A stretch of 64,000 nt of DNA, from NCBI GenBank assembly GCA_947475895.1, contig CANJMF010000002.1, positions 1 to 64,000 of the forward strand, given 5' to 3'. Position 1 is the stretch's first letter; every line of letters starts with the position of its first letter. Of the stretch, positions 1 to 64,000 are shown piece by piece. The stretch is from Fidelibacterota bacterium (lineage in GTDB: Bacteria; Pseudomonadota; Alphaproteobacteria; Rhodospirillales; Rhodospirillaceae). The notes beneath the pieces are model-generated. The model made no database searches. It was not told the origin of the DNA and was given only the letters and a program-made list of their open reading frames with translations. Made by a program: the position numbers and the translations under genes.

Positions 1-173
1 ACGCCGTTAAAGCTTTGCGAAATGCCGCGGAACACGTAGTCCGACGTCAACGCAACGTTTCCGGTGAACGATCCCGGGATCCAGCTCTCTGCAGCTTCTT
101 CCGCCATCGCAGCGCCAGAAACGCCCATGCTGATCGCGGTCGCCGCTATAATCCCCACAAGTCTTGCCTTCAC
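1..173 (-). CDS. TorF-family putative porin, N-terminus (cut by window edge)
   Basis: Only the first 57 codons are present; the rest lies before position 1. The GTG start at 173 is chosen because AAGGAG lies about 6 nt upstream and because it opens a good signal peptide (residues 1-24, ending SGAAMA). The mature part reads GNVALTSDYVFRGISQSFNG, the characteristic first strand of the TIGR02001/TorF outer-membrane beta-barrel family. These proteins are outer-membrane porins of poorly defined substrate, often near nitrogen-regulation or ammonium-transport genes; that context cannot be checked here. Family assignment rests on a short stretch, but the motif is distinctive. Confidence 0.8.
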   Translation of the reverse strand, partial: MKARLVGIIAATAISMGVSGAAMAEEAAESWIPGSFTGNVALTSDYVFRGISQSFNG

Positions 174-720
174 GTTCGTACTCCTTCTCTAAAAGGTTTG
201 GTCTCGAAGATGACTTGACCCCCAGATCCCCGTCGCATGGTCTATGCCAAGTTGTACGGTGGCCGGATGCCGCAGGTAGGTATTGCAAGGTATGTGCCAC
301 CTTCGTCGCAACGCAGCATTTTGTGAGCACGTTGAAATATATGGATATTTTAATTAATGCCGCTCTGGAACAGTGCGTTGCAGAGGCGCGTTACATGACA
401 ATGAAATGGCCGGATTGCCTATTTTTCGTGCGTGGTTAATTTTTGACTAAAATATAAGCAGCCCTGCCAACCCCGGAAGCGGACGGTTTCGAGCAATCGG
501 AAAGCGTACAAAAAAGCGGGGTTCTAGAGGTGGGGAAGCGGGTAATCGGCGACCGCATACAATTTTAATGGGGTGTAACAGGGGATATGTCCCTGGCCTG
601 CCCAAAAACTGACCGCAGATTGCCCGAAAATACGGGCCTTTTTCATCTACACGCGAAACATATTCATGAAAAAACGAATGCGATCAGGGTGTGACATTAG
701 CACCACAAAACGTGGATCGC
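174..720. other. 547-bp intergenic region
   Basis: No convincing gene in either strand; the short open frames have no ribosome site and poor codon use. It holds the ribosome site of the porin gene (about 180-185), an AT-rich stretch around 335-360 that may contain the porin promoter, another AT-rich stretch at 430-465, and one terminator-like hairpin at 622-643 facing the plus strand although no plus-strand gene precedes it. Both flanking genes are on the minus strand, so the region separates two minus-strand units. Confidence 0.5.
622..643 (+). terminator. Terminator-like hairpin without an upstream gene
   Basis: GCCCG (622-626), a 6-nt loop and CGGGC (633-637) are followed by CTTTTT. The U-run is on the plus strand, where no gene ends. 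It could end a small RNA starting in the AT-rich region near 440-500, or be chance; the stem is only 5 bp. Confidence 0.25.
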
Positions 721-2208
721 TTATTTGGCGCTATTTCCGCGCAAAAAGGCTTCCGCAGCCGGGTGCAGGGGCAGCGTGACGCCGTTCGTTGCCCAATGGG
801 TATCGACCATGGCGCCGGAGGCGCTGCCGAAACGTAAGTAATCCACTTCGGTGAAGATCAACTTCATCAGCGCGTCGATTTCGGCGCTTGAGACACCGGC
901 CATTGTCACCAGTTGCGCGGTCACAGCGACCGTCGCGATGGGTCGTGTTTGCTGCGCGTAGGTGCGCGGCGGGATCGTGGCGGGAAGGTAGGACGTCGCG
1001 CCGACGGTCAGAAGCGCGATCGCGTCGCTATCGAGCGGCAAGAAGCGCACCGAGTGACTGCTTGCGAATGCGCGCAGCTCGGACGCGGCAAACGAGCTTG
1101 TAACAACGACAGCGTCAACGTCGCCTTTTTCCAGGGCATCAAGCGCGGCATCGAGTGTCACGGGCTCGGGCGGTGCTGCGAGCGCCGCGATACCCACGCG
1201 GTGAGCGCGCAAAACGTCCACGGCTTCGGTCATGGCGGCAGGGCCTGTCGCGGCGATCGCGATGCGCTTGCCCGTAAGATCCGAGATTGAAGCGACGGTG
1301 CTGGGCGCCATAACTAAAACATGCAGTGGTTCGGCGAATAAGCTTCCCAAAACGCGCAGCGCCGGAAACGATCCGATGTCTTCAAAAGGCCCCGCGCCGG
1401 TACTGGCGAGAACGGCATCGTCGCTACGAATGATCGCCGCCGTCGCGTTGCCTTCTTGCAAGAGGCGCAGACTTTCGATGCTGTCGTGCGTCGCTAGGTT
1501 GATGACCGCGGCGCCGCTGTCCGCGCGCTGCTTACGCGCGGCCTCTGTGATCTCCCACGTATCGCTTGATACCGGGCCGCTCGCGACCGCGAGCACCGCT
1601 TCCAGTCGCCCAAAACGCGCCGTGGTCGCAATCAACTCGTCGCGCACGACAGTGGCTTGCGATGTATAAGCAACAGCACGCGCGGTTGCCTTTGTCAGTT
1701 GCCAATAGGCCTTAAGCACGTCGGTGCGTCCGACCGCCAATGACGGTGAGCTCGTTTGCACGTCGCCGCCGGAAAATTTCCATTGTGATTTTTCGCGCAC
1801 ATAAAGACTGGCGCCCGTCACATGAATAATATCGCCGGTGTGATTCCCGCCGCGTTTAATCCCGCTTGTGTCTTCGGGTCGTGCGCCAAGTGCTTGCAAG
1901 AGAACCACAGCGTTCAATTGATCCCACGCGCCGAAATCATGATCACGTTTAAGTTTGATATCGGCGGAAAAGCGTATGCGCCGCCGGTCGCGTTCCGTGC
2001 TGGCGAACGTTGTCTCGTTGATGGGTGTGATTTGATCGAGGCTTAAAAGCCCGGGCGCCAACTCAGTTTCCAGTTGCGCGCCGATGTCGCGCTTCAAATC
2101 TTCGGGCGAGGGGCCAGCATCGCATGCTGAAAGGATAAACAGCCCGCCGATGAGCAGGACGAGCGCCGACGCTTGGCGCACGAACAACGGGCAAGCGATC
2201 CATCGCAT
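721..2208 (-). CDS. TAXI-type TRAP solute-binding lipoprotein
   Basis: A 495-residue lipoprotein: hydrophobic N-terminus with lipobox LSAC, Cys29. The second half matches the TAXI (TRAP-associated extracytoplasmic immunogenic) solute-binding fold: a DLTGKRIAI strand near residue 310, then the typical end with EVDYLRFGSA and LPLHPAAEAFLRG. TAXI receptors deliver organic acids to a fused 4TM/12TM TRAP permease. No permease is adjacent, so the receptor is an orphan here. The N-terminal 180 residues (DAGPSPEDLKRDIG onward) are an added domain not typical of short TAXI receptors. Neighbours on both sides are unrelated. The family call is good; the ligand is unknown. Confidence 0.75.
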   Translation of the reverse strand: MRWIACPLFVRQASALVLLIGGLFILSACDAGPSPEDLKRDIGAQLETELAPGLLSLDQITPINETTFASTERDRRRIRFSADIKLKRDHDFGAWDQLNAVVLLQALGARPEDTSGIKRGGNHTGDIIHVTGASLYVREKSQWKFSGGDVQTSSPSLAVGRTDVLKAYWQLTKATARAVAYTSQATVVRDELIATTARFGRLEAVLAVASGPVSSDTWEITEAARKQRADSGAAVINLATHDSIESLRLLQEGNATAAIIRSDDAVLASTGAGPFEDIGSFPALRVLGSLFAEPLHVLVMAPSTVASISDLTGKRIAIAATGPAAMTEAVDVLRAHRVGIAALAAPPEPVTLDAALDALEKGDVDAVVVTSSFAASELRAFASSHSVRFLPLDSDAIALLTVGATSYLPATIPPRTYAQQTRPIATVAVTAQLVTMAGVSSAEIDALMKLIFTEVDYLRFGSASGAMVDTHWATNGVTLPLHPAAEAFLRGNSAK

Positions 2209-2237
2209 AGGTTTAAGTGTCAGCCCCCAGGCCGTCG

Positions 2238-2552
2238 TTATTTCTTGCGCTTCCTAGCCGCCAGAGGCGGCTCCCTATCTTTCGCGCGCGTTTTCGTGCG
2301 CGCGCGCCGCCGACCCCAAGCGACCTTCACGTTACGGACAAACCGGCGCACGATCGGAATATCAATCGCCAGAATGCCGACGCCCAAAGGGATCATCCAA
2401 AAACCAAGGATCGGCAGGAAGCCCACTATACCGCCAAGCACGAGCGTGACGCCAATGGCAATGCGCGCGGCACGCGACTTAGGCAAAGAGTCGCGGCTGA
2501 ATTTACGCTTCGCGCGTGCCACGAAATTCTCGAATGTATGTGCCGTCGTCAT
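2238..2552 (-). CDS. Small PGPGW-like membrane protein
   Basis: About 104 residues. A basic N-terminal segment (AKRKFSRDSLPKSRAARIAI) precedes two closely spaced hydrophobic helices with the signature GFLPILGFWMIPLGVGILA-D-P-RR, resembling the PGPGW family of small inner-membrane proteins; the C-terminus is very basic (KRKK end) and should be cytoplasmic. Start at 2552 (MTTAHTF) is preferred to the in-frame ATG at 2609, because 2609 lies inside the 96-bp dispersed repeat and the extra 19 residues look non-coding. No strong ribosome site is seen. Function unknown. Confidence 0.65.
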   Translation of the reverse strand: MTTAHTFENFVARAKRKFSRDSLPKSRAARIAIGVTLVLGGIVGFLPILGFWMIPLGVGILAIDIPIVRRFVRNVKVAWGRRRARTKTRAKDREPPLAARKRKK

Positions 2553-2602
2553 GCACGTATCATAACGACCGCAATGCGGAAGAAATGTGGCGGGGTTTAG
2601 TG

Positions 2603-2698
2603 GCGCCATAAGTTCATGGGGTCGTTTGTCAGGCCGTATCCGCCTGCCGTTTCAACGCCTTCGTGGGTTGCGATTCATAAGTTCATGGGCTCGTTTTC
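2603..2698 (+). repeat. 96-bp dispersed element, copy A
   Basis: Two direct repeats built on CATAAGTTCATGGG(G/C)TCGTTT start at 2607 and 2676, 69 bp apart. The outer 26 bp (2603-2628) and 27 bp (2672-2698) are identical to copy B at 57446-57541 read in reverse; the 43 bp between them differ completely in sequence but not in length. Copy A lies between divergent genes, about 50 bp upstream of the minus-strand membrane protein and about 80 bp upstream of the plus-strand one. The 12-mer CATAAGTTCATG is an imperfect palindrome, as expected of a protein-binding site. Confidence 0.85.
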
Positions 2699-2777
2699 TT
2701 CGCATGCCCATTTCTTGCGTGCGGCTTCATAACCGGACGGCTTTCGATCACATCTCAAACCCTGTATGCTTCGCGCC

Positions 2778-3071
2778 ATGAAAGCATCTGCAAAAATTGT
2801 CTTGCGCCTTTGGCTTGTAACGCTTTTGGGCGTCACATTCGCTCCGGCCCCAAGTTGGAGCGCGGAAACGGCGCCGGTCATCAAGCCCATGGGCATGGCG
2901 ATTCCATCGCTTTTCTTTCCGGCCTCCGAAGCCCGGCAGCGCGATGCGTGCGCTAACGAACTTCCCGAGTGCCGCCCGTCCGTGCGCGCGAAAATGGAAG
3001 AGGAAATGGCCTACTCCATGATCTTGCCATGGGTGTTGGCAGGTGGGGGAATTTTGGCGGCGCTGTTTTAA
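2778..3071 (+). CDS. Small exported/membrane protein, apparently truncated by an in-frame stop
   Basis: Signal peptide (MKASAKIVLRLWLVTLLGV..., cleavage near PSWSA), a short periplasmic part with two cysteines (DACANELPEC), then a transmembrane helix (ILPWVLAGGGILAALF) where TAA occurs at 3069-3071. The same frame stays open from 3072 to a TAA at 3228 and encodes 52 strongly charged residues beginning LRAQEQKKRKLRR, exactly what follows a helix on the cytoplasmic side. This suggests a nonsense change in a protein of about 150 residues. An alternative ATG at 2766 would add four residues. Function unknown; no family recognised. Confidence 0.55.
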   Translation: MKASAKIVLRLWLVTLLGVTFAPAPSWSAETAPVIKPMGMAIPSLFFPASEARQRDACANELPECRPSVRAKMEEEMAYSMILPWVLAGGGILAALF

Positions 3072-3226
3072 CTGCGCGCGCAGGAACAGAAAAAACGCAA
3101 ACTGCGTCGCGCCGCGCAGCGTCAGCACAATCCGCAAAAATTCCGCAAGCTCGGACAAACGAGTGACGAGAAAGCCGACGAAGCCGCGCGCAAACGCGCC
3201 CGCCAGGAAATGGACGAAGACCGGCT

Positions 3227-3931
3227 TTAAGCCAGAAATTTTTGCAGGAAGGTAGCGCCGGCCTGCGCGCCTGAGCCTTCAATGCCGTGCTGCAAGCCGG
3301 GCACAATCAGCGTCTCGCACGCAACGCCTGCGGCTTTCAGAGCCTTCGCTGCTTCCACAGTCGCCTGAACCGGAACGACCGGATCGGCGTCGCCGTGAAC
3401 CAACATCACCGGCGGCTTCGATTTAACATCCGTGCTGAGACGTTCGCCCGCGATCAGCGCGCCGGAGAATCCTAAGATCGCTCCAAGCTGCTGCGTCCGG
3501 CGCACGCCCACATGCAGCGCCATCATCGTGCCTTGCGAAAAGCCGATGAGCGCGAGGCGCTTTGGCTCAAGGCGATGTTCGGCCAACACTTGATCGAGGA
3601 ACGTATTGATGACGGGCGCGGGTTCTTCAGCCTTCGGAAAATAGCTTTCGAAACGCTCGCGCAGTTTCGCCGGGTTCCCTTGGAACTGCGTCGGATCGTA
3701 ATTGCCGAGACCGAACCATTGATAACCAAAACCCCCGCCGCCTTCCCAAGGCGCCGCGCCGTTCGGTGAATAGAACACCGTGTCGGGCAGGGCTTGCGCG
3801 AAGAACGGCGCAAGGCCGATCAAGTCTTCGCCGTTGGAGCCGTAACCGTGCAAGAACACGACGGCGGACGTCGCGGCCTTGCCGGAGACGGGCGCGCGCA
3901 TGGGTCCTTTAAGAGCATCGACTTTTGTCAT
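3227..3931 (-). CDS. Phospholipase/carboxylesterase (alpha/beta hydrolase)
   Basis: 234 residues, normal length for the cytoplasmic phospholipase/carboxylesterase (lysophospholipase-like) family that hydrolyses short acyl esters. The oxyanion region is FLHGYGSNGEDL (about 26-37); the nucleophile elbow GFSQG places Ser132; Asp183 (HGDADPVVP) and His215 (GLQHG) complete the triad. No signal peptide. Its 3' end overlaps by 4 bp the extended plus-strand frame ending at 3230, so the two genes converge with no room for a terminator. Substrate cannot be told from sequence. Confidence 0.88.
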   Translation of the reverse strand: MTKVDALKGPMRAPVSGKAATSAVVFLHGYGSNGEDLIGLAPFFAQALPDTVFYSPNGAAPWEGGGGFGYQWFGLGNYDPTQFQGNPAKLRERFESYFPKAEEPAPVINTFLDQVLAEHRLEPKRLALIGFSQGTMMALHVGVRRTQQLGAILGFSGALIAGERLSTDVKSKPPVMLVHGDADPVVPVQATVEAAKALKAAGVACETLIVPGLQHGIEGSGAQAGATFLQKFLA

Positions 3932-3986
3932 GGCTCGTGAATACTAGGATTCTGCTCACCTGACCACTCCTGGATTGCTTTTCGCC

Positions 3987-4853
3987 ATGGCCTATGACGA
4001 TGTCACCGCGGTCGTGGTTACCTTCAATAGCGCGCACGTTCTCGCGTCCTGCCTCGATGCCGTAATCGCGGCGGGGATGGCGGCCATTGTCGTCGACAAT
4101 GCCTCTACTGATTCAAGTGCGGCCATCGCACGACAAGCGGGCGCGCAGGTGATTTCCAACGCCCGCAACGAAGGCTTCGGCCGCGCCATGAATCGCGGCG
4201 TCGCCGCCGCAACCACATCTTATTGCTTGCTGCTTAATCCCGACGTGACCTTCACGCCCGAAGCTGTCGCGCGTTTGCGTGCGGAAATCGTGGCGCGTCC
4301 CACGGCGGCACTCGCCGGGCCGCGCTTAGTCGGCCGTGACGGACATGAAGCAGGTCTTATGACCTCGCCTATCAATCCACCCGTGGTGAAACAGCCGACG
4401 GGTGACGTGCAGGATGTGGCGTTGCTCTCAGGTGCGGCGCTCCTTGTGCGTCGCGACGTATTTTTGGCGGTGGGCGGCTTCGATCCCAACATCTTCCTCT
4501 TTTGGGAAGACAACGATCTCTGCCGTCGCCTCCGCGATTCCGGCCACGACATTCTCTTGGTAAAGTCCGCGCCCATGACCCATGTGGCAGGGCAGTCGGT
4601 AACGCTTGTGCCGGGATTGATCTACCGCACACGCTGGCATCAGGCATGGTCGCGGTTTTATGCGTTTCGAAAACACGGCATCGCATCCGACGTATCCGGA
4701 TGGATCTGGCGTTTTCGTGCGAAGCATCTGTGGGCGCGGCTTACGAACGATACGCGCCGCATGGGACGCTATGCGGGTTCACGCGATGGCGCGCGTGCGT
4801 TTCAGCGCGGCGAAACCGCGCTCGAAAAAGAAGGGCTGCCGTTCGAGAATTAA
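3987..4853 (+). CDS. Family 2 glycosyltransferase
   Basis: 288 residues. N-terminal GT-A fold: VTAVVVTFNSAHVLASCL, then VVDNASTDSS (sugar-nucleotide binding) and LLLNPDVTF holding the DxD-like metal site; the FLFWEDNDLCRRLRDSG motif near residue 170 is typical of rhamnosyltransferase-like GT2 enzymes (WbbL type), which extend surface polysaccharides. The C-terminal 90 residues are basic and probably membrane-associated. ATG 3987 (MAYDDV) is preferred to a TTG four codons earlier. It converges with the helicase gene (4-bp overlap). No other polysaccharide genes are close, so its glycan is unknown. Confidence 0.85.
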   Translation: MAYDDVTAVVVTFNSAHVLASCLDAVIAAGMAAIVVDNASTDSSAAIARQAGAQVISNARNEGFGRAMNRGVAAATTSYCLLLNPDVTFTPEAVARLRAEIVARPTAALAGPRLVGRDGHEAGLMTSPINPPVVKQPTGDVQDVALLSGAALLVRRDVFLAVGGFDPNIFLFWEDNDLCRRLRDSGHDILLVKSAPMTHVAGQSVTLVPGLIYRTRWHQAWSRFYAFRKHGIASDVSGWIWRFRAKHLWARLTNDTRRMGRYAGSRDGARAFQRGETALEKEGLPFEN

Positions 4854-6523
4854 CTCGCGCGCGAGTCTTGCGCTTGGACTTCCGGATCCATGTCTTCCGC
4901 TGGTGGCGGAGGCGCACCTTTGCCGCCGTACGGATCGACCAAAAGGAAAGCTGGCGTAAAGCCGCCGAAGGCGATCACGTTGTCGCCGTATTCCATTTCG
5001 GCAATGCCATGCGGATTGCGGCGCGTTTTGCGCGCGCGATCTTCCGGGCCGCGAACGTCGCGATTGCGATCGAAGCGTTCTTGATTGCGGTTGCGTTTGC
5101 CGCGTCCGCGTGATTCTGGCTGCTCGCCGTCGTCCGACGCGGCAGCGGGCTCGTGTTCCTGCGCATCCGTTTGCACCGCGGTCTCTTGCGGCGCTTCGTA
5201 CGCGACGGGTTGTTCAACGGGCGCTGGTTCGGCAGCCGCGTATTCAACAGGCGCCTCACTCACGGCGGCCTGCTCGACGACTTCTGCTGCTGGTGCGGGC
5301 TCTTCACTACGCGGTGCGCGTTCGCTGCGACCACGGCCTTTGCCGCCGCGTCCGCGCACAACTCCGCCGACGTCGGCGGAATCAGCGGCCACGATCAATT
5401 CGTTCAAGTTGTCGACCACCAAAGGCGGGATCGGCATTTTCAAAAGCTTTTCGACCGCCGCCAATAGGCGCGTGTCGTTAGGTGTCGCCAGCGTATAGGC
5501 GTGGCCGGTCTTGCCCGCGCGGCCCGTACGGCCAATGCGGTGCACGTAATCTTCAGCATTCACCGGCACGTCAAAATTGACCACGTGGCTGACGTCGGAA
5601 ATATCGAGCCCGCGCGCGGCCACATCCGAGCACACCAGCAATTCCGCTTCGCCCGATTTGAACTTGGCCAGCATGTCGTTGCGCTTGGACTGCGGCATGT
5701 CGCCGTGCATGGCGACGACATTGAAGCCGTGCTTCTCCAGCGACTTGTAAAGGATGTCGACGTCTTTCTTCCGGTTACAGAAGATGAAGGCGTTATGAAC
5801 TTCTTTGGCGCGCAGGATACGGCGCAGGGCTTCGCGCTTGTCGATGGTGCGCACCGTCACAAGGCCTTGCTCGATGGTCTTGGCAGCGGTGGCTTGCGCC
5901 GACGCGGCAATTTCCTTCGGGTTCATCAGGAACTTGTCGGCGAGCTTCTTGATCTCTTTATCCATGGTCGCCGAGAAGAACAGCGTCTGGCGCATCTTTG
6001 GCAGTAACGACACGATGCGCTCGACGTCGGGGATGAACCCCATGTCCAGCATGCGGTCGGCTTCGTCGATCACCAAAACCTTCACGTCGTTCAGGAGAAT
6101 ACGGCCGCGCTCGAACAGGTCGAGTAGGCGTCCCGGCGTTGCGATGAGCACGTCGACGCCGCGGTCCAGAGCTTTTTCCTGGTCGGTGAAGGACTCACCG
6201 CCAATAAGAAGCGCCATGGAAAGGGGATGGTGCTTGCCGTATTTCACGAAATTGTCGCTGATCTGAGCGGCCAGTTCGCGGGTCGGCGCGATAATGAGCG
6301 AGCGCGGCATGCGCGCTTTGGTGCGTCCGCCCGCCAGGATGTCGATCATCGGCAAGACGAACGCCGCGGTTTTGCCTGTTCCGGTTTGGGCAACGCCCAG
6401 CACATCGCGTCCCATAAGGACGACGGGAATAGCCTGTTGCTGAATCGGCGTCGGGTTGATGTAACCGGCGTCGGTAACGGCTCTAAGAGTTTCCGGCGAG
6501 AGGCCGAGGTCTGCGAATTCCAT
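4850..6523 (-). CDS. DEAD-box ATP-dependent RNA helicase, RhlE-like
   Basis: 557 residues. All helicase motifs are present: Q motif (PTPIQQQAIP), Walker A AQTGTGKT (45-52), PTRELA, DEAD (153-156), SAT (184-186), the RGLDIS segment and HRIGRTGR (328-335). From about 390 the protein carries a low-complexity tail, first Gly/Arg then Glu/Pro/Ala-rich, then Arg-rich (RGRGKRNRNQERFDRNR), probably for RNA binding; the extreme C-terminus is Pro-rich and acidic. RhlE-type helicases remodel rRNA precursors and mRNA and help cold growth. Single-gene unit, convergent with the glycosyltransferase and divergent from the hydrolase at 6696. Confidence 0.93.
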   Translation of the reverse strand: MEFADLGLSPETLRAVTDAGYINPTPIQQQAIPVVLMGRDVLGVAQTGTGKTAAFVLPMIDILAGGRTKARMPRSLIIAPTRELAAQISDNFVKYGKHHPLSMALLIGGESFTDQEKALDRGVDVLIATPGRLLDLFERGRILLNDVKVLVIDEADRMLDMGFIPDVERIVSLLPKMRQTLFFSATMDKEIKKLADKFLMNPKEIAASAQATAAKTIEQGLVTVRTIDKREALRRILRAKEVHNAFIFCNRKKDVDILYKSLEKHGFNVVAMHGDMPQSKRNDMLAKFKSGEAELLVCSDVAARGLDISDVSHVVNFDVPVNAEDYVHRIGRTGRAGKTGHAYTLATPNDTRLLAAVEKLLKMPIPPLVVDNLNELIVAADSADVGGVVRGRGGKGRGRSERAPRSEEPAPAAEVVEQAAVSEAPVEYAAAEPAPVEQPVAYEAPQETAVQTDAQEHEPAAASDDGEQPESRGRGKRNRNQERFDRNRDVRGPEDRARKTRRNPHGIAEMEYGDNVIAFGGFTPAFLLVDPYGGKGAPPPPAEDMDPEVQAQDSRAS

Positions 6524-6695
6524 TGGCTCGGAAAATTTCCGTCGCGTCTTATTTCAGGCTGCGCTCAGCGTCTTTGAAACGGGCAGCGGCGCGACAGGTT
6601 CACGGAGCGGGATATTAGGTATTAGTTTGCCCGTGTCAATGTCGGAGTAGCGCGTAAGCGTTGGATTTTGGCGGATTTTCGGGCACTAAGACATC

Positions 6696-7394
6696 ATGGC
6701 CACACCTAAGCACCTAGTTCTCCTCCCCGGCCTTTTGTGCGACGGGGCCTTGTGGAAACACCAATCGGCGTATCTGAAGGGTACGTGCGAGGTCCATGTG
6801 GCCGATCTGACCCGTGATGATTCCATCCCGGCCATGGCCGCCCGTGCGCTGGAGGAAGCGCCGTCGACCTTCGCTTTGGCCGGGTTATCCATGGGCGGCT
6901 ACGTGGCCTTGGAGATCATGCGCCAAGCCCCTGAGCGGGTGGAACGCTTGGCTTTGCTGGATACTAATTCCCGGCCCGACACCGAGGAGCAAGGCAAGAA
7001 CCGCCGCGCGCTGATCCGCCTGGCCGAGATCGGCACCTTTAAAGGCGTGACACCGCGCCTGTTGCCCAACCTCATTCACCCGTCGCGCATGCAAGATCCT
7101 GAGGTTGCGGGCGTGGTTATGGAAATGGCCGAGCGCGTCGGGCAGGAGGCTTTCGTGCGCCAGCAGACGGCCATCATGAATCGTCCCGACAGCCGCCCCG
7201 ATCTCGACGGCTTTCGCGTACCCACGCTTGTGCTCGCGGGGCGCGAGGATGTGTTGTGCCCGCCGCCCATGCAGGAAGAGATGGCGGCCCGCCTACCAAA
7301 CGCGAAACTTGTCTTCGTCGAGATCTGTGGTCATCTGGCAACGCTCGAGCGTCCCGACGAAGTGAATACCGCGTTCCGGGCGTGGCTGGGATAA
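6696..7394 (+). CDS. Alpha/beta hydrolase
   Basis: 232 residues. LLPGLLCDGALW at the N-terminus forms the oxyanion loop; the nucleophile elbow AGLSMGG gives Ser65, with Asp185 (LAGREDVLCPP) and His213 (CGHLATLERP) completing a canonical triad. It resembles the small soluble hydrolases related to BioH and 3-oxoadipate enol-lactonase, but nothing in the neighbourhood points to biotin or aromatic metabolism. First gene of a probable three-gene unit: a TerB-domain protein starts 17 bp later and an AGCS symporter overlaps that. Substrate unknown. Confidence 0.82.
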   Translation: MATPKHLVLLPGLLCDGALWKHQSAYLKGTCEVHVADLTRDDSIPAMAARALEEAPSTFALAGLSMGGYVALEIMRQAPERVERLALLDTNSRPDTEEQGKNRRALIRLAEIGTFKGVTPRLLPNLIHPSRMQDPEVAGVVMEMAERVGQEAFVRQQTAIMNRPDSRPDLDGFRVPTLVLAGREDVLCPPPMQEEMAARLPNAKLVFVEICGHLATLERPDEVNTAFRAWLG

Positions 7395-7411
7395 GACCTT
7401 AGGAGAACCCC

Positions 7412-7870
7412 ATGCTGTCATTCTTCGACCGCTTATCTTCGCTGCTCAGCGACGACATGCCCAAAGCAGAGCACGGCGATCTGCAATTGGCGGTGGGTGC
7501 CTTGCTGGTGGTGGCCGCCACACGCGACGACATGTTCGTCGATGAAGAGCGCACCACCATCGAGCGTCTCTTAGCGGAGCGGTTCGAACTGCCGCCCGAC
7601 AAGGCCGCGCAACTCGTCGCCGCGTCCGAGGCTGAAAGCGCCACCAGCCTTCAGATGTTCGGGTACGTTCGCAAGATCATGGAGCAAATGGACGAGGCGG
7701 ATCGCGTTAAACTCGTCGAAATGCTGTGGGAAGTTGCTTATGCCGACGGGGTTCTTGACCCCCACGAAGATGCTTTGATCCGCCGGGTTGCCGGGCTCAT
7801 TTACGTCTCCGACTTTGATCGCGGGGCCGCACGCCGCCGCGTGCGCGAAAAGTTGGGCCTCGGCGCGTGA
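7412..7870 (+). CDS. TerB-family protein
   Basis: 152 residues with a clear ribosome site (AGGAGAAC, 7 nt before ATG). The TerB fold is visible as two acidic helix pairs: AVGALLVVAATRDDMFVDEERTTIERLL and the second, DRVKLVEMLWEVAYADGVLDPHEDALIRRVAGL. TerB-type helical bundles bind divalent metals through these acidic residues and occur in tellurite-resistance and in many unrelated stress systems; here no other ter gene is present, so a tellurite role should not be assumed. Its stop overlaps the GTG start of the symporter (GTGA), implying translational coupling. Confidence 0.82.
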   Translation: MLSFFDRLSSLLSDDMPKAEHGDLQLAVGALLVVAATRDDMFVDEERTTIERLLAERFELPPDKAAQLVAASEAESATSLQMFGYVRKIMEQMDEADRVKLVEMLWEVAYADGVLDPHEDALIRRVAGLIYVSDFDRGAARRRVREKLGLGA

Positions 7871-9228
7871 ATGTTTTCGAACAGGCTTTGAGTGCCGCGG
7901 CAGACGCGGCGTTCGGGCCTGTGACGATCGTCCTGATCCTTGGGACGGGTTTATTCCTTACTGTCGGCTTACGTTTCATCACCTTGCGCCGCCTGCCTGA
8001 AGCGGTCGCGATGCTGGCCAGCCCGCTCATACGCGGCCGCGCCAAAGGCAATGGCGAGGTGTCGCCTCTCGGCGCATTGATGGCCGGGCTCTCGGCCATG
8101 ATCGGCGTCGGCAAAATCGCGGGCGTCGCCACGGCCATTCATCTCGGCGGACCGGGTGCGTTGTTCTGGATGTGGATGACCGCCCTCGTGGGCATGGCCA
8201 CCAAGTACGCCGAGACATTGCTGGCGGTGAAATACCGCGAGGTCCACGGCGGGCACTATCTCGGCGGGGCCATGTACTACATCCGCAACGGCCTGGGCCC
8301 GAAGTGGGCTTGGCTCGCGGGCGCATATGCTGTGTTCACCTGCATCCAGGCGTTTGGTCCGAGTGTGCAAGCCAACACCATCGCCGACGCTTTGCGAAAC
8401 CAGTTTTCCGTGCCGGCCTGGGCCACCTGGATTTTCCTGACCCTCAGCATCTTCGCGGTCCGCATCGGCGGCGTGCAGCGCCTAGCGAAAGTGGCCGGCG
8501 CGGTCGTGCCCATCATGGTGATGTTTTACCTGGGCGCCTGTGCCGTCATTCTCGGCGTTCATATCGCTGAAATTCCGGCCGCCTTTGCGTTAGTGATCAA
8601 TAGCGCATTTAATGGCCAAGCCGCCGCCGGCGGGTTCGCGGGGGCTGGGGTCGCCGCGGCCATCCGTTATGGCGTCGCGCGGGGCATTTTCTCCAACGAA
8701 GCTGGCATGGGCACTACGTCTATGGCCCAGGCGACGGCCCGCTCGGACGATACCGTCCGCCAGGCGGCCCTCAGCATGCTGTCGCCGGTCATCGATACCG
8801 TGATCCTCTGTTCCGTGACCGGCTTCGTCCTGATCGTGACCGGAGCCTGGCAAACAGGAGGTACAGGGGCGCCCCTCGTAGCCCAGGCTCTCGATACAGT
8901 CCTGGCCGGGTTCGGCGGACTGATCGTGAGCATTGCCGTCGTGATGTTCGGGCTCTCGGTTTTGTGGGGGTGGGGGCTCTACGGTGAGCGGGCGGCGGCA
9001 TACTTGTTTGGCGAGCGGGCGGTTGTCCCAAGCCGGTACGTTTATACGGTGCTGGTGCCGGTCGGCGCGCTCCTGAAACTGGAAACCGCTTGGCAGTTCA
9101 TCGACCTGAGCTTCGCCCTCATGGCCGCGCCAAATTTGATTGCGCTTTTGCTGCTCAGCCCGACCGTTTTCCGGGTGACGCGGGAGCGACTGGTTGGCGG
9201 TAGTAAATTAATTCAAAATATTAGATAA
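7867..9228 (+). CDS. Alanine/amino acid:cation symporter (AGCS family)
   Basis: 453 residues, the normal size of AGCS carriers, with about 11 hydrophobic segments. Signature stretches include GEVSPLGALMAGLSAMIGVGKIAGVATAI, GPGALFWMWMTALVGMATKYAE and GIFSNEAGMGT, all diagnostic of sodium- or proton-coupled alanine/glycine uptake. The family motif normally reads GTGNI-AGVA; here it is GVGKIAGVA, a conservative change at the substrate/ion site. GTG start overlaps the TerB stop by 4 bp. It converges on the CbiX-like gene; an AT-rich weak hairpin (AATAGT/ACTATT near 9226-9242) may end both transcripts. Confidence 0.9.
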   Translation: MNVFEQALSAAADAAFGPVTIVLILGTGLFLTVGLRFITLRRLPEAVAMLASPLIRGRAKGNGEVSPLGALMAGLSAMIGVGKIAGVATAIHLGGPGALFWMWMTALVGMATKYAETLLAVKYREVHGGHYLGGAMYYIRNGLGPKWAWLAGAYAVFTCIQAFGPSVQANTIADALRNQFSVPAWATWIFLTLSIFAVRIGGVQRLAKVAGAVVPIMVMFYLGACAVILGVHIAEIPAAFALVINSAFNGQAAAGGFAGAGVAAAIRYGVARGIFSNEAGMGTTSMAQATARSDDTVRQAALSMLSPVIDTVILCSVTGFVLIVTGAWQTGGTGAPLVAQALDTVLAGFGGLIVSIAVVMFGLSVLWGWGLYGERAAAYLFGERAVVPSRYVYTVLVPVGALLKLETAWQFIDLSFALMAAPNLIALLLLSPTVFRVTRERLVGGSKLIQNIR

Positions 9229-9238
9229 ATAGTATAAA

Positions 9239-10156
9239 CTATTGTTTTATCTTTTCTTTTATCAAAAGAACAAAGTTCATATGGAGCATGAGCGGCGGTG
9301 CAAAGGCGTATTTGAGACCCTTGAGCTGTCCTTCCACCTCTTTCTCAATTCCGCCTTCCGATAACAGCACGGGAACGACCACGACCTGGCCGTTTTTCGA
9401 GGCTTCGGTTACGCGCTTTTGGAAGTCGACCGTAGCCGCACCTTTGATCCTGTCGTCGGCATCATCGCGAGCCGTCAGGAACTCCACCGACCGGAAACCG
9501 CCATTGGCTTTCAGATAGGCCGCATGGACCTGCATACTCTTAAGCCAGAGGCGGTTGTCTTCCTCGTCGTTCGGTCCGTGTGCGATGAGGATGACGGTGG
9601 TCGTGGCTGGTGCTGGGGCCAAGGCTTTGGCCCGCTCCAGCAGGATCTGGCTGACGAGGGGATGATCGTCCAGGGCGCCGGTGAGGCGGATTTTGGCCCT
9701 GGTTTTGATCCGGTCCAGGCTCTTCAGGGAGGTCTTGGTCGCCAGGGTCGGGCGCAAACCCAGGATGTATTGGAAATTCTCAATAATGGGGCTGTACGAC
9801 GAGATGAACAGCGGCACGGCCACGATGTCGGTCACGCCGCGCGCGGTGAGGCGGTCGATGGCGGCCTGCATGGCTTCGGGTTCGGCCATTCCAAAAGCAA
9901 CTTCCGTCGGCGTCGACTTATTCAGTTCCTTGGCGAGCGCCTCGACGTTTTGATTCCATGGGCTTGTCGGGGGGCTCGGCGGCGTGTTGGGGGATGGCGG
10001 GGCATGGTGGTGGGCATGCCCCGCCGGGCCCATCGCATGCTGACCATGGGCGAGTAGGAGGGTACCCGTCTGATCAGCCCAGCAAAGGTTTGCGGTTGAG
10101 ACGACACATAGGAGACCTAGGGACAGGCTCCTCAGAAGTATCCCGACTTGCTGCAT
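9239..10156 (-). CDS. Secreted CbiX-like protein (sirohydrochlorin chelatase fold), Fur-box controlled
   Basis: 305 residues with signal peptide (1-27, cleaved after LCWA). Two tandem CbiX/SirB-type domains: LLLAHG at 33-38 and ILIAHG at 189-194, each with the histidine that in class II chelatases binds the metal. After the first comes a His-rich insertion ([15 protein letters not shown], then a Pro-rich linker). Cytoplasmic CbiX enzymes insert cobalt or iron into sirohydrochlorin; an exported copy cannot take part in that and more likely binds or traffics metal or tetrapyrrole in the periplasm (inference). Ribosome site GGAGG sits 4 nt before ATG, and a Fur-type palindrome covers the promoter at 10176-10188. 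Confidence 0.8.
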
Positions 10157-10173
10157 GTCGCCTCCAATCGCAA

Positions 10174-10190
10174 TTGATAATCATTATCAT
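10174..10190 (-). promoter_or_regulatory. Fur-type operator
   Basis: TTGATAATCATTATCAT contains a perfect 6-1-6 palindrome, GATAAT-C-ATTATC (10176-10188), the classic ferric-uptake-regulator box. It is 20 bp before the start codon of the CbiX-like gene and overlaps a plausible minus-strand promoter (-35 TTGATC at 10210-10205, then a 16-bp spacer and GATAAT), so iron-loaded Fur would block transcription. The divergent rpmJ promoter lies about 45 bp away and should be unaffected. Confidence 0.75.
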
Positions 10191-10232
10191 CTTCGCGGGA
10201 TATCGATCAACACCTTTTCGTGGGCTTTCAGG

Positions 10233-10261
10233 TTGCGTCGTCGGTGAGGCTTGGGTATACA
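10233..10261 (+). promoter_or_regulatory. rpmJ promoter
   Basis: TTGCGT (10233-10238), a 17-bp spacer and TATACA (10256-10261), followed by a GC-rich discriminator (GCGCCC). The same -10 hexamer with 17-bp spacing and GC-rich discriminator precedes rpmE and rpsU in this window. A GC-rich discriminator is known to make ribosomal promoters sensitive to ppGpp. Confidence 0.6.
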
Positions 10262-10314
10262 GCGCCCTCATTTCGCGCCGGAGCCTGTTGCGCCGCGCTC
10301 TAAGGAATACGTCG

Positions 10315-10440
10315 ATGAAAGTCCGTAACTCACTTAAGTCCGCCAAGCTGCGTGACAAAAACTGCCAGATCGTTCGTCGTAAGGGCAGAATTTATCTCAT
10401 CAATAAGAAGAACCCGCGCTTCAAGGCGCGCCAGGGCTAA
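10315..10440 (+). CDS. rpmJ: 50S ribosomal protein L36, zinc-free type
   Basis: 41 residues: [20 protein letters not shown]..., ending [12 protein letters not shown]. This is the alphaproteobacterial L36 form that has lost the zinc ribbon: only one cysteine (Cys17) remains of the CxxC...C...H set. L36 is a small large-subunit protein that stabilises the 23S rRNA core. Monocistronic: own promoter at 10233-10261 and a strong terminator 28 nt after the stop. AAGGA 7 nt upstream of the ATG serves as ribosome site. Confidence 0.95.
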
Positions 10441-10467
10441 AGCCCTCGATACGGGGAGGAGACTTGC

Positions 10468-10496
10468 ACCGCGGGGGCACTTCTCCCGCGGTTTTT
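10468..10496 (+). terminator. Rho-independent terminator of rpmJ
   Basis: ACCGCGGG (10468-10475) pairs with CCCGCGGT (10485-10492) around a 9-nt loop and runs into TTTTTATTT. It also touches the 3' end of the convergent acetyltransferase gene. Confidence 0.85.
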
Positions 10497-11034
10497 ATTT
10501 GTGCGCTCCACTTCCCCGGAGCGCTTTATAAAACACCGTGACCGCGCAGGGCCGACCATCGGGCCAAAGTGCGTAGTCGGGAATCTCGCCGGACAATGTC
10601 CAGCCAGCTCGCATATAGAGCCGGTGTCCGGCTTCATCCTTTACCGTATCAAGCACGAGGAGCGTTTTTCCCGCAGCATCCGCTTGGCGTTCTGATTCCG
10701 CCAGCAGCGCCGCACCGACGCCTTGTCCGCGCGCACTGCGCCGTACGAGCATTTTTGCGATATCCGCGCGATGCGGTTGGTTTTCAGGTTTCGCCCAAAC
10801 GACAGACACAGTGCCGATCATGCCGCTTTCATCTTCCGCCACGACAATGACCCGTTCGCCGCGAACAGCACTCGCGGCCGCATCGCGCCAGAAGGCTTCG
10901 CCCTTGGCGCGCGTCATGGGCCACATGAAACTGACCGAGGCTCCACCCTCGATGCAGTCCATGAGAACGTCGGTCAATCCGGCGATGTCGTGCTCGTCGA
11001 TGGTTTCCAATAGCCGCACGCGCATTTGCGTCAC
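10495..11034 (-). CDS. GNAT-family N-acetyltransferase
   Basis: 179 residues. The acetyl-CoA pyrophosphate-binding loop is clear: KMLVRRSARGQGVGAALLAE (about 112-131, R/Q-G-x-G-A), preceded by the beta-bulge strand GMIGTVSVVWA and followed by LVLDTVKDEAGHRLYMRAGW. Likely transfers an acetyl group to a small amine or antibiotic-like substrate; substrate unknown. Start: GTG 11034 with AAGGA 4 nt upstream; an ATG at 11025 is possible. Divergent from a LysE-type exporter, with a CtrA-type box between them. Confidence 0.82.
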   Translation of the reverse strand: MTQMRVRLLETIDEHDIAGLTDVLMDCIEGGASVSFMWPMTRAKGEAFWRDAAASAVRGERVIVVAEDESGMIGTVSVVWAKPENQPHRADIAKMLVRRSARGQGVGAALLAESERQADAAGKTLLVLDTVKDEAGHRLYMRAGWTLSGEIPDYALWPDGRPCAVTVFYKALRGSGAHK

Positions 11035-11050
11035 GCTGTCCTTGTTTGAA

Positions 11051-11065
11051 TTAAGCCAATCTTAA
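11051..11065. promoter_or_regulatory. CtrA-type box
   Basis: TTAAGCCAATCTTAA is a perfect TTAA-N7-TTAA, the full binding site of the alphaproteobacterial cell-cycle regulator CtrA. It lies in the 59-bp gap between the divergent acetyltransferase (start 11034) and LysE-type (start 11094) genes, where a site would naturally act on either promoter. Confidence 0.5.
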
Positions 11066-11093
11066 GCCGCTCTCATTTTGGAGCAATGCAGTC

Positions 11094-11708
11094 ATGACCC
11101 TCACGAGCCTTCTCATCTTCGCTGGAATTTACTTTGTGACCGTGGCGACGCCCGGTCCTGGCATCGTGCTGGTGATCTCGCGGGCCCTTGGACGAGGGCT
11201 TCACGGTCTGCCATGGTTCATCGCCGGCTTTGTCGTGGGTGACTTCGTCTGGATGACGATTGCCGCCTCGGGCCTAGCTTTCATCGCGCAGACCTTCGAA
11301 GCCGCGTTCCGGTTCGTGCGCTATGCCGGTGCGCTCTATCTCTTATGGATGGCGTATAAGATTTGGAAAGCGCCGGTGACGAAAGTCGAGCTTCAGCCTG
11401 AACTGGTGAGTGAAGCTCCGAGCAGTGCGTTTTTCTCCAGCTTGTCGCTGACCCTTGGCAACCCCAAGGCCATCACCTTTTTCCTGTCGATCATGCCGCT
11501 TGCGATCGACCTGCGCACGATCACGCCGCAGTCTTACGTGGCGATTGCGGTCACGATGTTCATTGTGATGGTTCCGGTGCTGACGGCGTGGGCAATGCTG
11601 GCCAACCGCGCGAGGCGCGTTTTCCGTTCGGAACAGGCCTTGAAACGCATCAACAAAGGGTCTGCCGTTGTGATGACGGCTGCCGCTGTGGCGATTGCGG
11701 CGCGCTAG
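11094..11708 (+). CDS. LysE/RhtB-family amino acid exporter
   Basis: 204 residues with about six hydrophobic segments. The N-terminal family signature TPGPGIVLVISRALGRGLHG (about 19-38) is typical of LysE/RhtB translocators, which export amino acids such as threonine, homoserine or lysine; the central LTLGNPKAITFFLSIMP is the second conserved segment. Ribosome site GGAG lies 9 nt before ATG. Convergent with the DUF1761 gene (1 bp between stops). Substrate cannot be assigned. Confidence 0.88.
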   Translation: MTLTSLLIFAGIYFVTVATPGPGIVLVISRALGRGLHGLPWFIAGFVVGDFVWMTIAASGLAFIAQTFEAAFRFVRYAGALYLLWMAYKIWKAPVTKVELQPELVSEAPSSAFFSSLSLTLGNPKAITFFLSIMPLAIDLRTITPQSYVAIAVTMFIVMVPVLTAWAMLANRARRVFRSEQALKRINKGSAVVMTAAAVAIAAR

Positions 11709-11709
11709 C

Positions 11710-12117
11710 TTACTGAAGCCAGCCGATCAACGCGCCGTAAATCGAGAACTGAACAGTGTGATAACCGGCGTCGATCAAAAACATTTTGAACGTCCGTAGG
11801 CTCCAAATGTAATTGATGCCGGTGAACGCGCCGACAAAGAACAGGCCCGCGCGAAATCCGAAGGATATTCCGTGCAGAACGCCAGCGCCGTGCGGGATCA
11901 GCGTCGTCAAAACAAACGCTGCGATGGCGCCCAAGAGAATAGTGCCGCCAACGGCTTTCGGCATGCTGATGGAACGCGCCATTTCTTCTGTGATGCCCGC
12001 TTCCCGCGCCCACACCTTGTGAAACAGCAGCGGCGAATACCACACCATGCCGAGCAGGGCGGTCGACACGGCGCATGCCACGACCGCGATCCAGCTGACG
12101 CTTTCCATCACTTCCAT
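11710..12117 (-). CDS. DUF1761 membrane protein
   Basis: 135 residues with four predicted membrane helices. The N-terminal pattern GMVWYSPLLFHKVW (about 24-37) and the central FVGAFTGINYIWSLRTFKMF are hallmarks of DUF1761, a family of small inner-membrane proteins of unknown role. It is the last gene of a minus-strand unit pyk-yciI-DUF1761, starting 27 bp after the YciI stop. No catalytic motif is visible. Confidence 0.85.
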   Translation of the reverse strand: MEVMESVSWIAVVACAVSTALLGMVWYSPLLFHKVWAREAGITEEMARSISMPKAVGGTILLGAIAAFVLTTLIPHGAGVLHGISFGFRAGLFFVGAFTGINYIWSLRTFKMFLIDAGYHTVQFSIYGALIGWLQ

Positions 12118-12144
12118 AACATTTCCCCCGAAATGTGAGCCGGC

Positions 12145-12441
12145 TTAAGGCCGGACAGGATTAGACGCGGTCTCGCCGACCACGGTGTTCCATTCACGCA
12201 CGCGCCACGATTTCACCAGGCCGTTGGTGACGTACGGATCGGTTTTCGCAAACGTCTCGGCGGCTTCTTTGTCTGTGAACAGCAAGAGGGCCATATCGAA
12301 CGGGTCGGGCAGGGCGCCGCCCATGACCAGCTTTCCGTCTTCGCTTGCGGTCCAGGCTTGATTGAGATGCGCCGCGCGAAATTCGCCGCGGCGTTCCAAA
12401 TATGTGTCGGCCAAATCGTAAAACAGAAGGAAGTGTTTCAT
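12145..12441 (-). CDS. YciI-family protein
   Basis: 98 residues with the ferredoxin-like YCII fold: MKHFLLFYDLADTYLERRGEFRAAHL carries the conserved H25 region, followed by GALPDPFDMALLLF and DPYVTNGLVKSWRVREWNTVVG. YciI proteins have a putative His-Asp active site (the H-D pair seen here as HLNQ and ADT/DPF) and a muconolactone-isomerase-like fold; their reaction is mostly unknown. It starts 9 bp after the pyruvate kinase stop, so it is almost certainly co-transcribed with it. Confidence 0.85.
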   Translation of the reverse strand: MKHFLLFYDLADTYLERRGEFRAAHLNQAWTASEDGKLVMGGALPDPFDMALLLFTDKEAAETFAKTDPYVTNGLVKSWRVREWNTVVGETASNPVRP

Positions 12442-12450
12442 TGATGCCTC

Positions 12451-13902
12451 TTACCCTGCTTTGGTCTCGCCGCCGATCCAGACGACGCGCACCATGTTCG
12501 TCGAGCCTACTTTTCCAAACGGCATACCCGCTGTGATGACGAGCGCCTGGCCGTCTTTGCCGATACCGCAACGCTGTGCGGCGCGCACGGCCACATCGCC
12601 GATATCGTCAACGGAGTGAATGAAATCGCCGACGAGGGCGCGTACGCCCCACACCAAACCTAAGCGCCGGCCTGCGTTGATGCTGGGCGTAATGCACAAG
12701 ATCGGCACATCGGGACGTTCTTGGGCGGCGCGCAAGGTGGTCGAGCCCGACGACGTGAACGTCACGATGGCTGCGGCATTCAACGTGTGCGCGATCTGGC
12801 GCGCGGCAACCGTGATGGCGGCGGGCGACGAATGCTCCGGTGCGAGGTGTCCTGCGGTCATGAGATCGAGATAGAACGGATCGGATTCCACTTGGCAGAT
12901 GATCCGGTGCATGGTCGCCACTGAACGCTCGGGGAACATGCCGGCGGCGGTTTCCGCCGACAGCATCACTGCATCGACACCGTCGTAAATGGCGGTCGCC
13001 ACATCCGAGGCTTCGGCGCGCGTGGGTACCGGTGACTTAATCATACTGTCGAGCATCTGAGTCGCCACGACAACGGGTTTGCCTTGCTTGCGGCACGAGC
13101 GCACAATGCGCTTTTGCAGGACCGGCACCTGCTCCAGCGGCATTTCAACGCCGAGATCGCCGCGTGCGACCATCACCGAGTCCGACAGCGCCACGATGGC
13201 ATCCAGTTGATCCAAGGCCGCCGGTTTTTCCAATTTCGACAACACGCCCGCCCGGCCCGCGACGGCGGCGCGCACTTCGGCCACGTCTTCGGGGCGTTGC
13301 ACGAAGCTCAGCGCGACCCAGTCCACGCCTTGCGATAAGCCGAACTCGAGATCCGCTTTGTCCTTCGGCGTCATGGCGGGGATGGGCAGCGTGACGTCAG
13401 GCACGTTGACGCCTTTGCGATCCGAGATCACGCCGCCGATAATCACTTCGGTTTCGGCGAAATCCTTACCGCACTTTTTCACCAACAGACGCAAGTGGCC
13501 GTCGTCAACCAACAGCGATGCGCCGGGTTTCAGCGCCGCGAAAATTTCAGGATGGGGCAGATTGGCACGCACGGCATCGCCGGGGGCTTTATCGAGGTCC
13601 AGTCGGAAAGCCGCGCCTTGCTGCAAGACAGCCGAGCCGTCTTTAAATGTCCCCACGCGCAGTTTCGGACCCTGAAGGTCCATGAGAATGGTGATCGGCT
13701 GGCCGACTGTCTTTTCCAGGGCGCGGATGGTCGCGACCGATTGGGCATGGTCGTCGTGGCTACCGTGGCTGAAGTTCAGCCGGAAGACGTCGGCCCCCGC
13801 CTCATACAGTGCGGCGATCATGTCGGGGCTACGGCTGGCCGGTCCCAAGGTGGCGATAATCTTGGCGCTACGGCCGCGGTGGAGCATGTGTGTGTCGTTC
13901 AT
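12451..13902 (-). CDS. pyk: Pyruvate kinase
   Basis: 483 residues. Converts phosphoenolpyruvate and ADP to pyruvate and ATP, the last step of glycolysis. Seen motifs: KIIATLGPASRS at the N-terminus, NFSHGSHDDH (the cation-binding arginine/asparagine/serine loop), ILMDLQGPKLRVG, the catalytic Lys in SKLEKPAAL, and MVARGDLGVEM followed by KPVVVATQMLDSM. C-terminal allosteric domain from about 350. ATG 13902 (MNDTHMLHRG) is preferred to a TTG seven codons upstream. First gene of a pyk-yciI-DUF1761 operon. Confidence 0.95.
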   Translation of the reverse strand: MNDTHMLHRGRSAKIIATLGPASRSPDMIAALYEAGADVFRLNFSHGSHDDHAQSVATIRALEKTVGQPITILMDLQGPKLRVGTFKDGSAVLQQGAAFRLDLDKAPGDAVRANLPHPEIFAALKPGASLLVDDGHLRLLVKKCGKDFAETEVIIGGVISDRKGVNVPDVTLPIPAMTPKDKADLEFGLSQGVDWVALSFVQRPEDVAEVRAAVAGRAGVLSKLEKPAALDQLDAIVALSDSVMVARGDLGVEMPLEQVPVLQKRIVRSCRKQGKPVVVATQMLDSMIKSPVPTRAEASDVATAIYDGVDAVMLSAETAAGMFPERSVATMHRIICQVESDPFYLDLMTAGHLAPEHSSPAAITVAARQIAHTLNAAAIVTFTSSGSTTLRAAQERPDVPILCITPSINAGRRLGLVWGVRALVGDFIHSVDDIGDVAVRAAQRCGIGKDGQALVITAGMPFGKVGSTNMVRVVWIGGETKAG

Positions 13903-14090
13903 GGGGCCAAGATACACGCCCAATTCCCGTTAGGCGAGCAGGGGTTAGCGGTTTTTTCTGGTTCAAAGTCCCACACGAACGGGTCGCGCTCGGGATCGCT
14001 TTTGGACTTCCGGGATAATCGGTTCAGGCGCAACCTATGCGAACTGGCCGGCGTTACTGATTCAGTAGGCTCCGAACCCATGGCCCCTCA

Positions 14091-14807
14091 ATGGCCGAGA
14101 TGACGCTTCATGTCGCCCTTCGCCGTGATCGCCTGGTTGCCGGCGCGGCTTTCTTGCTGCTGGCCTCTTTGACGTGGCGTTATCTGCTTGGGCTCGCGGC
14201 CGGAGTTTCCATTGATGACCTGAGTCTTTCATCCACCGACATCGGCATGATGCTGATGCCGGCTCTTCGCCCCTGGTCAAACCACGAGGTGGTCGTCAGC
14301 GTCGCCATGTGGGCGGTGATGCTCACCGGGCTGCTGGCGTGCACAGCAGAACTGATCCCGCGCACGCGCGAACACGCGGGCTTTGTCGCGGGCATGATCG
14401 GGGTGTGGGTCGCAATTGCCTTCGGTGCGGCCCTGACGCAAGCGGCGATCGAACACCTACTTGTTTTTGCTCCGCAGACATCGCAGGTGAACACGCCTTT
14501 AGGCGGCGTGGTTTTGCTTTGCGCCGGAATTTATCAATGGATCGCCAAAAAGCGCCCCGCCGCCGCGCCCCGTGCCACGGGTTTTGCGCCGGGGGTTCGT
14601 CACGGATTTAAGGTCGCCGCATCTTATGGCGCGCTGATCGCGGTCGCATATATTTGTGGTTTGATGAACATTACTTGGCTCGGAATCATTGCCGGGCTCG
14701 CGGTGATCGAGAAGGTCGTTGCGGGCGGTGCGTTGGTCTCGCGCCTGATCGGCGTCACCTTGATGATCGCCGGCTGCGGGCTGATCGGCCTCAACTACTT
14801 TTTGTAG
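14091..14807 (+). CDS. DUF2182-like integral membrane protein
   Basis: 238 residues, about six membrane helices. The end, AYICGLMNITWLGIIAGLAVIEKVV, matches the most conserved part of DUF2182 (predicted metal-binding integral membrane proteins), and AMWAVMLTGLLACTAELIPR occupies the family's first core helix. The family's Cys-rich metal motif after the YQ element is replaced here by YQWIAKKRPAAAPRATG, without cysteine or histidine, so metal binding is doubtful. Its 3' end overlaps the convergent EamA transporter gene by 17 bp. Function unknown. Confidence 0.68.
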   Translation: MAEMTLHVALRRDRLVAGAAFLLLASLTWRYLLGLAAGVSIDDLSLSSTDIGMMLMPALRPWSNHEVVVSVAMWAVMLTGLLACTAELIPRTREHAGFVAGMIGVWVAIAFGAALTQAAIEHLLVFAPQTSQVNTPLGGVVLLCAGIYQWIAKKRPAAAPRATGFAPGVRHGFKVAASYGALIAVAYICGLMNITWLGIIAGLAVIEKVVAGGALVSRLIGVTLMIAGCGLIGLNYFL

Positions 14808-15732
14808 CTTGCGACCGCTGGGCAATCGCAATGCCCACAAACGTTAGCGCCGTTCCCGCGATCTGCTGCCACACCAACTTTTCACCGAAAGCGATCCACG
14901 CCATGAGCGCCGGCAAGATCGGCTGTAACAGCATCATCATCGAACTCAAGCTTGCCGATACATACCGCAGCGACATTGCGAGCAACGTCTGTCCGCCCAC
15001 ATGCACGACGAGCACCATGCCGGCCATGACCGCCCATCCGCGCGCCGTGTGCGGCCAAACTTGCGGCTCAAAAATATAGGCAATCGTCACCGTAATGAGC
15101 GACGAGGCCAGTCCGCCGACAAACATAACGGAGGCTGCCGACACCCGTTGGCGCACGCGCGCGACTGTTATGAAATATCCGGCGAAGAAGCACGCATTGA
15201 CGAGGGCCAAGGCGTCGCCGGCCAGCGCTTGCGGCGAAGCCTGAAAGCTGTCGCTCATCATCAGCATCACACCAAAGATGGCGAGCGCCAATGAGCCGAG
15301 GAACGTGCGGGTGAAACGCTCCTTGAAGAAGAGCCATGACACCAAAGCGACGAATACCGGCGCCATGTTCGAGATGACCACGCTATTGGCCACCGACGTC
15401 ATCATTACCGACAAATTCCAGAACACGAGATTTCCGGCGAAGATCACACCAGCAAGAATAAGCAGCAAAACATCTTTCCGTGCTGCGGGCGTGACCAGAT
15501 ACGCGCGGTCTTTTTTATCGCGCCAGAACATGGCGAACATCAGCGGCAGCGACAGCGCGGCTCGTCCCGCCCCGGTGGAAATAGGTCCGACCTCGGACAG
15601 GCGCGTGAAGAAGGGCGAAAAGCTGATCAGAAAGAGGGCGAGAAACAGAATTCCAATCGCCCAGCGCTCGATGAAGCTCGAGGGAGGTATAGCTTCCGAT
15701 AGTTCATTTTCGGGTGAAAGGCCTTCGGACAT
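14791..15732 (-). CDS. DMT/EamA-family transporter
   Basis: About 313 residues with ten hydrophobic helices in two five-helix EamA repeats. Repeat 1 contains RAALSLPLMFAMFWRDKK and VFWNLSVMMTSVANSVVISNMAPVFVALVSWLFFKERF; repeat 2 ends LSSMMMLLQPILPALMAWIAFGEKLVWQQIAGTALTFVGI, both classic EamA sequences. Family members export metabolites or amino acids; substrate unknown. ATG 15732 (MSEGLSP) is preferred to a GTG five codons upstream. Divergent from the N-formylglutamate amidohydrolase gene (59 bp between starts). Confidence 0.88.
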   Translation of the reverse strand: MSEGLSPENELSEAIPPSSFIERWAIGILFLALFLISFSPFFTRLSEVGPISTGAGRAALSLPLMFAMFWRDKKDRAYLVTPAARKDVLLLILAGVIFAGNLVFWNLSVMMTSVANSVVISNMAPVFVALVSWLFFKERFTRTFLGSLALAIFGVMLMMSDSFQASPQALAGDALALVNACFFAGYFITVARVRQRVSAASVMFVGGLASSLITVTIAYIFEPQVWPHTARGWAVMAGMVLVVHVGGQTLLAMSLRYVSASLSSMMMLLQPILPALMAWIAFGEKLVWQQIAGTALTFVGIAIAQRSQATKSS

Positions 15733-15778
15733 GGCGGCCCGTATCACACGGGTCGCTGTTCAGAACAAGTCTGCCCGC

Positions 15779-15784
15779 TATAAT
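15779..15784 (+). promoter_or_regulatory. Consensus -10 box for a possible leaderless mRNA
   Basis: TATAAT is followed after only 7 nt by the ATG at 15792, so transcription would begin at or next to the A of the start codon. There is no ribosome-binding sequence upstream of that ATG. The -35 region is poor. Confidence 0.45.
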
Positions 15785-15791
15785 CGCGCGC

Positions 15792-16568
15792 ATGTCTGAC
15801 CTGCTGTTACCGAATGACCCCGCGCCGTTTGAGATTATTAATCCGCGCGCGGTTGCCCCGCTGCTCCTGACCGCCGACCATGCCGGCATTGCGGTACCGG
15901 CCAAGCTCAATGGCTTTGATTTGCCACCCGAGGAGTTGCGCCGCCATATCGGCTGGGACATCGGGGCGGGCGAGGTGGCGCGCCTGACGGCCGAAAAACT
16001 CAAGGCCACTGCGGTGCTTGCCACCTATTCGCGGCTGCTGGCCGACCCGAACCGTGCGCTCGGCGAGCCCGCGTGCGCGCCGGCCGTGAGCGACGGCACC
16101 GTCATCGCCGCCAATCAAAACATGACGCTCGAGGAATTTCGCCGCCGGGGCGAGGCCGTGTACTGGCCTTATCACAACGCCATCGACGACCAGATCGCGC
16201 GCCTGCGTGTGGCGCACGCACCGCCTGCCGTCGTCGCCATCCACAGTTTCACGCCTATGCTTTCGAAGGATGGCACGCCGCGCCCCTGGCATGTGGGCGT
16301 GATGTACAGCTTCGATGATCGCCTCGGCCGCCATCTCATCGCCGCGCTTAATAAACTTAACTTCGTCGTTGGCGATAACGAACCATATTCGGGTATGACA
16401 TTAAGTTACGCACAAAAGCGTCACGGCCTTGCGCAAATGCTTCCGCACGCTCAGATCGAGATCCGCCAGGATTTGATTGGCGACGCAGCGGGGCAGGAAC
16501 ATTGGGCCACCATTCTCGCCGATGTATTCACGCATTCCTTCGAGAGGATTTCTTCATGGACGAACTGA
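15792..16568 (+). CDS. N-formylglutamate amidohydrolase
   Basis: 258 residues. Hydrolyses N-formyl-glutamate (or a related N-formyl amide) and is often linked to histidine breakdown, although no hut gene is near. Family motifs: LLTADHAGIAVPAKL (metal His), DIGAGEVARLTAEKL, TYSRLLADPNR and VVAIHSFTPMLSKDG (second metal His), and the tail CGEPYSG-like DNEPYSGMTLSYAQKRHGL. Start at ATG 15792 is supported by a TATAAT box 7 nt upstream and by the family N-terminus. Overlaps the DUF1244 gene by 13 bp. Confidence 0.88.
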   Translation: MSDLLLPNDPAPFEIINPRAVAPLLLTADHAGIAVPAKLNGFDLPPEELRRHIGWDIGAGEVARLTAEKLKATAVLATYSRLLADPNRALGEPACAPAVSDGTVIAANQNMTLEEFRRRGEAVYWPYHNAIDDQIARLRVAHAPPAVVAIHSFTPMLSKDGTPRPWHVGVMYSFDDRLGRHLIAALNKLNFVVGDNEPYSGMTLSYAQKRHGLAQMLPHAQIEIRQDLIGDAAGQEHWATILADVFTHSFERISSWTN

Positions 16569-16873
16569 CACGCCTCAAAGCCGAAGCCGCTGCGTTTCGT
16601 GGCTTAGTCGCGCACTTTCGCAAACACACCGACGTGCAGAACATCGACGTCATGAACACGGCAGGCTTTTGCCGAAACTGCCTGGCGAAGTGGTACCGCA
16701 CGGCCGCCGAACACTACGGCCAGCCCATGAGCTACGAAGAAGCCCAGCAAGAAATTTACGGCATGCCGATTGGCGAATGGAAAGCCAATCACCAAAAGCC
16801 GGCGTCACCCGAACAGGAAAAGAAGTTCGAGGACACAAAGGCGCTGCACGCCAAGATCGGCATCGTGGAATAA
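16556..16873 (+). CDS. DUF1244 protein
   Basis: 105 residues. The core AAFRGLVAHFRKHTDVQNIDVMNTAGFCRNCLAKWY followed by SYEEAQQEIYGMPIGEWKANHQ is the complete DUF1244 signature, a family of small soluble alphaproteobacterial and gammaproteobacterial proteins with a conserved FCRNCL cysteine pair. Start chosen at 16556 because GAGAGG lies 7 nt upstream; it begins inside the last codons of the amidohydrolase, so the two are translationally coupled. It meets the YVTN beta-propeller gene end to end. Function unknown. Confidence 0.9.
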   Translation: MDELTRLKAEAAAFRGLVAHFRKHTDVQNIDVMNTAGFCRNCLAKWYRTAAEHYGQPMSYEEAQQEIYGMPIGEWKANHQKPASPEQEKKFEDTKALHAKIGIVE

Positions 16874-17866
16874 TTACTGCGGTCGGTAGACCCAAATCGC
16901 TGCCGGTTCCCCTATCGACGCGCGAACAGCAAGAAAAAGGCGGTCGCCCTCGGCGTCAAAGAACGACGTGCGCGCGCCCGATGAGACTTTTAACTGCGCG
17001 ATGCGATTGGCCGATGTAGCCGTCGTCTGAAAGACGTCGATCACGCCTTCGCCGCAGCTCACGTAGGCGCGCTGGCGTTTTTCATCGAGGAACACATCGT
17101 CCGCGTCGCCGCATGTCGGTACGTTAAAAACCGTCCGCCCGTCTTTTGTGTCGAAAGCCACAAGCCGCGCCGGCGAACGGTAGCCGACAAAAATCTGCGT
17201 GCCGTCCGCACGAACCGCCATGGGGAAATTGGCGCGTGCGTCGGGCTGACTCTGCCACGCGGTCAACGCTTTTCCTGAGGTCCGGTCGAGCACGGCGACT
17301 TCGTGCGCGTTCGGTACGTTGACGAAAAGGCGGTTTCCGGCGGGATCTAGCCGCAATGATTCCGGATGCGCCTTCAAACGCATCTCCATTGTCTTCGCCA
17401 TCGTCCGCACGTCGATGGCGGCCACTGCGCCCGAGCCAAAGCCCACGTAGACAAGATGGTTTGGGGCATCGACGCGCACGTTGTCGGCATCATCCTTTAG
17501 ATCGATTTTGCCGATTTGGGCGAAGTCACTGGCGCGAAACACGCGCACGGCCCCGTCGTCACCATTGGCGACATACAGCGTGTCTGTTTCCGCGACATAC
17601 GCGACCCCTTGCGGCTCGCCAAGGCCTTCGATGCGGTGGTCCACCACGCCGGTTGCGAGATTCACCACGCTGACGCTGTCGTTGCCCAATTCCGCAAGAA
17701 AAAGATGGTGGCGACTGCGATCCAGCGCGAAGTGATCGATGCGCCCACCCACTTTTTCGAGCGGTATCTTCCGCTCCAATACCAGCGGCGCATCAGCGGC
17801 AGAGGCGTCGTGCGCGCTAAAGCCAAGCGCGAGCAGTAGAAAGGTCAGTTGAAAAAGACGCGCCAT
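16874..17866 (-). CDS. Exported YncE-like beta-propeller (YVTN repeats)
   Basis: 330 residues with a signal peptide (MARLFQLTFLLLALGFSAHDASA). Repeated blades of about 40 residues are visible: HLFLAELGNDSVSVVNLATG, TLYVANGDDGAVRVFRASD, VYVGFGSGAVAAIDVRT, LFVNVPNAHEVAVLDRTSGK and IFVGYRSPARLVAFDTKDG, the pattern of YncE/YVTN seven-bladed propellers. Such proteins bind ligands or partners in the periplasm; no enzyme active site can be seen. Divergent from the molybdopterin oxidoreductase gene (about 110 bp apart), which is also exported, so a functional link is possible but unproven. Confidence 0.82.
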   Translation of the reverse strand: MARLFQLTFLLLALGFSAHDASAADAPLVLERKIPLEKVGGRIDHFALDRSRHHLFLAELGNDSVSVVNLATGVVDHRIEGLGEPQGVAYVAETDTLYVANGDDGAVRVFRASDFAQIGKIDLKDDADNVRVDAPNHLVYVGFGSGAVAAIDVRTMAKTMEMRLKAHPESLRLDPAGNRLFVNVPNAHEVAVLDRTSGKALTAWQSQPDARANFPMAVRADGTQIFVGYRSPARLVAFDTKDGRTVFNVPTCGDADDVFLDEKRQRAYVSCGEGVIDVFQTTATSANRIAQLKVSSGARTSFFDAEGDRLFLAVRASIGEPAAIWVYRPQ

Positions 17867-17975
17867 AACACCTCGTCGTGAAAACGGACCAAGGTTAATC
17901 CCAAACAGCGCTATCCGAAAGCGTGGCCCGGCGCTTATAATCGCCGCTCGGGTATGGAGTCAGGGAGTGGACGAA

Positions 17976-20102
17976 ATGCACGTGAATTCGGTTTCCAGCC
18001 GCCGCCAACTTCTCAAAGGCAGCGCCGCCGCCGGTCTTGGATTGCTGATCGGCTTTCATTGGGTCGATAAGGCCGCCGCCGACGCCGCGCCCGTTGCGAC
18101 CGGCTCGTTTGCCCCCAACGCGTTCATCCGCGTATCGCCCGACAACATCATCACCGTCATTTCCAAACACACGGAGTACGGCCAAGGTATTTTCACTGGC
18201 CTTGCGACCATTATCGCTGAGGAGATGGATGCCGACTGGGCGCAAATGCGCATCGAGCCAGCACCCGCCGATGAAAAACTTTACGGCAATCTGCGCATGG
18301 CTAACATGCAGCACACGGGCGGTAGTCTTTCGATTGCGAATTCGTGGATGCAAATGCGCAACGCTGGAGCCACCGCGCGCGCCATGCTTGTGTCGGCGGC
18401 GTCTGCGACGTGGAAAGTGCCTGCGAGCGAACTCACGGTCGAGAAGGGCGTGGTGCGTCATGCGCCCTCGGGCAGAAGCGGTAAGTATGGTGAATTTGTT
18501 GCCAAGGCCGTCGCGCTTCCGGTTCCCACCGCCGTGACGGTGAAGGACCCGAAAGACTTCAAACTTATCGGCCAGTATCTCCACCGCATCGACAGCGCGG
18601 GCATGGTCAATGGCACGACTCAATATGCCATCGACAGGCAAGAGCCCGGCACGCGCGTTGCAGTGGTGCTGCATCCGCCGCGTTTCGGCAGCACGGTGAA
18701 ATCTTTCGACGGCTCGGTCGCGAAAGCCATTCCTGGCGTGACCCACGTTATTCAAATCCCGACCGGTCTCGCCGTCGTCGCTGATTCATTTTGGACCGCA
18801 AAACGCGGCCGCGATGCATTAAGCGTCGTCTGGGACGACACCAATGCGGAGATGCGCAGCAGCTCCGACATCGCCGCCGAATATCGCGAGCGCGCGAAGC
18901 AGGCCGGAAAACCTGCCCTCAAGGAACCCGTCGGCGATACGGAGGCCGCATTGGCCGGCGCGGCCAAGCGCGTGGACGTGACGTTCGATCTTCCTTATCT
19001 CACCCATGCGCCCATGGAACCCATGAGCATCGTGTGCAAGTTGACCAGAGACTCATGCGATCTTTGGTCGAGCACACGTAATCTGACGGTCGACCAAAAG
19101 CGCGCCGCGACGATCACCGGCTTACGGCTCGACCAGGTGAAAATCCATTCGCTTCCGGGCGGCGGCGCGTTCGGACGGCGCGGCCCTTCGGAAGTCGATT
19201 ACAAAGCCGAACCTGTCGCCATCGCGCACGCGCTTGGCGGCGACGGCGTTCCGGTCAAAGTGATTTGGACACGCGAGGACGATATTCGCAGCGGTATGTA
19301 CCGGCCCATGACCCACCACGCGCTCGAGGCGGGGCTGGATGCGCAAGGCAAATTGATTGCCTGGCGTCACCGCATTGTCGGGCAGGCGATGCTGACCAAC
19401 GGCGCGGCCGACCTTCCTTACGCCATCCCCAATCTCGCGGTCGAAACGCACGTCATGACCAGCGCGGTCACCACGTCACCTTTACGCTCGGTCGATCACA
19501 CGCACACGGCGTTTTCGACTGAAGTATTCGTCGATGCCGTCGCAACCGCCTCCGGCCAAGACCCGGTGGCGCTCCGGCGCGCGCTCTTGGCCGATAAACC
19601 GCGCTACCTTGGCGTGCTCAATCTTGCCGCGGAAAAAGCCGGCTGGGGTGAGACGATGCCGCGTGGTCGGGGCAGGGGTGTTGCGGTTCATTTCACTATG
19701 GGCTCATGGGCCGCGCATGTGATCGACGTGACGGCAGGCCCCGACGGCCAAGTCAAAATCGACCGTATCGTCTGTGCGGTCGATTGCGGTATCGCCATTA
19801 ATCCGGACGTGATCCACGCTCAGATCGAGGGCGGAATCATCTTCGGGCTCAGCAACGCGCTGCACGAAGCCATCACGCTTCGAAATGGCAAGGTTGAGCA
19901 ATCGAACTTCAACGACTATCGGATTTTGCGCATCAACGAGATCCCCAAAATCGAGATCCACATCATCCCGTCCATGGAATCTCCGACCGGTGTGGGTGAA
20001 ATCGGAGTTCCGCCCGTAGCCCCCGCGATCTCCAACGCGATCTTCGCCGCGACCGGCCGCCGCCCCACATCGCTGCCGCTTCGGGGGAATTTTACGGTTT
20101 AA
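17976..20102 (+). CDS. Molybdopterin-binding oxidoreductase large subunit (IorB/CoxL-type), Tat-exported
   Basis: 708 residues. Tat signal SRRQLLKGSAAAGLGLL at the N-terminus, so it is folded with its molybdenum cofactor before export. Cofactor motifs: GGGAFGRRGPSEVD (about 393), the substrate-side VDCGIAINPDVIHAQIEGG and the catalytic-glutamate segment GVGEIGVPPVAPAISNA near the C-terminus. This matches isoquinoline 1-oxidoreductase/aldehyde dehydrogenase-like subunits of about 730 residues. These normally pair with a 2Fe-2S small subunit (IorA-like) and often a cytochrome c; no such gene is adjacent. ATG 17976 is preferred to the GTG at 17967 because AGGGAG is 9 nt upstream of it. Substrate unknown. 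Confidence 0.88.
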   Translation: MHVNSVSSRRQLLKGSAAAGLGLLIGFHWVDKAAADAAPVATGSFAPNAFIRVSPDNIITVISKHTEYGQGIFTGLATIIAEEMDADWAQMRIEPAPADEKLYGNLRMANMQHTGGSLSIANSWMQMRNAGATARAMLVSAASATWKVPASELTVEKGVVRHAPSGRSGKYGEFVAKAVALPVPTAVTVKDPKDFKLIGQYLHRIDSAGMVNGTTQYAIDRQEPGTRVAVVLHPPRFGSTVKSFDGSVAKAIPGVTHVIQIPTGLAVVADSFWTAKRGRDALSVVWDDTNAEMRSSSDIAAEYRERAKQAGKPALKEPVGDTEAALAGAAKRVDVTFDLPYLTHAPMEPMSIVCKLTRDSCDLWSSTRNLTVDQKRAATITGLRLDQVKIHSLPGGGAFGRRGPSEVDYKAEPVAIAHALGGDGVPVKVIWTREDDIRSGMYRPMTHHALEAGLDAQGKLIAWRHRIVGQAMLTNGAADLPYAIPNLAVETHVMTSAVTTSPLRSVDHTHTAFSTEVFVDAVATASGQDPVALRRALLADKPRYLGVLNLAAEKAGWGETMPRGRGRGVAVHFTMGSWAAHVIDVTAGPDGQVKIDRIVCAVDCGIAINPDVIHAQIEGGIIFGLSNALHEAITLRNGKVEQSNFNDYRILRINEIPKIEIHIIPSMESPTGVGEIGVPPVAPAISNAIFAATGRRPTSLPLRGNFTV

Positions 20103-20230
20103 CGCGGCTCACGGGTCGTTCTTGGCCCGTAGACTCCGTGCCGTCCCCGTTATCCCCGTTTTCCACAGCTTGTTCCGCTGGCCGCCACTGATATGGTCCG
20201 GGCTCATCTCGTTCAGTTGGAGAATCTTCG

Positions 20231-20482
20231 ATGCCCGATGGTCAGGCGGATAAAGGAATTTCGGCACAACGCCTGAAAAGCTTCATTCAGCGTATTGAAC
20301 GCCTGGAAGAAGAGAAGAAGACACTTGGCGCCGACGTGCGCGAAGTCTACGCCGAAGCCAAATCCGGCGGTTTCGACCCCAAGATCATGCGCAAAGTGAT
20401 TTCTTTTCGCAAACTCGACAAAGCCGAGCGCCAGGAACAAGAAGCCCTGATGCAGGTCTATCTCGACGCGATTGGCGAATAA
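20231..20482 (+). CDS. gapR: GapR, DUF2312 nucleoid-associated protein
   Basis: 83 residues covering the whole DUF2312 domain: LKSFIQRIERLEEEKKTLGADVREVYAEAKSGGFDPKIMRK then VISFRKLDKAERQEQEALMQVYLDAIGE. GapR is an alphaproteobacterial protein that clamps overtwisted DNA ahead of replication and transcription complexes and stimulates type II topoisomerases. The length and both coiled-coil helices are intact. It has its own upstream region, which carries two adjacent DnaA-box-like 9-mers (20150-20167). A small convergent membrane-protein gene ends 1 bp beyond its stop. Confidence 0.95.
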   Translation: MPDGQADKGISAQRLKSFIQRIERLEEEKKTLGADVREVYAEAKSGGFDPKIMRKVISFRKLDKAERQEQEALMQVYLDAIGE

Positions 20483-20483
20483 T

Positions 20484-20654
20484 TTACCGAAACGAGTCCG
20501 CGATCAACGCGACGGCTATCATCAACGCGGCAACGCCAATGCCGCCAATGATCATGCGCGCGCGCTGGCCTTTGGCAGTGCCCGAAAGCACTAATCCCAG
20601 GCATGCGGCACTCGCAAGCACGGCGACAAGGGTGTTGGCATCGAGAGCATGCAT
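20484..20654 (-). CDS. 56-residue two-helix membrane protein
   Basis: Short frame MHALDANTLVAVLASAACLG... to ...IADSFR. Two hydrophobic helices (about 8-25 and 34-52) are joined by a basic turn (AKGQRARM), giving a hairpin with both ends outside or in the periplasm. AGGAAG is 9 nt upstream of the ATG, and codon use fits the genome. The gene lies directly against gapR, convergent with it. No family is recognised; a small hairpin membrane protein of unknown function, possibly conserved next to gapR in relatives. Confidence 0.6.
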   Translation of the reverse strand: MHALDANTLVAVLASAACLGLVLSGTAKGQRARMIIGGIGVAALMIAVALIADSFR

Positions 20655-20791
20655 CGCATTTGCTTCCTGTAAGCGATTCCGCGCGGTGGAGCATTCCGAT
20701 TATACCGAGCGGTCAGCCAGATGTTCGTATTTTCAGCACCCGCATTGCGACATATAGTGACCGCACGCGTGACCTCTTGCAGTGAAGCTTA

Positions 20792-22192
20792 ATGGAACCA
20801 TCGTTCGACACATTGCTCGCCGATAGCCGCGATTTTGTTGAGAAGGGCAAATATGCCGTGGCGCTCGCGATTCTTGCGAACTTGGAGCAAGAGCAACCCC
20901 ACGAGTCCAATGTTCAATACCTTAAGGCGGAGGCTCTGCGCCACACGGGCCACGGGCAAGAGGCCAAAATTATCAACGATCGGCTTCTGGAACGCGAACA
21001 GAACCAAATGCACTTTTGGCGTCAACGCGCCTGGCTGACAACGCAAAGCGAGGGGATTTCCGCAACCGTCGCGGCGGCTATCAAACTGATCGAAGAGAAC
21101 GGTCCGCAAGACGTCATCGATGCATATACGCGCATCATTGCGCGGTTCGATGCGTTATATCGACCCTTCAGCCAAAACTACTGGCGCGGGCGAATCTTTT
21201 TGCTGGGCGGCCGATTGAAAGAAGCGCGCGCATTTTTCGCAGCGGCGGAAGAACAGGATTATGCTGCATTCGATATTGCCGTTATCGACTTTCTGACCGA
21301 CGGCAAGCCGATCGACATTCAGAATTACGTTAAGGGCGTACATTCGCCGCACCAGTTGACGATTTGGGCCAATGCTATGGAAGCGCGAGGCCGGCGGTCT
21401 GAAGCCTTGGCGCTACTCAATTCCCCGGAATTCGCGCTTGGCGCCGAACCGAAAGGTACGCCGGTTAACAAGCCATTCCTGGTCTGCACGATGCCCAAGT
21501 CGGGAACGGGCTTCTACTTCGGTGCACTTGGCCGCCTTGCCGACACCTCCATCGCGCCGGTGACGCAGACGGTCGGGTCGGACCTGTTCATTATTGGAGC
21601 TTGGCTTGATGAAGCGCTCGCCGCCAGACTGTTGCCAATTACGCTCCATTACGCACCTTCACACGGCAACGAACAGGAAATCCTAAACCGGTCGTTACCT
21701 GTTTTTCTTTCCATGCGGGATCCGCGCGAAGCGACGTGGTCTTGGTTCCGACATATGGAGGAGCGAATGCCCCTCGAGAGATTGGCGCTCGCTTACCTGC
21801 CGGTCGATTACGGTAACCAGTCTTACGACGAGCGTTTGGTCCTGATGTATCAGCGGTATTTCCCATATTTGATGCAGTGGCTCAGAAATTGGAAATCCTT
21901 CATGGAAACGCACGTCGACCATCCCGTGCTGTTCTCCCGCTACGAGGACTTTGCCAAAGATAACGTCCAGACGATTCGGTACCTGTTGTCCTTCGGAGGA
22001 ATCTCCGTCCCCGACGAAAGGATCGAAGCCGTGGTCACGCAAATGAAAGCGTTTGGAGCAAGTTCAGGGGCCTACCATTTCAGAAAGGGTCGCGCCGGAA
22101 GTTGGCGCGAAGCCATAAACGATGACATCAAGACCGTGATCGACGCGCACTGGGATGAAGAGGTGCTTCACTACTTCGGTTATCAGAAATAA
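20792..22192 (+). CDS. TPR-like domain fused to a sulfotransferase
   Basis: 466 residues. The N-terminal 210 residues are a helical repeat (TPR-like: FVEKGKYAVALAILANLEQEQP, EALRHTGHGQEAKIINDRLL, GRLKEARAFFAAAEEQDYAAF). The C-terminal part has the PAPS-binding loops of sulfotransferases: PKSGTG (235-240) for the 5' phosphosulfate, RDPRE (309-313) for the 3' phosphate, and RKGRAGSWREAI near 420 for the conserved GxWx element. It should move a sulfo group from PAPS to an unknown acceptor, perhaps a glycan or peptide held by the repeats (inference). The gene stands alone, with no signal peptide. Confidence 0.8.
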   Translation: MEPSFDTLLADSRDFVEKGKYAVALAILANLEQEQPHESNVQYLKAEALRHTGHGQEAKIINDRLLEREQNQMHFWRQRAWLTTQSEGISATVAAAIKLIEENGPQDVIDAYTRIIARFDALYRPFSQNYWRGRIFLLGGRLKEARAFFAAAEEQDYAAFDIAVIDFLTDGKPIDIQNYVKGVHSPHQLTIWANAMEARGRRSEALALLNSPEFALGAEPKGTPVNKPFLVCTMPKSGTGFYFGALGRLADTSIAPVTQTVGSDLFIIGAWLDEALAARLLPITLHYAPSHGNEQEILNRSLPVFLSMRDPREATWSWFRHMEERMPLERLALAYLPVDYGNQSYDERLVLMYQRYFPYLMQWLRNWKSFMETHVDHPVLFSRYEDFAKDNVQTIRYLLSFGGISVPDERIEAVVTQMKAFGASSGAYHFRKGRAGSWREAINDDIKTVIDAHWDEEVLHYFGYQK

Positions 22193-22210
22193 CCCGCGGC
22201 ACCTTCCGTT

Positions 22211-24007
22211 CTAATGATACAGCCCATCCAATGCATCGCGGTATTGGCGGATAATTGTATGACGGCGCACTTTTAAGGTCGGCGTCATCTGTCCGTTTTC
22301 GACCGTGAATGCTTGCGTGGCGAGGGTGAACTTGCGCACCTTTTCGATGGCGCTGAGTTGTCCGTTGGCGTGCTCCACTGCCTTCGCTATCGCCGTTTTG
22401 AAGTCCGCATTATGCGCGAGGCTCGCGAGATCGTCGGCCACGCCATGCTCTTGTGCCCACGCCGCCGCGAACTGCTCGTCGGGCACGATCAGGGCGGTGA
22501 TGTAGGGCTTCTTGTCGCCATAGACCATTGCCTGGCCGATCGCGTCTTCCAGGCACAAAATCCCTTGCAGGCGCTGCGGCGCAACGTTGTCGCCACCTGA
22601 ATTGACGATGATGTCTTTCTTGCGATCCGTGATCTCGATGTAGTTGTCGGAATCCAACGTACCGATGTCGCCGGTGTGTAGCCAGCCTTGCTCGTCGATG
22701 GCGGCAATGGTGCCGTCGGGATCGTTCCAATAGCCCTTCATCACCAACTCGCCCTTGATGAGAATCTCGCCGTCGTCGGCGATGCGCACCTGCACGCCCT
22801 TAAGCGGCGGGCCGACGGTTTTGAGCTTCACTTTCTTCGGCGGGTTGGCGCTGACAACGGGTCCGGCTTCGGTCTGGCCATAGCCCTGAAGGAGGGGCAC
22901 ACCGAGTGCAACGAAGAAGACACCGATGTCGTAATTGAGCGGCGCGCCGCCAGATACCATGGCCTTCAAGCGGCCCCCGAACCGTTTGGCGACTTTTTTG
23001 CGCACTAAAGCGTCGCAGGCTTTGTCGCGAGTCTTATCCCACAGCGTCATCGCACTCGGTGTCTCGTAACGCTTGCGCCCCAGATCAAGTGCCAGCTGGA
23101 ACATGCTCCGCTGGATACTCGATTGGTGTTTCATGTTTTGAAGGATGCGCTGACGCATGCTTTCGTACAGGCGCGGCACGGCCGTCATGATGGTTGGGCG
23201 CGCCTCGGTTAGATTGGTTGTCAGCGTCTCCACGCGCTCGGCGTAGTAAATCTCCGCGCCCAGCGAGATCGGGAAAAACTGTCCGCCCGAATGTTCATAA
23301 GCGTGTGACAACGGCAGGAACGAGAGGAACACCTCGTCGCCGATGCCCAGTGTGCTCAAAAGATCAGCAGCGCCGAAGCAATTGGCGAGGATGTTGCCGT
23401 GCGTCAGCATCACACCGCGTGGCAAGCCGCCGGTGCCCGACGTGTAGATGATGCAGCACACGTCATCACGTTTCAGGGCATCGAGATCGAGTGCATCTTT
23501 GCCGTGCGTGAACAAATCCGCCCAAGATTTTACGTTCACTTGCGGGCGCAAGGCTTTCTCTGGCTCGTCCATCACATAGATGCTGATCTTGTGATTGGCT
23601 TCTAGTGCAGCTGCCGTGACCGGCCGCGCCAGTTGCGGCGTCGACACGATTGCAGTTGTAGCGCCCGAGTCATTGATCAAGTGGAGGTGGTTGACAGTCG
23701 TATTGGTGGTGTAAGCGGGCACAGCGATGGCACCCACGCTCATGACGGCCAAATCCGCGATTAGCCATTCGGGGCGATTCTCAGCCACCAGGAGAACACG
23801 GTCGCCATGTTTGACGCCTGCCGCGCGTAATCCGTTCGCCACGGTGGTGATTTGTTGGGCAACGGCGGACCATGTGTGCGGGCGGTATACGCCGTCCACC
23901 TTGGCCCACAGGAATGCTTTTTCGCCTAGCTTTGCCGCTTGCGCGAAAAACATCGCGGGCAAACTGCGCTGCTGTGTCGTCTCTAGGGCGCTGGAAGTTT
24001 TGGCCAT
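22211..24007 (-). CDS. Long-chain fatty acid-CoA ligase (AMP-forming)
   Basis: 598 residues, the size of FadD15-type ligases. Adenylation motifs: IIYTSGTGGLPRGVMLTHGN (A3 loop), LLQGYGQTEAGPVVS (A5), GWLHTGDIGTLDSDNYIEITDRKKDIIVNSGGDNVAPQRLQG (A7-A8) and a C-terminal lysine in MTPTLKVRRH (A10). It activates long-chain fatty acids to acyl-CoA through an acyl-AMP intermediate for beta-oxidation or lipid synthesis. The hydrophobic patches suggest membrane association. Divergent from the M3 peptidase gene (109 bp between starts). Confidence 0.93.
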   Translation of the reverse strand: MAKTSSALETTQQRSLPAMFFAQAAKLGEKAFLWAKVDGVYRPHTWSAVAQQITTVANGLRAAGVKHGDRVLLVAENRPEWLIADLAVMSVGAIAVPAYTTNTTVNHLHLINDSGATTAIVSTPQLARPVTAAALEANHKISIYVMDEPEKALRPQVNVKSWADLFTHGKDALDLDALKRDDVCCIIYTSGTGGLPRGVMLTHGNILANCFGAADLLSTLGIGDEVFLSFLPLSHAYEHSGGQFFPISLGAEIYYAERVETLTTNLTEARPTIMTAVPRLYESMRQRILQNMKHQSSIQRSMFQLALDLGRKRYETPSAMTLWDKTRDKACDALVRKKVAKRFGGRLKAMVSGGAPLNYDIGVFFVALGVPLLQGYGQTEAGPVVSANPPKKVKLKTVGPPLKGVQVRIADDGEILIKGELVMKGYWNDPDGTIAAIDEQGWLHTGDIGTLDSDNYIEITDRKKDIIVNSGGDNVAPQRLQGILCLEDAIGQAMVYGDKKPYITALIVPDEQFAAAWAQEHGVADDLASLAHNADFKTAIAKAVEHANGQLSAIEKVRKFTLATQAFTVENGQMTPTLKVRRHTIIRQYRDALDGLYH

Positions 24008-24116
24008 TTCTCCTCCCGAGCTCTATTGTTGTGGCTTATGCTTGGGCCGTCCAGCGCTTAACGCATTGGTGCGGCGCCCAGACCCGCTTATATCGTCCCG
24101 AGGAAGGACCTTTCAT

Positions 24117-25934
24117 ATGCACGCACTACGAATTCCGCCCAAGGACGACTCATCCGCAGCCACAAAGGCCAATCTTGGCGACATGCCCGAATGGGATCTG
24201 CGCGATCTTTACAGCGCACCGGACGGCGCCGACCTCACACGCGATTTCGCTGATATTGAAAAGCGCATTGCTGCTTTCGAATCTCATCGCGGCAAAGTCG
24301 TGGATTTGAGCGGTCCCGATTTTGGCAAGGCCATTGCCGCGTACGAAAGCATCAACGAAGTGCTGAATAAGATCGGCAGCTATTCGCAGTTGCATCAATC
24401 TGGCGACGTATCTGACCCTAAGCGTGGGCGCTTCTATCAAGACACGATGGAAAAGCTCACGGGCTTATCCGGTCAACTGTTGTTCTTTGAACTGGAAATC
24501 AATCGCCTGGACGAGATGGTACTCGCCGCGAAAATGAATGCTCCTGAAGCCGCGCGCTATGCGCCGTGGGTGCGCGATTTGCGCGTGATGAAAGATCACC
24601 AGCTCTCGGACGACCTCGAGCGCCTGTTCCTCGATAAGTCCATGACCGGCCGCACGACCTGGGTGCGCCTCTATGACGAGACCGAGGCGGCGGTGCGGGT
24701 GACGGTGGGCGAGGAGATCCTGACGCTCACGGAAGCACTCAATCGTCTCTCCGATCCCGTTCAGAAACGCCGCCGCGATTCCGCCAAGGCCATCGGTGCC
24801 GCGCTGGAAACTAACGCCTCGCTCTATACGCTGATCACCAACGTTCTCGCGAAAGACAAAGCGGTCGAAGACGAATGGCGCAAGTTCAAGCGCCCTGTGT
24901 CGTCGCGTAACATCGCGAACCTAGTCGAGGACGAGGTCGTTGACGCGCTCGTGGCCGCGGCTAAAGGCGCTTATGCCGATACCGCGCACCGGTATTACAA
25001 ACTCAAAGCTAAGTGGCTCGGGCAGGATCATCTCGACTACTGGGATCGCAACGCACCACTGCCATCGGCCGAGCATCGCGATATTTCCTGGGCGGAAGCT
25101 GAAAAAACGGTGCTCGGCGCTTACGCTGGCTTTTCGCCAAAGCTCGCCGAGATCGTGAAAACCTTTTTTGCGAAGAACTGGATTGATGCGCCCGCGCGGC
25201 CCGGAAAGGCGTCTGGCGCGTTCTCGCATCCGACTGTTCCGTCGGCGCATCCGTATATTCTTCTTAACTACCTCGGGAGTTCGCGCGACGTTCAAACCCT
25301 CGCGCACGAACTCGGTCACGGCGTCCATCAGGTTTTGGCGGGGCAGCAGGGTCAGCTGATTTCGGGCACGCCTCTGACGCTGGCCGAAACCGCGTCGGTG
25401 TTCGGCGAAATGCTCACCTTCCAGGCGATCCTTGCCGCCGAAACGCGGCCTGCCGAACGCCGCGCGCTACTGGCCGGCAAAGTCGAGGACATGCTGAACA
25501 CAGTGGTACGCCAAGTCGCGTTCCATGAATTTGAACGCCAAGTTCACGACGAACGCAAAAACGGCGAACTATCGCTGGAGCGTATTTGCGAAATCTGGAT
25601 CGGCGTACAGAAAGAAAGCCTCGGGCCCGCGCTACATTTCGACGACGAGTACAAATATTATTGGGCTTACATCAGCCACTTCCTGCATGCGCCGTTTTAC
25701 GTCTACGCCTACGCCTTCGGCGATTGCCTAGTGAACTCGCTTTACAATGTTTACAGCACTGGGTCAGTGCCCGACTTTGAAAGCAAATACCTCGATATGC
25801 TCTCTGCGGGCGGCAAGCTGCGCCATAAAGAACTGTTGGCGCCGTTCGGCTTGGATGCCAGCGATCCCGGCTTCTGGCGTCGCGGCATGAACACCATTGA
25901 GGGCTTCATCGATCAGCTCGAGCAGATGGGCTGA
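24117..25934 (+). CDS. M3-family oligoendopeptidase (PepF-like)
   Basis: 605 residues. Zinc site HELGH with His397, followed by a downstream Glu in LAETASVFGE, the thermolysin-like M3 arrangement. The N-terminal helical region (about 20-200) and the family sequence SGQLLFFELEINRLDE identify the PepF/M3B branch, which cleaves short cytoplasmic peptides (7-17 residues). Start at ATG 24117 is supported by AGGAAGG 8 nt upstream; upstream in-frame codons are antisense to the ligase gene and are rejected. The stop overlaps the start of the UbiB-type kinase gene (TGATG). Confidence 0.93.
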   Translation: MHALRIPPKDDSSAATKANLGDMPEWDLRDLYSAPDGADLTRDFADIEKRIAAFESHRGKVVDLSGPDFGKAIAAYESINEVLNKIGSYSQLHQSGDVSDPKRGRFYQDTMEKLTGLSGQLLFFELEINRLDEMVLAAKMNAPEAARYAPWVRDLRVMKDHQLSDDLERLFLDKSMTGRTTWVRLYDETEAAVRVTVGEEILTLTEALNRLSDPVQKRRRDSAKAIGAALETNASLYTLITNVLAKDKAVEDEWRKFKRPVSSRNIANLVEDEVVDALVAAAKGAYADTAHRYYKLKAKWLGQDHLDYWDRNAPLPSAEHRDISWAEAEKTVLGAYAGFSPKLAEIVKTFFAKNWIDAPARPGKASGAFSHPTVPSAHPYILLNYLGSSRDVQTLAHELGHGVHQVLAGQQGQLISGTPLTLAETASVFGEMLTFQAILAAETRPAERRALLAGKVEDMLNTVVRQVAFHEFERQVHDERKNGELSLERICEIWIGVQKESLGPALHFDDEYKYYWAYISHFLHAPFYVYAYAFGDCLVNSLYNVYSTGSVPDFESKYLDMLSAGGKLRHKELLAPFGLDASDPGFWRRGMNTIEGFIDQLEQMG

Positions 25935-27286
25935 TGGCCAAGAAACCTGTCACGGAGAACACCCTCGGCGGACGGGTGAAGCGCTATGCTCAAGTGGGAA
26001 CCGCCATTGGCGGATTCGCGGCGCGCATGGCGGGCGAGCGCGTGCTGGGCATTAAAGGCGATAAGGCTAAGAATGCAGAGGCCTTGCGTCTGGCGCTAGG
26101 CGGCCTCAAGGGCCCGCTCATGAAAGTCGCGCAAATTCTCTCGACCATTCCCGAAGCGCTGCCTGCCGAATACGCGGCTGAACTGTCGCAGCTTCAGGCC
26201 AATGCGCCACACATGGGCTGGCCCTTCGTTAATCGCCGCATGACGACGGAGTTGGGACCCGATTGGAAAACCAAATTCAAATCCTTCGAACGTGAGGCCG
26301 CGCGCGCCGCGTCGTTGGGGCAGGTGCATCGCGCCATGAGCCACGACGGCCAAGCGCTCGCTTGCAAGCTCCAATATCCGGATATGGATTCCGTCGTCGA
26401 TGCTGACCTGCGCCAACTGAAACTGGTATTCGCGGCGTATCGCCGCATGGATCCAGCCATCGATCCCAGCGAAATCCACACTGAAATCTCCGAGCGCCTC
26501 AAGGAGGAACTCGATTACGAGCACGAAGGGCGCAACATGGCGCTCTATCGTTACATGCTCGCCAAAGAAGGCGGCGTGCATGTGCCTGACATTGTTGAAG
26601 ACCTGTCCACGCGCCGCCTGATCGCCATGTCCTGGCTTGAAGGCAAGCCGATCAAAGATGTCGCGGAAACCGCCGATCAAACAACCCGCGACGCCATCGC
26701 CGTGAACATGTTTCGCGCCTGGTACGTGCCGTTCTATCAATACGGCGTCATCCACGGCGATCCGCACCTGGGCAATTACACAGTGCGCGACGACCAGACC
26801 ATCAATCTCATGGACTTCGGCTGCATCCGCGTCTTTCCGCCGCGCTTCGTCGGCGGCGTGATCGATCTTTATCGTGCGCTCGAGAAGGGCGACCGCGCGC
26901 TGGCTGTCGCGGCCTACGAAACATGGGGCTTCAAAAACCTCAGCAATGAAACCATCGACACGCTCAACATCTGGGCGTCGTTCGTTTATGCCCCCTTGAT
27001 GGAAGATCGCCCGCGCCTGATCGAGGAAACCAATGGACCGGCTCAAGGCCGTGCTGCCGCTACGCAAGTTCACACCGCCTTACGCGCTCTCGGCGGGGTA
27101 AAGCCTCCGCGCGAGTTCGTGCTCATGGACCGTGCGGCCATCGGCCTCGGCTCCGTGTTCATGCACTTAAGGGCTCAGGTGAATTGGTATCGCCTGTTCC
27201 ACGAAACCATCGCCGGCTTCGATGTTGCGAATCTCACGCGCGTTCAAAACGCAGCGCTGAAGAAAGCGAAATTGCCGCAGCCTTAA
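25934..27286 (+). CDS. ABC1/UbiB-type atypical kinase
   Basis: 450 residues, translationally coupled to the M3 peptidase. The UbiB-family core is present: an Ala-rich loop AARAASLGQVHRA, HGDPHLGNYTV (catalytic loop with Asp and Asn), and LMDFGCIRVF (metal-binding DFG). The KxGQ motif is KVAQ (64-67), Gly replaced by Ala. UbiB/ADCK proteins are ATPases needed for ubiquinone biosynthesis and prenyl-lipid handling; COQ9 is also encoded in this window. Which branch is involved (UbiB proper or a paralogue) cannot be told; there is no C-terminal membrane anchor like that of UbiB, which argues for a paralogue. Confidence 0.85.
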   Translation: MAKKPVTENTLGGRVKRYAQVGTAIGGFAARMAGERVLGIKGDKAKNAEALRLALGGLKGPLMKVAQILSTIPEALPAEYAAELSQLQANAPHMGWPFVNRRMTTELGPDWKTKFKSFEREAARAASLGQVHRAMSHDGQALACKLQYPDMDSVVDADLRQLKLVFAAYRRMDPAIDPSEIHTEISERLKEELDYEHEGRNMALYRYMLAKEGGVHVPDIVEDLSTRRLIAMSWLEGKPIKDVAETADQTTRDAIAVNMFRAWYVPFYQYGVIHGDPHLGNYTVRDDQTINLMDFGCIRVFPPRFVGGVIDLYRALEKGDRALAVAAYETWGFKNLSNETIDTLNIWASFVYAPLMEDRPRLIEETNGPAQGRAAATQVHTALRALGGVKPPREFVLMDRAAIGLGSVFMHLRAQVNWYRLFHETIAGFDVANLTRVQNAALKKAKLPQP

Positions 27287-28188
27287 TTAGCTTGCGCTTG
27301 CTGTGGCCCGATTTGCGCGGCCGCCTCAACCGTCGCGCAGGCTTGCGGCTCGGCGTTGCAATCCGCCGACAGATTCATGACTGCCGACATCATGTCGCCG
27401 CCGGCGATGATTTGCACCGGGATCATGCGCTGGTCGGTCGTAAAATAGAGTTTGCCCTCCCACTCTTTCATCTTCTCTTCCGATTGGGGCAGGAAACCGA
27501 ACACCGGTTCCAACTTCACCGTCACGGGCAAAAGCGTCTGCGACTTGCCGTCGATCGTCACGGCTTTCACCGGCGCGATTTTACCGACGATGTCATAACG
27601 CCGCGTGCCATCGAAAATCGGAATGCGGAAACTTGTTTGCGATGCTCCATTGGCGGCAATGACCTGCCGACGCGCCGATAAAAACGCCGCCATGGGGTCG
27701 AGAACATTCGTGCGCATTTTTTCGGGCACTTCCGGTATCTTGGCGCGCTTGTTCCATGGGAGGTCTTCGCGCTTCATATCCGCGCCCGTCGCCGGATTGA
27801 AAATCCGCTCGCTCGTCGTGGCCGCGCGCGTGTTGGGATCGAATGTCATGGTCATCTTCCCCGCCGCGTCATCTGTCGACCACGAGCTTTCATGGGACGA
27901 AGGCAGCATCGTGATGCCGTTCGCTGAACTCGCGACGGTGCCGTGTCCGTGTAGCTGGGCTCGCATCGCGCTTACCAGTTTCAGCGCGCCGCTCGACGCC
28001 ATTTTTAAATCAGTCGTGTAAGTAGTGGAGTTTTGCTCGAGCGCCACAACCGCGTCGCCCACATGAAGTCCGCCAACCATAAGGCTATAGACCAAGCGTT
28101 CGCTCTGGCCCGTCTCGGCCGCGAAGGCTGAAAATGCACCGGTGAAGGTACCGATAACCGAGAGAAAAAGCGTCGTGGGCAATCGCAT
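27283..28188 (-). CDS. DUF3108 exported protein
   Basis: 301 residues with signal peptide (MRLPTTLFLSVIGTFTGAFSAFA). Features of DUF3108: YSLMVGGLHVGDAVVALEQN at the start, Trp-containing ESSWSTDDAAGKMTMTF, and the closing LEPVFGFLPQSEEKMKEWEGKLYFTTDQRMIPVQI. DUF3108 proteins are periplasmic or outer-membrane-facing beta-rich proteins of unknown function, sometimes linked to envelope biogenesis. Only two Cys (near 270-280) could form a disulfide. Convergent with the UbiB gene by 4 bp; divergent from pntAA. Confidence 0.83.
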   Translation of the reverse strand: MRLPTTLFLSVIGTFTGAFSAFAAETGQSERLVYSLMVGGLHVGDAVVALEQNSTTYTTDLKMASSGALKLVSAMRAQLHGHGTVASSANGITMLPSSHESSWSTDDAAGKMTMTFDPNTRAATTSERIFNPATGADMKREDLPWNKRAKIPEVPEKMRTNVLDPMAAFLSARRQVIAANGASQTSFRIPIFDGTRRYDIVGKIAPVKAVTIDGKSQTLLPVTVKLEPVFGFLPQSEEKMKEWEGKLYFTTDQRMIPVQIIAGGDMMSAVMNLSADCNAEPQACATVEAAAQIGPQQAQAN

Positions 28189-28427
28189 GATGATACCGTC
28201 CTATGAGGCGCCATCTCGCTGTGCAGGAATCCTATCGGATTTCCGCCCGATGCCGCCACCTCCTTAACGTTGCAAAGGCCGTGTGCGTTGCGGTGCAAAC
28301 CGCATAGTGGGGTGCCAATAATTTTTTCTCGTTGCGCTTGTACATTTTGGGATAAAAAGGGGGACTCACGACTAGGAGGGGCGCCGGTCTCCGTGCGCGC
28401 CAGGGCTTCAGCTAAGGCATAACAACG

Positions 28428-29576
28428 ATGCAAATTGCCGTTTTGAAAGAACGGCGACCTGGTGAGAACCGCGTCGCCGCGTCCCCGGACACCGTAAAAA
28501 AATTCCTCGCTGCAGGTGCGAAGGTCGCCGTTGAAGCCGGCGCCGGCGCCGGTTCGCACTATTCCGACGCCATGTACACCGACGCCGGCGCGACCATCGC
28601 GCCCACGGCTGCCGCTGCTGCTGGTTCCGCCGACATGGTGTTCAAAATCCAAAAACCCATGACCGCCGCCGAGGGCACGGACGAGGTGAGCTATCTTAAG
28701 TCAGGCTCTATTCTCGTAGCGCAGCTTTATGCGCTCACCAGCAAAGACTTGATGCAAGCGCTCGCTAAGCAAGGCGTCACATCCTTTGCGCTTGAGCTGA
28801 TGCCGCGCATCAGCCGCGCACAGGCCATGGATATCCTTTCGTCGCAATCGAACCTCGCTGGCTACAAAGCCGTGGTCGATGCCGCCGCCACTTTCGGCCG
28901 CGCCATGCCCATGATGATGACGGCTGCCGGTACAATTGCTCCCGCGCGCGTGCTGATTTTCGGTGCGGGCGTCGCAGGCCTTCAAGCCATCGCTACCGCC
29001 AAGCGCATGGGCGCGGTCGTGTACGCGACCGACGTGCGCTATGCCACCAAAGAACAAGTTGAGTCCCTCGGCGGCAAGTTCATCGTCGTCGACGAAGAGA
29101 AAATGAAGGCTGCTCAAACCGCCGGCGGTTACGCCAAGGAAATGGACGACGACTTCAAGCAGAAGCAAGCCGAAGCGGTTGCCGCCGAAGTCCTGAAATC
29201 AGACATCCTCATCACGACTGCGCTTATTCCTGGCCGTCCTGCGCCGAACCTGGTGACCGCCGCCATGGTCGCTTCCATGAAACCGGGTTCGGTGATCGTC
29301 GATCTGGCAGCCGAAGCCGGCGGCAACGTCGAAGGCACCGTGAAGGATCAGGTCGTCGCCACGGCCAATGGCGTCACCATTCTCGGCTATACCAATACCT
29401 CGTCGCGTCTCGCGCGCGATGCGTCCATGCTGTTCTCTAAGAACATCCTGAATTTCGTTACGCCCATGATCGAGAAGGGCACCGGCGCACTGAAAATCAA
29501 TTGGGACGACGAGCTCGTGAAGGGCACGCTGGTCACCAAGGACGGTCAAGTCGTCCACGCCGGTTTGACAGGTTAG
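28428..29576 (+). CDS. pntAA: NAD(P) transhydrogenase subunit alpha, part 1
   Basis: 382 residues. Domain I of the proton-translocating transhydrogenase: N-terminal AlaDH_PNT part ([20 protein letters not shown]) and the NAD-binding Rossmann fold with [19 protein letters not shown] near 184. Moves hydride between NAD(H) and NADP(H). It is split from the membrane part, as in Rhodospirillum and other alphaproteobacteria. First gene of a three-gene operon; 11 bp to pntAB. Residues GVAGLQA give the usual dinucleotide-binding glycines. Confidence 0.96.
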
Positions 29577-29587
29577 GGGGAGCCCAC

Positions 29588-29881
29588 ATGGAACACGCTG
29601 AATCCTTTTGGTACTTGCTGACCGTATTCGTGCTCGCGGTGTTTGTTGGCTTCTATGTGGTATGGAGCGTGACGCCCGCGTTGCATTCGCCGCTCATGGC
29701 TGTCACCAACGCCGTCTCCTCGGTGATCATCGTCGGCGCGATCCTCGCAGCCGGCCCCGAGGAATTTGGCCCTTCAAAAATCCTCGGCTTCGTCGCAGTG
29801 ACGCTCGCCTCCGTGAATATCTTCGGTGGCTTCCTCGTCACCCAGCGCATGCTTCAGATGTTCCGAAAGAAGGGCAAATAG
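29588..29881 (+). CDS. pntAB: NAD(P) transhydrogenase subunit alpha, part 2
   Basis: 97 residues with three membrane helices: [41 protein letters not shown] and [25 protein letters not shown]. This is the small membrane component that, with pntB, forms the proton channel. The conserved TNAVSS and NIFGGFLVT elements are present. Start at 29588 is chosen because AGGGGGAG precedes it; it follows pntAA by 11 bp and pntB starts 1 bp after its stop codon. Normal length for split PntAB. Confidence 0.95.
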
Positions 29882-29882
29882 C

Positions 29883-31286
29883 ATGGCCCTCAATCTTCCC
29901 ATGGGCGCGACGCTGTTCGCCTACATCGTCGCGGGCGTCTTCTTCATCCTGACTCTGCGCGGACTCTCGAGCCCCGAGAGTTCGCGGCGCGGCAATCAGC
30001 TGGGCGTTGCCGGCATGGCCATCGCCATCGGCACCACACTGCTGTCGCCGGTCGTACACGACTACAACTGGATTTTGGGTGGCATTCTTCTCGGCGGCAT
30101 CGTCGGCTACGTGATTGCTAAAAAGATCGAGATGACCGCGTTGCCGCAACTTGTCGCGGCTTTTCACAGCCTCGTCGGTCTCGCCGCCGTGTGCGTGGCC
30201 ATGGGTGCATTCTTCGCTCCCGAAAGCTACGGCATCGGCATGCCCGGCGACATTCACACCAACAGTTTGGTGGAGATGAGCCTAGGCCTTGCCATCGGCG
30301 CCGTTACGTTTTCAGGCTCCGTGATTGCCTTCTCTAAACTCCAAGGTCTTATGAGCGGCAATCCGCTGGTGTTCAAAGGTCAGCATTTCCTCAACGCGCT
30401 GCTCGGCATCGCCATCGTCGTGGCTATTGTCATGTTTTGCATGACTCAGGACGTCAATTATTTCTATGCGATTGCGGCGCTCAGCTTCCTCGTGGGCTTC
30501 CTGTTGATCCTGCCCATCGGCGGCGCGGATATGCCCGTGGTCGTGTCCATGCTGAACAGCTACTCCGGCTGGGCGGCGGCGGGCATCGGCTTCACGCTAC
30601 AAAACAGTTTGCTGATCATTGTCGGCGCGCTGGTGGGCTCGTCGGGCGCGATCCTGTCTTACATCATGTGCAAAGGGATGAACCGCTCGATCGTCAACGT
30701 GATCCTGGGCGGCTTCGGCGGCGACGCAGCGGCTGCGGCCGGTGGCGCCAAGAAAGAAGCACGTCCGCACAAAGCCGGCTCCGCCGACGACGCGGCCTTC
30801 ATCATGAAGAACGCCAGCAAGGTCATCATCGTGCCGGGTTACGGCATGGCGGTCGCGCAAGCGCAACATGCCCTGCGTGAAATGGGCGACAAGCTCAAAG
30901 CCGCCGGCGTGGAAGTGAAGTACGCCATTCACCCCGTGGCGGGCCGCATGCCGGGCCATATGAACGTACTGCTCGCCGAAGCCAACGTGCCTTACGACGA
31001 AGTGTTCGAGCTGGAAGAGATCAACCACGAATTCTCGACCGCCGATGCGGTGTATGTCATCGGCGCCAACGACGTGACCAATCCCGTCGCCAAGACCGAT
31101 CCCACCAGCCCCATCTACGGCATGCCGATCTTGGACGTGGAGAAGGCCAAGACCGTGTTGTTCGTGAAGCGCTCCATGGCGGCCGGTTATGCCGGCGTGG
31201 ACAACGAGTTGTTCTACCGCGACAACACTATGATGCTGTTCGGCGACGCTAAGAAAATGACCGAAGAGATCGTCGGCGGACTTTGA
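29883..31286 (+). CDS. pntB: NAD(P) transhydrogenase subunit beta
   Basis: 467 residues. About nine membrane helices (1-270) form the proton channel half; the C-terminal domain III (about 300-467) binds NADP: VPGYGMAVAQAQHALREM carries the glycine-rich loop, followed by HPVAGRMPGHMNVLLAEA, VIGANDVTNPVAKTDPTSPIYGMPIL and VFVKRSM-like VLFVKRSMAAGYAG. Together with pntAA and pntAB it forms the enzyme that uses the proton gradient to reduce NADP, supplying NADPH for biosynthesis and redox defence. Confidence 0.96.
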   Translation: MALNLPMGATLFAYIVAGVFFILTLRGLSSPESSRRGNQLGVAGMAIAIGTTLLSPVVHDYNWILGGILLGGIVGYVIAKKIEMTALPQLVAAFHSLVGLAAVCVAMGAFFAPESYGIGMPGDIHTNSLVEMSLGLAIGAVTFSGSVIAFSKLQGLMSGNPLVFKGQHFLNALLGIAIVVAIVMFCMTQDVNYFYAIAALSFLVGFLLILPIGGADMPVVVSMLNSYSGWAAAGIGFTLQNSLLIIVGALVGSSGAILSYIMCKGMNRSIVNVILGGFGGDAAAAAGGAKKEARPHKAGSADDAAFIMKNASKVIIVPGYGMAVAQAQHALREMGDKLKAAGVEVKYAIHPVAGRMPGHMNVLLAEANVPYDEVFELEEINHEFSTADAVYVIGANDVTNPVAKTDPTSPIYGMPILDVEKAKTVLFVKRSMAAGYAGVDNELFYRDNTMMLFGDAKKMTEEIVGGL

Positions 31287-31627
31287 GAACCACTCATAGC
31301 GACGGATCGCGCGCAATAATCTTTCTTCACATATTCGGGAGCTGCGCGTGTGCCGGAGTGGCCTTTACGCGCGTCAAGCCAAACTCACCCTTTAAAATTG
31401 CGGGTTTCCATCGATATATTCGGCCACGATGTTCGAGCGGCGTATATCGAAAAAACTCCACATTATCAGGGCTTTCCGGGCAGTTTCCCGTTTGAAACCC
31501 AGAGATTAGCAATTACACTCCGCCACCGCGAGCGCCGGCCCTTAGAAGGTCGCGCTTACATTCGTTGAGTGGATAAAGGCGAGGGACCGCCGCCGCTCAA
31601 CCGACAACGTTTTAGGGAGGGCACGGT
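31287..31627. other. 341-bp intergenic region
   Basis: No gene is supported on either strand. The region between pntB and the cytochrome c gene contains a clear ribosome site for the latter (AGGGAGG, 31615-31621) and an AT-rich stretch with the symmetric ATCGATATAT...ATATCGA pattern near 31409-31452, which may be a promoter or operator. No terminator for pntB was seen. Confidence 0.4.
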
Positions 31628-32983
31628 ATGGCCATCAAATTCGCTCATAAACTTTTTGGAATGGCGGCAACTGTCGCCGTGGCTGCCATCGCGCTGCAGG
31701 TGTCTGCACAAGATGCCGCCGCACCAGCTATGCAAGCGGCTGCGCCTGAAGCCGCCGCTGCGCCGATGCCTTCGAAGGGTGAATACCTGGCCCGCGCCGC
31801 CAACTGCGTCGCCTGTCACTCCGTCGATGGCGGCGAGGCTTTCTCCGGTGGCTTAAAGATGATGACGCCCATGGGCGCGCTCTACGCCACCAACATCACG
31901 CCGGACAAAGAAACCGGCATCGGTAATTACACGCTGGAAGATTTCGACAAAGCCGTGCGCCTTGGCCAAGTGAAAGACGGCCACCGCATGTATCCCGCGA
32001 TGCCTTATCCGTCCTACGCTAAGCTTTCGGCCGAAGACATCTCCGCGCTCTACGACTTCTTCATGAAAGAAGTGAAGCCGGTTAAGCTGGCTAACAAGCC
32101 CGCCGAAATTCCCAGCTACCTCGATGTGCGTTGGGCCATGGGTATCTGGAACGCGATCTTCTTCGACGACGCGCGCTTCAAGCCCGTCGAAGGCAAAGAC
32201 GCGGTCTGGAACCGCGGCGCTTATCTGGTTGAAGGTGCCGGCCACTGCGGCGTATGCCACACCCCGCGCGGCATCGCCTTCCAGGAAAAAGGCATGACCT
32301 ACAAAGACGGCAACTTCCTCGTGGGCGCGCCGCTCGACAATTGGACGGCCTCCAACCTTACCGGCGACATCAACTCCGGTCTTGGTCGCTGGAGCAAAGA
32401 AGACTTGGCCGCGTTCCTGAAAACCGGCCACAACCAGCATGGCATTGCCTTCGGCACCATGGTCGACGTCATCAACAACAGCACGTCGTACTTCACCGAC
32501 GCAGATATCGACGCCATGTCGACCTATCTGAAGTCGCTGCCGCCGCAGAAGGAAAAGGGCGCAACCGCCTGGGCCTATACCGCCGACACCGCCACAGCTT
32601 TGAAGGCGCGTGATTACAGCAAGACGGGCGCGCTCGTGTTCGCTCAACAGTGCGCCGCATGTCACGTGGCCGATGGTAAGGGGCGTGGCGACTATCAACC
32701 GCCGCTCGCCGGCAACCCGACTGTGCTCGATCCGGATGCTAGCTCGCTCATCAACATGGTCCTCAACGGCTCTGCACGTGTGATCGTCAATGGCGTGCCG
32801 GACTCGTATCGCATGCCGTACTACCGCGTGCTCCTGAGCGATCAGCAGGTCGCCGATGTGGTGACGTTCATTCGCGGCTCATGGGGCAACAAGGCCTCGG
32901 CCGTGACCGCGAAGCAGGTGTCGGATGTCCGCAAGGAAACCGATCCGCTGCATAACGACATCATCGTTCTGCGGATGAAATAA
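31628..32983 (+). CDS. Triheme cytochrome c, alcohol dehydrogenase cytochrome subunit-like
   Basis: 451 residues, signal peptide ending near SAQDA. Three covalent heme sites: CVACH (60-64), CGVCH (207-211) and CAACH (342-346), each with a later methionine ligand candidate (e.g. MYPAMPYPSY; YRMPYYRVLLSD). Length and spacing match the membrane-associated cytochrome c subunit of quinohaemoprotein alcohol or sugar dehydrogenases, which hand electrons to ubiquinone. No PQQ or flavin dehydrogenase is adjacent, so its partner is unknown; the orphan molybdopterin enzyme at 17976 is one candidate (inference). Followed by a strong terminator. Confidence 0.9.
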   Translation: MAIKFAHKLFGMAATVAVAAIALQVSAQDAAAPAMQAAAPEAAAAPMPSKGEYLARAANCVACHSVDGGEAFSGGLKMMTPMGALYATNITPDKETGIGNYTLEDFDKAVRLGQVKDGHRMYPAMPYPSYAKLSAEDISALYDFFMKEVKPVKLANKPAEIPSYLDVRWAMGIWNAIFFDDARFKPVEGKDAVWNRGAYLVEGAGHCGVCHTPRGIAFQEKGMTYKDGNFLVGAPLDNWTASNLTGDINSGLGRWSKEDLAAFLKTGHNQHGIAFGTMVDVINNSTSYFTDADIDAMSTYLKSLPPQKEKGATAWAYTADTATALKARDYSKTGALVFAQQCAACHVADGKGRGDYQPPLAGNPTVLDPDASSLINMVLNGSARVIVNGVPDSYRMPYYRVLLSDQQVADVVTFIRGSWGNKASAVTAKQVSDVRKETDPLHNDIIVLRMK

Positions 32984-33031
32984 TACGGGGGAGAACGAGG
33001 GGCGTCTGCGCTCCTTGATCTCAAAGCTAAA

Positions 33032-33061
33032 AACCGGCGCGAGCAATCGCGCCGGTTTTTT
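33032..33061 (+). terminator. Rho-independent terminator after cytochrome c gene
   Basis: A perfect 11-bp stem (AACCGGCGCGA, 33032-33042, with its complement 33047-33057) closes a 4-nt loop and ends in a T-run. It separates the cytochrome gene from the histidine kinase. Confidence 0.92.
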
Positions 33062-33222
33062 GTTGGTCTCGCCGTATTGCCAATGGTGCTCAATGTAAGC
33101 GCACAACGCACACACGCTTTCGATACACCGGTCTACGTACTTATACCCTCCTCTTCAGGCGATGTATTAAGGCCCGGCCAACGACGCGCAGTGTTATGCT
33201 CCTTTGAACTTTGGAGATTGGC

Positions 33223-35457
33223 GTGTCGGAAAATCTTGCATTGAAGCGAACGGATGAGATCGGGGCTGCGTCTTCTCAGCCCAGCGATCTTTCGTTCGAG
33301 TTGTCGGACGCGACCCGCCTGTATGCGGCCGAGGCGGGGAAGGCGCTGCTTGCCGCGCGCCCGACCCGGCCGCCGAATTTCGAGCGTGAGAATCGCGCGC
33401 TAACGATGTTGGTCGATGCGCTCGCCCATTCACCCACGTATATTTTGGCCGACTTGTCGCAAGCCGTTCTGGGTTTGCTGGGTGCCGGGTCCGCCGGCAT
33501 CAGCCTTTTGAAAGGTGAAGGCACGACCAATCCCACATTTTATTGGCCCGCGTTGGTGGGTCAATGGGCGCAGTTTGTCGGTGGCGAAATGCCGCGCCAT
33601 TCCAGCCTTGGCGGCGTGCTTGTCGATGTGGATTCAGTGCTTCTGTTCGAACATCCAAAAGATATTTTTCCCGCCGCCGAAATGCTTGAGCCGGCCATCA
33701 CCGATGCGTTACTGGCGCCCTTTCATATCAACGGGCGGACCGTGGGAGCCATCTGGGCGCTGCATCACGACCCCGCCAAGAAATTCGATCGTGAGGATGC
33801 GCGGGTTCTCACCAGCATGGCCAGCTTTGCGAGTGCTGCCTACCAAACCATCGAGCGCGATGCGGAGCAACGCGAGGCGCAAGAACGCCTTCGCACCCTC
33901 GCTGAGGCTTTGCCAAACCATATCTGGACCGCCGATCCGGCCGGCATGCTCGATTGGTTCAATGAACGCGTTTATCAGTACAGCGGTCTGGGCGCCGACG
34001 CATTGCAGGGCCAGGGCTGGGCATCGCTCGTTCATCCCGACGATCTCGCGGAGGCGGTGGCACGCTGGAGTGAGGTTTTAGTTTCGGGTGAAGTTTACGA
34101 AACGCAGTTTCGCCTGCGTTCAGTCGATGGCGAATATCGTTGGCATTTGGCGCGTGCCGTTCCGGTTATGGGAAAAGATGGCAAGATCGCGCAGTGGGTT
34201 GGTACGAACACCGACATTGAAGGCCAAAAGCGCGATGCAACCATCATCGCGCAATTGAATGCCACGCTCGAAAAACGCGTTGAGGAGCGAACGGCCGAAC
34301 TTGTAAGTGCGCAAGATTCACTGCGTCAATCGCAAAAGATGGAAGCGCTGGGCCAACTCACGGGCGGCATCGCGCACGATTTTAATAATATGCTGGCGGT
34401 TGTCATTGGCGCTATTAATCTTGTGGAGCGCCGCCACAAACGCGGCCAACCCATTGAGCAGATGCTGAACAGTGCGCAGGAAGGCGCCAAGCGCGCCGCC
34501 GACCTAACGCATCGCCTAATGACATTTTCGCGGCAACTACCGCTCAATCCCCAGGTCGTCGATGCTGCCGGCATGGTCAAATCTATGTCCGCCATCATGC
34601 GCCGCACCTTGGGCGAGGCGGTGAAGATCGAGACTGTTTTCGGCGGCGGCCTATGGATGGCGAAGACAGATGCCGGTCAGCTTGAAAACGCGATTCTCAA
34701 TCTTTCGTTGAACGCACGCGACGCCATGACGAGCGGCGGCAACCTGACGATTGAAACATCCAATGCCGATCTCGACGACGAATACGCCCGGACGAATCCA
34801 GATGTCGCCCCCGGTCAATATGTACTCATTGCGGTATCCGATACCGGCGCGGGCATGACGCCCGCCGTGATCGAAAAGGCCTTCGAGCCCTTTTTCACCA
34901 CCAAAGGTGTCGGCAAAGGGACGGGGTTAGGGCTGAGCCAAGTGTTTGGCTACATCAAACAGTCCCAGGGCCATATCAAAATTTACTCCGAGGTCGGGCT
35001 TGGCACGACGGTGAAGATGTACTTGCCACGCGCCTCGGAAGAAATGCAGACGGTGACGGATATTTCACGCCGTCTGCCGACGCCGCTCGGCTCCCCAAAT
35101 GAGGTCATCCTCATTGTGGAAGACGAGGATATTATGCGCGAGGTCAGCGTCGCCGCCTTGCGTGAGCTAGGCTACACGGTTGTTCATACGTCGTCGGCAG
35201 CCCGCGCCTTGGAAATGTTAAACAACCTCCCGCAGATCACGCTGTTGTTCACCGATCTGGTGATGCCCGACATGACCGGTGACGCGCTCGCCGAACAAGC
35301 GTTGAAACGGCATCCTCATTTGAAAGTTTTGTTCACGACGGGCTACGCGCGCAACGCCGTGGTTCATAATGGGATTTTGGAAGCAGGCACCAACTGCCTG
35401 TCGAAGCCCTTCACGGTCGATCAACTGGGCAAAAAGGTCCGCGAAGCTCTTTCCTGA
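33223..35457 (+). CDS. Hybrid sensor histidine kinase with GAF and PAS domains
   Basis: 744 residues, no membrane segment, so a cytoplasmic sensor. Order: GAF-like domain (about 60-215), PAS with the PAC end (about 220-335; WTADPAGMLDWFNERVYQYSG), coiled linker, dimerisation/phosphoacceptor with His385 in LTGGIAHDFNN, ATPase (NLSLNARDAM, DTGAGM, KGTGLGLSQVFG), and a receiver domain with phospho-Asp678 (LFTDLVMPD) plus Lys near the end (CLSKPFT). It belongs to the HWE-unlike, classic HisKA type with attached receiver. Start at GTG 33223 fits GGAG 6 nt upstream; a TTG at 33211 is less likely. No cognate regulator or target gene is adjacent. Confidence 0.9.
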   Translation: MSENLALKRTDEIGAASSQPSDLSFELSDATRLYAAEAGKALLAARPTRPPNFERENRALTMLVDALAHSPTYILADLSQAVLGLLGAGSAGISLLKGEGTTNPTFYWPALVGQWAQFVGGEMPRHSSLGGVLVDVDSVLLFEHPKDIFPAAEMLEPAITDALLAPFHINGRTVGAIWALHHDPAKKFDREDARVLTSMASFASAAYQTIERDAEQREAQERLRTLAEALPNHIWTADPAGMLDWFNERVYQYSGLGADALQGQGWASLVHPDDLAEAVARWSEVLVSGEVYETQFRLRSVDGEYRWHLARAVPVMGKDGKIAQWVGTNTDIEGQKRDATIIAQLNATLEKRVEERTAELVSAQDSLRQSQKMEALGQLTGGIAHDFNNMLAVVIGAINLVERRHKRGQPIEQMLNSAQEGAKRAADLTHRLMTFSRQLPLNPQVVDAAGMVKSMSAIMRRTLGEAVKIETVFGGGLWMAKTDAGQLENAILNLSLNARDAMTSGGNLTIETSNADLDDEYARTNPDVAPGQYVLIAVSDTGAGMTPAVIEKAFEPFFTTKGVGKGTGLGLSQVFGYIKQSQGHIKIYSEVGLGTTVKMYLPRASEEMQTVTDISRRLPTPLGSPNEVILIVEDEDIMREVSVAALRELGYTVVHTSSAARALEMLNNLPQITLLFTDLVMPDMTGDALAEQALKRHPHLKVLFTTGYARNAVVHNGILEAGTNCLSKPFTVDQLGKKVREALS

Positions 35458-35632
35458 CGCTGATTCGACCCGCGTCGCCCCGGCCAAAATCTGTCATCTT
35501 ATCAATTGCTTGCGGCAAGTCGCGCGCGCGGGACCAGCCATCAAATATCACTGTTGTTTGCTCGGCCATATGGTCAAGTATGTGCGCTACGCTTTTACAA
35601 TCTTGAACTGTGCCGGGAAGAGAAGGTCACTC

Positions 35633-36535
35633 GTGGAATCACTGGAATCAATCGTCATTGTCGCGGTGCTGCTGGTCATTCTCGCGTACCTCACGCTGTT
35701 CACTGTGAATACGTCGCAGGTCGCCATTATCACCCGGTTTGGAAAGTTTCAGCGCGCCGCGACCGACGGATTGAACTGGAAGTGGCCCATCATCGACGTC
35801 GTCGCCGGTCGCGTTAGTCTGCGCGTCAATCAGATTTCCCTGACGATGGAAACAAAAACCAAAGACAATGTCTTCGTCACAATTCCAATTTCGGTCCAAC
35901 ATCAAGTGCGCCCCGAGCGCGTCTTCGACGCTTACTACAAGCTTTCAAACCCAATTGCGCAAATTCAGGCGTATGTGGAGCAGGTCATATTGGGACACGT
36001 CCCGGGAATGACGCTTGATGAGGTTTTTGCCAGCCAGTCGGGCATCGCCGCCGCCGTGAAGAAGGAACTCGACGCCGATATGGCGGGGTTCGGATACGAA
36101 ATCGTCAATGTGCTGGTGACCGACATCGTTCCCGACGACAAAGTGAAGTCGGCCATGAACGACATCAACGCCGCGCAGCGCGAGCAAGTAGCCGCCGCCG
36201 CGCGGGGCGAAGCCGAGAAAATTCTGGTGGTGAAAAGAGCCGAAGCCGAGGCCGAAAGCAAAGCGCTCCAAGGTGCTGGGATTGCCAATCAACGAAAAGC
36301 CATCATCGAAGGCCTCCAAAATTCCATCGAGCAATTTCAGAAAACGGTCGGAGGCACGAGCGCGTCTGAGGTCATGCAGTTGGTGCTGGTGACGCAGTAT
36401 TTCGACACACTGAAAGCCATCGGTGAAAACGACAAGACCAACACACTCTTTCTGTCGCATGCGCCCGGCGCGGTGAGGGACATGTCCGATCAGATTCTAC
36501 AGTCCATCTTAGGCGCCGAGAAAGCGAAGACCTGA
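35633..36535 (+). CDS. SPFH/Band 7 (stomatin/prohibitin-like) membrane protein
   Basis: 300 residues: one N-terminal membrane anchor (IVIVAVLLVILAYLTLFTV), the SPFH domain (about 25-200; VAIITRFGKFQRAATDGLNWKWPIID) and a coiled coil rich in Ala/Glu/Arg (GEAEKILVVKRAEAEAESKAL). Stomatin-like proteins oligomerise into rafts at the inner membrane and scaffold proteases or channels. Start GTG 35633 is supported by AGAAGG 7 nt upstream. No NfeD/FtsH partner adjoins. Downstream lies a 300-bp region without a clear gene. Confidence 0.88.
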   Translation: MESLESIVIVAVLLVILAYLTLFTVNTSQVAIITRFGKFQRAATDGLNWKWPIIDVVAGRVSLRVNQISLTMETKTKDNVFVTIPISVQHQVRPERVFDAYYKLSNPIAQIQAYVEQVILGHVPGMTLDEVFASQSGIAAAVKKELDADMAGFGYEIVNVLVTDIVPDDKVKSAMNDINAAQREQVAAAARGEAEKILVVKRAEAEAESKALQGAGIANQRKAIIEGLQNSIEQFQKTVGGTSASEVMQLVLVTQYFDTLKAIGENDKTNTLFLSHAPGAVRDMSDQILQSILGAEKAKT

Positions 36536-36835
36536 GAGTGAAGGTCCAACGAAAACCGCATGTTTATCGAAGAATACCCTGCGGGTCCCAGCCATGAATG
36601 GCTTCCGTCGCTGCAAGGCGATTTAGAAGCGTGCTGAGGAAGTTATCGAAAAAAGTGGGGACGCAGCCTTGTTTCGCTGAAACGCGGCCCATCAGTTTCT
36701 CATGGGTCACGGCGGCGGCCGTCTTCAATCGGTTTTTTGCGACCATCATTGGGTTCGCAGACAACTGAATTGCGGAGGCGACGCTGCCGCTGTCTGCGAA
36801 CCGTAAGGCGCTACGGCATTGATTGCAAACCTGGG
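36536..36835. other. 300-bp intergenic region with a 12-bp inverted repeat
   Basis: No gene is clearly supported. A minus-strand frame 36564-36749 could encode 61 residues (MMVAKNRLKTAAAVTH...WDPQGILR) but has no ribosome site and no recognised family. The region contains a perfect 12-bp inverted repeat, GGTTCGCAGACA (36752-36763) with TGTCTGCGAACC (36791-36802). Confidence 0.35.
36752..36802. repeat. 12-bp perfect inverted repeat
   Basis: Arms GGTTCGCAGACA at 36752-36763 and its exact complement at 36791-36802, with a 27-nt loop that itself contains GCGG...CCGC able to pair. It could be an RNA hairpin upstream of the minus-strand small frame, an operator, or a remnant. No T-run follows either arm. 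Confidence 0.6.
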
Positions 36836-37117
36836 TTACCCGCCCACTGTCGCGGACGCATCCCAACTACCGTTATAGGCATTCGCGAGATACGTATCGC
36901 CGGCATCCAAGTCGCGTTGGCCGCGCGAGTACGTGACCAGACCCATGCGGGCGCGGCGGCAGGCGCGTTCGGCTTGTTCGGGCGAGCCGAATAAGGCGCG
37001 ATCCAGGTGGGCATATGTGGGGCTCGTTGCAAAAAAGCGGACCTGACGGCCGTCCTGCACAACCACTCCTGCGGGCACGCTGTCGATTTCGAGCACATAG
37101 CGAATGTCATATGTCAT
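36836..37117 (-). CDS. Hypothetical protein
   Basis: 93 residues starting MTYDIRYVLEIDSVPAGVVVQDGRQVRFFATS and ending SWDASATVGG. Start chosen at 37117 because AAGGTGAG precedes it by 5 nt; upstream in-frame codons look non-coding. Pattern suggests a small alpha/beta fold with an Arg-rich helix (AERACRRARMG). Family not recognised. It lies alone between the SPFH protein and the M1 aminopeptidase, both in other units. Confidence 0.6.
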   Translation of the reverse strand: MTYDIRYVLEIDSVPAGVVVQDGRQVRFFATSPTYAHLDRALFGSPEQAERACRRARMGLVTYSRGQRDLDAGDTYLANAYNGSWDASATVGG

Positions 37118-37537
37118 GTGGCTCACCTTTTTCGCGAAATAGGGTTTGTGGGGCCACGGAGCGCGTTTCGCATCAATCGGGGGAGGGACCGTTGTGCGGG
37201 TGAACACGCTCCGTGACTATCCACGCGCGGACTTTCTCACACACAAACGTGGGTGTAACCCTATTTTCCTTATTCTCCATCGAATTAGTAGAGAATTAGA
37301 AATCTCTTCTCTAAATTCCGACAAAGACAGGAGAGCTTTTGCCGCGCGCCCTGCGGAAAGCTCCTAAGCCCCTTAATCTAAACCGTTTATCGCGGATCTT
37401 TGATCACAGGGGGTTGTTTTACTTTTTTCAAGTCCTTGAGACGCCACCAAAAAATGCGTCTCGACCCCGCGCTCCATGGGGTTGTTTCTGTAACTGAGGC
37501 CTTTGCGTGCCGACTTTCGCAAATGAGTTCTGGCAAA
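37118..37537. other. 420-bp intergenic region with two potential hairpins
   Basis: No gene is supported. It contains a near-palindromic stretch GAATTAG...CTAAATTC (about 37293-37319) and a stronger hairpin where GAGCTTT (37333-37339) pairs with AAAGCTC (37359-37365) and CCGC/GCGG extend the stem. This could be part of a small RNA or the untranslated end of the minus-strand M1 gene; direction cannot be decided. AT-rich promoter-like sequence lies between 37255 and 37320. Confidence 0.35.
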
Positions 37538-40270
37538 TCAGTTTTTGGCGAAATAGGCCGCGGCTTTAGGTTGCTGCGCGTCCTTCAACACCATGCAGGT
37601 GTCGATGTCCTCCAGCGTCGAAGCGTACGCCCGCGGGGCACCTTCCAACTCGGTGACCCGTTTCTCGAAGAACGCCACAAAGTCGGCGCGCTCTGCGGCC
37701 GAGCAGAACGCGCCACCCACACCCACAAGCCTGTCGCGCCCACCCGGCGGGGTGCGCTGTTGAATGGCCGCGAAGTTCGCTTTGAACCACGCCCAGCCTT
37801 CGGCGACGTTTTTCTTTTCCGATGTCAGGCCGCCGACCATCATCGGCACCTCATTCACCCGCAGTCCTTCGCTCAGGACCAATGCACGCACCTTCGGTGT
37901 CACGGTGCGGTCGGTGATGTGGTTCAGCGAATACAACAACCGCTGACGCACGATGGCATTGCGCTCTGTTTTGAGGTGCGCGATCACGGCATCAAACACC
38001 GCTTGGCTCATTTCCTCCGCCGCGATCCCGGTGGCTGTGTCGAGCAAGTTGGCGTCGATCACCTCGGGATGGATTTTGCCGTCGCCCGGTTTGCCGTCCG
38101 CCGTCAAGCCCAGGTAGCGTGCGCCGCGCGAGGCCAGGTCCTTACGCGCAGCGGGCAAGCGGCCATGCACAGCGACCATGCTCACGACCGACGGGCGCAA
38201 CAATCCCGCCTGCAGCGGATTGGATTTATCCAATGCCGAGGTAGCGTCAAGGCCAAGCTGGGTATACAGCGGTCCATAAAGGTCGAGGATATATTTACGT
38301 GCGGCGGTTTCCGTGGTGCCGCTGGTGATCCTTTCAACGATCCATTCCAGGCGGCCGCGCGGCGCCGATGCCACGTCCCAAGAAATATTCCCGCCCTTGC
38401 GTGCGAGTACAGATTTAACGCCGTTCAAGTAAGTACCCACGTCGGCTTGTCCGCTGCCGAAAGCGGCACCCAAGCTGTCGAGGGCTGACAAGATCTCTTT
38501 CTCATTCAGTTGATCGCGTGCCGCCAGAAGTGCGCTCCAATCTTTGGCATTCAGCGCAAAGCGCATATAGGCCGCGCCGTCGGCGTTGGGCATCACCCAC
38601 TTCGGGCAGGTCTTGGTCTTGAGCGGAATGCGCGCCGTTTGTTCTTCGACCAATGAACACGTCTGGTCGCGCGTCGTTCCGTCACCATAGGCAATGCACA
38701 ATGGGATTTTCCATTGCCACTTGGTGGCCGTGTCGGCCGCTTTCGTCGCCGCTTGGAAATAGCGTTGTTGCTTCACGTTGACCGCGACGCCTTCGTTGCC
38801 GCAGGTCAGTTCCGTTTCCACCAACGGCACACCGGCCTGATTAGTGAAGCTCTCGAAGGCCGCAATGCCTTTGGTGTCGTTGTTGGCCTTGCCGATGGCA
38901 TCGAAGAAATCGCGCGATGTGGCCGTGCCGTAGGCGTACTTGTTCATATAGTTTTGCACGCCCTTACGGAAATTCTCGGCCCCGTAATAGTGCTCAAACA
39001 TGGCAATGACGCCGTTGCCCTTCTCATAGGTGATGCCGTCGAACGCGTTTCCGATGTCGTCCATGGACTCAATGGGCTGCGTAATGCGGCGCGCACTCCG
39101 ATGGCTGTCGGTGTACATGGCGCCCAAGGAATCGCGCAGGCCGTCACGCTCGAATTCCCCCTTAGGATCCCACGCTTCCGTGTTCTTGTGTTCCATCCAC
39201 GTGGCAAAGGCTTCATTCAGCCAGATGTCGTTCCACCACGCGGGCGTAACCAGATCGCCGAACCACTGGTGCGCCATTTCATGTGAGTGAACCACCGCGT
39301 AGCGGCGTTTTACTGCAATGGGCGAGCTTTCATCCATCAGCATCAATTGCTCGCGATAAACGATCGCGCCCGCATTCTCCATGGCGCCCGCCGAGAAGTC
39401 AGGTGCTGCGATGATGTCTAGCTTTTCGAACGGGTAGGGGATGGCGAAATACTCTTCGAGTTTCGTCAGAAGCGCCCCCGTGTGCGATAGCGCGTATTTG
39501 ATCTGCTCGCCTTTGCCTTTGGTCGTGAAGCCGCGGACCGGCACCACGCGGTCGCGGATGGTGGTTTTTGCCACCGGCTCCCAGCTCACGACATCGAACG
39601 GTCCCACTGCCAGCGCTACAAGGTAGGTCGGCAGCGGCTTCGTTGTTTGGAATGTAATGCGCGCAAAGTCCTTCATAGCTCCGGTTAGTTCTTCGCGTTT
39701 GACCATGGGCGCGTTGGCCGTGAAGGCGTCGGTTTTGCGCACCGTCAATTTGACGTCATAAGGCGTCTTGAAGCGGGGTTCGTCGAAGCTCGGGAATCCG
39801 CGCCGAGCATCGAAGGGCTCCATTTGCGTGAAGACGTAAGTCTCGCCGCCTTCCTTAACGGTATAGATACCTTCCAGCCGTTCGTTGAACTTGGCCGAAT
39901 AGGTCACGGTGATTTTGGCCGTGGGTCCTTTGATCGGCTTTGCCAACGCCAGCTTCACGGTGCCAAAGCTGTTGGGGATTTCCGTCCATGTGGCAGCGAT
40001 CACGTCGCCGCCCACATCGGTCACTTCGGCCTTCGTCACGTTCAGATCGCGCCCATGCAGCCAGATGAGGCTGGTGGGAGCCCCCGTCTTAATGTCGATG
40101 ACGGCGGTGCCAGAAAACGTTGGGTCGCTTGGTACGATTTTGAGATCGAGTGCGTAGTGGGTCGGGGTCACATTCGCGGGCAATTGCCCTTGGGGATAAT
40201 CGGTACTGTCGGCGGCCAAGGCGGCGCGGGCAAAAGCCAATAATCCAACGACGACGGCAAACCGTGACAT
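37538..40270 (-). CDS. M1-family aminopeptidase, periplasmic
   Basis: 910 residues with a signal peptide (MSRFAVVVGLLAFARAALA). Zinc motif HEMAH (His330) and the second glutamate 18 residues on in NEAFATWMEH; the substrate-recognition motif GAMENAG lies about 35 residues upstream. After the catalytic domain comes a beta and helical C-terminal part (ERAP1_C-like, from about 540), as in puromycin-sensitive-type enzymes. It should cut N-terminal residues from peptides in the periplasm, with probable Cys pairs (ELTCGNEG; PLCIAYGDGTTRDQTCSL). Single gene, divergent from the nucleotidyltransferase-like gene. Confidence 0.94.
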   Translation of the reverse strand: MSRFAVVVGLLAFARAALAADSTDYPQGQLPANVTPTHYALDLKIVPSDPTFSGTAVIDIKTGAPTSLIWLHGRDLNVTKAEVTDVGGDVIAATWTEIPNSFGTVKLALAKPIKGPTAKITVTYSAKFNERLEGIYTVKEGGETYVFTQMEPFDARRGFPSFDEPRFKTPYDVKLTVRKTDAFTANAPMVKREELTGAMKDFARITFQTTKPLPTYLVALAVGPFDVVSWEPVAKTTIRDRVVPVRGFTTKGKGEQIKYALSHTGALLTKLEEYFAIPYPFEKLDIIAAPDFSAGAMENAGAIVYREQLMLMDESSPIAVKRRYAVVHSHEMAHQWFGDLVTPAWWNDIWLNEAFATWMEHKNTEAWDPKGEFERDGLRDSLGAMYTDSHRSARRITQPIESMDDIGNAFDGITYEKGNGVIAMFEHYYGAENFRKGVQNYMNKYAYGTATSRDFFDAIGKANNDTKGIAAFESFTNQAGVPLVETELTCGNEGVAVNVKQQRYFQAATKAADTATKWQWKIPLCIAYGDGTTRDQTCSLVEEQTARIPLKTKTCPKWVMPNADGAAYMRFALNAKDWSALLAARDQLNEKEILSALDSLGAAFGSGQADVGTYLNGVKSVLARKGGNISWDVASAPRGRLEWIVERITSGTTETAARKYILDLYGPLYTQLGLDATSALDKSNPLQAGLLRPSVVSMVAVHGRLPAARKDLASRGARYLGLTADGKPGDGKIHPEVIDANLLDTATGIAAEEMSQAVFDAVIAHLKTERNAIVRQRLLYSLNHITDRTVTPKVRALVLSEGLRVNEVPMMVGGLTSEKKNVAEGWAWFKANFAAIQQRTPPGGRDRLVGVGGAFCSAAERADFVAFFEKRVTELEGAPRAYASTLEDIDTCMVLKDAQQPKAAAYFAKN

Positions 40271-40367
40271 GCGTTTCTCCCGTAAGGCTGAACCATGGAT
40301 TCAATCAGGCAGGGTGACTGTTTGCAAACCAAAAACAAGTTATGTGGTATGATAAACAGACGTCCCC

Positions 40368-41120
40368 ATGGCTCATATTTCGCTTCCTAACGGCCCGACC
40401 CTACGCCTTCGGCTTTTTCCCAAGCCGAAAGCCGCCGCGCGCGCGAAACGCAAAGCCCCAACCTCGCTCTCGTTATTCGAGCCGCCCAGCGAGGAAGAAC
40501 TCCTCGACACCAATGCCGAGCGTATGGCGGCGAAGGTGGCGGGCCTGTGTGTCCTTAACCGTATTAACCTGGCTATCATCAATCGTTTTGATGAATTGGG
40601 CATTCGCGACTGGTGGCTGGGATCGGGTTGTCTTTTTCAGACGGTTTGGAATTTGAAGACCGGCCGCCCCGCCGAACGCGGCATCGTCGATTACGACATT
40701 TTCTATTTTTCCGACGACATGACGTGGGAAGCGGAAGACGAGGTGATTAAAGCGGCGGCGAAGATCTTCGCCGATCTCTCCGCGAACATTCAGGTGCGGA
40801 ATCAAGCGCGAGTGCATCTCTGGTACCCCGAAAAATTTGGCATCGGGTATCCGCCGCTCACAACGGCGGCTGAGGGCATTTTGAGGTTTCCGAGCGGCAC
40901 TCAGGCAATCGGTCTTAAGCGAACCGGCGACGAGTTTCTCGATCTTTACGCACCTTTGGGGTTAACGGATGTTTGGGAAATGATCGCCCGACCCAATCGG
41001 GCGTTACCGTTATCGAAGGTGTTCGCCGAGAAAACGGAGCGCTGGCAAAAGGAATGGCCCCAACTTACGGTGTATCCGTGGACCGCGGACGATGAAAAAT
41101 CTAAGGTTCGGAAGTTGTAA
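40368..41120 (+). CDS. NTP_transf_6 (DUF925) nucleotidyltransferase-like protein
   Basis: 250 residues. Core family sequence WWLGSGCLFQTVWNLKTGRPAERGIVDYDIFYFSDD (the DxD-like metal-binding aspartates in a polymerase-beta-like fold), followed by NQARVHLWYPEKFGIGYPPL and APLGLTDVWEMIARPN. DUF925 proteins have a nucleotidyltransferase fold; their substrate is unknown. The first 60 residues are a basic, Arg/Lys-rich extension (PKPKAAARAKRKAP) that is not part of the fold. It precedes the HlyD-ABC-permease genes by 18 bp and could share their transcript. Confidence 0.8.
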   Translation: MAHISLPNGPTLRLRLFPKPKAAARAKRKAPTSLSLFEPPSEEELLDTNAERMAAKVAGLCVLNRINLAIINRFDELGIRDWWLGSGCLFQTVWNLKTGRPAERGIVDYDIFYFSDDMTWEAEDEVIKAAAKIFADLSANIQVRNQARVHLWYPEKFGIGYPPLTTAAEGILRFPSGTQAIGLKRTGDEFLDLYAPLGLTDVWEMIARPNRALPLSKVFAEKTERWQKEWPQLTVYPWTADDEKSKVRKL

Positions 41121-41138
41121 GGCCCAAAGGACGATTTG

Positions 41139-42119
41139 ATGAATCGGCGCGTTGGTGTTGGAGCGGTTGTTGTCGTTGCGATAATCGCGCTGGTTCTCTG
41201 GCGCACCGTGTTCGCGCCGCAAACAGATGGCGTTCTCAGCGGCTATGTTGAAGCCGACTATGTCTTCGTCACCAGCGCTGTTGGTGGCGTGGTGACGAAC
41301 TTAAACGTCGCCCGTGGCGACCAAGTGAAATCCGGCGCCAAGCTATTTGCCTTAAATGATCTGGCGGAAAAGGGCGCGGTGGGGCAGGCGCAAGGCCAAC
41401 TTGCGCAGGCCGAAGCGACGGCCGCGAATTTAACGACCGGTCGGCGTCCGGCGGAAGTCGATGCGGTTGTCGCGCAACAAGCGGAAGCGCAAGCCGCGTT
41501 TGTAAATTCTGAAGCGCAGTATCGGCGGCAAGTAGAACTCGTCAAATCCGGAACATCGACGCGGCAGGCGCTCGATACCGCTAAGGCGCAACGCGATACC
41601 GATCAAGCGCGCGTGCGTCAATTGAGTGCGCAATTACGCGTCGCGAATTTGCCGGCGGGTCGCGAACAGGAAATCCGCGCTGCCGATTCCGCTGTAACGG
41701 CTGCAAAAGGCGGCGTGCAGCAGGCGCAGTGGCGTCTCGATCAGCAGACGGGCGTTGCGCCGGCTGACGCAACGGTGATCGACACACTCTATCGCCCAGG
41801 AGAGGTGGTGCAGCCCGGGCAACCTGTCGTGCAATTGTTACCGCCGGAAAACATCAAGCTGCGGTTCTTTGTGTCCGAAAAAATGGTGCCGCAGATTCAT
41901 CCCGGCCAGGCTTTGCAAGTCAGCTGCGACGGCTGCGGTGCACCCATCAAGGCAACGGTGCGTTTCGTCTCGCCGCGCGCCGAATTTACACCGCCGGTGA
42001 TTTACAGCCGCGAACAGCGCTCGCGCCTCGTCTTCATGGTCGAGGCCAAGCCCACCGAGCGTCTCGAGACATTGCATGTCGGGCAACCCATTGATGTTCG
42101 CTTAGCCGAAAAGCCATAG
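41139..42119 (+). CDS. HlyD-family membrane fusion protein
   Basis: 326 residues. N-terminal membrane anchor (VGAVVVVAIIALVLW), biotinyl-lipoyl-like half (GYVEADYVFVTSAVGGVVTNLNVARGDQV), a long coiled-coil hairpin rich in Ala/Gln (about 80-205) and the second lipoyl/barrel part (GVAPADATVIDTLYRPGEVVQPGQPVVQLLPP). It links an inner-membrane ABC transporter to an outer-membrane channel. ATG at 41139 (after AAAGGA) is preferred to the TTG at 41136. First of three coupled genes with an ABC ATPase and an ABC-2 permease, the YbhG/YbhF/YbhR layout. Only one permease is present. Confidence 0.9.
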   Translation: MNRRVGVGAVVVVAIIALVLWRTVFAPQTDGVLSGYVEADYVFVTSAVGGVVTNLNVARGDQVKSGAKLFALNDLAEKGAVGQAQGQLAQAEATAANLTTGRRPAEVDAVVAQQAEAQAAFVNSEAQYRRQVELVKSGTSTRQALDTAKAQRDTDQARVRQLSAQLRVANLPAGREQEIRAADSAVTAAKGGVQQAQWRLDQQTGVAPADATVIDTLYRPGEVVQPGQPVVQLLPPENIKLRFFVSEKMVPQIHPGQALQVSCDGCGAPIKATVRFVSPRAEFTPPVIYSREQRSRLVFMVEAKPTERLETLHVGQPIDVRLAEKP

Positions 42120-42122
42120 GCC

Positions 42123-43049
42123 GTGAACGACGCGCCGCTTGCCATCGACGTTAAAGGGCTCGCCAAGAGTTTCGGCACAAAAAAGGTCGTCGATGACTTC
42201 GCCATCCAAGTGCCTAAAGGCATGATTTTTGGCTTTTTGGGCCCAAATGGCAGCGGCAAAACAACGACCATTCGCATGCTGTGCGGTTTGCTGACGCCCG
42301 ATGCCGGCGAGGGGCAATGCCTCGGATACGATATCCGCACCCAAGCGCAGCAGATCAAGCGCCATGTCGGTTATATGACGCAGCGCTTCGGTCTCTATGA
42401 AGACATGACCGTGCGCGAGAATTTGGAGTTCATTGGGCGCATGTACGACGTCACGCCGCTAAAGCCACGCGTGCAAGACGTTATGGATCGCTTCGGTCTG
42501 GCCGAGCGCGCCGACCAGATGGCAGGCACGCTCTCCGGCGGCTGGAAGCAGCGCCTGGCGTTAGTCGCTTGCGTCTTGCATGAACCGCAGCTGTTGTTGC
42601 TCGATGAGCCCACGGCCGGCGTGGATCCCAACAGCCGCCGCGAATTTTGGGAGATGATCCACGATCTCTCGGCGCAAGGCGTCACCATTCTTGTCAGCAC
42701 ACACTACATGGACGAGGCCGAACGCTGTCACCGCATTGCCTATATCGCCTGGGGCCACCTTTTGCTGGAAGGCACGATCGATGAGGTGGTTGGGCAGTCC
42801 GGGCTCGTAACGTGGTCCGTGTCCGGCCCCGATCTCCCGGCGTTGCAAACCAAACTGCGCAAAGAGACGGGCGTGCAAATGGCGGCGGCCTTCGGCAACG
42901 AATTGCATGTGACGGGGTCCGACAAGCAAGCGCTCGAACAAGCCATAACGCCCCACCGCAATGATCAACGCTACCGCTGGCGACCCGCGGAGCCATCGTT
43001 GGAAGACGTGTTTATCTACACGCTGGCGACGTTGAAGGACCGCAAATGA
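42123..43049 (+). CDS. ABC transporter ATP-binding protein
   Basis: 308 residues. Walker A GPNGSGKTT (40-48), Q-loop YMTQRFGLYEDMTV, signature LSGGWKQRLAL, Walker B LLLDEPTAGVDP, and the switch His in VSTHYMDEAERC. The C-terminal 70 residues form the small extension common in ABC-2 exporter ATPases (YbhF/YhhA type). GTG start at 42123 follows the HlyD stop by 3 bp. It powers drug or toxin extrusion with the next gene's permease. Confidence 0.93.
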   Translation: MNDAPLAIDVKGLAKSFGTKKVVDDFAIQVPKGMIFGFLGPNGSGKTTTIRMLCGLLTPDAGEGQCLGYDIRTQAQQIKRHVGYMTQRFGLYEDMTVRENLEFIGRMYDVTPLKPRVQDVMDRFGLAERADQMAGTLSGGWKQRLALVACVLHEPQLLLLDEPTAGVDPNSRREFWEMIHDLSAQGVTILVSTHYMDEAERCHRIAYIAWGHLLLEGTIDEVVGQSGLVTWSVSGPDLPALQTKLRKETGVQMAAAFGNELHVTGSDKQALEQAITPHRNDQRYRWRPAEPSLEDVFIYTLATLKDRK

Positions 43050-44188
43050 AAGCGAACTGGGATTTCTCCCGCGCGCGTTTCAAAGCCATCTTGATGAAAG
43101 AGTTCATCCAGATGCTCCGCGACAAGCTGACGTTCGCCATGATGGTCGGCATTCCGATCATGCAGCTGATCATGTTCGGCTACGCGATCAACAGCGATCC
43201 GCACGCTTTGCCGACCGCGGTGATTGTGGGCGATACCGGGACGTTCGGCCGCTCGATCGTGACGGCCATGGAAAACTGCGCGTACTTTCGCGTCGTCGCT
43301 TGGCCCGACGGGCCCGATCAAGCCGAAGAAATGATCGCGCGCGGCGAAGTGTTGTTCGTGGTCGATATCCCGCCCGACTTCAGCCGGCGTCTTTTGCGCG
43401 GCGAAAATCCGGCCATTCTTGTGGAGGCCGATGCCACCGATCCGGTCGCGACCGGAAATGCCCTGTCGGCTATGGCGCAGTTGAACCTCACGGCACTCCA
43501 GCACGACTTGATCGGACCGCTGCAAAGCCTGAATGCGAAAGAGCCGCCGTTCGAGGTGCGGGTTCACCGGCGCTATAACCCAGAGGGCAAGACCGACTAC
43601 AACATCGTGCCGGGCCTCATGGGCACGATCCTGACCATGACGCTGACGATGATGACCGCTGCCGCCATCACGCGCGAATTCGAGCGCGGTACCATGGAGA
43701 ATCTTCTGGCGACACCGGCACTTCCCTTGGAAGTGATGACCGGGAAAATCATTCCCTTCGTCTTTGTTGGTTTCGTCCAGGTAGGTGTCATCTTATTTAC
43801 AGCCGCCGTGTTGTTTCAGGTGCCTGTGGTCGGAAGCCTGGCACTGCTTGCGTTGAGCGTTCTGATTTTCATAGCCGCCAATCTCGCGCTGGGATTCACA
43901 TTCTCAACGCTTGCCTCCAATCAGATGCAAGCGATGCAAATGAGTTTTCTCTTCTTCCTGCCGTCGATGTTGCTGTCCGGATTCCTGTTTCCGTTTCGCG
44001 GAATGCCCGAGTGGGCGCAGACGCTGGGCCAACTGTTGCCGCTCACCCACTTCGTTCGCATCGTGCGCGGCATCTTGCTCAAAGGAAACGGGTGGGCTGA
44101 AGTCTGGCCGCAGCTTTGGCCAATCCTGCTGTTCCTGGGTGCTATGACAGGAATCGCGTTGCGGCGGTTCCGGCAAACCCTTGATTAA
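43046..44188 (+). CDS. ABC-2 type exporter permease
   Basis: 380 residues; ATG overlaps the ATPase stop (ATGA). One N-terminal helix (LTFAMMVGIPIMQLIMFGYAI), a large extracytoplasmic domain (about 55-185) and five C-terminal helices with the ABC-2 signature GTMENLLATPALPLEVMTGKIIPFVFVG and LFPFRGMPEWAQTLGQLLPLTHFVRIVRGILLKGN. Matches YbhR/YhhJ-type permeases, usually two per system; here a single one may act as a homodimer. Efflux of drugs or cationic compounds is likely (inference from family). Confidence 0.9.
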   Translation: MKANWDFSRARFKAILMKEFIQMLRDKLTFAMMVGIPIMQLIMFGYAINSDPHALPTAVIVGDTGTFGRSIVTAMENCAYFRVVAWPDGPDQAEEMIARGEVLFVVDIPPDFSRRLLRGENPAILVEADATDPVATGNALSAMAQLNLTALQHDLIGPLQSLNAKEPPFEVRVHRRYNPEGKTDYNIVPGLMGTILTMTLTMMTAAAITREFERGTMENLLATPALPLEVMTGKIIPFVFVGFVQVGVILFTAAVLFQVPVVGSLALLALSVLIFIAANLALGFTFSTLASNQMQAMQMSFLFFLPSMLLSGFLFPFRGMPEWAQTLGQLLPLTHFVRIVRGILLKGNGWAEVWPQLWPILLFLGAMTGIALRRFRQTLD

Positions 44189-44301
44189 AATGGATAATTG
44201 GCGCGTTTGCATCGCGTCATTAGGGGTGCTACACCCGGCGCCCTTATAATGGCAGCCGTGCCTGGAACGACCAATTACGTGTCCACCTTTCGGTTACCGC
44301 A

Positions 44302-46248
44302 ATGAACCAGGATCAACCTCCTGGACCCGTTACCGCGACATCGCCGCCAACGCCTGACGGATCGGGTCACGTCCATGACCCTGCGTCTCGTCGTATAGCC
44401 GGATTGATGATGGGTGCCATTGGCGTCGTCTACGGCGACATCGGCACCAGCCCGCTTTACGCATTCAAACAAGCTTTCGACGGTACGAACCCCATGCTGG
44501 CCGACGCGCCGCATATTTTTGGCGTGCTGTCGCTCATGTTTTGGACGATGACCATCGTCGTCTCTCTCAAATACGCCCTGCTGGTATTGCGTGCCGAGAA
44601 CAGAGGTGAGGGTGGCAGCCTCGCGTTGCTGGCGCTCGTCATCCAAGTCGTTCGCGACAACAAATATAAGTGGAAAGTGCCGTGCGTGGTTTGGCTCGGA
44701 ATTGCCGCGAGCGCCTTGTTCTATGGCGACAGCATGATCACGCCTGCGATTTCCGTGCTGAGTGCGGTGGAGGGCATGGACGTCGCCCTGCCGGGCATGA
44801 GCGAATTCGTTGTTCCGATCACGGCCGTGGTGCTGATCGTGCTCTTCCTCATTCAGCGCAAGGGCACGGCTGTTGTCGGTAAATTGTTTGGCCCCGTGAT
44901 GCTGGTCTGGTTTGCCGCACTGGCGGGCTTTGGTATTTATAACATCCTCAAAGCGCCGGGCGTGCTTGTGGCCCTTAGTCCGCACTATGGATACGCATTC
45001 TTCCTCGAGCACCCGCACACGGCGTTCTTCGCCTTAGCAGCTGTGTTCCTCGTCGTCACGGGCAGTGAAGCCATGTACGCCGACATGGGGCACTTCGGTC
45101 GCCATGCCATTCGCCGCTCGTGGTTCGTGTTGGTGATGCCGGCGTTGTTGCTGAACTATTTCGGGCAGGGCGCGTTGCTCATCACCAGTCCCGAAGCGGC
45201 CGCCAACCCCTTCTTTCTGATGGTGCCGGAATGGGCCGCTATTCCCATGGTGCTGCTGGCGACGTTCGCGACCGTTATCGCTTCGCAAGCCGTCATTAGC
45301 GGTACGTTCTCGCTCAGCCGCCAAGCCATGCAAATGGGCTTTTTGCCGCGCATGGCGACGATCCACACCTCCGAAACCGAGCGCGGCCAGATTTATGTGC
45401 CGTTCGTGAATTGGATGCTGATGATCTCCGTGCTGGCCCTGGTGCTGGGCTTTAAATCGTCGACAAACCTGGCAGCGGCCTACGGCGTGGCGGTCAGCGG
45501 CGACATGGTTATCACGACGATCCAGATCGCGATCGTCATGTTCCTGCTCTGGAAGTGGAACAAGTGGCTTTCGACGTTAATCATCGTTCCGTTGTTTATC
45601 GTCGACATCGTGTTTTTTGCCGCGAACGCCACAAAAATTCCGCACGGTGGTTGGGTGCCGTTGATTATTGCGGTGGCCGGATTCACGCTCCTCACAACGT
45701 GGAAAAAAGGCCGCCAGCTTTTGTTCGCGCGCTTGTCGGAAGACGCTATGCCGGTAGACCTGTTCCTTGAATCCTTGAATGCCAAAGTCACGCGCGTGCC
45801 GGGAACGGCTGTGTTCCTTGCGGGAACGACGACCGGCGTTCCGCACGCATTGTTGCATAATCTCAAACACAATCGCGTTATCCACGAGCGCGTGATTTTC
45901 CTGACCGTGATTACGCACGAGGTCTCCCATGTGGACGAGAGCGCGCGCCTTGAAGTGCAACACTTGGGGCGGCGCTTCTATCGTATTAAAGTGAACTACG
46001 GCTATCTCGATCCCACCGATATTCCGGGTGCCTTGAAAGGGGCCACGCGCTTCGGCATCGAATTCAACGATATGGAAACGTCGTTCTTCTTAGGACGTGA
46101 GACGCTGATTCCCAGCCGCCGGCCCGGCATGGCGCTGTGGCGTGAGAGCTTGTTCGCTTGGATGTCGCGCTCGGCAACCAGCGCCTTGGACTTCTTCAAA
46201 CTCCCGCCTAATCGCGTGGTCGAGATGGGCACGCAGGTCGAAATCTAG
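44302..46248 (+). CDS. kup: Kup potassium uptake transporter
   Basis: 648 residues, about twelve membrane helices. The first conserved segment MMGAIGVVYGDIGTSPLYAFKQAF contains the YGDIGTSPLY signature of the KUP/HAK/KT family, proton-coupled low-affinity potassium importers; EGGSLALLAL and PALLLNYFGQGALL are further family sequences, and the cytoplasmic C-terminal domain follows from about 470. TATAAT at 44245-44250, 52 nt upstream, may be the -10 element. The ABM-domain gene starts 2 bp after its stop. Confidence 0.94.
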   Translation: MNQDQPPGPVTATSPPTPDGSGHVHDPASRRIAGLMMGAIGVVYGDIGTSPLYAFKQAFDGTNPMLADAPHIFGVLSLMFWTMTIVVSLKYALLVLRAENRGEGGSLALLALVIQVVRDNKYKWKVPCVVWLGIAASALFYGDSMITPAISVLSAVEGMDVALPGMSEFVVPITAVVLIVLFLIQRKGTAVVGKLFGPVMLVWFAALAGFGIYNILKAPGVLVALSPHYGYAFFLEHPHTAFFALAAVFLVVTGSEAMYADMGHFGRHAIRRSWFVLVMPALLLNYFGQGALLITSPEAAANPFFLMVPEWAAIPMVLLATFATVIASQAVISGTFSLSRQAMQMGFLPRMATIHTSETERGQIYVPFVNWMLMISVLALVLGFKSSTNLAAAYGVAVSGDMVITTIQIAIVMFLLWKWNKWLSTLIIVPLFIVDIVFFAANATKIPHGGWVPLIIAVAGFTLLTTWKKGRQLLFARLSEDAMPVDLFLESLNAKVTRVPGTAVFLAGTTTGVPHALLHNLKHNRVIHERVIFLTVITHEVSHVDESARLEVQHLGRRFYRIKVNYGYLDPTDIPGALKGATRFGIEFNDMETSFFLGRETLIPSRRPGMALWRESLFAWMSRSATSALDFFKLPPNRVVEMGTQVEI

Positions 46249-46250
46249 CG

Positions 46251-46556
46251 ATGATCCTCGTGGTTTTCCGAACGCGCGTGCAGCCGGAAAACGAAGCGCG
46301 CTACCATGCGCTCGTCGTCGAGATCGACAAACTGGTGCAGACCATGCCCGGCTTTATTTCCGAAAAGACTTTCAGTCACGAAGATGGCGAGCGCGTATCG
46401 GTGCAGGAGTGGGAAAGCGCCGAGCACGTGAAGGCCTGGCGTGACCATCCAAAGCATCGCGCAGCTCAGGAAGCGGGGCGAACGACCTTCTACGAGGAAT
46501 ACGCGCTTTTTGTCGCGGATGCGCCGCGTGAGTCGCGGTTCAAACGTCGGGACTAG
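46251..46556 (+). CDS. ABM-domain (antibiotic biosynthesis monooxygenase-like) protein
   Basis: 101 residues with the ABM fold: MILVVFRTRVQPENEARYHALVVEIDKLVQTMPGFISEKTF, then DGERVSVQEWESAEHVKAWRDHPKHRAAQEAG with the conserved W and H. These dimeric ferredoxin-like proteins act as heme-degrading or quinone-modifying monooxygenases or have no known activity. Ribosome site is the kup C-terminus overlap region; it starts 2 bp after the kup stop, so it is co-transcribed. Function not assigned. Confidence 0.82.
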   Translation: MILVVFRTRVQPENEARYHALVVEIDKLVQTMPGFISEKTFSHEDGERVSVQEWESAEHVKAWRDHPKHRAAQEAGRTTFYEEYALFVADAPRESRFKRRD

Positions 46557-46565
46557 GCCCCAAGG

Positions 46566-47042
46566 CTAAGCGAGGGCTAGGCCCATCCGCACGGCGGTGA
46601 AACGAAAGCCGGGGATATGCTCGGTACGCCGGCCTTCCGGAACCCAGCCACGGGAGCGGTAGAAGGCCACAGCGCCTTCATTGGCTGCGAGAACTTCCAA
46701 ATGCGCCTTGCGTTGCCCAGCCTGGCGGAGCGAGCCAATGGCAGCGTTATAGAGGGCAGAGCCGATACCGCAGCCCTGGAACGAGGGCAGCACGTACAGC
46801 ATCCATATGACGCCCGTAGTGTTAATGCCCACGGCGCCGACGATCTCGCCTTCGACGAGGGCGACGAGAATGTTCTGCCACTCGCGGGCCACGACGCTGC
46901 CGAGGTCAGTCGAGTGGGCGACAGCGCTGAACGCGTCGCCGGGCAGAATTTGGCCATTGGCCGCGAGCCATGACTCGCGCACGACGCTGGCAATTATGGT
47001 GGTGTCGGCCGCCTTAGCGGGCCGAATGGTCAGTGGCGTCAT
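46566..47042 (-). CDS. GNAT-family N-acetyltransferase
   Basis: 158 residues. Acetyl-CoA loop FQGCGIGSALYNAAIGSLRQAGQ (about 91-113) with the QGxGIG pattern, preceded by strand GAVGINTTGVIWMLYVLPS and followed by LEVLAANEGAVAFYRSRGWVPEG. Small-molecule or protein N-acetyltransferase of unknown substrate. GGAGAGG lies about 10 nt upstream of the ATG. Convergent with the ABM gene. A pair of imperfect direct repeats (CGTTTAATGCGCTAAG at 47075 and GCGTTAATGCGCCAAG at 47129) lies in its upstream region. Confidence 0.85.
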   Translation of the reverse strand: MTPLTIRPAKAADTTIIASVVRESWLAANGQILPGDAFSAVAHSTDLGSVVAREWQNILVALVEGEIVGAVGINTTGVIWMLYVLPSFQGCGIGSALYNAAIGSLRQAGQRKAHLEVLAANEGAVAFYRSRGWVPEGRRTEHIPGFRFTAVRMGLALA

Positions 47043-47156
47043 TTTTTATAACCTCTCCCCAGAGGCCGCCCGCGCGTTTAATGCGCTAAGCATTATGGGA
47101 GAGAGTGTATTTACGCTGGGTTTCTAGGGCGTTAATGCGCCAAGACCCCAAAAAGC

Positions 47157-47183
47157 AAAAAAGGCCGCGATGAGGCGGCCTTT
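47157..47183 (-). terminator. Rho-independent terminator of rpsU
   Basis: On the minus strand AAAGGCCGC pairs with GCGGCCTTT around CTCATC and is followed by a run of six T. It lies 25 bp after the rpsU stop. Confidence 0.9.
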
Positions 47184-47208
47184 CGTTTGTCGGTCGTGAA
47201 GGGGCTTA

Positions 47209-47415
47209 CTAGAAGCCTTCGCGCTCGAGACGCTTGCGTTCCATCTTGCGCGCACGACGCACGGCTTCCGCTTTCTCACGGGCTTTACGCTCGGAGGGCT
47301 TCTCGTAGGACTTACGGAGCTTCATTTCACGGAAGATACCCTCGCGCTGCATCTTCTTTTTGAGCGCTTTGAGGGCTTGGTCGACGTTATTGTCGCGCAC
47401 GACTACTTGAACCAG
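47209..47415 (-). CDS. rpsU: 30S ribosomal protein S21, apparent CTG start
   Basis: 68 residues if it starts at the CTG at 47415-47413: (M)[20 protein letters not shown]...KRLEREGF, a full-length alphaproteobacterial S21. No ATG, GTG or TTG is in frame at the family start; the ribosome site AAGGAGA lies 6 nt before the CTG, exactly right for it, whereas the next GTG (47397) would be 24 nt from that site and would lose five conserved residues. S21 aids initiation at the small subunit. Monocistronic, with its own promoter (47486-47514) and terminator. Confidence 0.9.
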
Positions 47416-47485
47416 GGTCCGTCTCCTTAGTGTCCGGCAAGATTTAAGGCGGGTGCGCGGACGCACTCGCCTCTGGAAGGGCGGG

Positions 47486-47514
47486 TGTATATCACGGGGT
47501 ATAGGCCCTGGGAA
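47486..47514 (-). promoter_or_regulatory. rpsU promoter
   Basis: On the minus strand TTCCCA (47514-47509), a 17-bp spacer and TATACA (47491-47486), with GC-rich discriminator CCCGCCC. The 14-mer GATATACACCCGCC is identical to that of the rpmE promoter (61932-61960 region). Confidence 0.6.
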
Positions 47515-47674
47515 GCGGGGTTTTCGGCTATTTGGGCCCAATTTCACGGGTTTATAAGGCCGGAAGGCTGTTTTGTCGCGCGCCGGTGCTCCTCAGGGGC
47601 CTTTTGGCGGATGTGGCTGGCAGTGCAGCGTTTTTTCCATCGCGCGCCGGCCAGCGGGCTTCTATATAGCAGAT

Positions 47675-48223
47675 ATGAGCATTTTACCCGTTGCCCAGAT
47701 GGGCGCCGACGTCTTGAAGCACCGTGCTGCCGATGTGGTGGATTTCGCCGATCCGGCGCTGCCGGTTCTCGTCAACGATATGATTGACACCATGTTCTCG
47801 CAGCAGGGCGTCGGCCTCGCCGCGCCTCAGGTGTTCGTGCCCAAGCGCGTTGTGATGTTCTTCGTGCCGCCAAGCCGCAATGGCGGCGATGAGATTCCGC
47901 TCACAGTGATGGTCAACCCGGTCATCACGCCGATCTCCGATCAACAAGACGAGCAATACGAAGCCTGCCTGTCGGTGCCCGGGTTGACGGGAAAAGTGCC
48001 CCGCTGGCGCAAGATCCGTTACAGCTTTCAGGATCTGAAGGGCAATCGCTTCGAGCGTGAAGCCGAGGATTTCCACGCCCGTGTCGTACAGCATGAATGC
48101 GATCACTTGGACGGCACGCTATATCCGATGCGCATGAAGGACATGAGCACGTTGGCCTTTGTGGATGTTTTGCAGGCCGAGCGTGAGAAAGCTGGCCAAC
48201 CCAAGGCCGAGGTGGTCGATTGA
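47675..48223 (+). CDS. def: Peptide deformylase
   Basis: 182 residues. Removes the N-formyl group from new polypeptides. Motif 1 GVGLAAPQ (45-52), motif 2 EACLS with metal Cys98 (the usual Gly is Ala), motif 3 QHECDHLDG with His140, Glu141 and His144. All catalytic residues are present; the EGCLS to EACLS change is typical of a minor branch. ATG 47675 fits the family N-terminus; no ribosome site is visible and TATATA lies 6 nt upstream, so a leaderless message is possible. Overlaps coq9 by 4 bp. Confidence 0.92.
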   Translation: MSILPVAQMGADVLKHRAADVVDFADPALPVLVNDMIDTMFSQQGVGLAAPQVFVPKRVVMFFVPPSRNGGDEIPLTVMVNPVITPISDQQDEQYEACLSVPGLTGKVPRWRKIRYSFQDLKGNRFEREAEDFHARVVQHECDHLDGTLYPMRMKDMSTLAFVDVLQAEREKAGQPKAEVVD

Positions 48224-48876
48224 CCGACGCTCCTAATCTCGAAAAACAGAGTCAACGCGACGCCATCATTCGCGCGGCGTTGCCGGATGTGCCGTTCGAC
48301 GGATGGACGCAAAAGACGCTCGCGGGTGCCGCCGAGAAGGCGGGCTTGGGTGCGGCTACGGCGCTACGCCTGTTCCCGGGCGGGGCTAAAGATGCCGTGC
48401 TGCATTTTATGAATCTCGCCGACCGCGAGATGATCGACGATCTCAAGCAACGCGACCTTGCGGCGATGAAAATTCGCGAACGCGTGACGTTCGGCGTGCG
48501 TACGCGATTGGAACGCTGGACGCCATATCGTGAAGCAGTCCGGCGCGCGTTGTCGTTGGCGCCTTTGCCCACGGTGGCTGGCGGCGTTATGCGCGGCTGG
48601 TACGACACAGTGGATGTGATCTGGCGCGCGGCCGGCGATCGGTCTACGGATTTCAATTTCTATACAAAGCGCGGGCTGCTCGCGGCGGTATACGGCGCGA
48701 CGCTGCTTTATTGGCTCGATGACCGTTCGGAAGGATGCGCCAATACCTGGGCCTTCCTTGACCGTCGCATCAATGAAGTGATGCAGTTTCCGAAACTGCG
48801 CGGGCGCATCGAGGAGCGCTTGAAGCTGTTGCCCGATCCGCGCCGCATCTTCGCGCGGTTCGCAAGGCGCGTTTAA
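48220..48876 (+). CDS. COQ9-family ubiquinone-biosynthesis protein
   Basis: 218 residues from a TTG that overlaps the def stop (TTGA). The COQ9 fold is TetR-like: an N-terminal helix-turn-helix remnant (WTQKTLAGAAEKAGLGAATALRLFPGG), then the lipid-binding domain with LERWTPYREAVRRALSLAP and TKRGLLAAVYGATLLYWLDDRSEGCANTWAFLDRRI. COQ9 binds ubiquinone precursors and aids COQ7/UbiM hydroxylation. Together with the UbiB-type kinase at 25934 this window carries two ubiquinone-linked genes. Convergent with purK (4-bp overlap). Confidence 0.88.
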   Translation: MTDAPNLEKQSQRDAIIRAALPDVPFDGWTQKTLAGAAEKAGLGAATALRLFPGGAKDAVLHFMNLADREMIDDLKQRDLAAMKIRERVTFGVRTRLERWTPYREAVRRALSLAPLPTVAGGVMRGWYDTVDVIWRAAGDRSTDFNFYTKRGLLAAVYGATLLYWLDDRSEGCANTWAFLDRRINEVMQFPKLRGRIEERLKLLPDPRRIFARFARRV

Positions 48877-49970
48877 TTCGTTTTCGGCTTCAGGATATTT
48901 ACGTGACCCATTTTGCGACCGGGACGTGGTGAGCGTTTGCCGTAAAGATGGATATGCGCGTTGGGGTCGGCGAAGTGCTTCTCCAACTTATTTACGTCGT
49001 CGCCGATTACATTGATCGTCGTCACGTCGGCGAGACGGCATGGATCGACCAGCGGAAGTCCCGTAACAGCCCGAATATGCTGTTCGAATTGATCTGTCCC
49101 GCAAGCGTCCATCGTCCAGTGGCCCGAGTTATGGGGCCGGGGCGCCATTTCGTTGCAGAGAATGCTGCCGTCTGGTTTCACGAACATTTCCACGGCGAGA
49201 AGGCCGACGATCTCCAGTGTATTGGCCGCGCGCGTTGCGATGTCGATGGCGCTGGCGGCCGTGGCCGCGCTGATTTTTGCGGGGACCGTTGCTGTCACAA
49301 GCATGTGGTTGGCGTGAACGTTTTCCGCTGGCTCAAAGCACACCACTTTTCCATTAACACCGCGTGCGGCGATGACGGAAATTTCGCACACAAAATCCAC
49401 GAAGGATTCGAGGACGGCAAAAGTACCTTTGAATTTTGAAGGTCCACCGGTAATGGCGTCCCACGCGGCACTGGCTTCGTCGGCGCTGCGGATTGTGGCT
49501 TGGCCTTTGCCGTCGTAGCCAAGGCGCGCGGTTTTCAAGACGGCTGGGGGCAACACTGTTTCTAGCGCCGCGCTGATGTCGGTGCGCGCTGCAATGGGTT
49601 TCCACGGCGCAGTATCTGCGCCGATCGCGGCGAAAAACGCTTTTTCCTTCAGGCGATCTTGCGCGACTTCAAGCGCGCGCGCTGATGGCCGGACGGCAAT
49701 GAGCGCGCTTAAAAACTGCGCGGCGTTGGCCGGAACGTTCTCAAACTCGAAAGTCACCACATCGACGGTTTTGGCGAAAGCTGCGAGGGCCGTTTCATCA
49801 TCGTACGCGGCAACCGTGGATTCCGTGGCGACTTGTTCGGCCGGACTGTCGGAATCGGGTCCGTAAACATGCGTGCGATATCCGAGGCGCGCGGCGGCGA
49901 GGCACAGCATGCGGCCTAATTGACCGTTGCCGAGAATTCCGATGGTGGCGTTGGGTGGCAGTGCGGTCAT
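48873..49970 (-). CDS. purK: N5-carboxyaminoimidazole ribonucleotide synthase
   Basis: 365 residues. ATP-grasp enzyme of purine synthesis: NATIGILGNGQLGRMLC (glycine-rich start), VTFEFENVPA, ATP-grasp LKTARLGYDGKGQATI, MFVKPDGSILCNEMAPRPHNSGHWTMDA (metal and substrate site). Converts AIR plus bicarbonate to N5-CAIR, the substrate of PurE. ATG 49970 (MTALPPNA) is chosen over an upstream GTG because it lies 4 bp after the purE stop and matches the family start. Part of a purE-purK operon. Confidence 0.94.
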   Translation of the reverse strand: MTALPPNATIGILGNGQLGRMLCLAAARLGYRTHVYGPDSDSPAEQVATESTVAAYDDETALAAFAKTVDVVTFEFENVPANAAQFLSALIAVRPSARALEVAQDRLKEKAFFAAIGADTAPWKPIAARTDISAALETVLPPAVLKTARLGYDGKGQATIRSADEASAAWDAITGGPSKFKGTFAVLESFVDFVCEISVIAARGVNGKVVCFEPAENVHANHMLVTATVPAKISAATAASAIDIATRAANTLEIVGLLAVEMFVKPDGSILCNEMAPRPHNSGHWTMDACGTDQFEQHIRAVTGLPLVDPCRLADVTTINVIGDDVNKLEKHFADPNAHIHLYGKRSPRPGRKMGHVNILKPKTN

Positions 49971-49974
49971 GAAA

Positions 49975-50499
49975 TTAGTCTCGTGGGTTTTTGCCGACAC
50001 TGCGCGTTTGTTTTACGCGCCAAGCCTTAAGGCGTTTGGCAAGGGCTTCGTCTTGCAGCGCAATGATCGAGGCGGCGAGAAGGCCGGCGTTCTTGGCGCC
50101 CGCTTTACCAATGGCCAACGTGCCGACGGGAATTCCGCCCGGCATTTGCGCGATGGATAAAAGGCTGTCGAGACCATCGAGGGCTTTGGATTCAACCGGC
50201 ACGCCCAAGACTGGAAGCGTCGTCATGGATGCCGTCATGCCGGGAAGATGGGCGGCACCACCTGCACCCGCGATAATGACTTGAAGGCCGCGACGATGGG
50301 CACCTGCGGCATAATCGTACAGACGTTCGGGCGTGCGATGGGCGGACACGACCTGGGTCTCGAAAGGCACGCGCAGTGCTTCAAGAATCTCAGCCGTGTG
50401 CCGCATGGTTTCCCAATCGGACTTGCTGCCCATGATGACGCCGACCCGGGGTTTCCCAGATTTGGCCGCCTTCGGTTTTTGGCTTTTGACTTTCGCCAT
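49975..50499 (-). CDS. purE: N5-carboxyaminoimidazole ribonucleotide mutase
   Basis: 174 residues. Class I Pur[14 protein letters not shown] (the 5-phosphate/carboxylate loop), [18 protein letters not shown] (AHR active site), [19 protein letters not shown] and [22 protein letters not shown]. Moves the carboxylate of N5-CAIR to C4. ATG 50499 (MAKVKSQ) is preferred to TTG 50523. The first 25 residues are a Lys-rich extension. Stop is 4 bp before purK. A small hypothetical gene precedes it on the same strand by 53 bp. Confidence 0.95.
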
Positions 50500-50552
50500 G
50501 AAGTGCCCCGCGAAAGTGGCCAAATCTATCGGAGGGGGAGGCCCCCAGCAAG

Positions 50553-50885
50553 TTATTGCTTGGCTTGAGATAAGTGCGCGGAGGTTGCGGACGCGAATGC
50601 GTTTTTTACATCTGCGGCTGTCGGCAACTGGCTGATGAGGAACAGGAGCATATCCAAAGGTGCTGTCTTTTTGATCGCTTCCGAATCTAGTAAAGCGCTG
50701 TAAATTCCCGCGATTGTATCGGGGGTGCCCCGAAACAAAACCTCGCCCAGGCTACCGTTCGGAACGGCTTGTTCGATTACAGCGCCATCACGGTTTATGC
50801 GGACGTGAACCCGCTCGCCGCTGTCGAGTGCGATTTCGCAGTGGGGCTGATCGCTATCGCCCCGGTAGGTCAAAACCGTTGCCAT
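50553..50885 (-). CDS. Hypothetical protein
   Basis: 110 residues: [39 protein letters not shown], then a helical half ([29 protein letters not shown]). No recognised family. An ATG at 50885 is chosen; longer upstream reading would run antisense into the GGDEF-like gene and is rejected. Same strand as purE, 53 bp upstream, and could be co-transcribed with it. No ribosome site of note. Confidence 0.6.
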
Positions 50886-50969
50886 AGGGTTATTATCGCC
50901 CGTTAGTAACGATTTGCAAAGGCTTGGGGCGTAGCTTGTAAGGCTGGACTCACTTTGCGTGATACGGAC

Positions 50970-51737
50970 ATGCCGGATATCAACCAACCGGACACGATAC
51001 CAAGCGTCGAACGCCGCCTTGAAGGCAAGGGCCAAGGCGCGGGCAAGCAGCTTGCGCCTGAGCAGCAGCCCAAGAAGGTTGCCGAAAACTATGCCGAAAC
51101 CGCGCGCGCAAATCCGCGCGACGACCGCATCACCATTCTCGGCATTCCTGTCGAGCAAATTACGCCAGCGACCCAAGCCGCGTTGGGTGGCCTTGTGTCC
51201 GAGATCAATTTTCTGCGCAATGCCGTCAAGCGCATGGAGCGCCTCGTCGAAAAACGTTCGCCCGCACAAACGGCGGCGGCGAGTACGCCGGTGCTGGAAC
51301 CCGATGCATTTTTCAAAGCGCTGAACGCGGCATTGGCAGAACCCACCGAAGGCTCGGCGTGGCTTGTCGTGTTGGTTCACGTTCCGACGTACGAAGATAT
51401 TCGCCGCAGCTCTGGTTTGTTGGCCGCGAACAGCGCGCTTGCGGATGTTGCGCATCGACTGCGTGAAGCGCCAATTGCAGGCGTTCCGTCGGCGTTGTTC
51501 ACATTGCTTGGTTATGTCGGCGGCTCAAATCTCGCGGGTCTTGTGACATTACCGGCTGCGACGGAACCTACGTCTGTTGCGCATAGCGTGCGTAACCACC
51601 TCACGAGCGGCGGTTACAACGTAAGCGGAATCGACATGGCGCTTGCGATCAGTACAGCGGCCGCCGTTGTCGGATCGGGTGAGAGCGCAACGCTTGCACT
51701 TGGGCGCGCGGATCATCTTCTGCGCACGAGTGGTTAA
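50970..51737 (+). CDS. Degenerate GGDEF-domain-like protein
   Basis: 255 residues. N-terminal disordered, Gln/Lys-rich part (1-60), short coiled region (LVSEINFLRNAVKRMERLVEKR), then a fold like a diguanylate cyclase: AWLVVLVHVPTYEDIRRSSGLLAANSALADVAHRLRE and the place of the GGDEF loop occupied by GYVGGSNLAGLVTL. GG remains but the D-E-F catalytic and metal residues are gone, so it cannot make c-di-GMP; it may bind nucleotide or protein. ATG 50970 is preferred to the TTG at 50955. Divergent from a hypothetical gene and next to two DUF465 genes. Confidence 0.65.
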   Translation: MPDINQPDTIPSVERRLEGKGQGAGKQLAPEQQPKKVAENYAETARANPRDDRITILGIPVEQITPATQAALGGLVSEINFLRNAVKRMERLVEKRSPAQTAAASTPVLEPDAFFKALNAALAEPTEGSAWLVVLVHVPTYEDIRRSSGLLAANSALADVAHRLREAPIAGVPSALFTLLGYVGGSNLAGLVTLPAATEPTSVAHSVRNHLTSGGYNVSGIDMALAISTAAAVVGSGESATLALGRADHLLRTSG

Positions 51738-51742
51738 TTCGC

Positions 51743-51946
51743 CTAAGCGATAATGTCGGGAATCAAGCGCCCGCGCAGCGACGTGATTTGATCTTTCAGC
51801 GCCAGTTTGCGCTTCTTCAAACGCGACACTTTGATCTGATCGAAGTCAGGCTGATCGGTCAGTCTGTTGATGACATCGTCCAAATCGCGATGTTCAAGCT
51901 CAAGCTCTTCGAGCTTGGCGTTCAGCTGTTGTTGGTCCCACTGCAT
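51743..51946 (-). CDS. DUF465/YdcH-family protein
   Basis: 67 residues: a two-helix coiled-coil hairpin (LNAKLEELELEHRDLDDVINRLTDQ, then FDQIKVSRLKKRKLALKDQITSLRGR). The YdcH/DUF465 signature LKKRKLALKDQI is clear. Function unknown; these short proteins are widespread in proteobacteria. It converges with the GGDEF-like gene (5 bp apart) and a second DUF465 gene lies 276 bp upstream in divergent orientation. Confidence 0.88.
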   Translation of the reverse strand: MQWDQQQLNAKLEELELEHRDLDDVINRLTDQPDFDQIKVSRLKKRKLALKDQITSLRGRLIPDIIA

Positions 51947-52222
51947 CGGCGGTTATGTCGCCCGTCTTCTTGGCCGTGCTCATGCGCGGCGATAGGTTAT
52001 TTTACACCTTGAGGCGTCTCAAAGTCGCATTGCGCGGGAGCCTATACACCAAATGGGGGAAGGCGTGCCGACTCCGAGACGATGCACTCCCAGCGGGCAG
52101 GAAATATACAGATTTTCAGTCTTGTAAGGCGTTGGAATCTCGATATTTAGCGGAAACCCTCTGGACACGCCCGGCCCGAGGCATAGACTTACGGTGTTCT
52201 TGAATTAATCCGGAGGTTATTG

Positions 52223-52390
52223 ATGACTCAGGATGCAAGAGACGATGCGCTTCGCGCCAAACACCTTAATATTGAAACGATCATTGTCCAGGAAGAGCGA
52301 CGACCGCTCCCAGACTATGCTTTCGTTCACGAACTCAAACGACAAAAGCTGAAGATTAAAGACGAACTGCAGCGCCACGCTGTTGGTTAG
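52223..52390 (+). CDS. DUF465/YdcH-family protein, second copy
   Basis: 55 residues: RAKHLNIETIIVQEERRPLPDYAFVHELKRQKLKIKDEL is a compact DUF465 hairpin with the LKRQKLKIKDE signature. GGAGG lies 6 nt before ATG. It is shorter than its neighbour at 51743 and in divergent orientation to it; the two differ in sequence, so they are separate family branches. Followed about 90 bp later by a strong terminator in the same direction. Confidence 0.85.
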   Translation: MTQDARDDALRAKHLNIETIIVQEERRPLPDYAFVHELKRQKLKIKDELQRHAVG

Positions 52391-52481
52391 GCGTTAGTAC
52401 TTTCAGCAGCATGCCGCGCCGCCGGGGTTAAGACGGAGGACTCGCCGTTCCCGGAAGGCAGGGTAGGATCCCCAAACGATT

Positions 52482-52510
52482 AAGGCCCGTCGTCGGACGG
52501 GCCTTTTTTT
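52482..52510 (+). terminator. Rho-independent terminator
   Basis: AAGGCCCGTC (52482-52491), 4-nt loop and GACGGGCCTT, then seven T in total. It follows the DUF465 gene at 52223 and lies 20 bp from the 3' end of the convergent trcR gene. Confidence 0.9.
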
Positions 52511-52529
52511 ATCGTGTGACTGAACGTCT

Positions 52530-53195
52530 TTAAGGTGTGACGGGCGTTTCGTCAGCAGCCGGTTCGGCGGCGGGAGGTGCCGCTGCTTCTTCTTCTGCCG
52601 GCGGCGCATTGGCCGCAGCGGCCTCGCGTTCGCGGCGCGCCGCTTCACGGGCCTGCGCTTTTTGCGCATTGGTGGCGCGGCGGCGGGCAATCGCCACTAC
52701 CTTTTCCAATTCGGCTTCAGTGCAAAGTCCCAGCGTGACTGGGTTTTGCGGCTTAATGTTTTGTGCGTTCCAGTGTGAACGGTCGCGAACGCTCAAGATC
52801 GTCGGCTTCGTGGTGCCGATCAGACGGCTGACTTGTGCGTCGGTAAGTTCGGGATGGTGCTTGAGCAGCCATGCGATGGCATCCGGACGGTCCTGGCGCT
52901 TCGACACTGGCGTGTAGCGCGCACCCTTGGAGCGCGCCTTGGGCAGCGGGATGTCGCTCTTAGTGATCTTGAGGCGGACCTTAGGATCTTTTTCCGCGCG
53001 ATCGACTTCGTCCTGACTCAGCTGGCCGCCGGCGACGGGGCTCACGCCCACGATGCCAATCGCGACTTCTCCGTCGGCGATCGCCTGAATTTCAAGTTCG
53101 TGCATGCCCGTGAACGCCGCGATCTGTTCAAATGACAGAGCGGTGTTCTCGACAAGCCAAACGGCCGTAGCCTTCGGCATCAGCGGAAGCGGCAT
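52530..53195 (-). CDS. trcR: Cell-cycle transcriptional regulator TrcR (DUF1013)
   Basis: 221 residues. DUF1013 hallmarks: an N-terminal helix-turn-helix (PKATAVWLVENTALSFEQIAAFTGMHELEIQAI), the KSDIPLPKARSKGARYTPVSKRQDRPDAIAWLLKHHPEL segment, and SVRDRSHWNAQNIKPQNPVTLGLC with conserved Trp and Cys. The tail from about 185 is Ala/Glu/Pro-rich. TrcR is an alphaproteobacterial RNA-polymerase-associated regulator acting at cell-cycle promoters. Its own promoter is strong (TTGACC at -35, TATATA at -10; 53287-53316). Confidence 0.92.
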   Translation of the reverse strand: MPLPLMPKATAVWLVENTALSFEQIAAFTGMHELEIQAIADGEVAIGIVGVSPVAGGQLSQDEVDRAEKDPKVRLKITKSDIPLPKARSKGARYTPVSKRQDRPDAIAWLLKHHPELTDAQVSRLIGTTKPTILSVRDRSHWNAQNIKPQNPVTLGLCTEAELEKVVAIARRRATNAQKAQAREAARREREAAAANAPPAEEEAAAPPAAEPAADETPVTP

Positions 53196-53286
53196 AGTCT
53201 TCCCTTTCGGATGAGCGGTAGCGGCGGCAATGCTCGCCGACCACCGCCGGGGCGGTGTCCAGGCGCGGAATCGCGCGCTGCCGGGC

Positions 53287-53316
53287 TATATATCGGGTTT
53301 CCCGCCGTGGGGTCAA
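53287..53316 (-). promoter_or_regulatory. trcR promoter
   Basis: On the minus strand TTGACC (53316-53311), an 18-bp spacer and TATATA (53292-53287) with a GC-rich discriminator (GCCCGGC). Strong, near-consensus; 92 bp upstream of the start codon. Confidence 0.55.
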
Positions 53317-53355
53317 ACCGTTTCCCAAAAATTTTCCATAAAATATTGAGAAAGT

Positions 53356-54369
53356 TCACGAATCTCGTGAAATTTTGAGGACCAGCTTGCCGAAATGGGT
53401 TCCCGCCTCCATGCGCTCATGGGCGCGGGCGGCTTCTTCCAGGGGGTAGATTTCGTCCAGGATGGGCTTCACGGCCCCCCGGTCCAGCAGGGGCCAAACC
53501 TGGGCCTTCAGGGCTGCGGCAAGGGCACCTTTGAAGGCCGTGTCTCGCGTCCGTAAGGTCGAGCCCGTGACGGTCAGGCGCTTGAGCATGACCGGCAGCA
53601 TATCGACCTCGACCTTCGAGCCCCCGAGGAAGGCGATATTCACCAAGCGGCCGTCCGCCTTCAGGCAGCGGAAATTCCGGGCGGTGTAACTTCCACCCAC
53701 CATGTCGAGAATGACATCGACCCCGCCGCCGGGAGCCTTGGTGCGCACGCCTTCGACGAAGTCGGCCGTGCGGTAGTTGATGGCAAGGTCAGCGCCGAGG
53801 GACCGGCACGCAGCGACTTTCTCGTTACTGCCGGCGGTCGTCGCTACGAAGGCGCCAAAAGCTTTGGCTAGCTGAATGGCTGTCGTGCCAATTCCGCTCG
53901 ATCCACCGTGGACTAAAAACCCTTCGCCGCTCTTCAAGGCGCCGCGTTCGAACACGTTATGCCAAACAGTGAAAAAAGTTTCCGGAATCGCGGCGGCCTG
54001 CGCGAGGCTAAAGCCTTTTGGAATTGGTAGGCATGTAACGGCAGGTGCGGTCGCATATTCCGCGTATCCGCCGCCCGACACCAACGCGCAGACGCGTTCG
54101 CCAATGGCCGGCGTTTGAACACCCTCGGCCTGCGCGACAACTGTCCCCGCGACTTCAAGACCGAGAATATCGGACGCGCCCGGCGGCGGTGGATAGTTGC
54201 CGAGCCGTTGAACGATGTCGGGCCGATTGACGCCGGCGGCGGTCACCGCAATCAAGACCTCACCAGCCTTGGGAACGGGCAGGGGGCGTTCGGCGAGCAT
54301 CATCTGTTCGACGCCGCCCGGCGTTTTGACTTCGATACAGCGCATGGATTGCGGAAGCGTTCTTGTCAT
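53356..54369 (-). CDS. NAD(P)H quinone oxidoreductase (zinc-independent MDR family)
   Basis: 337 residues, medium-chain dehydrogenase fold without zinc-site cysteines. GroES-like half: MRCIEVKTPGGVEQM, GVNRPDIVQRLGNYPPPPGASDILGLEVAGTV; Rossmann half: GFLVHGGSSGIGTTAIQLAKAFGAFVATTAG; end PLEEAARAHERMEAGTHFGKLVLKI. Resembles PIG3/qor-like quinone reductases that use NADPH to reduce quinones or enals. Divergent from the DUF1192 gene. Ribosome site and ATG at 54369 fit the family start. Confidence 0.9.
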   Translation of the reverse strand: MTRTLPQSMRCIEVKTPGGVEQMMLAERPLPVPKAGEVLIAVTAAGVNRPDIVQRLGNYPPPPGASDILGLEVAGTVVAQAEGVQTPAIGERVCALVSGGGYAEYATAPAVTCLPIPKGFSLAQAAAIPETFFTVWHNVFERGALKSGEGFLVHGGSSGIGTTAIQLAKAFGAFVATTAGSNEKVAACRSLGADLAINYRTADFVEGVRTKAPGGGVDVILDMVGGSYTARNFRCLKADGRLVNIAFLGGSKVEVDMLPVMLKRLTVTGSTLRTRDTAFKGALAAALKAQVWPLLDRGAVKPILDEIYPLEEAARAHERMEAGTHFGKLVLKISRDS

Positions 54370-54410
54370 AGTCTTGAGTGTAGGACGTCGCTGTGGTTGG
54401 AGAAAGCCAA

Positions 54411-54593
54411 ATGGATTTCGACGAAATCGATCCCATCAAGAAAAAACCCGTGGTGAAAGATCTCACCCGTTTGTCTGTGGGGGAACTCAAAGAATATATT
54501 ACGCAACTTCAGGCCGAGATTTTGCGCGTCGAAAGCGCCATCGCTAATAAAGATAAAGCGCGCCAGGGTGCGGCTACATTTTTTAAGTCGTAG
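54411..54593 (+). CDS. DUF1192 protein
   Basis: 60 residues: MDFDEIDPIKKKPVVKDLTRLSVGELKEYITQLQAEILRVESAI, a short disordered start and a helix with the DUF1192 pattern (LSVGELxxYIxxLxxEI). Function unknown, widespread in alphaproteobacteria. Start at 54411 is supported by GGAGA 8 nt upstream; a GTG at 54393 is the alternative. Divergent from the quinone oxidoreductase, 41 bp between starts. Confidence 0.9.
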   Translation: MDFDEIDPIKKKPVVKDLTRLSVGELKEYITQLQAEILRVESAIANKDKARQGAATFFKS

Positions 54594-54650
54594 CCGTCCG
54601 TTTCGGCCTCTGGCGCAAAGCGCGGGCGAAGTGCTAGGGTTGCGCCCGTC

Positions 54651-55052
54651 ATGATGCTACGCGCTCTCAGACACGTTGGATTTGCGTTCTGGCTCGGCGT
54701 TCTCACGCTTGTTGTGGGAGCCGTGCAGCAAGGCCAATTGTCGACGAGCACGATCGACGGCGCTTTCGCCGACGCTTCCATGATGAAGCGCATGGGCCAC
54801 ACGATGGCTCAGCATCAAACGGCACAGCACGCACAACACGACGGCGCCGGCCACACGCACAAAGGCCATGCCGATTGCGCGGTCTGCGGCGCGACAGATG
54901 CACTGGCGTTTCTAACGGTCGCGGTTGCGCTTCCGATAATTCTGCCGCCCGTTTTGACGCCAGCGACCGATCAAGCGGCGTTTGCATTCGCGCTGACGGC
55001 GGCGTCTGCCGCGTCTTACGCTTCCCGCGCCCCACCCATCTTCCTCGGCTGA
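54651..55052 (+). CDS. DUF2946-like small membrane protein
   Basis: 133 residues. N-terminal membrane anchor or signal (FAFWLGVLTLVVGAVQQGQL), a His-rich segment (MGHTMAQHQTAQHAQHDGAGHTHKGHADCAVCG, with a CxxC pair), and a second hydrophobic part ending RAPPIFLG, as in DUF2946. Members are often encoded next to metal-related TonB receptors, as here: the receptor starts 80 bp downstream. The His/Cys cluster suggests metal handling in the periplasm (inference). Confidence 0.68.
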   Translation: MMLRALRHVGFAFWLGVLTLVVGAVQQGQLSTSTIDGAFADASMMKRMGHTMAQHQTAQHAQHDGAGHTHKGHADCAVCGATDALAFLTVAVALPIILPPVLTPATDQAAFAFALTAASAASYASRAPPIFLG

Positions 55053-55132
55053 TTCATCACGATCCGACGCGCTGGCGGTGACGTTTGTCATCGCGGCGTG
55101 GCTGTTCATGTTCAGTTTGGAGAAGTGTTCCA

Positions 55133-57436
55133 ATGCGTCTGTTATTCAGCCGTAGTGTTTGCGCCGTGTTTGGCGCGGCCATGGCCGTTTCGAAACCCGT
55201 GCTTGCGCAAAATGCGCAGGTAGCCGCCGCGCCCACAGCGCGCGAGGAAATTGTTATTCATGGACGGCGTGAAAGTGCTGCCGACGCGGTGCCGACAACC
55301 ATCGAAAGCGTCACGGCGGAGGCGCTGGCCGATACGGTGAACGTCATAAACACCGAAGATGCCTTGAAGTATCTTCCCAACATTCTGGTGCGCAAACGCC
55401 ACATCGGCGACACGCAATCGCCCATGACCACACGCACATCCGGCGTTGGCGCCAGTGCGCGAAGTCTGATTTACGCCGACGGCGTGCTGCTGTCGGCGTT
55501 GATCGGAAACAACAACACTGCTGGTTCGCCACGCTGGAGCATGGTGGCACCCGAGACCATTTCGCACATCGATGTGCTGTATGGGCCCTTTGCTGCCGAA
55601 TACGCCGGAAACTCCATTGGTGCGGTGGTGAATATCGCCACGCGCATGCCGGAGTCCTTTGAAGCCACCGCACGCGTGCAGGCCGTGTGGCAAAGCTTCA
55701 GCCAGTACAGCACGAGCGACACGTATCCTGCGCAACAACTCAGCGCCTTCGTCGGAGATCGCGTAGGGAGTTTTTCGTGGTGGGTAAGCGTCAGCCACCT
55801 CAACAGCCGCAGCCAACCCTTGGCCTACGTGACGATTGCGCGGCCTGCGAATCCGAGCACGGCCGGAGCGGCGGTGACAGGAGCCTATGCCAATGTGAAC
55901 CGAACGAACGCGCCGATTCAGGTTTTAGGTGCGGGCGGTTTTGAGCATCAGGTTCAAGACAACATCTCGGCGAAGCTGGCCTACGACATCAACGACGATT
56001 GGCGCGCGGCCTATTCGGTTGGGTATTTTCGCAACGAAGACGACGCAAGCACCGAGAGTTATTTGCGCGATGCGACGGGTGCGCCGGTTTATGCCGGCAG
56101 CGTGAATAGCCTTGGATATAATCTTTCGATTCCCGCGAGCGCGTTTTCAAATAACGTTTATCAGCTCGACGAAGGTCATTGGATGCACAGCGCGTCGTTG
56201 AAGTCGGACGAGGCGCAGCCATGGAGCTTTGCATTGGTCGCCAGTCTTTATGACTTCGGTACGACCACGCAGCGCATTCCATCAACCACGCTGCCCACGG
56301 CGAACACGGGGGGCGCTGGTTCGATCACGGATACAGGCGGAACCGGTTGGTACACGTTGGATGCCAAAGGCCGTTGGCATGCGAGCGGGATACAAGATCT
56401 GAGTTTTGGCGCGCACTACGATCACTACACGCTCTCGAATTACCGCACGACGTTGACCGATTGGGTATCGGGCGTCACGGGCACGCCGGCCAGCACCGCG
56501 CGCGGTCGGACCGAGACGGCGGCTTTGTGGTTTCAAGATGCGTGGCGTTTTGCACCGTCCTGGGAACTTACTTTGGGTGGCCGTTACGAATATTGGCAAG
56601 CACACGACGGCTTCAATTTCTCGGCGGCGCCGACGCTCTCGGTCAATCAGCCTGCGTTAGATGCTTCCAGGTTTTCGCCGAAAGCATCGCTCGCGTGGAC
56701 GCCTGTGCCTGAATGGAGGCTGAGTGCTTCATTCGGCATGGCGTATCGCTTCCCGACGGTCGCTGAGCTTTATCAGGCGATCACGACTGGGGGCACATTG
56801 ACTGTGCCCAATCCCAACCTGAAACCCGAGCGCGCGTTGTCGGAGGAAGTGAGTCTTACGCGTGACTTCGCACAGGGCAGGGTGCGCGTTTCGGTGTTTC
56901 AGGAAAATGTGAGGGACGCGCTGCTGTCGCAAAGCGCGCCGTTGGTGACGGGTTCGACGACGTTGTTCAATTATGTGCAGAACGTCGACGAAACGCGCGC
57001 GCGCGGAATCGAAGTCGTTGCGGAAGCCGACGACGTTTTGATTCCGGGACTGCAAATTTCGGCCAGTGCCACTTACGTCGATCCGATCATTCTATCGGAC
57101 CCGACGTTTGCGGCGGCGGTGGGCAAGCAAACGCCGCAGGTGCCGAAGTTCCGCGCGACGGCGGTTGTGACGTATCGCCCCGATGAGCATTGGGCGTTGA
57201 CGCTGGCCGGGCGATATAGCGACCGAGTTTACGGCACCATCGACAACAGCGACAGCGTGACGCAAACGTATCAGGGCTTCGAAGGATACTTCCTGCTCGA
57301 TGCGCGCGTGCGTTACGAGCTAGACCGCCACTGGAGTGCTGCGGTTGGCGTCGACAATTTCAATAACCGGAAATATTTCCTGTTCCACCCGTTTCCGCAG
57401 CGGGCCGTGTCGGCGGAGATGAAGTACCAATATTAG
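55133..57436 (+). CDS. TonB-dependent outer-membrane receptor
   Basis: 767 residues with signal peptide (MRLLFSRSVCAVFGAAMAVSKPVLA), a TonB-box-like EEIVIHG, a plug domain (about 55-190; INTEDALKYLPNILVRKRHIGDTQSPMTTRTSGVGASARSL) and a 22-strand barrel ending in an aromatic residue (AEMKYQY). Receptor ligand unknown: sequence is of the general siderophore/metal type, and the His-rich DUF2946-like gene upstream hints at metal. GGAGAAG 7 nt upstream supports the ATG at 55133. No Fur box is seen upstream. Copy B of the 96-bp repeat starts 9 bp after the stop. Confidence 0.92.
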   Translation: MRLLFSRSVCAVFGAAMAVSKPVLAQNAQVAAAPTAREEIVIHGRRESAADAVPTTIESVTAEALADTVNVINTEDALKYLPNILVRKRHIGDTQSPMTTRTSGVGASARSLIYADGVLLSALIGNNNTAGSPRWSMVAPETISHIDVLYGPFAAEYAGNSIGAVVNIATRMPESFEATARVQAVWQSFSQYSTSDTYPAQQLSAFVGDRVGSFSWWVSVSHLNSRSQPLAYVTIARPANPSTAGAAVTGAYANVNRTNAPIQVLGAGGFEHQVQDNISAKLAYDINDDWRAAYSVGYFRNEDDASTESYLRDATGAPVYAGSVNSLGYNLSIPASAFSNNVYQLDEGHWMHSASLKSDEAQPWSFALVASLYDFGTTTQRIPSTTLPTANTGGAGSITDTGGTGWYTLDAKGRWHASGIQDLSFGAHYDHYTLSNYRTTLTDWVSGVTGTPASTARGRTETAALWFQDAWRFAPSWELTLGGRYEYWQAHDGFNFSAAPTLSVNQPALDASRFSPKASLAWTPVPEWRLSASFGMAYRFPTVAELYQAITTGGTLTVPNPNLKPERALSEEVSLTRDFAQGRVRVSVFQENVRDALLSQSAPLVTGSTTLFNYVQNVDETRARGIEVVAEADDVLIPGLQISASATYVDPIILSDPTFAAAVGKQTPQVPKFRATAVVTYRPDEHWALTLAGRYSDRVYGTIDNSDSVTQTYQGFEGYFLLDARVRYELDRHWSAAVGVDNFNNRKYFLFHPFPQRAVSAEMKYQY

Positions 57437-57445
57437 GGATCGCGC

Positions 57446-57541
57446 GAAAACGAGCCCATGAACTTATGAATCTTGAGGTGTTAGGGGACTGATTTCGCGC
57501 ACGTTTTGGCGCTGGCAAACGACCCCATGAACTTATGGCGC
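57446..57541 (-). repeat. 96-bp dispersed element, copy B
   Basis: Same size and ends as copy A (2603-2698) in inverted orientation, central 43 bp unrelated. It exactly fills the gap between two convergent genes: it begins 9 bp after the TonB-receptor stop and ends at the base before the stop codon of the cyclase gene. A role as a two-way terminator is not supported because copy A lies between divergent genes. Confidence 0.85.
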
Positions 57542-59416
57542 TTAAAGGTCGGCAAGCTCGTTCTTGTGGGAATCGCTCCAGCCCACTTCGTAGAGCTTCT
57601 TGCTGCCTTGGATGCCCTTCATTTCGAAGCCGCCGCGCAGAATGAAGCCGATCTTCTGGCCTTTGCAGGCATCGACGATAGCCTGCGAGACCCAGATGTT
57701 GCCTTTGGTGGCTTTATCACAGATACGCGCGGTCATTTGCACGGCAGCGCCGAAGAAGTCGTTTTCTTCTTGAACGGCTTCGCCGACGTTGACGCCGATG
57801 CGCACGCCGACCTCGAGGTTGGGATTGGCCGCGTTATGCGCGGCGATTTCGCGCTGCATTTGAATCACGGCGGCAACGGCCGACGGCGGATCGGGGAAGG
57901 TGGCCATGATGCCGTCGCCGGTGTGTTTGACTTCGCGGCCCCGCTTCGCCGTGATGGCGTTGCGCACGGCGGTGTTGTGCGCACGTACGGCTTTCTGCGC
58001 GCCCGCATTGCCGAGCTTCTGGGTCATGGCGGTGGAGCCGACGATATCGGTGAAGACAAATGTGATGACCGAAGGAACCGTCGGGCGTTTTTCGGGAAGA
58101 TTCCATTCGTTGAGAAGGGCATTCAATCCAGCGGCCGCGCTGCGGTCGCCACCCATATGGCTGGTCATGGCTTTAGCGCCGGCCTGCACCATACCGGCAT
58201 AGCGAGGGTTTTTGCCGTAAGTCGGCAACTCGACGCAAAATGATTCGGCGCGATCGACGGTGTTGCCGGCCGATTGCAGACCGTCTTTTAGAACTTGGAG
58301 CTGGATATCGCGGGGAAGGCGTTTGCTTTGGCCGATGGTGGAGGCCGCGCCGGCTAGATAGAGGTTCATGCCGAAACGCGAGAAAGCATTCAGTTGATCT
58401 TGCTGAATGGCTGAAATTGTATCGGCGATGAAACGCGAAAGGCCATTGCGTGCATCGACTTCGGCCGGTGTTTTTTGTTTTTCGGCGGGTTTTTCCGGCG
58501 GAGGCGCGGGCTTGCGCTCTTCGACTTTGCACTGCTCTGGCTTCGGTTCCGGCGCTGCGGCAACCGGCTCGGGTTCCATGGGCACGGGCGCGGATTCTTC
58601 CACCACGTACGTTTCAGATGAGAAGTCATCCCCAAGCTCTTGCGGCGCCATGTCTTCTTCTTCAGCGGCTTCCTCGATCGCCTCGTCCTCCGCAGCGACC
58701 TTGTCGCGCAGATCCTCGATCTCGACCTGATCGAACTCAATGTCCTGCGTGAACTGCGGCTTCTTCTTTTGGGGAGCGGCTTGCGGTAATCGCGGGACGA
58801 GTTTTTCGTTCCGGCGCAAGGCGCTAAGAAAGTCGAACTGACGCTGCAGGTTGATGAAGAGCGCCAGAAAGAACAGCAGAACAAACGTGCCCTGCGTCAG
58901 CTGTAGCGACCGCGCTGTCGAGAAATTCAAATTCGGCAAGATGACGAGCATCAGCAGCGCCACCAAACCGGCGAGGCCGAAGCTGATACCGAGCGCCATC
59001 AATAGGCGGACAAGGACGCCGCGCTTCTTGGATTTTTTCTTTTTGCGGACCTGTGGTTTCGCAGCGCTTTGCGGTGCGGGCCTCGGTTTTTCGGGCTGCG
59101 GTGCTGCGGCGACCGGACGCGGCGTCGGCGGCGGACCTTTTTTCTTCTTAGCGGCCGGCTTCGGCGCGTTGCCGAACATGTTGTCGGCGTCGTTGATGCT
59201 TTTCGCCTTCTGGCTCTGCCAGGTGACAGATTCTTCGGTGGTGTTGGTGTCCGAGGAATAGCTCCCACGCACGACGCGCGTCGGATAGCCTTTCTTACCT
59301 TCCACCATTGTCGCTTCCTCGATAGCGAGGTCGCGTTGATTCGCTTCGAAGCTGGTGTGAAGCTGCCAGCGTCCGTTTTGGTAGTAGTAAACCTCGAAGC
59401 TATCTTTTGTTGCCAT
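57542..59416 (-). CDS. Membrane-anchored class III adenylate/guanylate cyclase
   Basis: 624 residues. N-terminal small domain (1-66; EVYYYQNGRWQLHTSFEANQRDLAI...), Pro-rich linker, two membrane helices (about 133-160 and 176-191), an acidic Glu/Pro-rich region (220-325), a helical domain (326-440) and a C-terminal cyclase domain. Metal aspartates: Asp457 (FVFTDIVGST) and Asp501 (KHTGDGIMATF). Transition-state residues occupy VQMTARI, with Gln560 where Asn is usual and Arg564 kept. Likely makes cAMP from ATP in the cytoplasm, perhaps slowly. ATG 59416 fits the N-terminal domain shared with the next gene. Paralogue of 59564-61306. Confidence 0.88.
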   Translation of the reverse strand: MATKDSFEVYYYQNGRWQLHTSFEANQRDLAIEEATMVEGKKGYPTRVVRGSYSSDTNTTEESVTWQSQKAKSINDADNMFGNAPKPAAKKKKGPPPTPRPVAAAPQPEKPRPAPQSAAKPQVRKKKKSKKRGVLVRLLMALGISFGLAGLVALLMLVILPNLNFSTARSLQLTQGTFVLLFFLALFINLQRQFDFLSALRRNEKLVPRLPQAAPQKKKPQFTQDIEFDQVEIEDLRDKVAAEDEAIEEAAEEEDMAPQELGDDFSSETYVVEESAPVPMEPEPVAAAPEPKPEQCKVEERKPAPPPEKPAEKQKTPAEVDARNGLSRFIADTISAIQQDQLNAFSRFGMNLYLAGAASTIGQSKRLPRDIQLQVLKDGLQSAGNTVDRAESFCVELPTYGKNPRYAGMVQAGAKAMTSHMGGDRSAAAGLNALLNEWNLPEKRPTVPSVITFVFTDIVGSTAMTQKLGNAGAQKAVRAHNTAVRNAITAKRGREVKHTGDGIMATFPDPPSAVAAVIQMQREIAAHNAANPNLEVGVRIGVNVGEAVQEENDFFGAAVQMTARICDKATKGNIWVSQAIVDACKGQKIGFILRGGFEMKGIQGSKKLYEVGWSDSHKNELADL

Positions 59417-59440
59417 GCGGCAGACTGCTTGCTTCCCCGC

Positions 59441-59460
59441 GTTCGCCCTTAATGGCGAAC
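59441..59460. promoter_or_regulatory. Palindromic hairpin upstream of the cyclase gene
   Basis: GTTCGCCCTTAATGGCGAAC is a perfect 7-bp palindrome with a 6-nt centre, 25 bp upstream of the cyclase start. It could be an operator or a 5'-untranslated hairpin. Confidence 0.4.
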
Positions 59461-59563
59461 GAAACACCCCTGCGCGCCGGCTGTTTTATCAACCGTGCAC
59501 ACGTCCTAGCGCACGCGACCGAGCCGCGCGCGCTTTGGCACCCTGTAAAATGCGTGGGATTTC

Positions 59564-61306
59564 CTAAGGATGCCTTAAGTCCCAATGCGTTGCCCGGATT
59601 GCCACTCTGGCGGAAATTGCCACAAGCCGGCCCGCGTTTTCAACGAAGTACCGCGTTTTAGGCGACCATCGCGTCGGTAGCGGCGAACGCACTACCTTGG
59701 TGCGAGCTTTCGCTAGACACGCGTTCGGCTTGTATCTGCGGTTCGGACTGGGTTTCGCCGGGGGCGTGGTGGCAGTTAGAGCCTGGGCGCGGTGGAAAAG
59801 CTCGGGCGACAGCAAGGGGTCTTCGTTGGCATCGGTGTTTCCTATGATCCCAATTGCGATCTTGAGCCCGGACGAGCCAAGGCGGCTTTGCATGCTATCC
59901 GCGCTGTGAAGGGCGGCATCGGCGCTGGCGAAGCGCGCGAAAATTCCGGTGCCGGTGTGCTTCACTTCGTGACCTTCGTTTTCCGCAAGAACGGTGCGTA
60001 CGATACCATTGTGCAAACCCATAGCCGCGTCCTTGGCGATGTCGTCGGCCTCGGTCTCGCCGTCCGTCCGCAATTCGGTGAGTAGATAGACCTCACGCAA
60101 CGGCATGGGGGCCGGCGGGGGCGCCGGTTCCGCATGGACATCCGGCGCAGCATGCGGGAACGGAACGCGCCAGGCCGCAAGCGCGGCGGAGACAACTGTA
60201 CCTACATCGGCGCGGCCCTGAAGATAGTGAGCCACAGCGACACGGCCGACGTTGATCAACGATTGATTGGCAACGGCGCCGACTTGTTCGGCGTAGTGGT
60301 CCATGAATGTGTCGATGGCCGGATCGCCGAGTTTGGCGTGATGCAAAACATCGCTGACCAGCGTCATGGTGGTGGCCGGTGTTTCGCGGGCGCTGGCCGA
60401 TAAGCCAGTCGCCGATCCGGCAAGAACCAGCGCAAGACCGCGGCGCGTGACAGGATCGTCCGGCAACTCGCGCAGGGCATTTTGAATCACATCGAGCGCG
60501 AAACGGCGCATGATCGTGCGCTCAAGTTCCTTGCGAGCCGCGACTTCGGCAGCGACAGCTTCCTCGGCTTGCTGCTTTTGCTCGATCGCATCGGCAGCAG
60601 CTTTTGCAGCGGCAGCTTTGGCGCGTTCTGCGGCAATTTTTGCGGCCTCGGCAGCGGCTTTTGCCTCGGTCGTCGAAAGTTCTGGCTTCGCCGGCTCGAC
60701 GGGTTGAGTGACGGCGGTGGGCGGCGAGGCTTGCTCGACCAATTCGGTCGGCGGTGCCATTTCTAGGTCACCGCGCTTCAATTTAAGGTCTTCCTGCGCA
60801 CGCGCCAGTTCACCGTTGGCGACGCGGTCGTGCTTCGGCTTAATCTTCGACTTCGGCAAGACAAGTTTTGCAGTATCCGCGTTTCCTCGCGATTGCTTCC
60901 ACAAGTCCGCCAGTAAACGGTGCAGTTGGAGGCGCGAACGAAATAATGAGAAGAAGAAGAACAGGAACATGATGACGTAGGCATACGTCAGCACGACCGT
61001 GTGATACGCGGCGGGGATGCCCATCCCCAGCACATCCATACGCCCAATCAGAAAATTGAAGACACCGATCATGAGCGTGGCGGCGGCCAGGCTGATGCCG
61101 CCGGCGACAATCACGCGAAAGAAGGTTTGTCCGGCGGTGAGGGGGGTACGCGTCTGATGGCGGCGGCCGAGAACGGTTGCTGCGACTTTTGCACGCAACG
61201 GCACTTTGGGCTGCCGCAGACGGCCTTGAAGGTCTTTCGCCTTGGGGCTGATGTAAGCGGTGACAAGTTCGGTATCGTTCACTTCAGGGAAGTAGGTCTC
61301 GCGCAT
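59564..61306 (-). CDS. Pseudo-cyclase paralogue, frameshifted at both ends
   Basis: Open frame of 580 residues. Architecture equals the neighbour: N-terminal domain, two helices (about 64-92 and 100-122), Ala/Glu-rich linker (long AEAAKIAAERAKAAAAKAAADA coil), helical domain, and a cyclase-like C-terminal domain lacking both metal aspartates (first reads LLTELRTDG, second KHTGTGIFARF, Asp replaced by Thr), so it should be inactive and may regulate its paralogue. Two single-base losses are evident: near 61405 (see the 5' piece) and in the C5 run opposite 59760-59764, after which the correct frame (GETQSEPQIQAERV...ATDAMVA) ends at 59658 while the open frame runs on in unlikely Arg-rich sequence. 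Confidence 0.75.
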   Translation of the reverse strand: MRETYFPEVNDTELVTAYISPKAKDLQGRLRQPKVPLRAKVAATVLGRRHQTRTPLTAGQTFFRVIVAGGISLAAATLMIGVFNFLIGRMDVLGMGIPAAYHTVVLTYAYVIMFLFFFFSLFRSRLQLHRLLADLWKQSRGNADTAKLVLPKSKIKPKHDRVANGELARAQEDLKLKRGDLEMAPPTELVEQASPPTAVTQPVEPAKPELSTTEAKAAAEAAKIAAERAKAAAAKAAADAIEQKQQAEEAVAAEVAARKELERTIMRRFALDVIQNALRELPDDPVTRRGLALVLAGSATGLSASARETPATTMTLVSDVLHHAKLGDPAIDTFMDHYAEQVGAVANQSLINVGRVAVAHYLQGRADVGTVVSAALAAWRVPFPHAAPDVHAEPAPPPAPMPLREVYLLTELRTDGETEADDIAKDAAMGLHNGIVRTVLAENEGHEVKHTGTGIFARFASADAALHSADSMQSRLGSSGLKIAIGIIGNTDANEDPLLSPELFHRAQALTATTPPAKPSPNRRYKPNACLAKARTKVVRSPLPTRWSPKTRYFVENAGRLVAISARVAIRATHWDLRHP

Positions 61307-61450
61307 GACCTTGGTCGGAAAGCCGGTCGCAATCTCCGTGGTCCGCGCGTCAAGGATCGCTTCCTGGCGTTCCTCGCTGGTATAGCGCGCATGCAGGGTC
61401 CAGCGCCGTGCTGGAGCGCATAAACTTCATATTGGGTAACAGCTAACATC
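61307..61450 (-). pseudogene. 5' piece of the pseudo-cyclase gene, out of frame
   Basis: From ATG 61450 the sequence reads MLAVTQYEVYALQHG; after a shift near 61405 it continues WTLHARYTSEERQEAILDAR...FPTKV directly into the open frame at 61306. The joined protein aligns with the neighbour (EVYYYQNGRWQLH / EVYALQHGRWTLH). Adding one C to GGCGC (giving GGCCGC) restores HGRW exactly. Confidence 0.7.
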
Positions 61451-61552
61451 GAGCGCTATTCCATCCCTTAAGTTCGCGCCCCACTCCCTTACGCGCTTAT
61501 TCCGCGTTTTTGTGTGTCCATAACGCACGCAACCGCTTGTCGGTTGCGGCGG

Positions 61553-61567
61553 TTAAGGAAATGTTAA
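61553..61567. promoter_or_regulatory. CtrA-type box
   Basis: TTAAGGAAATGTTAA is a perfect TTAA-N7-TTAA, 103 bp upstream of the pseudo-cyclase start and just beyond the rpmE terminator. If used, CtrA would time expression of the cyclase pair in the cell cycle. Confidence 0.5.
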
Positions 61568-61583
61568 GATGCTGCAAAAACAC

Positions 61584-61613
61584 AAAAAAGGCCACACCCT
61601 TGCGGATGTGGCC
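61584..61613 (-). terminator. Rho-independent terminator of rpmE
   Basis: On the minus strand GGCCACA pairs with TGTGGCC (7 bp, 10-nt loop) and is followed by six T, 34 bp after the rpmE stop. Confidence 0.88.
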
Positions 61614-61646
61614 ACAACCTATTGATTGTAAGAACCTAGGGTAGGA

Positions 61647-61871
61647 CTACTTGGTAGACCCGAAACCCTTAAAGCGCTTGTTGAACTTGGCGAGCTGGCC
61701 GCCCTGGTCATTCAAGCGATGAACGCCGGTCCAAGCCGGATGCGTCTTGGTGTCGATTTCCAGGCGCAGGGTGTCTCCGGCTTTGCCGTAAGTGCTGCGC
61801 GTCTTGTACTCGGTACCATCGGTCAGTTGGACCGTGATTTCATGGTAATCGGGATGGCCTGTCTTTTTCAT
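61647..61871 (-). CDS. rpmE: 50S ribosomal protein L31
   Basis: 74 residues: [49 protein letters not shown] and [12 protein letters not shown]. Normal L31 of the type with few cysteines: the zinc-binding CxxC pairs of E. coli L31 are absent, so it is the zinc-free alphaproteobacterial form, matching the zinc-free L36 here. L31 bridges the ribosomal subunits. Own promoter (61932-61960) and terminator; monocistronic. Confidence 0.95.
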
Positions 61872-61931
61872 GTCGTGCCTCTAAAGCCGTCTGAAACGGC
61901 CAAATTCCTGGTTTTTCGCAAAGAAGGCGGG

Positions 61932-61960
61932 TGTATATCGGGTTCGGTGCCGGTCGGCAA
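61932..61960 (-). promoter_or_regulatory. rpmE promoter
   Basis: On the minus strand TTGCCG (61960-61955), 17-bp spacer, TATACA (61937-61932), GC-rich discriminator CCCGCC. It shares the 14-mer GATATACACCCGCC with the rpsU promoter and the TATACA box, 17-bp spacing and GC-rich discriminator with rpmJ. Confidence 0.6.
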
Positions 61961-61984
61961 GGGCCGCCGCGCGCCAAAGTGCCC

Positions 61985-63151
61985 CTAGCGTTGGTCTAAT
62001 TTCAGCTCTATCCGGCGGTTTTTCGCCCGCGAAGCGGGGTCGCTGCCAGGTTCAATGGGCTGATATTCGCCGAAACCGGCCGCCGCCAGGCGATCCGGGG
62101 CGACGCCCTGAGCAATGAGGAACTTCACGACGGCAATGGCCCGCGTGGTCGAAAGCTCCCAATTGGTCCGTGTGCCCGCGATGGGCACATTGTCCGTGTG
62201 ACCGTCCACGCGCAGAATCCAATGCACCTCGGGCGGAATATCCTTCGCCACGTCGAGCAGTGTGCGGGCGAGCTGGCTGAGCTGACGCTGGCCGTCGGCT
62301 CCAAGCTCGGCCGAGCCTGATGCAAAGAGGACTTCCGACTGGAAGACAAAGCGGTCGCCCACGATGGTGACGCCGGGGCGCGCGCCGAGAATGTCGCGCA
62401 GGCGGCCAAAGAACTCGGAACGATAGCGTTGCAGTTCCTGAACTTTTCCGGCGAGCGCGCGGTTCATGCGTTTGCCGAGATCGGAAATTTGCGCTTTCTG
62501 TTCGGCGGTCAGTTTGTCGGAGGCATCCAACGTCGCACTTAAGCGCTCTAACTCTTTCTGCAAATCCTGAAGCTGCTGATTCATGAGCGCGGCTTGCGCT
62601 TCGGATTCGATGCTGCGGCTTCGTTCACGCGCGATGTCGCCTTCGCTCCTGGCGACTTTGCTGCCGAGGTCGGTGACTTGTTTCTCCAAGCTGCCTTTGA
62701 GCACTTCCAGCGCTTTGATGTTTTGCTGGAGGAGTGCGAGGTCTTGAATCTGCTTGGCGATTTGTTCGCGATCTTTCGCCGTGGCGGCGGCCGCCGCGGT
62801 GGCTGTGTCCCTCAAAAGCGCGACTTCATTGCCGCGGGATTCGGATTCCGCCGTCTTCTCGGTGAGTTGTGTCGTCGGGGCCACGTTGGCGTCTTGCTGG
62901 GCTTGCAGATCGGTGGTCAGGCGGCCGACGGTGACTTCAAGTTCGGCGCGCGCTTTGCGTTCCAGGCCCAGCATGTCGCCCAGCTGGGCGAGGGCTTGGT
63001 CGCGCAGATTGAGCGCTTGGCCCAGGAAGTATTGCCCGAGCACGAAGACCAGCAGCAGGAAGATAACGATGATGAGCATGGTCGACAGGGCGTCGACCCA
63101 GCCGGGCCAAATGTCGACCGTGCGGCGCGTGCGGCGGGCGTAAGCGGCCAT
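61985..63151 (-). CDS. OmpA-domain, MotB-like peptidoglycan-binding protein
   Basis: 388 residues. One membrane helix near the N-terminus (about 23-45; TMLIIVIFLLLVFVLGQYFLG), a long coiled coil (about 50-245) and a C-terminal OmpA-like domain (about 265-388) with the peptidoglycan-contact motifs LRVDGHTDNVPI and NWELSTTRAIAVVKFLIAQG. Partner of the MotA/ExbB-like channel encoded just upstream on the same strand (6 bp apart). The pair resembles an ion-driven, cell-wall-anchored motor or envelope-tension complex, not the flagellar MotAB proper. Its N-terminus has no Asp inside the helix typical of MotB, except near DIWPGW-D (about 13-19). Confidence 0.88.
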   Translation of the reverse strand: MAAYARRTRRTVDIWPGWVDALSTMLIIVIFLLLVFVLGQYFLGQALNLRDQALAQLGDMLGLERKARAELEVTVGRLTTDLQAQQDANVAPTTQLTEKTAESESRGNEVALLRDTATAAAAATAKDREQIAKQIQDLALLQQNIKALEVLKGSLEKQVTDLGSKVARSEGDIARERSRSIESEAQAALMNQQLQDLQKELERLSATLDASDKLTAEQKAQISDLGKRMNRALAGKVQELQRYRSEFFGRLRDILGARPGVTIVGDRFVFQSEVLFASGSAELGADGQRQLSQLARTLLDVAKDIPPEVHWILRVDGHTDNVPIAGTRTNWELSTTRAIAVVKFLIAQGVAPDRLAAAGFGEYQPIEPGSDPASRAKNRRIELKLDQR

Positions 63152-63157
63152 GCCGCG

Positions 63158-64000
63158 CTACTCGTCGCCGTTGGCGGTGTCGCGCGCCGCCACGGACGCG
63201 ACGGTTTTTGCGAGCAACTTGATCTCATTGCGAATTTCACGAACCGTTTCGTCGCGCCCCGAGACAACGGCTGTCGTCAACCGTCCCATGGCTGCGTCGA
63301 TGTTGCGGATGTGTCCGCGCGTTGCGTCGTCGATGCCGCCGCTGCCGGCGTCCGGTCCGGTGAAGGCCGTCGTCATATCGCCGATGCTGCGAATCAAGGG
63401 GGCGAGATCGCGTTGGCTCTCGGCCATGCGCAGAAGGATTTGTTGTTCCGCGCGCATTTGATCGGCGAGGATGGAAAGCTTGTTGTTCAGCTCGGCCAGT
63501 TGATCGTTTCCGGCCACGCGGCTTTGCTCGCTGCGGGCCATGATGTTTTGCAGTTCCTGCAAACTTTCGGCGGTCTGTTCGAGCAATGCCTCGGTGTAGG
63601 CGGAAACACCTTGCTCACCGTCGCCGGGACCCGTGCCTGAAGACAGGCGGGTGAGACCCGACAACCATTCTTCGAGGTCGTTGAAGAACGCGTTCTGTGC
63701 TTGTCCGGCTTGAAGGTCGAGAAATCCAAGCGCCAAAGAACCAGCAAGCCCGAATAGCGAGCACGAGAAGGCCGTGCCCATGCTGGAGAGTGGTGCTTCC
63801 AAGCCCGTCTTGAGTTTGTTGAACATGGCTGCGATGTCTTCGCCGCTGGCCGTCAGATTGCGGATAACGTCGCCGACGGCACTGACCGTGCCCAGCAATC
63901 CCCAGAACGTTCCAAGCAAACCGAGGAAGATGCAAAGACCAGTGAAGTAGCGCGACAGATCGCGGCTTTCTTCGAGGCGGGCGGAAATGCCGTCAAGCAA
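63158..64000 (-). CDS. MotA/TolQ/ExbB-type proton channel protein (5' end beyond window)
   Basis: The visible 280 residues lack the true start, which lies past 64000. Two helices remain (about 20-45, GLCIFLGLLGTFWGLLGTVSAVG; and about 75-95, SSMGTAFSCSLFGLAGSLALGFLDL) with the family motif LGTFWGLLGTV and SSMGTAFSCSLFGLAGS, both conserved in MotA/ExbB channels. The C-terminal part is a long helix-rich tail. It is the upstream gene of a pair with the OmpA-like protein, forming an ion-driven complex. Confidence 0.85.
   Translation of the reverse strand: MLDGISARLEESRDLSRYFTGLCIFLGLLGTFWGLLGTVSAVGDVIRNLTASGEDIAAMFNKLKTGLEAPLSSMGTAFSCSLFGLAGSLALGFLDLQAGQAQNAFFNDLEEWLSGLTRLSSGTGPGDGEQGVSAYTEALLEQTAESLQELQNIMARSEQSRVAGNDQLAELNNKLSILADQMRAEQQILLRMAESQRDLAPLIRSIGDMTTAFTGPDAGSGGIDDATRGHIRNIDAAMGRLTTAVVSGRDETVREIRNEIKLLAKTVASVAARDTANGDE

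What the first reader, a model, noticed from the sequence alone, without database searches (positions are those of the whole stretch)
2603..2698. A 96-bp element with fixed ends and a variable 43-bp centre, present twice in inverse orientation
Copy A (2603-2698) and copy B (57446-57541, reversed) share identical outer 26 and 27 bp, each built on CATAAGTTCATGGG(G/C)TCGTTT as two direct repeats exactly 69 bp apart, while the 43 bp between them are unrelated yet equal in length. Strict spacing with free inner sequence suggests a protein that bridges two sites, a structural RNA, or a recombination/mobile cassette carrying an exchangeable middle. The core CATAAGTTCATG is an imperfect palindrome. 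Copies lie in different contexts (divergent and convergent gaps), arguing against a simple terminator or promoter.
Basis: seen in the sequence. Interest (0 to 1): 0.72.

Follow-up and report, generated by a model that had tools for sequence, protein, structure and literature searches.

The report
Dispersed paired-repeat DNA sites with IHF
About twenty copies of a 96-base stretch sit between genes in this bacterium, each with two near-identical sites a fixed distance apart and, between them, a likely landing place for the DNA-bending protein IHF, so they probably hold a folded protein-DNA complex whose main protein is not yet known.

Summary
The genome has 20 full copies, all with two direct repeats exactly 69 bp apart, plus one half copy. 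The centre is not free. Fifteen copies share a diverged A-type centre with an IHF-like site. Four B-type copies have an unrelated centre with an IHF-like site on the other strand. Relatives were found in a second G000 family and in one sister genus (g22), where 6 of 14 two-repeat elements carry a perfect IHF consensus against 0 of 630 control windows. Orthologous g22 copies keep spacing (68-69 bp) and, in two of three sets, the IHF site, while the rest of the centre diverges. No congener showed a pair; at hisS-prfA 18 of 18 congeners are 101-121 bp shorter. A conserved RNA fold, a RAYT link and the known repeat families tested do not fit. Best reading: a dispersed, lineage-specific DNA element in which an unidentified protein binds two (or four) sites that IHF folds together. 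It works like E. coli datA, P1 parS or BIME-1 without being shown to belong to any. The protein, the route of spread and the benefit are unknown.

The parts
2603..2698 (+). element copy A, in a divergent gap
2607..2627 (+). left direct repeat of copy A
   Evidence: 0 mismatches
2650..2662 (+). IHF-like site of copy A (TTTCAACGCCTTC, 2 mismatches to WATCARNNNNTTR)
2676..2696 (+). right direct repeat of copy A
   Evidence: 0 mismatches
57446..57541 (-). element copy B, in a convergent gap
57517..57537 (-). left direct repeat of copy B
   Evidence: 0 mismatches
57482..57494 (-). IHF-like site of copy B (AATCAGTCCCCTA, 1 mismatch)
57448..57468 (-). right direct repeat of copy B
   Evidence: 0 mismatches

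Best explanation
Each copy is a bipartite protein-binding site in DNA. A sequence-specific protein, not identified, binds the two 21-bp direct repeats. IHF binds the centre and bends the DNA sharply, so that the two bound sites meet in a compact looped complex. Related elements in a sister genus use the same two-site form and a four-site form. The element spread to intergenic places in the G000 lineage; afterwards the ends, the spacing and the IHF site were kept by selection while the rest of the centre drifted or was exchanged. Shown by sequence: the family, the fixed spacing, the IHF-like site at a fixed place, the contrast between ends and centre, the shorter sites in congeners. Inferred: binding by IHF, the looped complex, the unknown protein, selection. 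Not known: what the cell or the element gains.
For: 20 of 20 full copies at exactly 69 bp, found without any condition on spacing. Ends 93.7% identical, centre 42.2%, flanks 26.8% over 190 pairs. IHF consensus in the centre: G000 family 1, 10 of 20 with at most 1 mismatch versus 43 of 1650 flank windows and 4.6% of 4000 shuffled centres; g22 two-repeat elements, 6 of 14 perfect and 10 of 14 with at most 1 versus 0 and 13 of 630 windows, best match at position 26/27 in 13 of 14, moving with the spacing so that its distance to the right repeat stays the same; G000 family 2, 6 of 12 with at most 1 versus 5 of 552 windows, at position 25/26 in all 9 that have at most 2 mismatches. Orthologous sets A and C of g22 keep the site (0, 0, 0, 1 and 0, 1 mismatches) while most other centre positions differ. 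In G070 the first array step is 10 bp longer, about one helical turn. The IHF consensus TAAnnnnTTGATW and datA's IHF-spaced boxes were read in passages of PMC10380432.
Against: No binding protein or candidate gene was found; IHF binding is predicted only. With at most 2 mismatches the family-1 signal is weaker (20 of 20 versus 317 of 1650 windows and 34% of shuffled centres). Over the 20 copies position 54, a T in the consensus, is C or A in 16. Three of 12 family-2 copies and L199 have nothing better than 3 mismatches; set B of the orthologues has 2, 3 and 2. Copies share ancestry and control windows come from overlapping loci, so the counts are not independent. The g22 two-repeat elements were fetched with a pattern that demands both repeat cores exactly, so the identity of their cores across species is partly by construction. 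Neighbouring genes, judged by eye, show no common function (only 4 window proteins were run on Pfam).
Confidence: 0.55

Rival explanations
1. Selfish non-autonomous mobile element: the repeats are transposase-binding ends and IHF helps build the transposition complex; conservation only reflects mobility or repeated rewriting of copies.
For: No pair was found in 18 congeners. At hisS-prfA 18 of 18 congeners are 101-121 bp shorter than G000; at lpd-lipA 7 of 18 are 99-105 bp shorter, 3 are 69-85 bp shorter and 8 are longer because other DNA lies there. Copies lie between genes, overlapping called gene ends by at most 14 bp. Arrays changed together in G070.
Against: Ends are direct, not inverted, repeats; no target-site duplication seen; centres are only 51% identical even within the A type while ends are 94%; orthologous copies persist across species; no transposase was linked. 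RAYT (PF01797) is absent from 7 of 7 g22 genomes and present in 17 of 18 congeners without elements; no other transposase family was searched.
Confidence: 0.29
2. Small RNA or 3' untranslated RNA element whose repeats pair with each other.
For: The four-repeat g22 form folds better than column-shuffled controls on the forward strand (-17.4 versus -2.2, z -9.4; reverse z -5.8), and G070 arrays z -4.4 forward, -1.1 reverse. AGUUCAUGGGCU can pair with itself using G-U pairs (by eye).
Against: In the family asked about the consensus fold is -1.39 kcal/mol with no covariation (z -2.6 forward, -1.7 reverse). In the four-repeat form only 1 of 25 pairs has a two-sided change. The two repeats tend to differ at position 15 (15 of 20, Fisher p 0.028), which breaks a pair. 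No Rfam match in the window.
Confidence: 0.1
3. Neutral leftover of an old repeat family with no present role.
For: No shared gene function seen, no pair in congeners.
Against: Neutral drift would erode ends as fast as centres; a model search at E up to 1 (150 of 712 candidates scored) found no eroded full pair of family 1, only one half copy and four matches to family 2.
Confidence: 0.05

Closest known systems
BIME-1 (RIB/RIP) of enterobacteria
   Same: Dispersed intergenic unit: two repeat units flanking an IHF-binding segment (passages of PMC2817692; the names RIB and RIP are recalled).
   Different: BIME-1 has two REPs in opposite orientation; here direct repeats at an exact 69 bp, and no RAYT in g22.
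E. coli datA
   Same: Binding boxes and an IHF site whose spacing matters; loop formation postulated (passages of PMC10380432).
   Different: datA uses DnaA boxes; the repeats here do not look like DnaA boxes (box recalled), and there are about 20 copies.
P1 plasmid parS
   Same: Protein boxes on both arms of an IHF bend (recalled; only a reference title was seen).
   Different: One site per plasmid with other boxes; no ParB link was tested here.
Correia/NEMIS elements
   Same: Small intergenic mobile repeat; the 155-bp form carries an IHF site (passages of PMC2229807).
   Different: Correia has 24-bp terminal inverted repeats and target-site duplication.
CIR of Caulobacter and Brucella
   Same: Intergenic repeats of about 110 bp with GANTC (passages of PMC2229807; the original paper was not held).
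   Different: CIR has two inverted-repeat arms; no such fold here. CIR sequences themselves were not compared.

Membership tests
BIME-1 / RIB | two oppositely oriented repeat units | tested here: not met
   20 of 20 are direct repeats
BIME-1 / RIB | IHF site between the units | tested here: met
   in silico only
REP/RAYT elements | cognate RAYT in genomes that carry the repeat | tested here: not met
   0 of 7 g22 genomes; 1 match in G000, also in 17 of 18 congeners without elements
Correia / MITE | terminal inverted repeats | tested here: not met
   ends are direct repeats, flanks carry no consensus
Correia / MITE | target-site duplication | tested here: inconclusive
   none seen by eye against two sites in diverged congeners
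CIR | two inverted-repeat arms | tested here: not met
   no consensus fold in family 1
CIR | GANTC sites | tested here: inconclusive
   14 of 20 copies have at least one; 9.9 per kb versus 2.25, at two shared positions; centres 7 versus shuffled mean 3.4, maximum 11
datA | DnaA boxes | tested here: not met
   by eye in the repeat sequence; DnaA box recalled
P1-type parS | bound by a ParB | not testable with these tools
   no binding data

The most novel reading that the evidence does not exclude
A lineage-specific chromosome-wide network of IHF-folded two-site and four-site complexes built by a new end-binding protein, kept at the same loci across species and changed in step across loci when spacing shifts (27/28/29 to 37/28/30, the first step one helical turn): a new chromosome-organising or replication/segregation system, or a self-rewriting element family.
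Probability: 0.25. Interest if true: 0.82.

Novelty: new variant of a known kind. Interest (0 to 1): 0.6.

Why it matters
If true, it is a clean natural case in which site pairs, spacing and an architectural bend are kept while the rest is free, with orthologous and concerted variation from which the rules can be read. It points to an unknown DNA-binding protein with tens of sites per genome. One search for six motif strings in the held library gave 4 papers, unrelated by title and abstract start; nothing wider was searched for the motif.

Tried and rejected
RNA fold for family 1: no. Small ORF: the repeats read in one frame (HKFMGSF) but most copies have an in-frame stop (by eye). RAYT as driver: the distribution is the wrong way round. 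Orientation against replication: 16 of 20 G000 copies have negative GC skew in stretches of up to 20 kb, 18 of 20 at 3 kb, but G070 shows 18 of 37 (p 1.0), so no consistent bias; in G070 the 10 loci with absolute skew of 0.04 or more are all negative, a post hoc subset that I do not use. Plasmids: no match. Phages: one 31-base match, E 0.01, mostly outside the element. IMG/VR: 3 and 8 stretches, none at 69 bp; of the 8, seven are similar stretches at spacing 57, judged coding and chance by eye, and one is L337; the close-spaced pattern gave 0. GTDB contigs: 14 stretches, none at 69 bp, own genome possibly left out. Class sample: 1 of 385, the own genome, with g22 not sampled. Rows dropped: of 18 family-2 rows 12 left-type ones were scored; three right repeats, L173, L181 and L182 were not. 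A/B grouping of the 20 copies was made by eye after seeing them. Papers seen only as passages or listings and not used further: PMC10969869, PMC11150451. Naming the organism: not possible with these handles.

Full report
OBSERVATION. The repeat occurs 4 times in the window with 0 expected. In the window's genome (G000, 3.30 Mb in 36 contigs) there are 42 matches at up to 3 mismatches and none for the reversed pattern. Forty form 20 pairs, each in direct orientation and exactly 69 bp apart; no spacing was asked for. Of those 40 repeats 28, 7, 4 and 1 have 0, 1, 2 and 3 mismatches, so they do not pile up at the threshold. A sequence model of the 20 copies (R1) finds the same 20, one half copy at C10:3059-3135 that keeps centre and right repeat, and four weak matches (E 0.006 to 0.27) that belong to a second family. 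That search scored 150 of 712 candidates.

ANATOMY. Over all 190 pairs of copies the two repeats are 93.7% identical, the centre (positions 27-65) 42.2% and the flanks 26.8%. Fifteen copies, both window copies among them, share an A-type centre: GCCAG.GCGAAAAC, AATCA(A/G), CTA, GATT; within this group ends are 94.4% and centres 51.3% identical. Four copies (L006, L009, L015, L030) have a B-type centre; A versus B centres are 26.6% identical, no more than flanks, with ends 93.5% identical. L005 fits neither group well. The grouping is mine, by eye. So the middle is exchangeable but not free. At position 15 the two repeats tend to differ, one G and one C (15 of 20; Fisher p 0.028), which I cannot explain.

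IHF-LIKE SITE. The conserved A-type letters follow the IHF consensus WATCARNNNNTTR save one letter: W at 44, A, T, C, A, R at 49, then T at 55 and A at 56, with C or A at 54 in 16 of 20 copies. Best matches in the 48-bp centres: 10 of 20 with one mismatch and 10 with two. Of 1650 flank windows 43 have at most one and 317 at most two; of 4000 shuffled centres 4.6% and 34%. In three of the four B-type copies the best match lies on the other strand at position 32; for L015 the best match is at 52, but position 32 scores two mismatches. The consensus, its bend and datA were checked in passages of PMC10380432.

RELATIVES. Of 73 genomes of the family, 7 have a match at E up to 0.05: G000, five genomes of genus g22, and one short weak match in G008. 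In g22, GTGCATGGG(C/G)T(C/T)GTT has 18-78 hits at up to one mismatch in six of seven species; G067 has 3. Two forms occur. Two-repeat form: 14 of the 24 pairs, 11 spaced 69 and three spaced 68 bp; 6 of 14 have a perfect YAANNNNYTGATW and 10 of 14 at most one mismatch, against 0 and 13 of 630 control windows. The best match starts at 27 when spacing is 69 and at 26 when it is 68 (13 of 14; L207's is elsewhere), so its distance to the right repeat is constant. Four-repeat form: of 20 stretches that I picked as clusters, 16 have spacings 27/28/29, three show 28/29 and one is a two-repeat element. In G000's second family 6 of 12 left-type copies have at most one mismatch, against 5 of 552 windows; the nine with at most two lie at position 25 or 26, the other three have no good site. 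The pair pattern was found in 1 of 385 genomes sampled across the class, the own genome; g22 was not in that sample.

SELECTION. Three two-repeat loci are shared between g22 species (four, three and two species). Spacing stays at 68-69 bp. The IHF site is kept in sets A (0, 0, 0, 1 mismatches) and C (0, 1) and is weak in B (2, 3, 2). Other centre positions differ widely; sets A and C also show a second IHF-like site about 31 bp upstream, seen by eye. The repeat cores are identical too, but fetched only elements with both cores intact, so that identity is partly by construction. In G070, arrays lie at six loci orthologous to G065/G066 arrays; 9 of 10 arrays examined have spacings 37/28/30, the tenth 38/30, with different letters between the repeats. 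The list of 78 G070 hits shows no steps of 27, 29, 57 or 84 bp. So these dispersed arrays changed together. The first step grew by 10 bp, about one helical turn, which suits a protein complex on DNA. Separate insertion of another element type at the same loci is not excluded.

SPREAD. Searches of 18 congeners, some incomplete, showed no pair. At hisS-prfA all 18 are 101-121 bp shorter than G000, from the BLAST coordinates (sequences). At lpd-lipA 7 of 18 (G001, G006, G009, G011, G012, G013, G015) are 99-105 bp shorter, three (G008, G016, G018) 69-85 bp shorter, and eight are longer because other DNA lies there. No target-site duplication is visible. Gene context of the 20 copies: 8 tandem forward, 7 convergent, 3 tandem reverse, 2 divergent. 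In four copies (L007, L008, L014, L026) the element's own TAA ends the upstream gene. Gene calls are from a simple codon model.

WHAT IT IS NOT. RNA: consensus fold -1.39 kcal/mol without covariation. The four-repeat g22 form folds better than shuffled columns (z -9.4 forward, -5.8 reverse) with almost no covariation, so RNA remains a minor rival there. RAYT: 18 of 27 genomes have it, all in the window's genus, none in g22. Orientation to replication: suggestive in G000, absent in G070.

READING. Two or four sites for one protein with IHF as the bend between them explains spacing, ends, the two centre types and the kept IHF site. It works like datA, parS or BIME-1. It fails a defining feature of BIME-1, REP/RAYT, Correia, CIR and datA; parS could not be tested. 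The protein is the missing piece. On rechecking, the fetch bias in the orthologues and the stronger hisS-prfA result moved the best reading from 0.58 to 0.55 and the mobile-element rival from 0.27 to 0.29.

Noticed in passing
G000 family 2, e.g. L168-L182: Second family in the same genome, TGCATGGGGTTGTTT...TTTCTGTAACTG, with some copies whose right repeat at 69 bp is missing and which look longer (about 150 bp).
   Followed up: partly
G070 arrays, e.g. L212, L213, L214: The end of the array is followed by short tandem duplications of a CTCG...GTCGAGCCC-like unit and A-rich DNA.
   Followed up: no
L258 and L259-L277 (hisS-prfA): The C-terminus of HisS at the element differs from that of congeners, as if the insertion replaced the last few codons.
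   Followed up: partly
L337:8290-8580 (IMG/VR contig from record 2974715732): Repeats CTCATGGGGTTGTTGAAGTGA 67 bp apart with other repeated DNA between, possibly unrelated.
   Followed up: no
G000 family 1, positions 43 and 66: GANTC sites at two shared positions (6 and 12 of 20 copies).
   Followed up: partly
G008:C69:4490-4510 (L031): Single weak repeat-like match GATAAGTTTATGGGGTCGTGT in one congener, followed by GCAAGGCC, similar to A-type centres.
   Followed up: no
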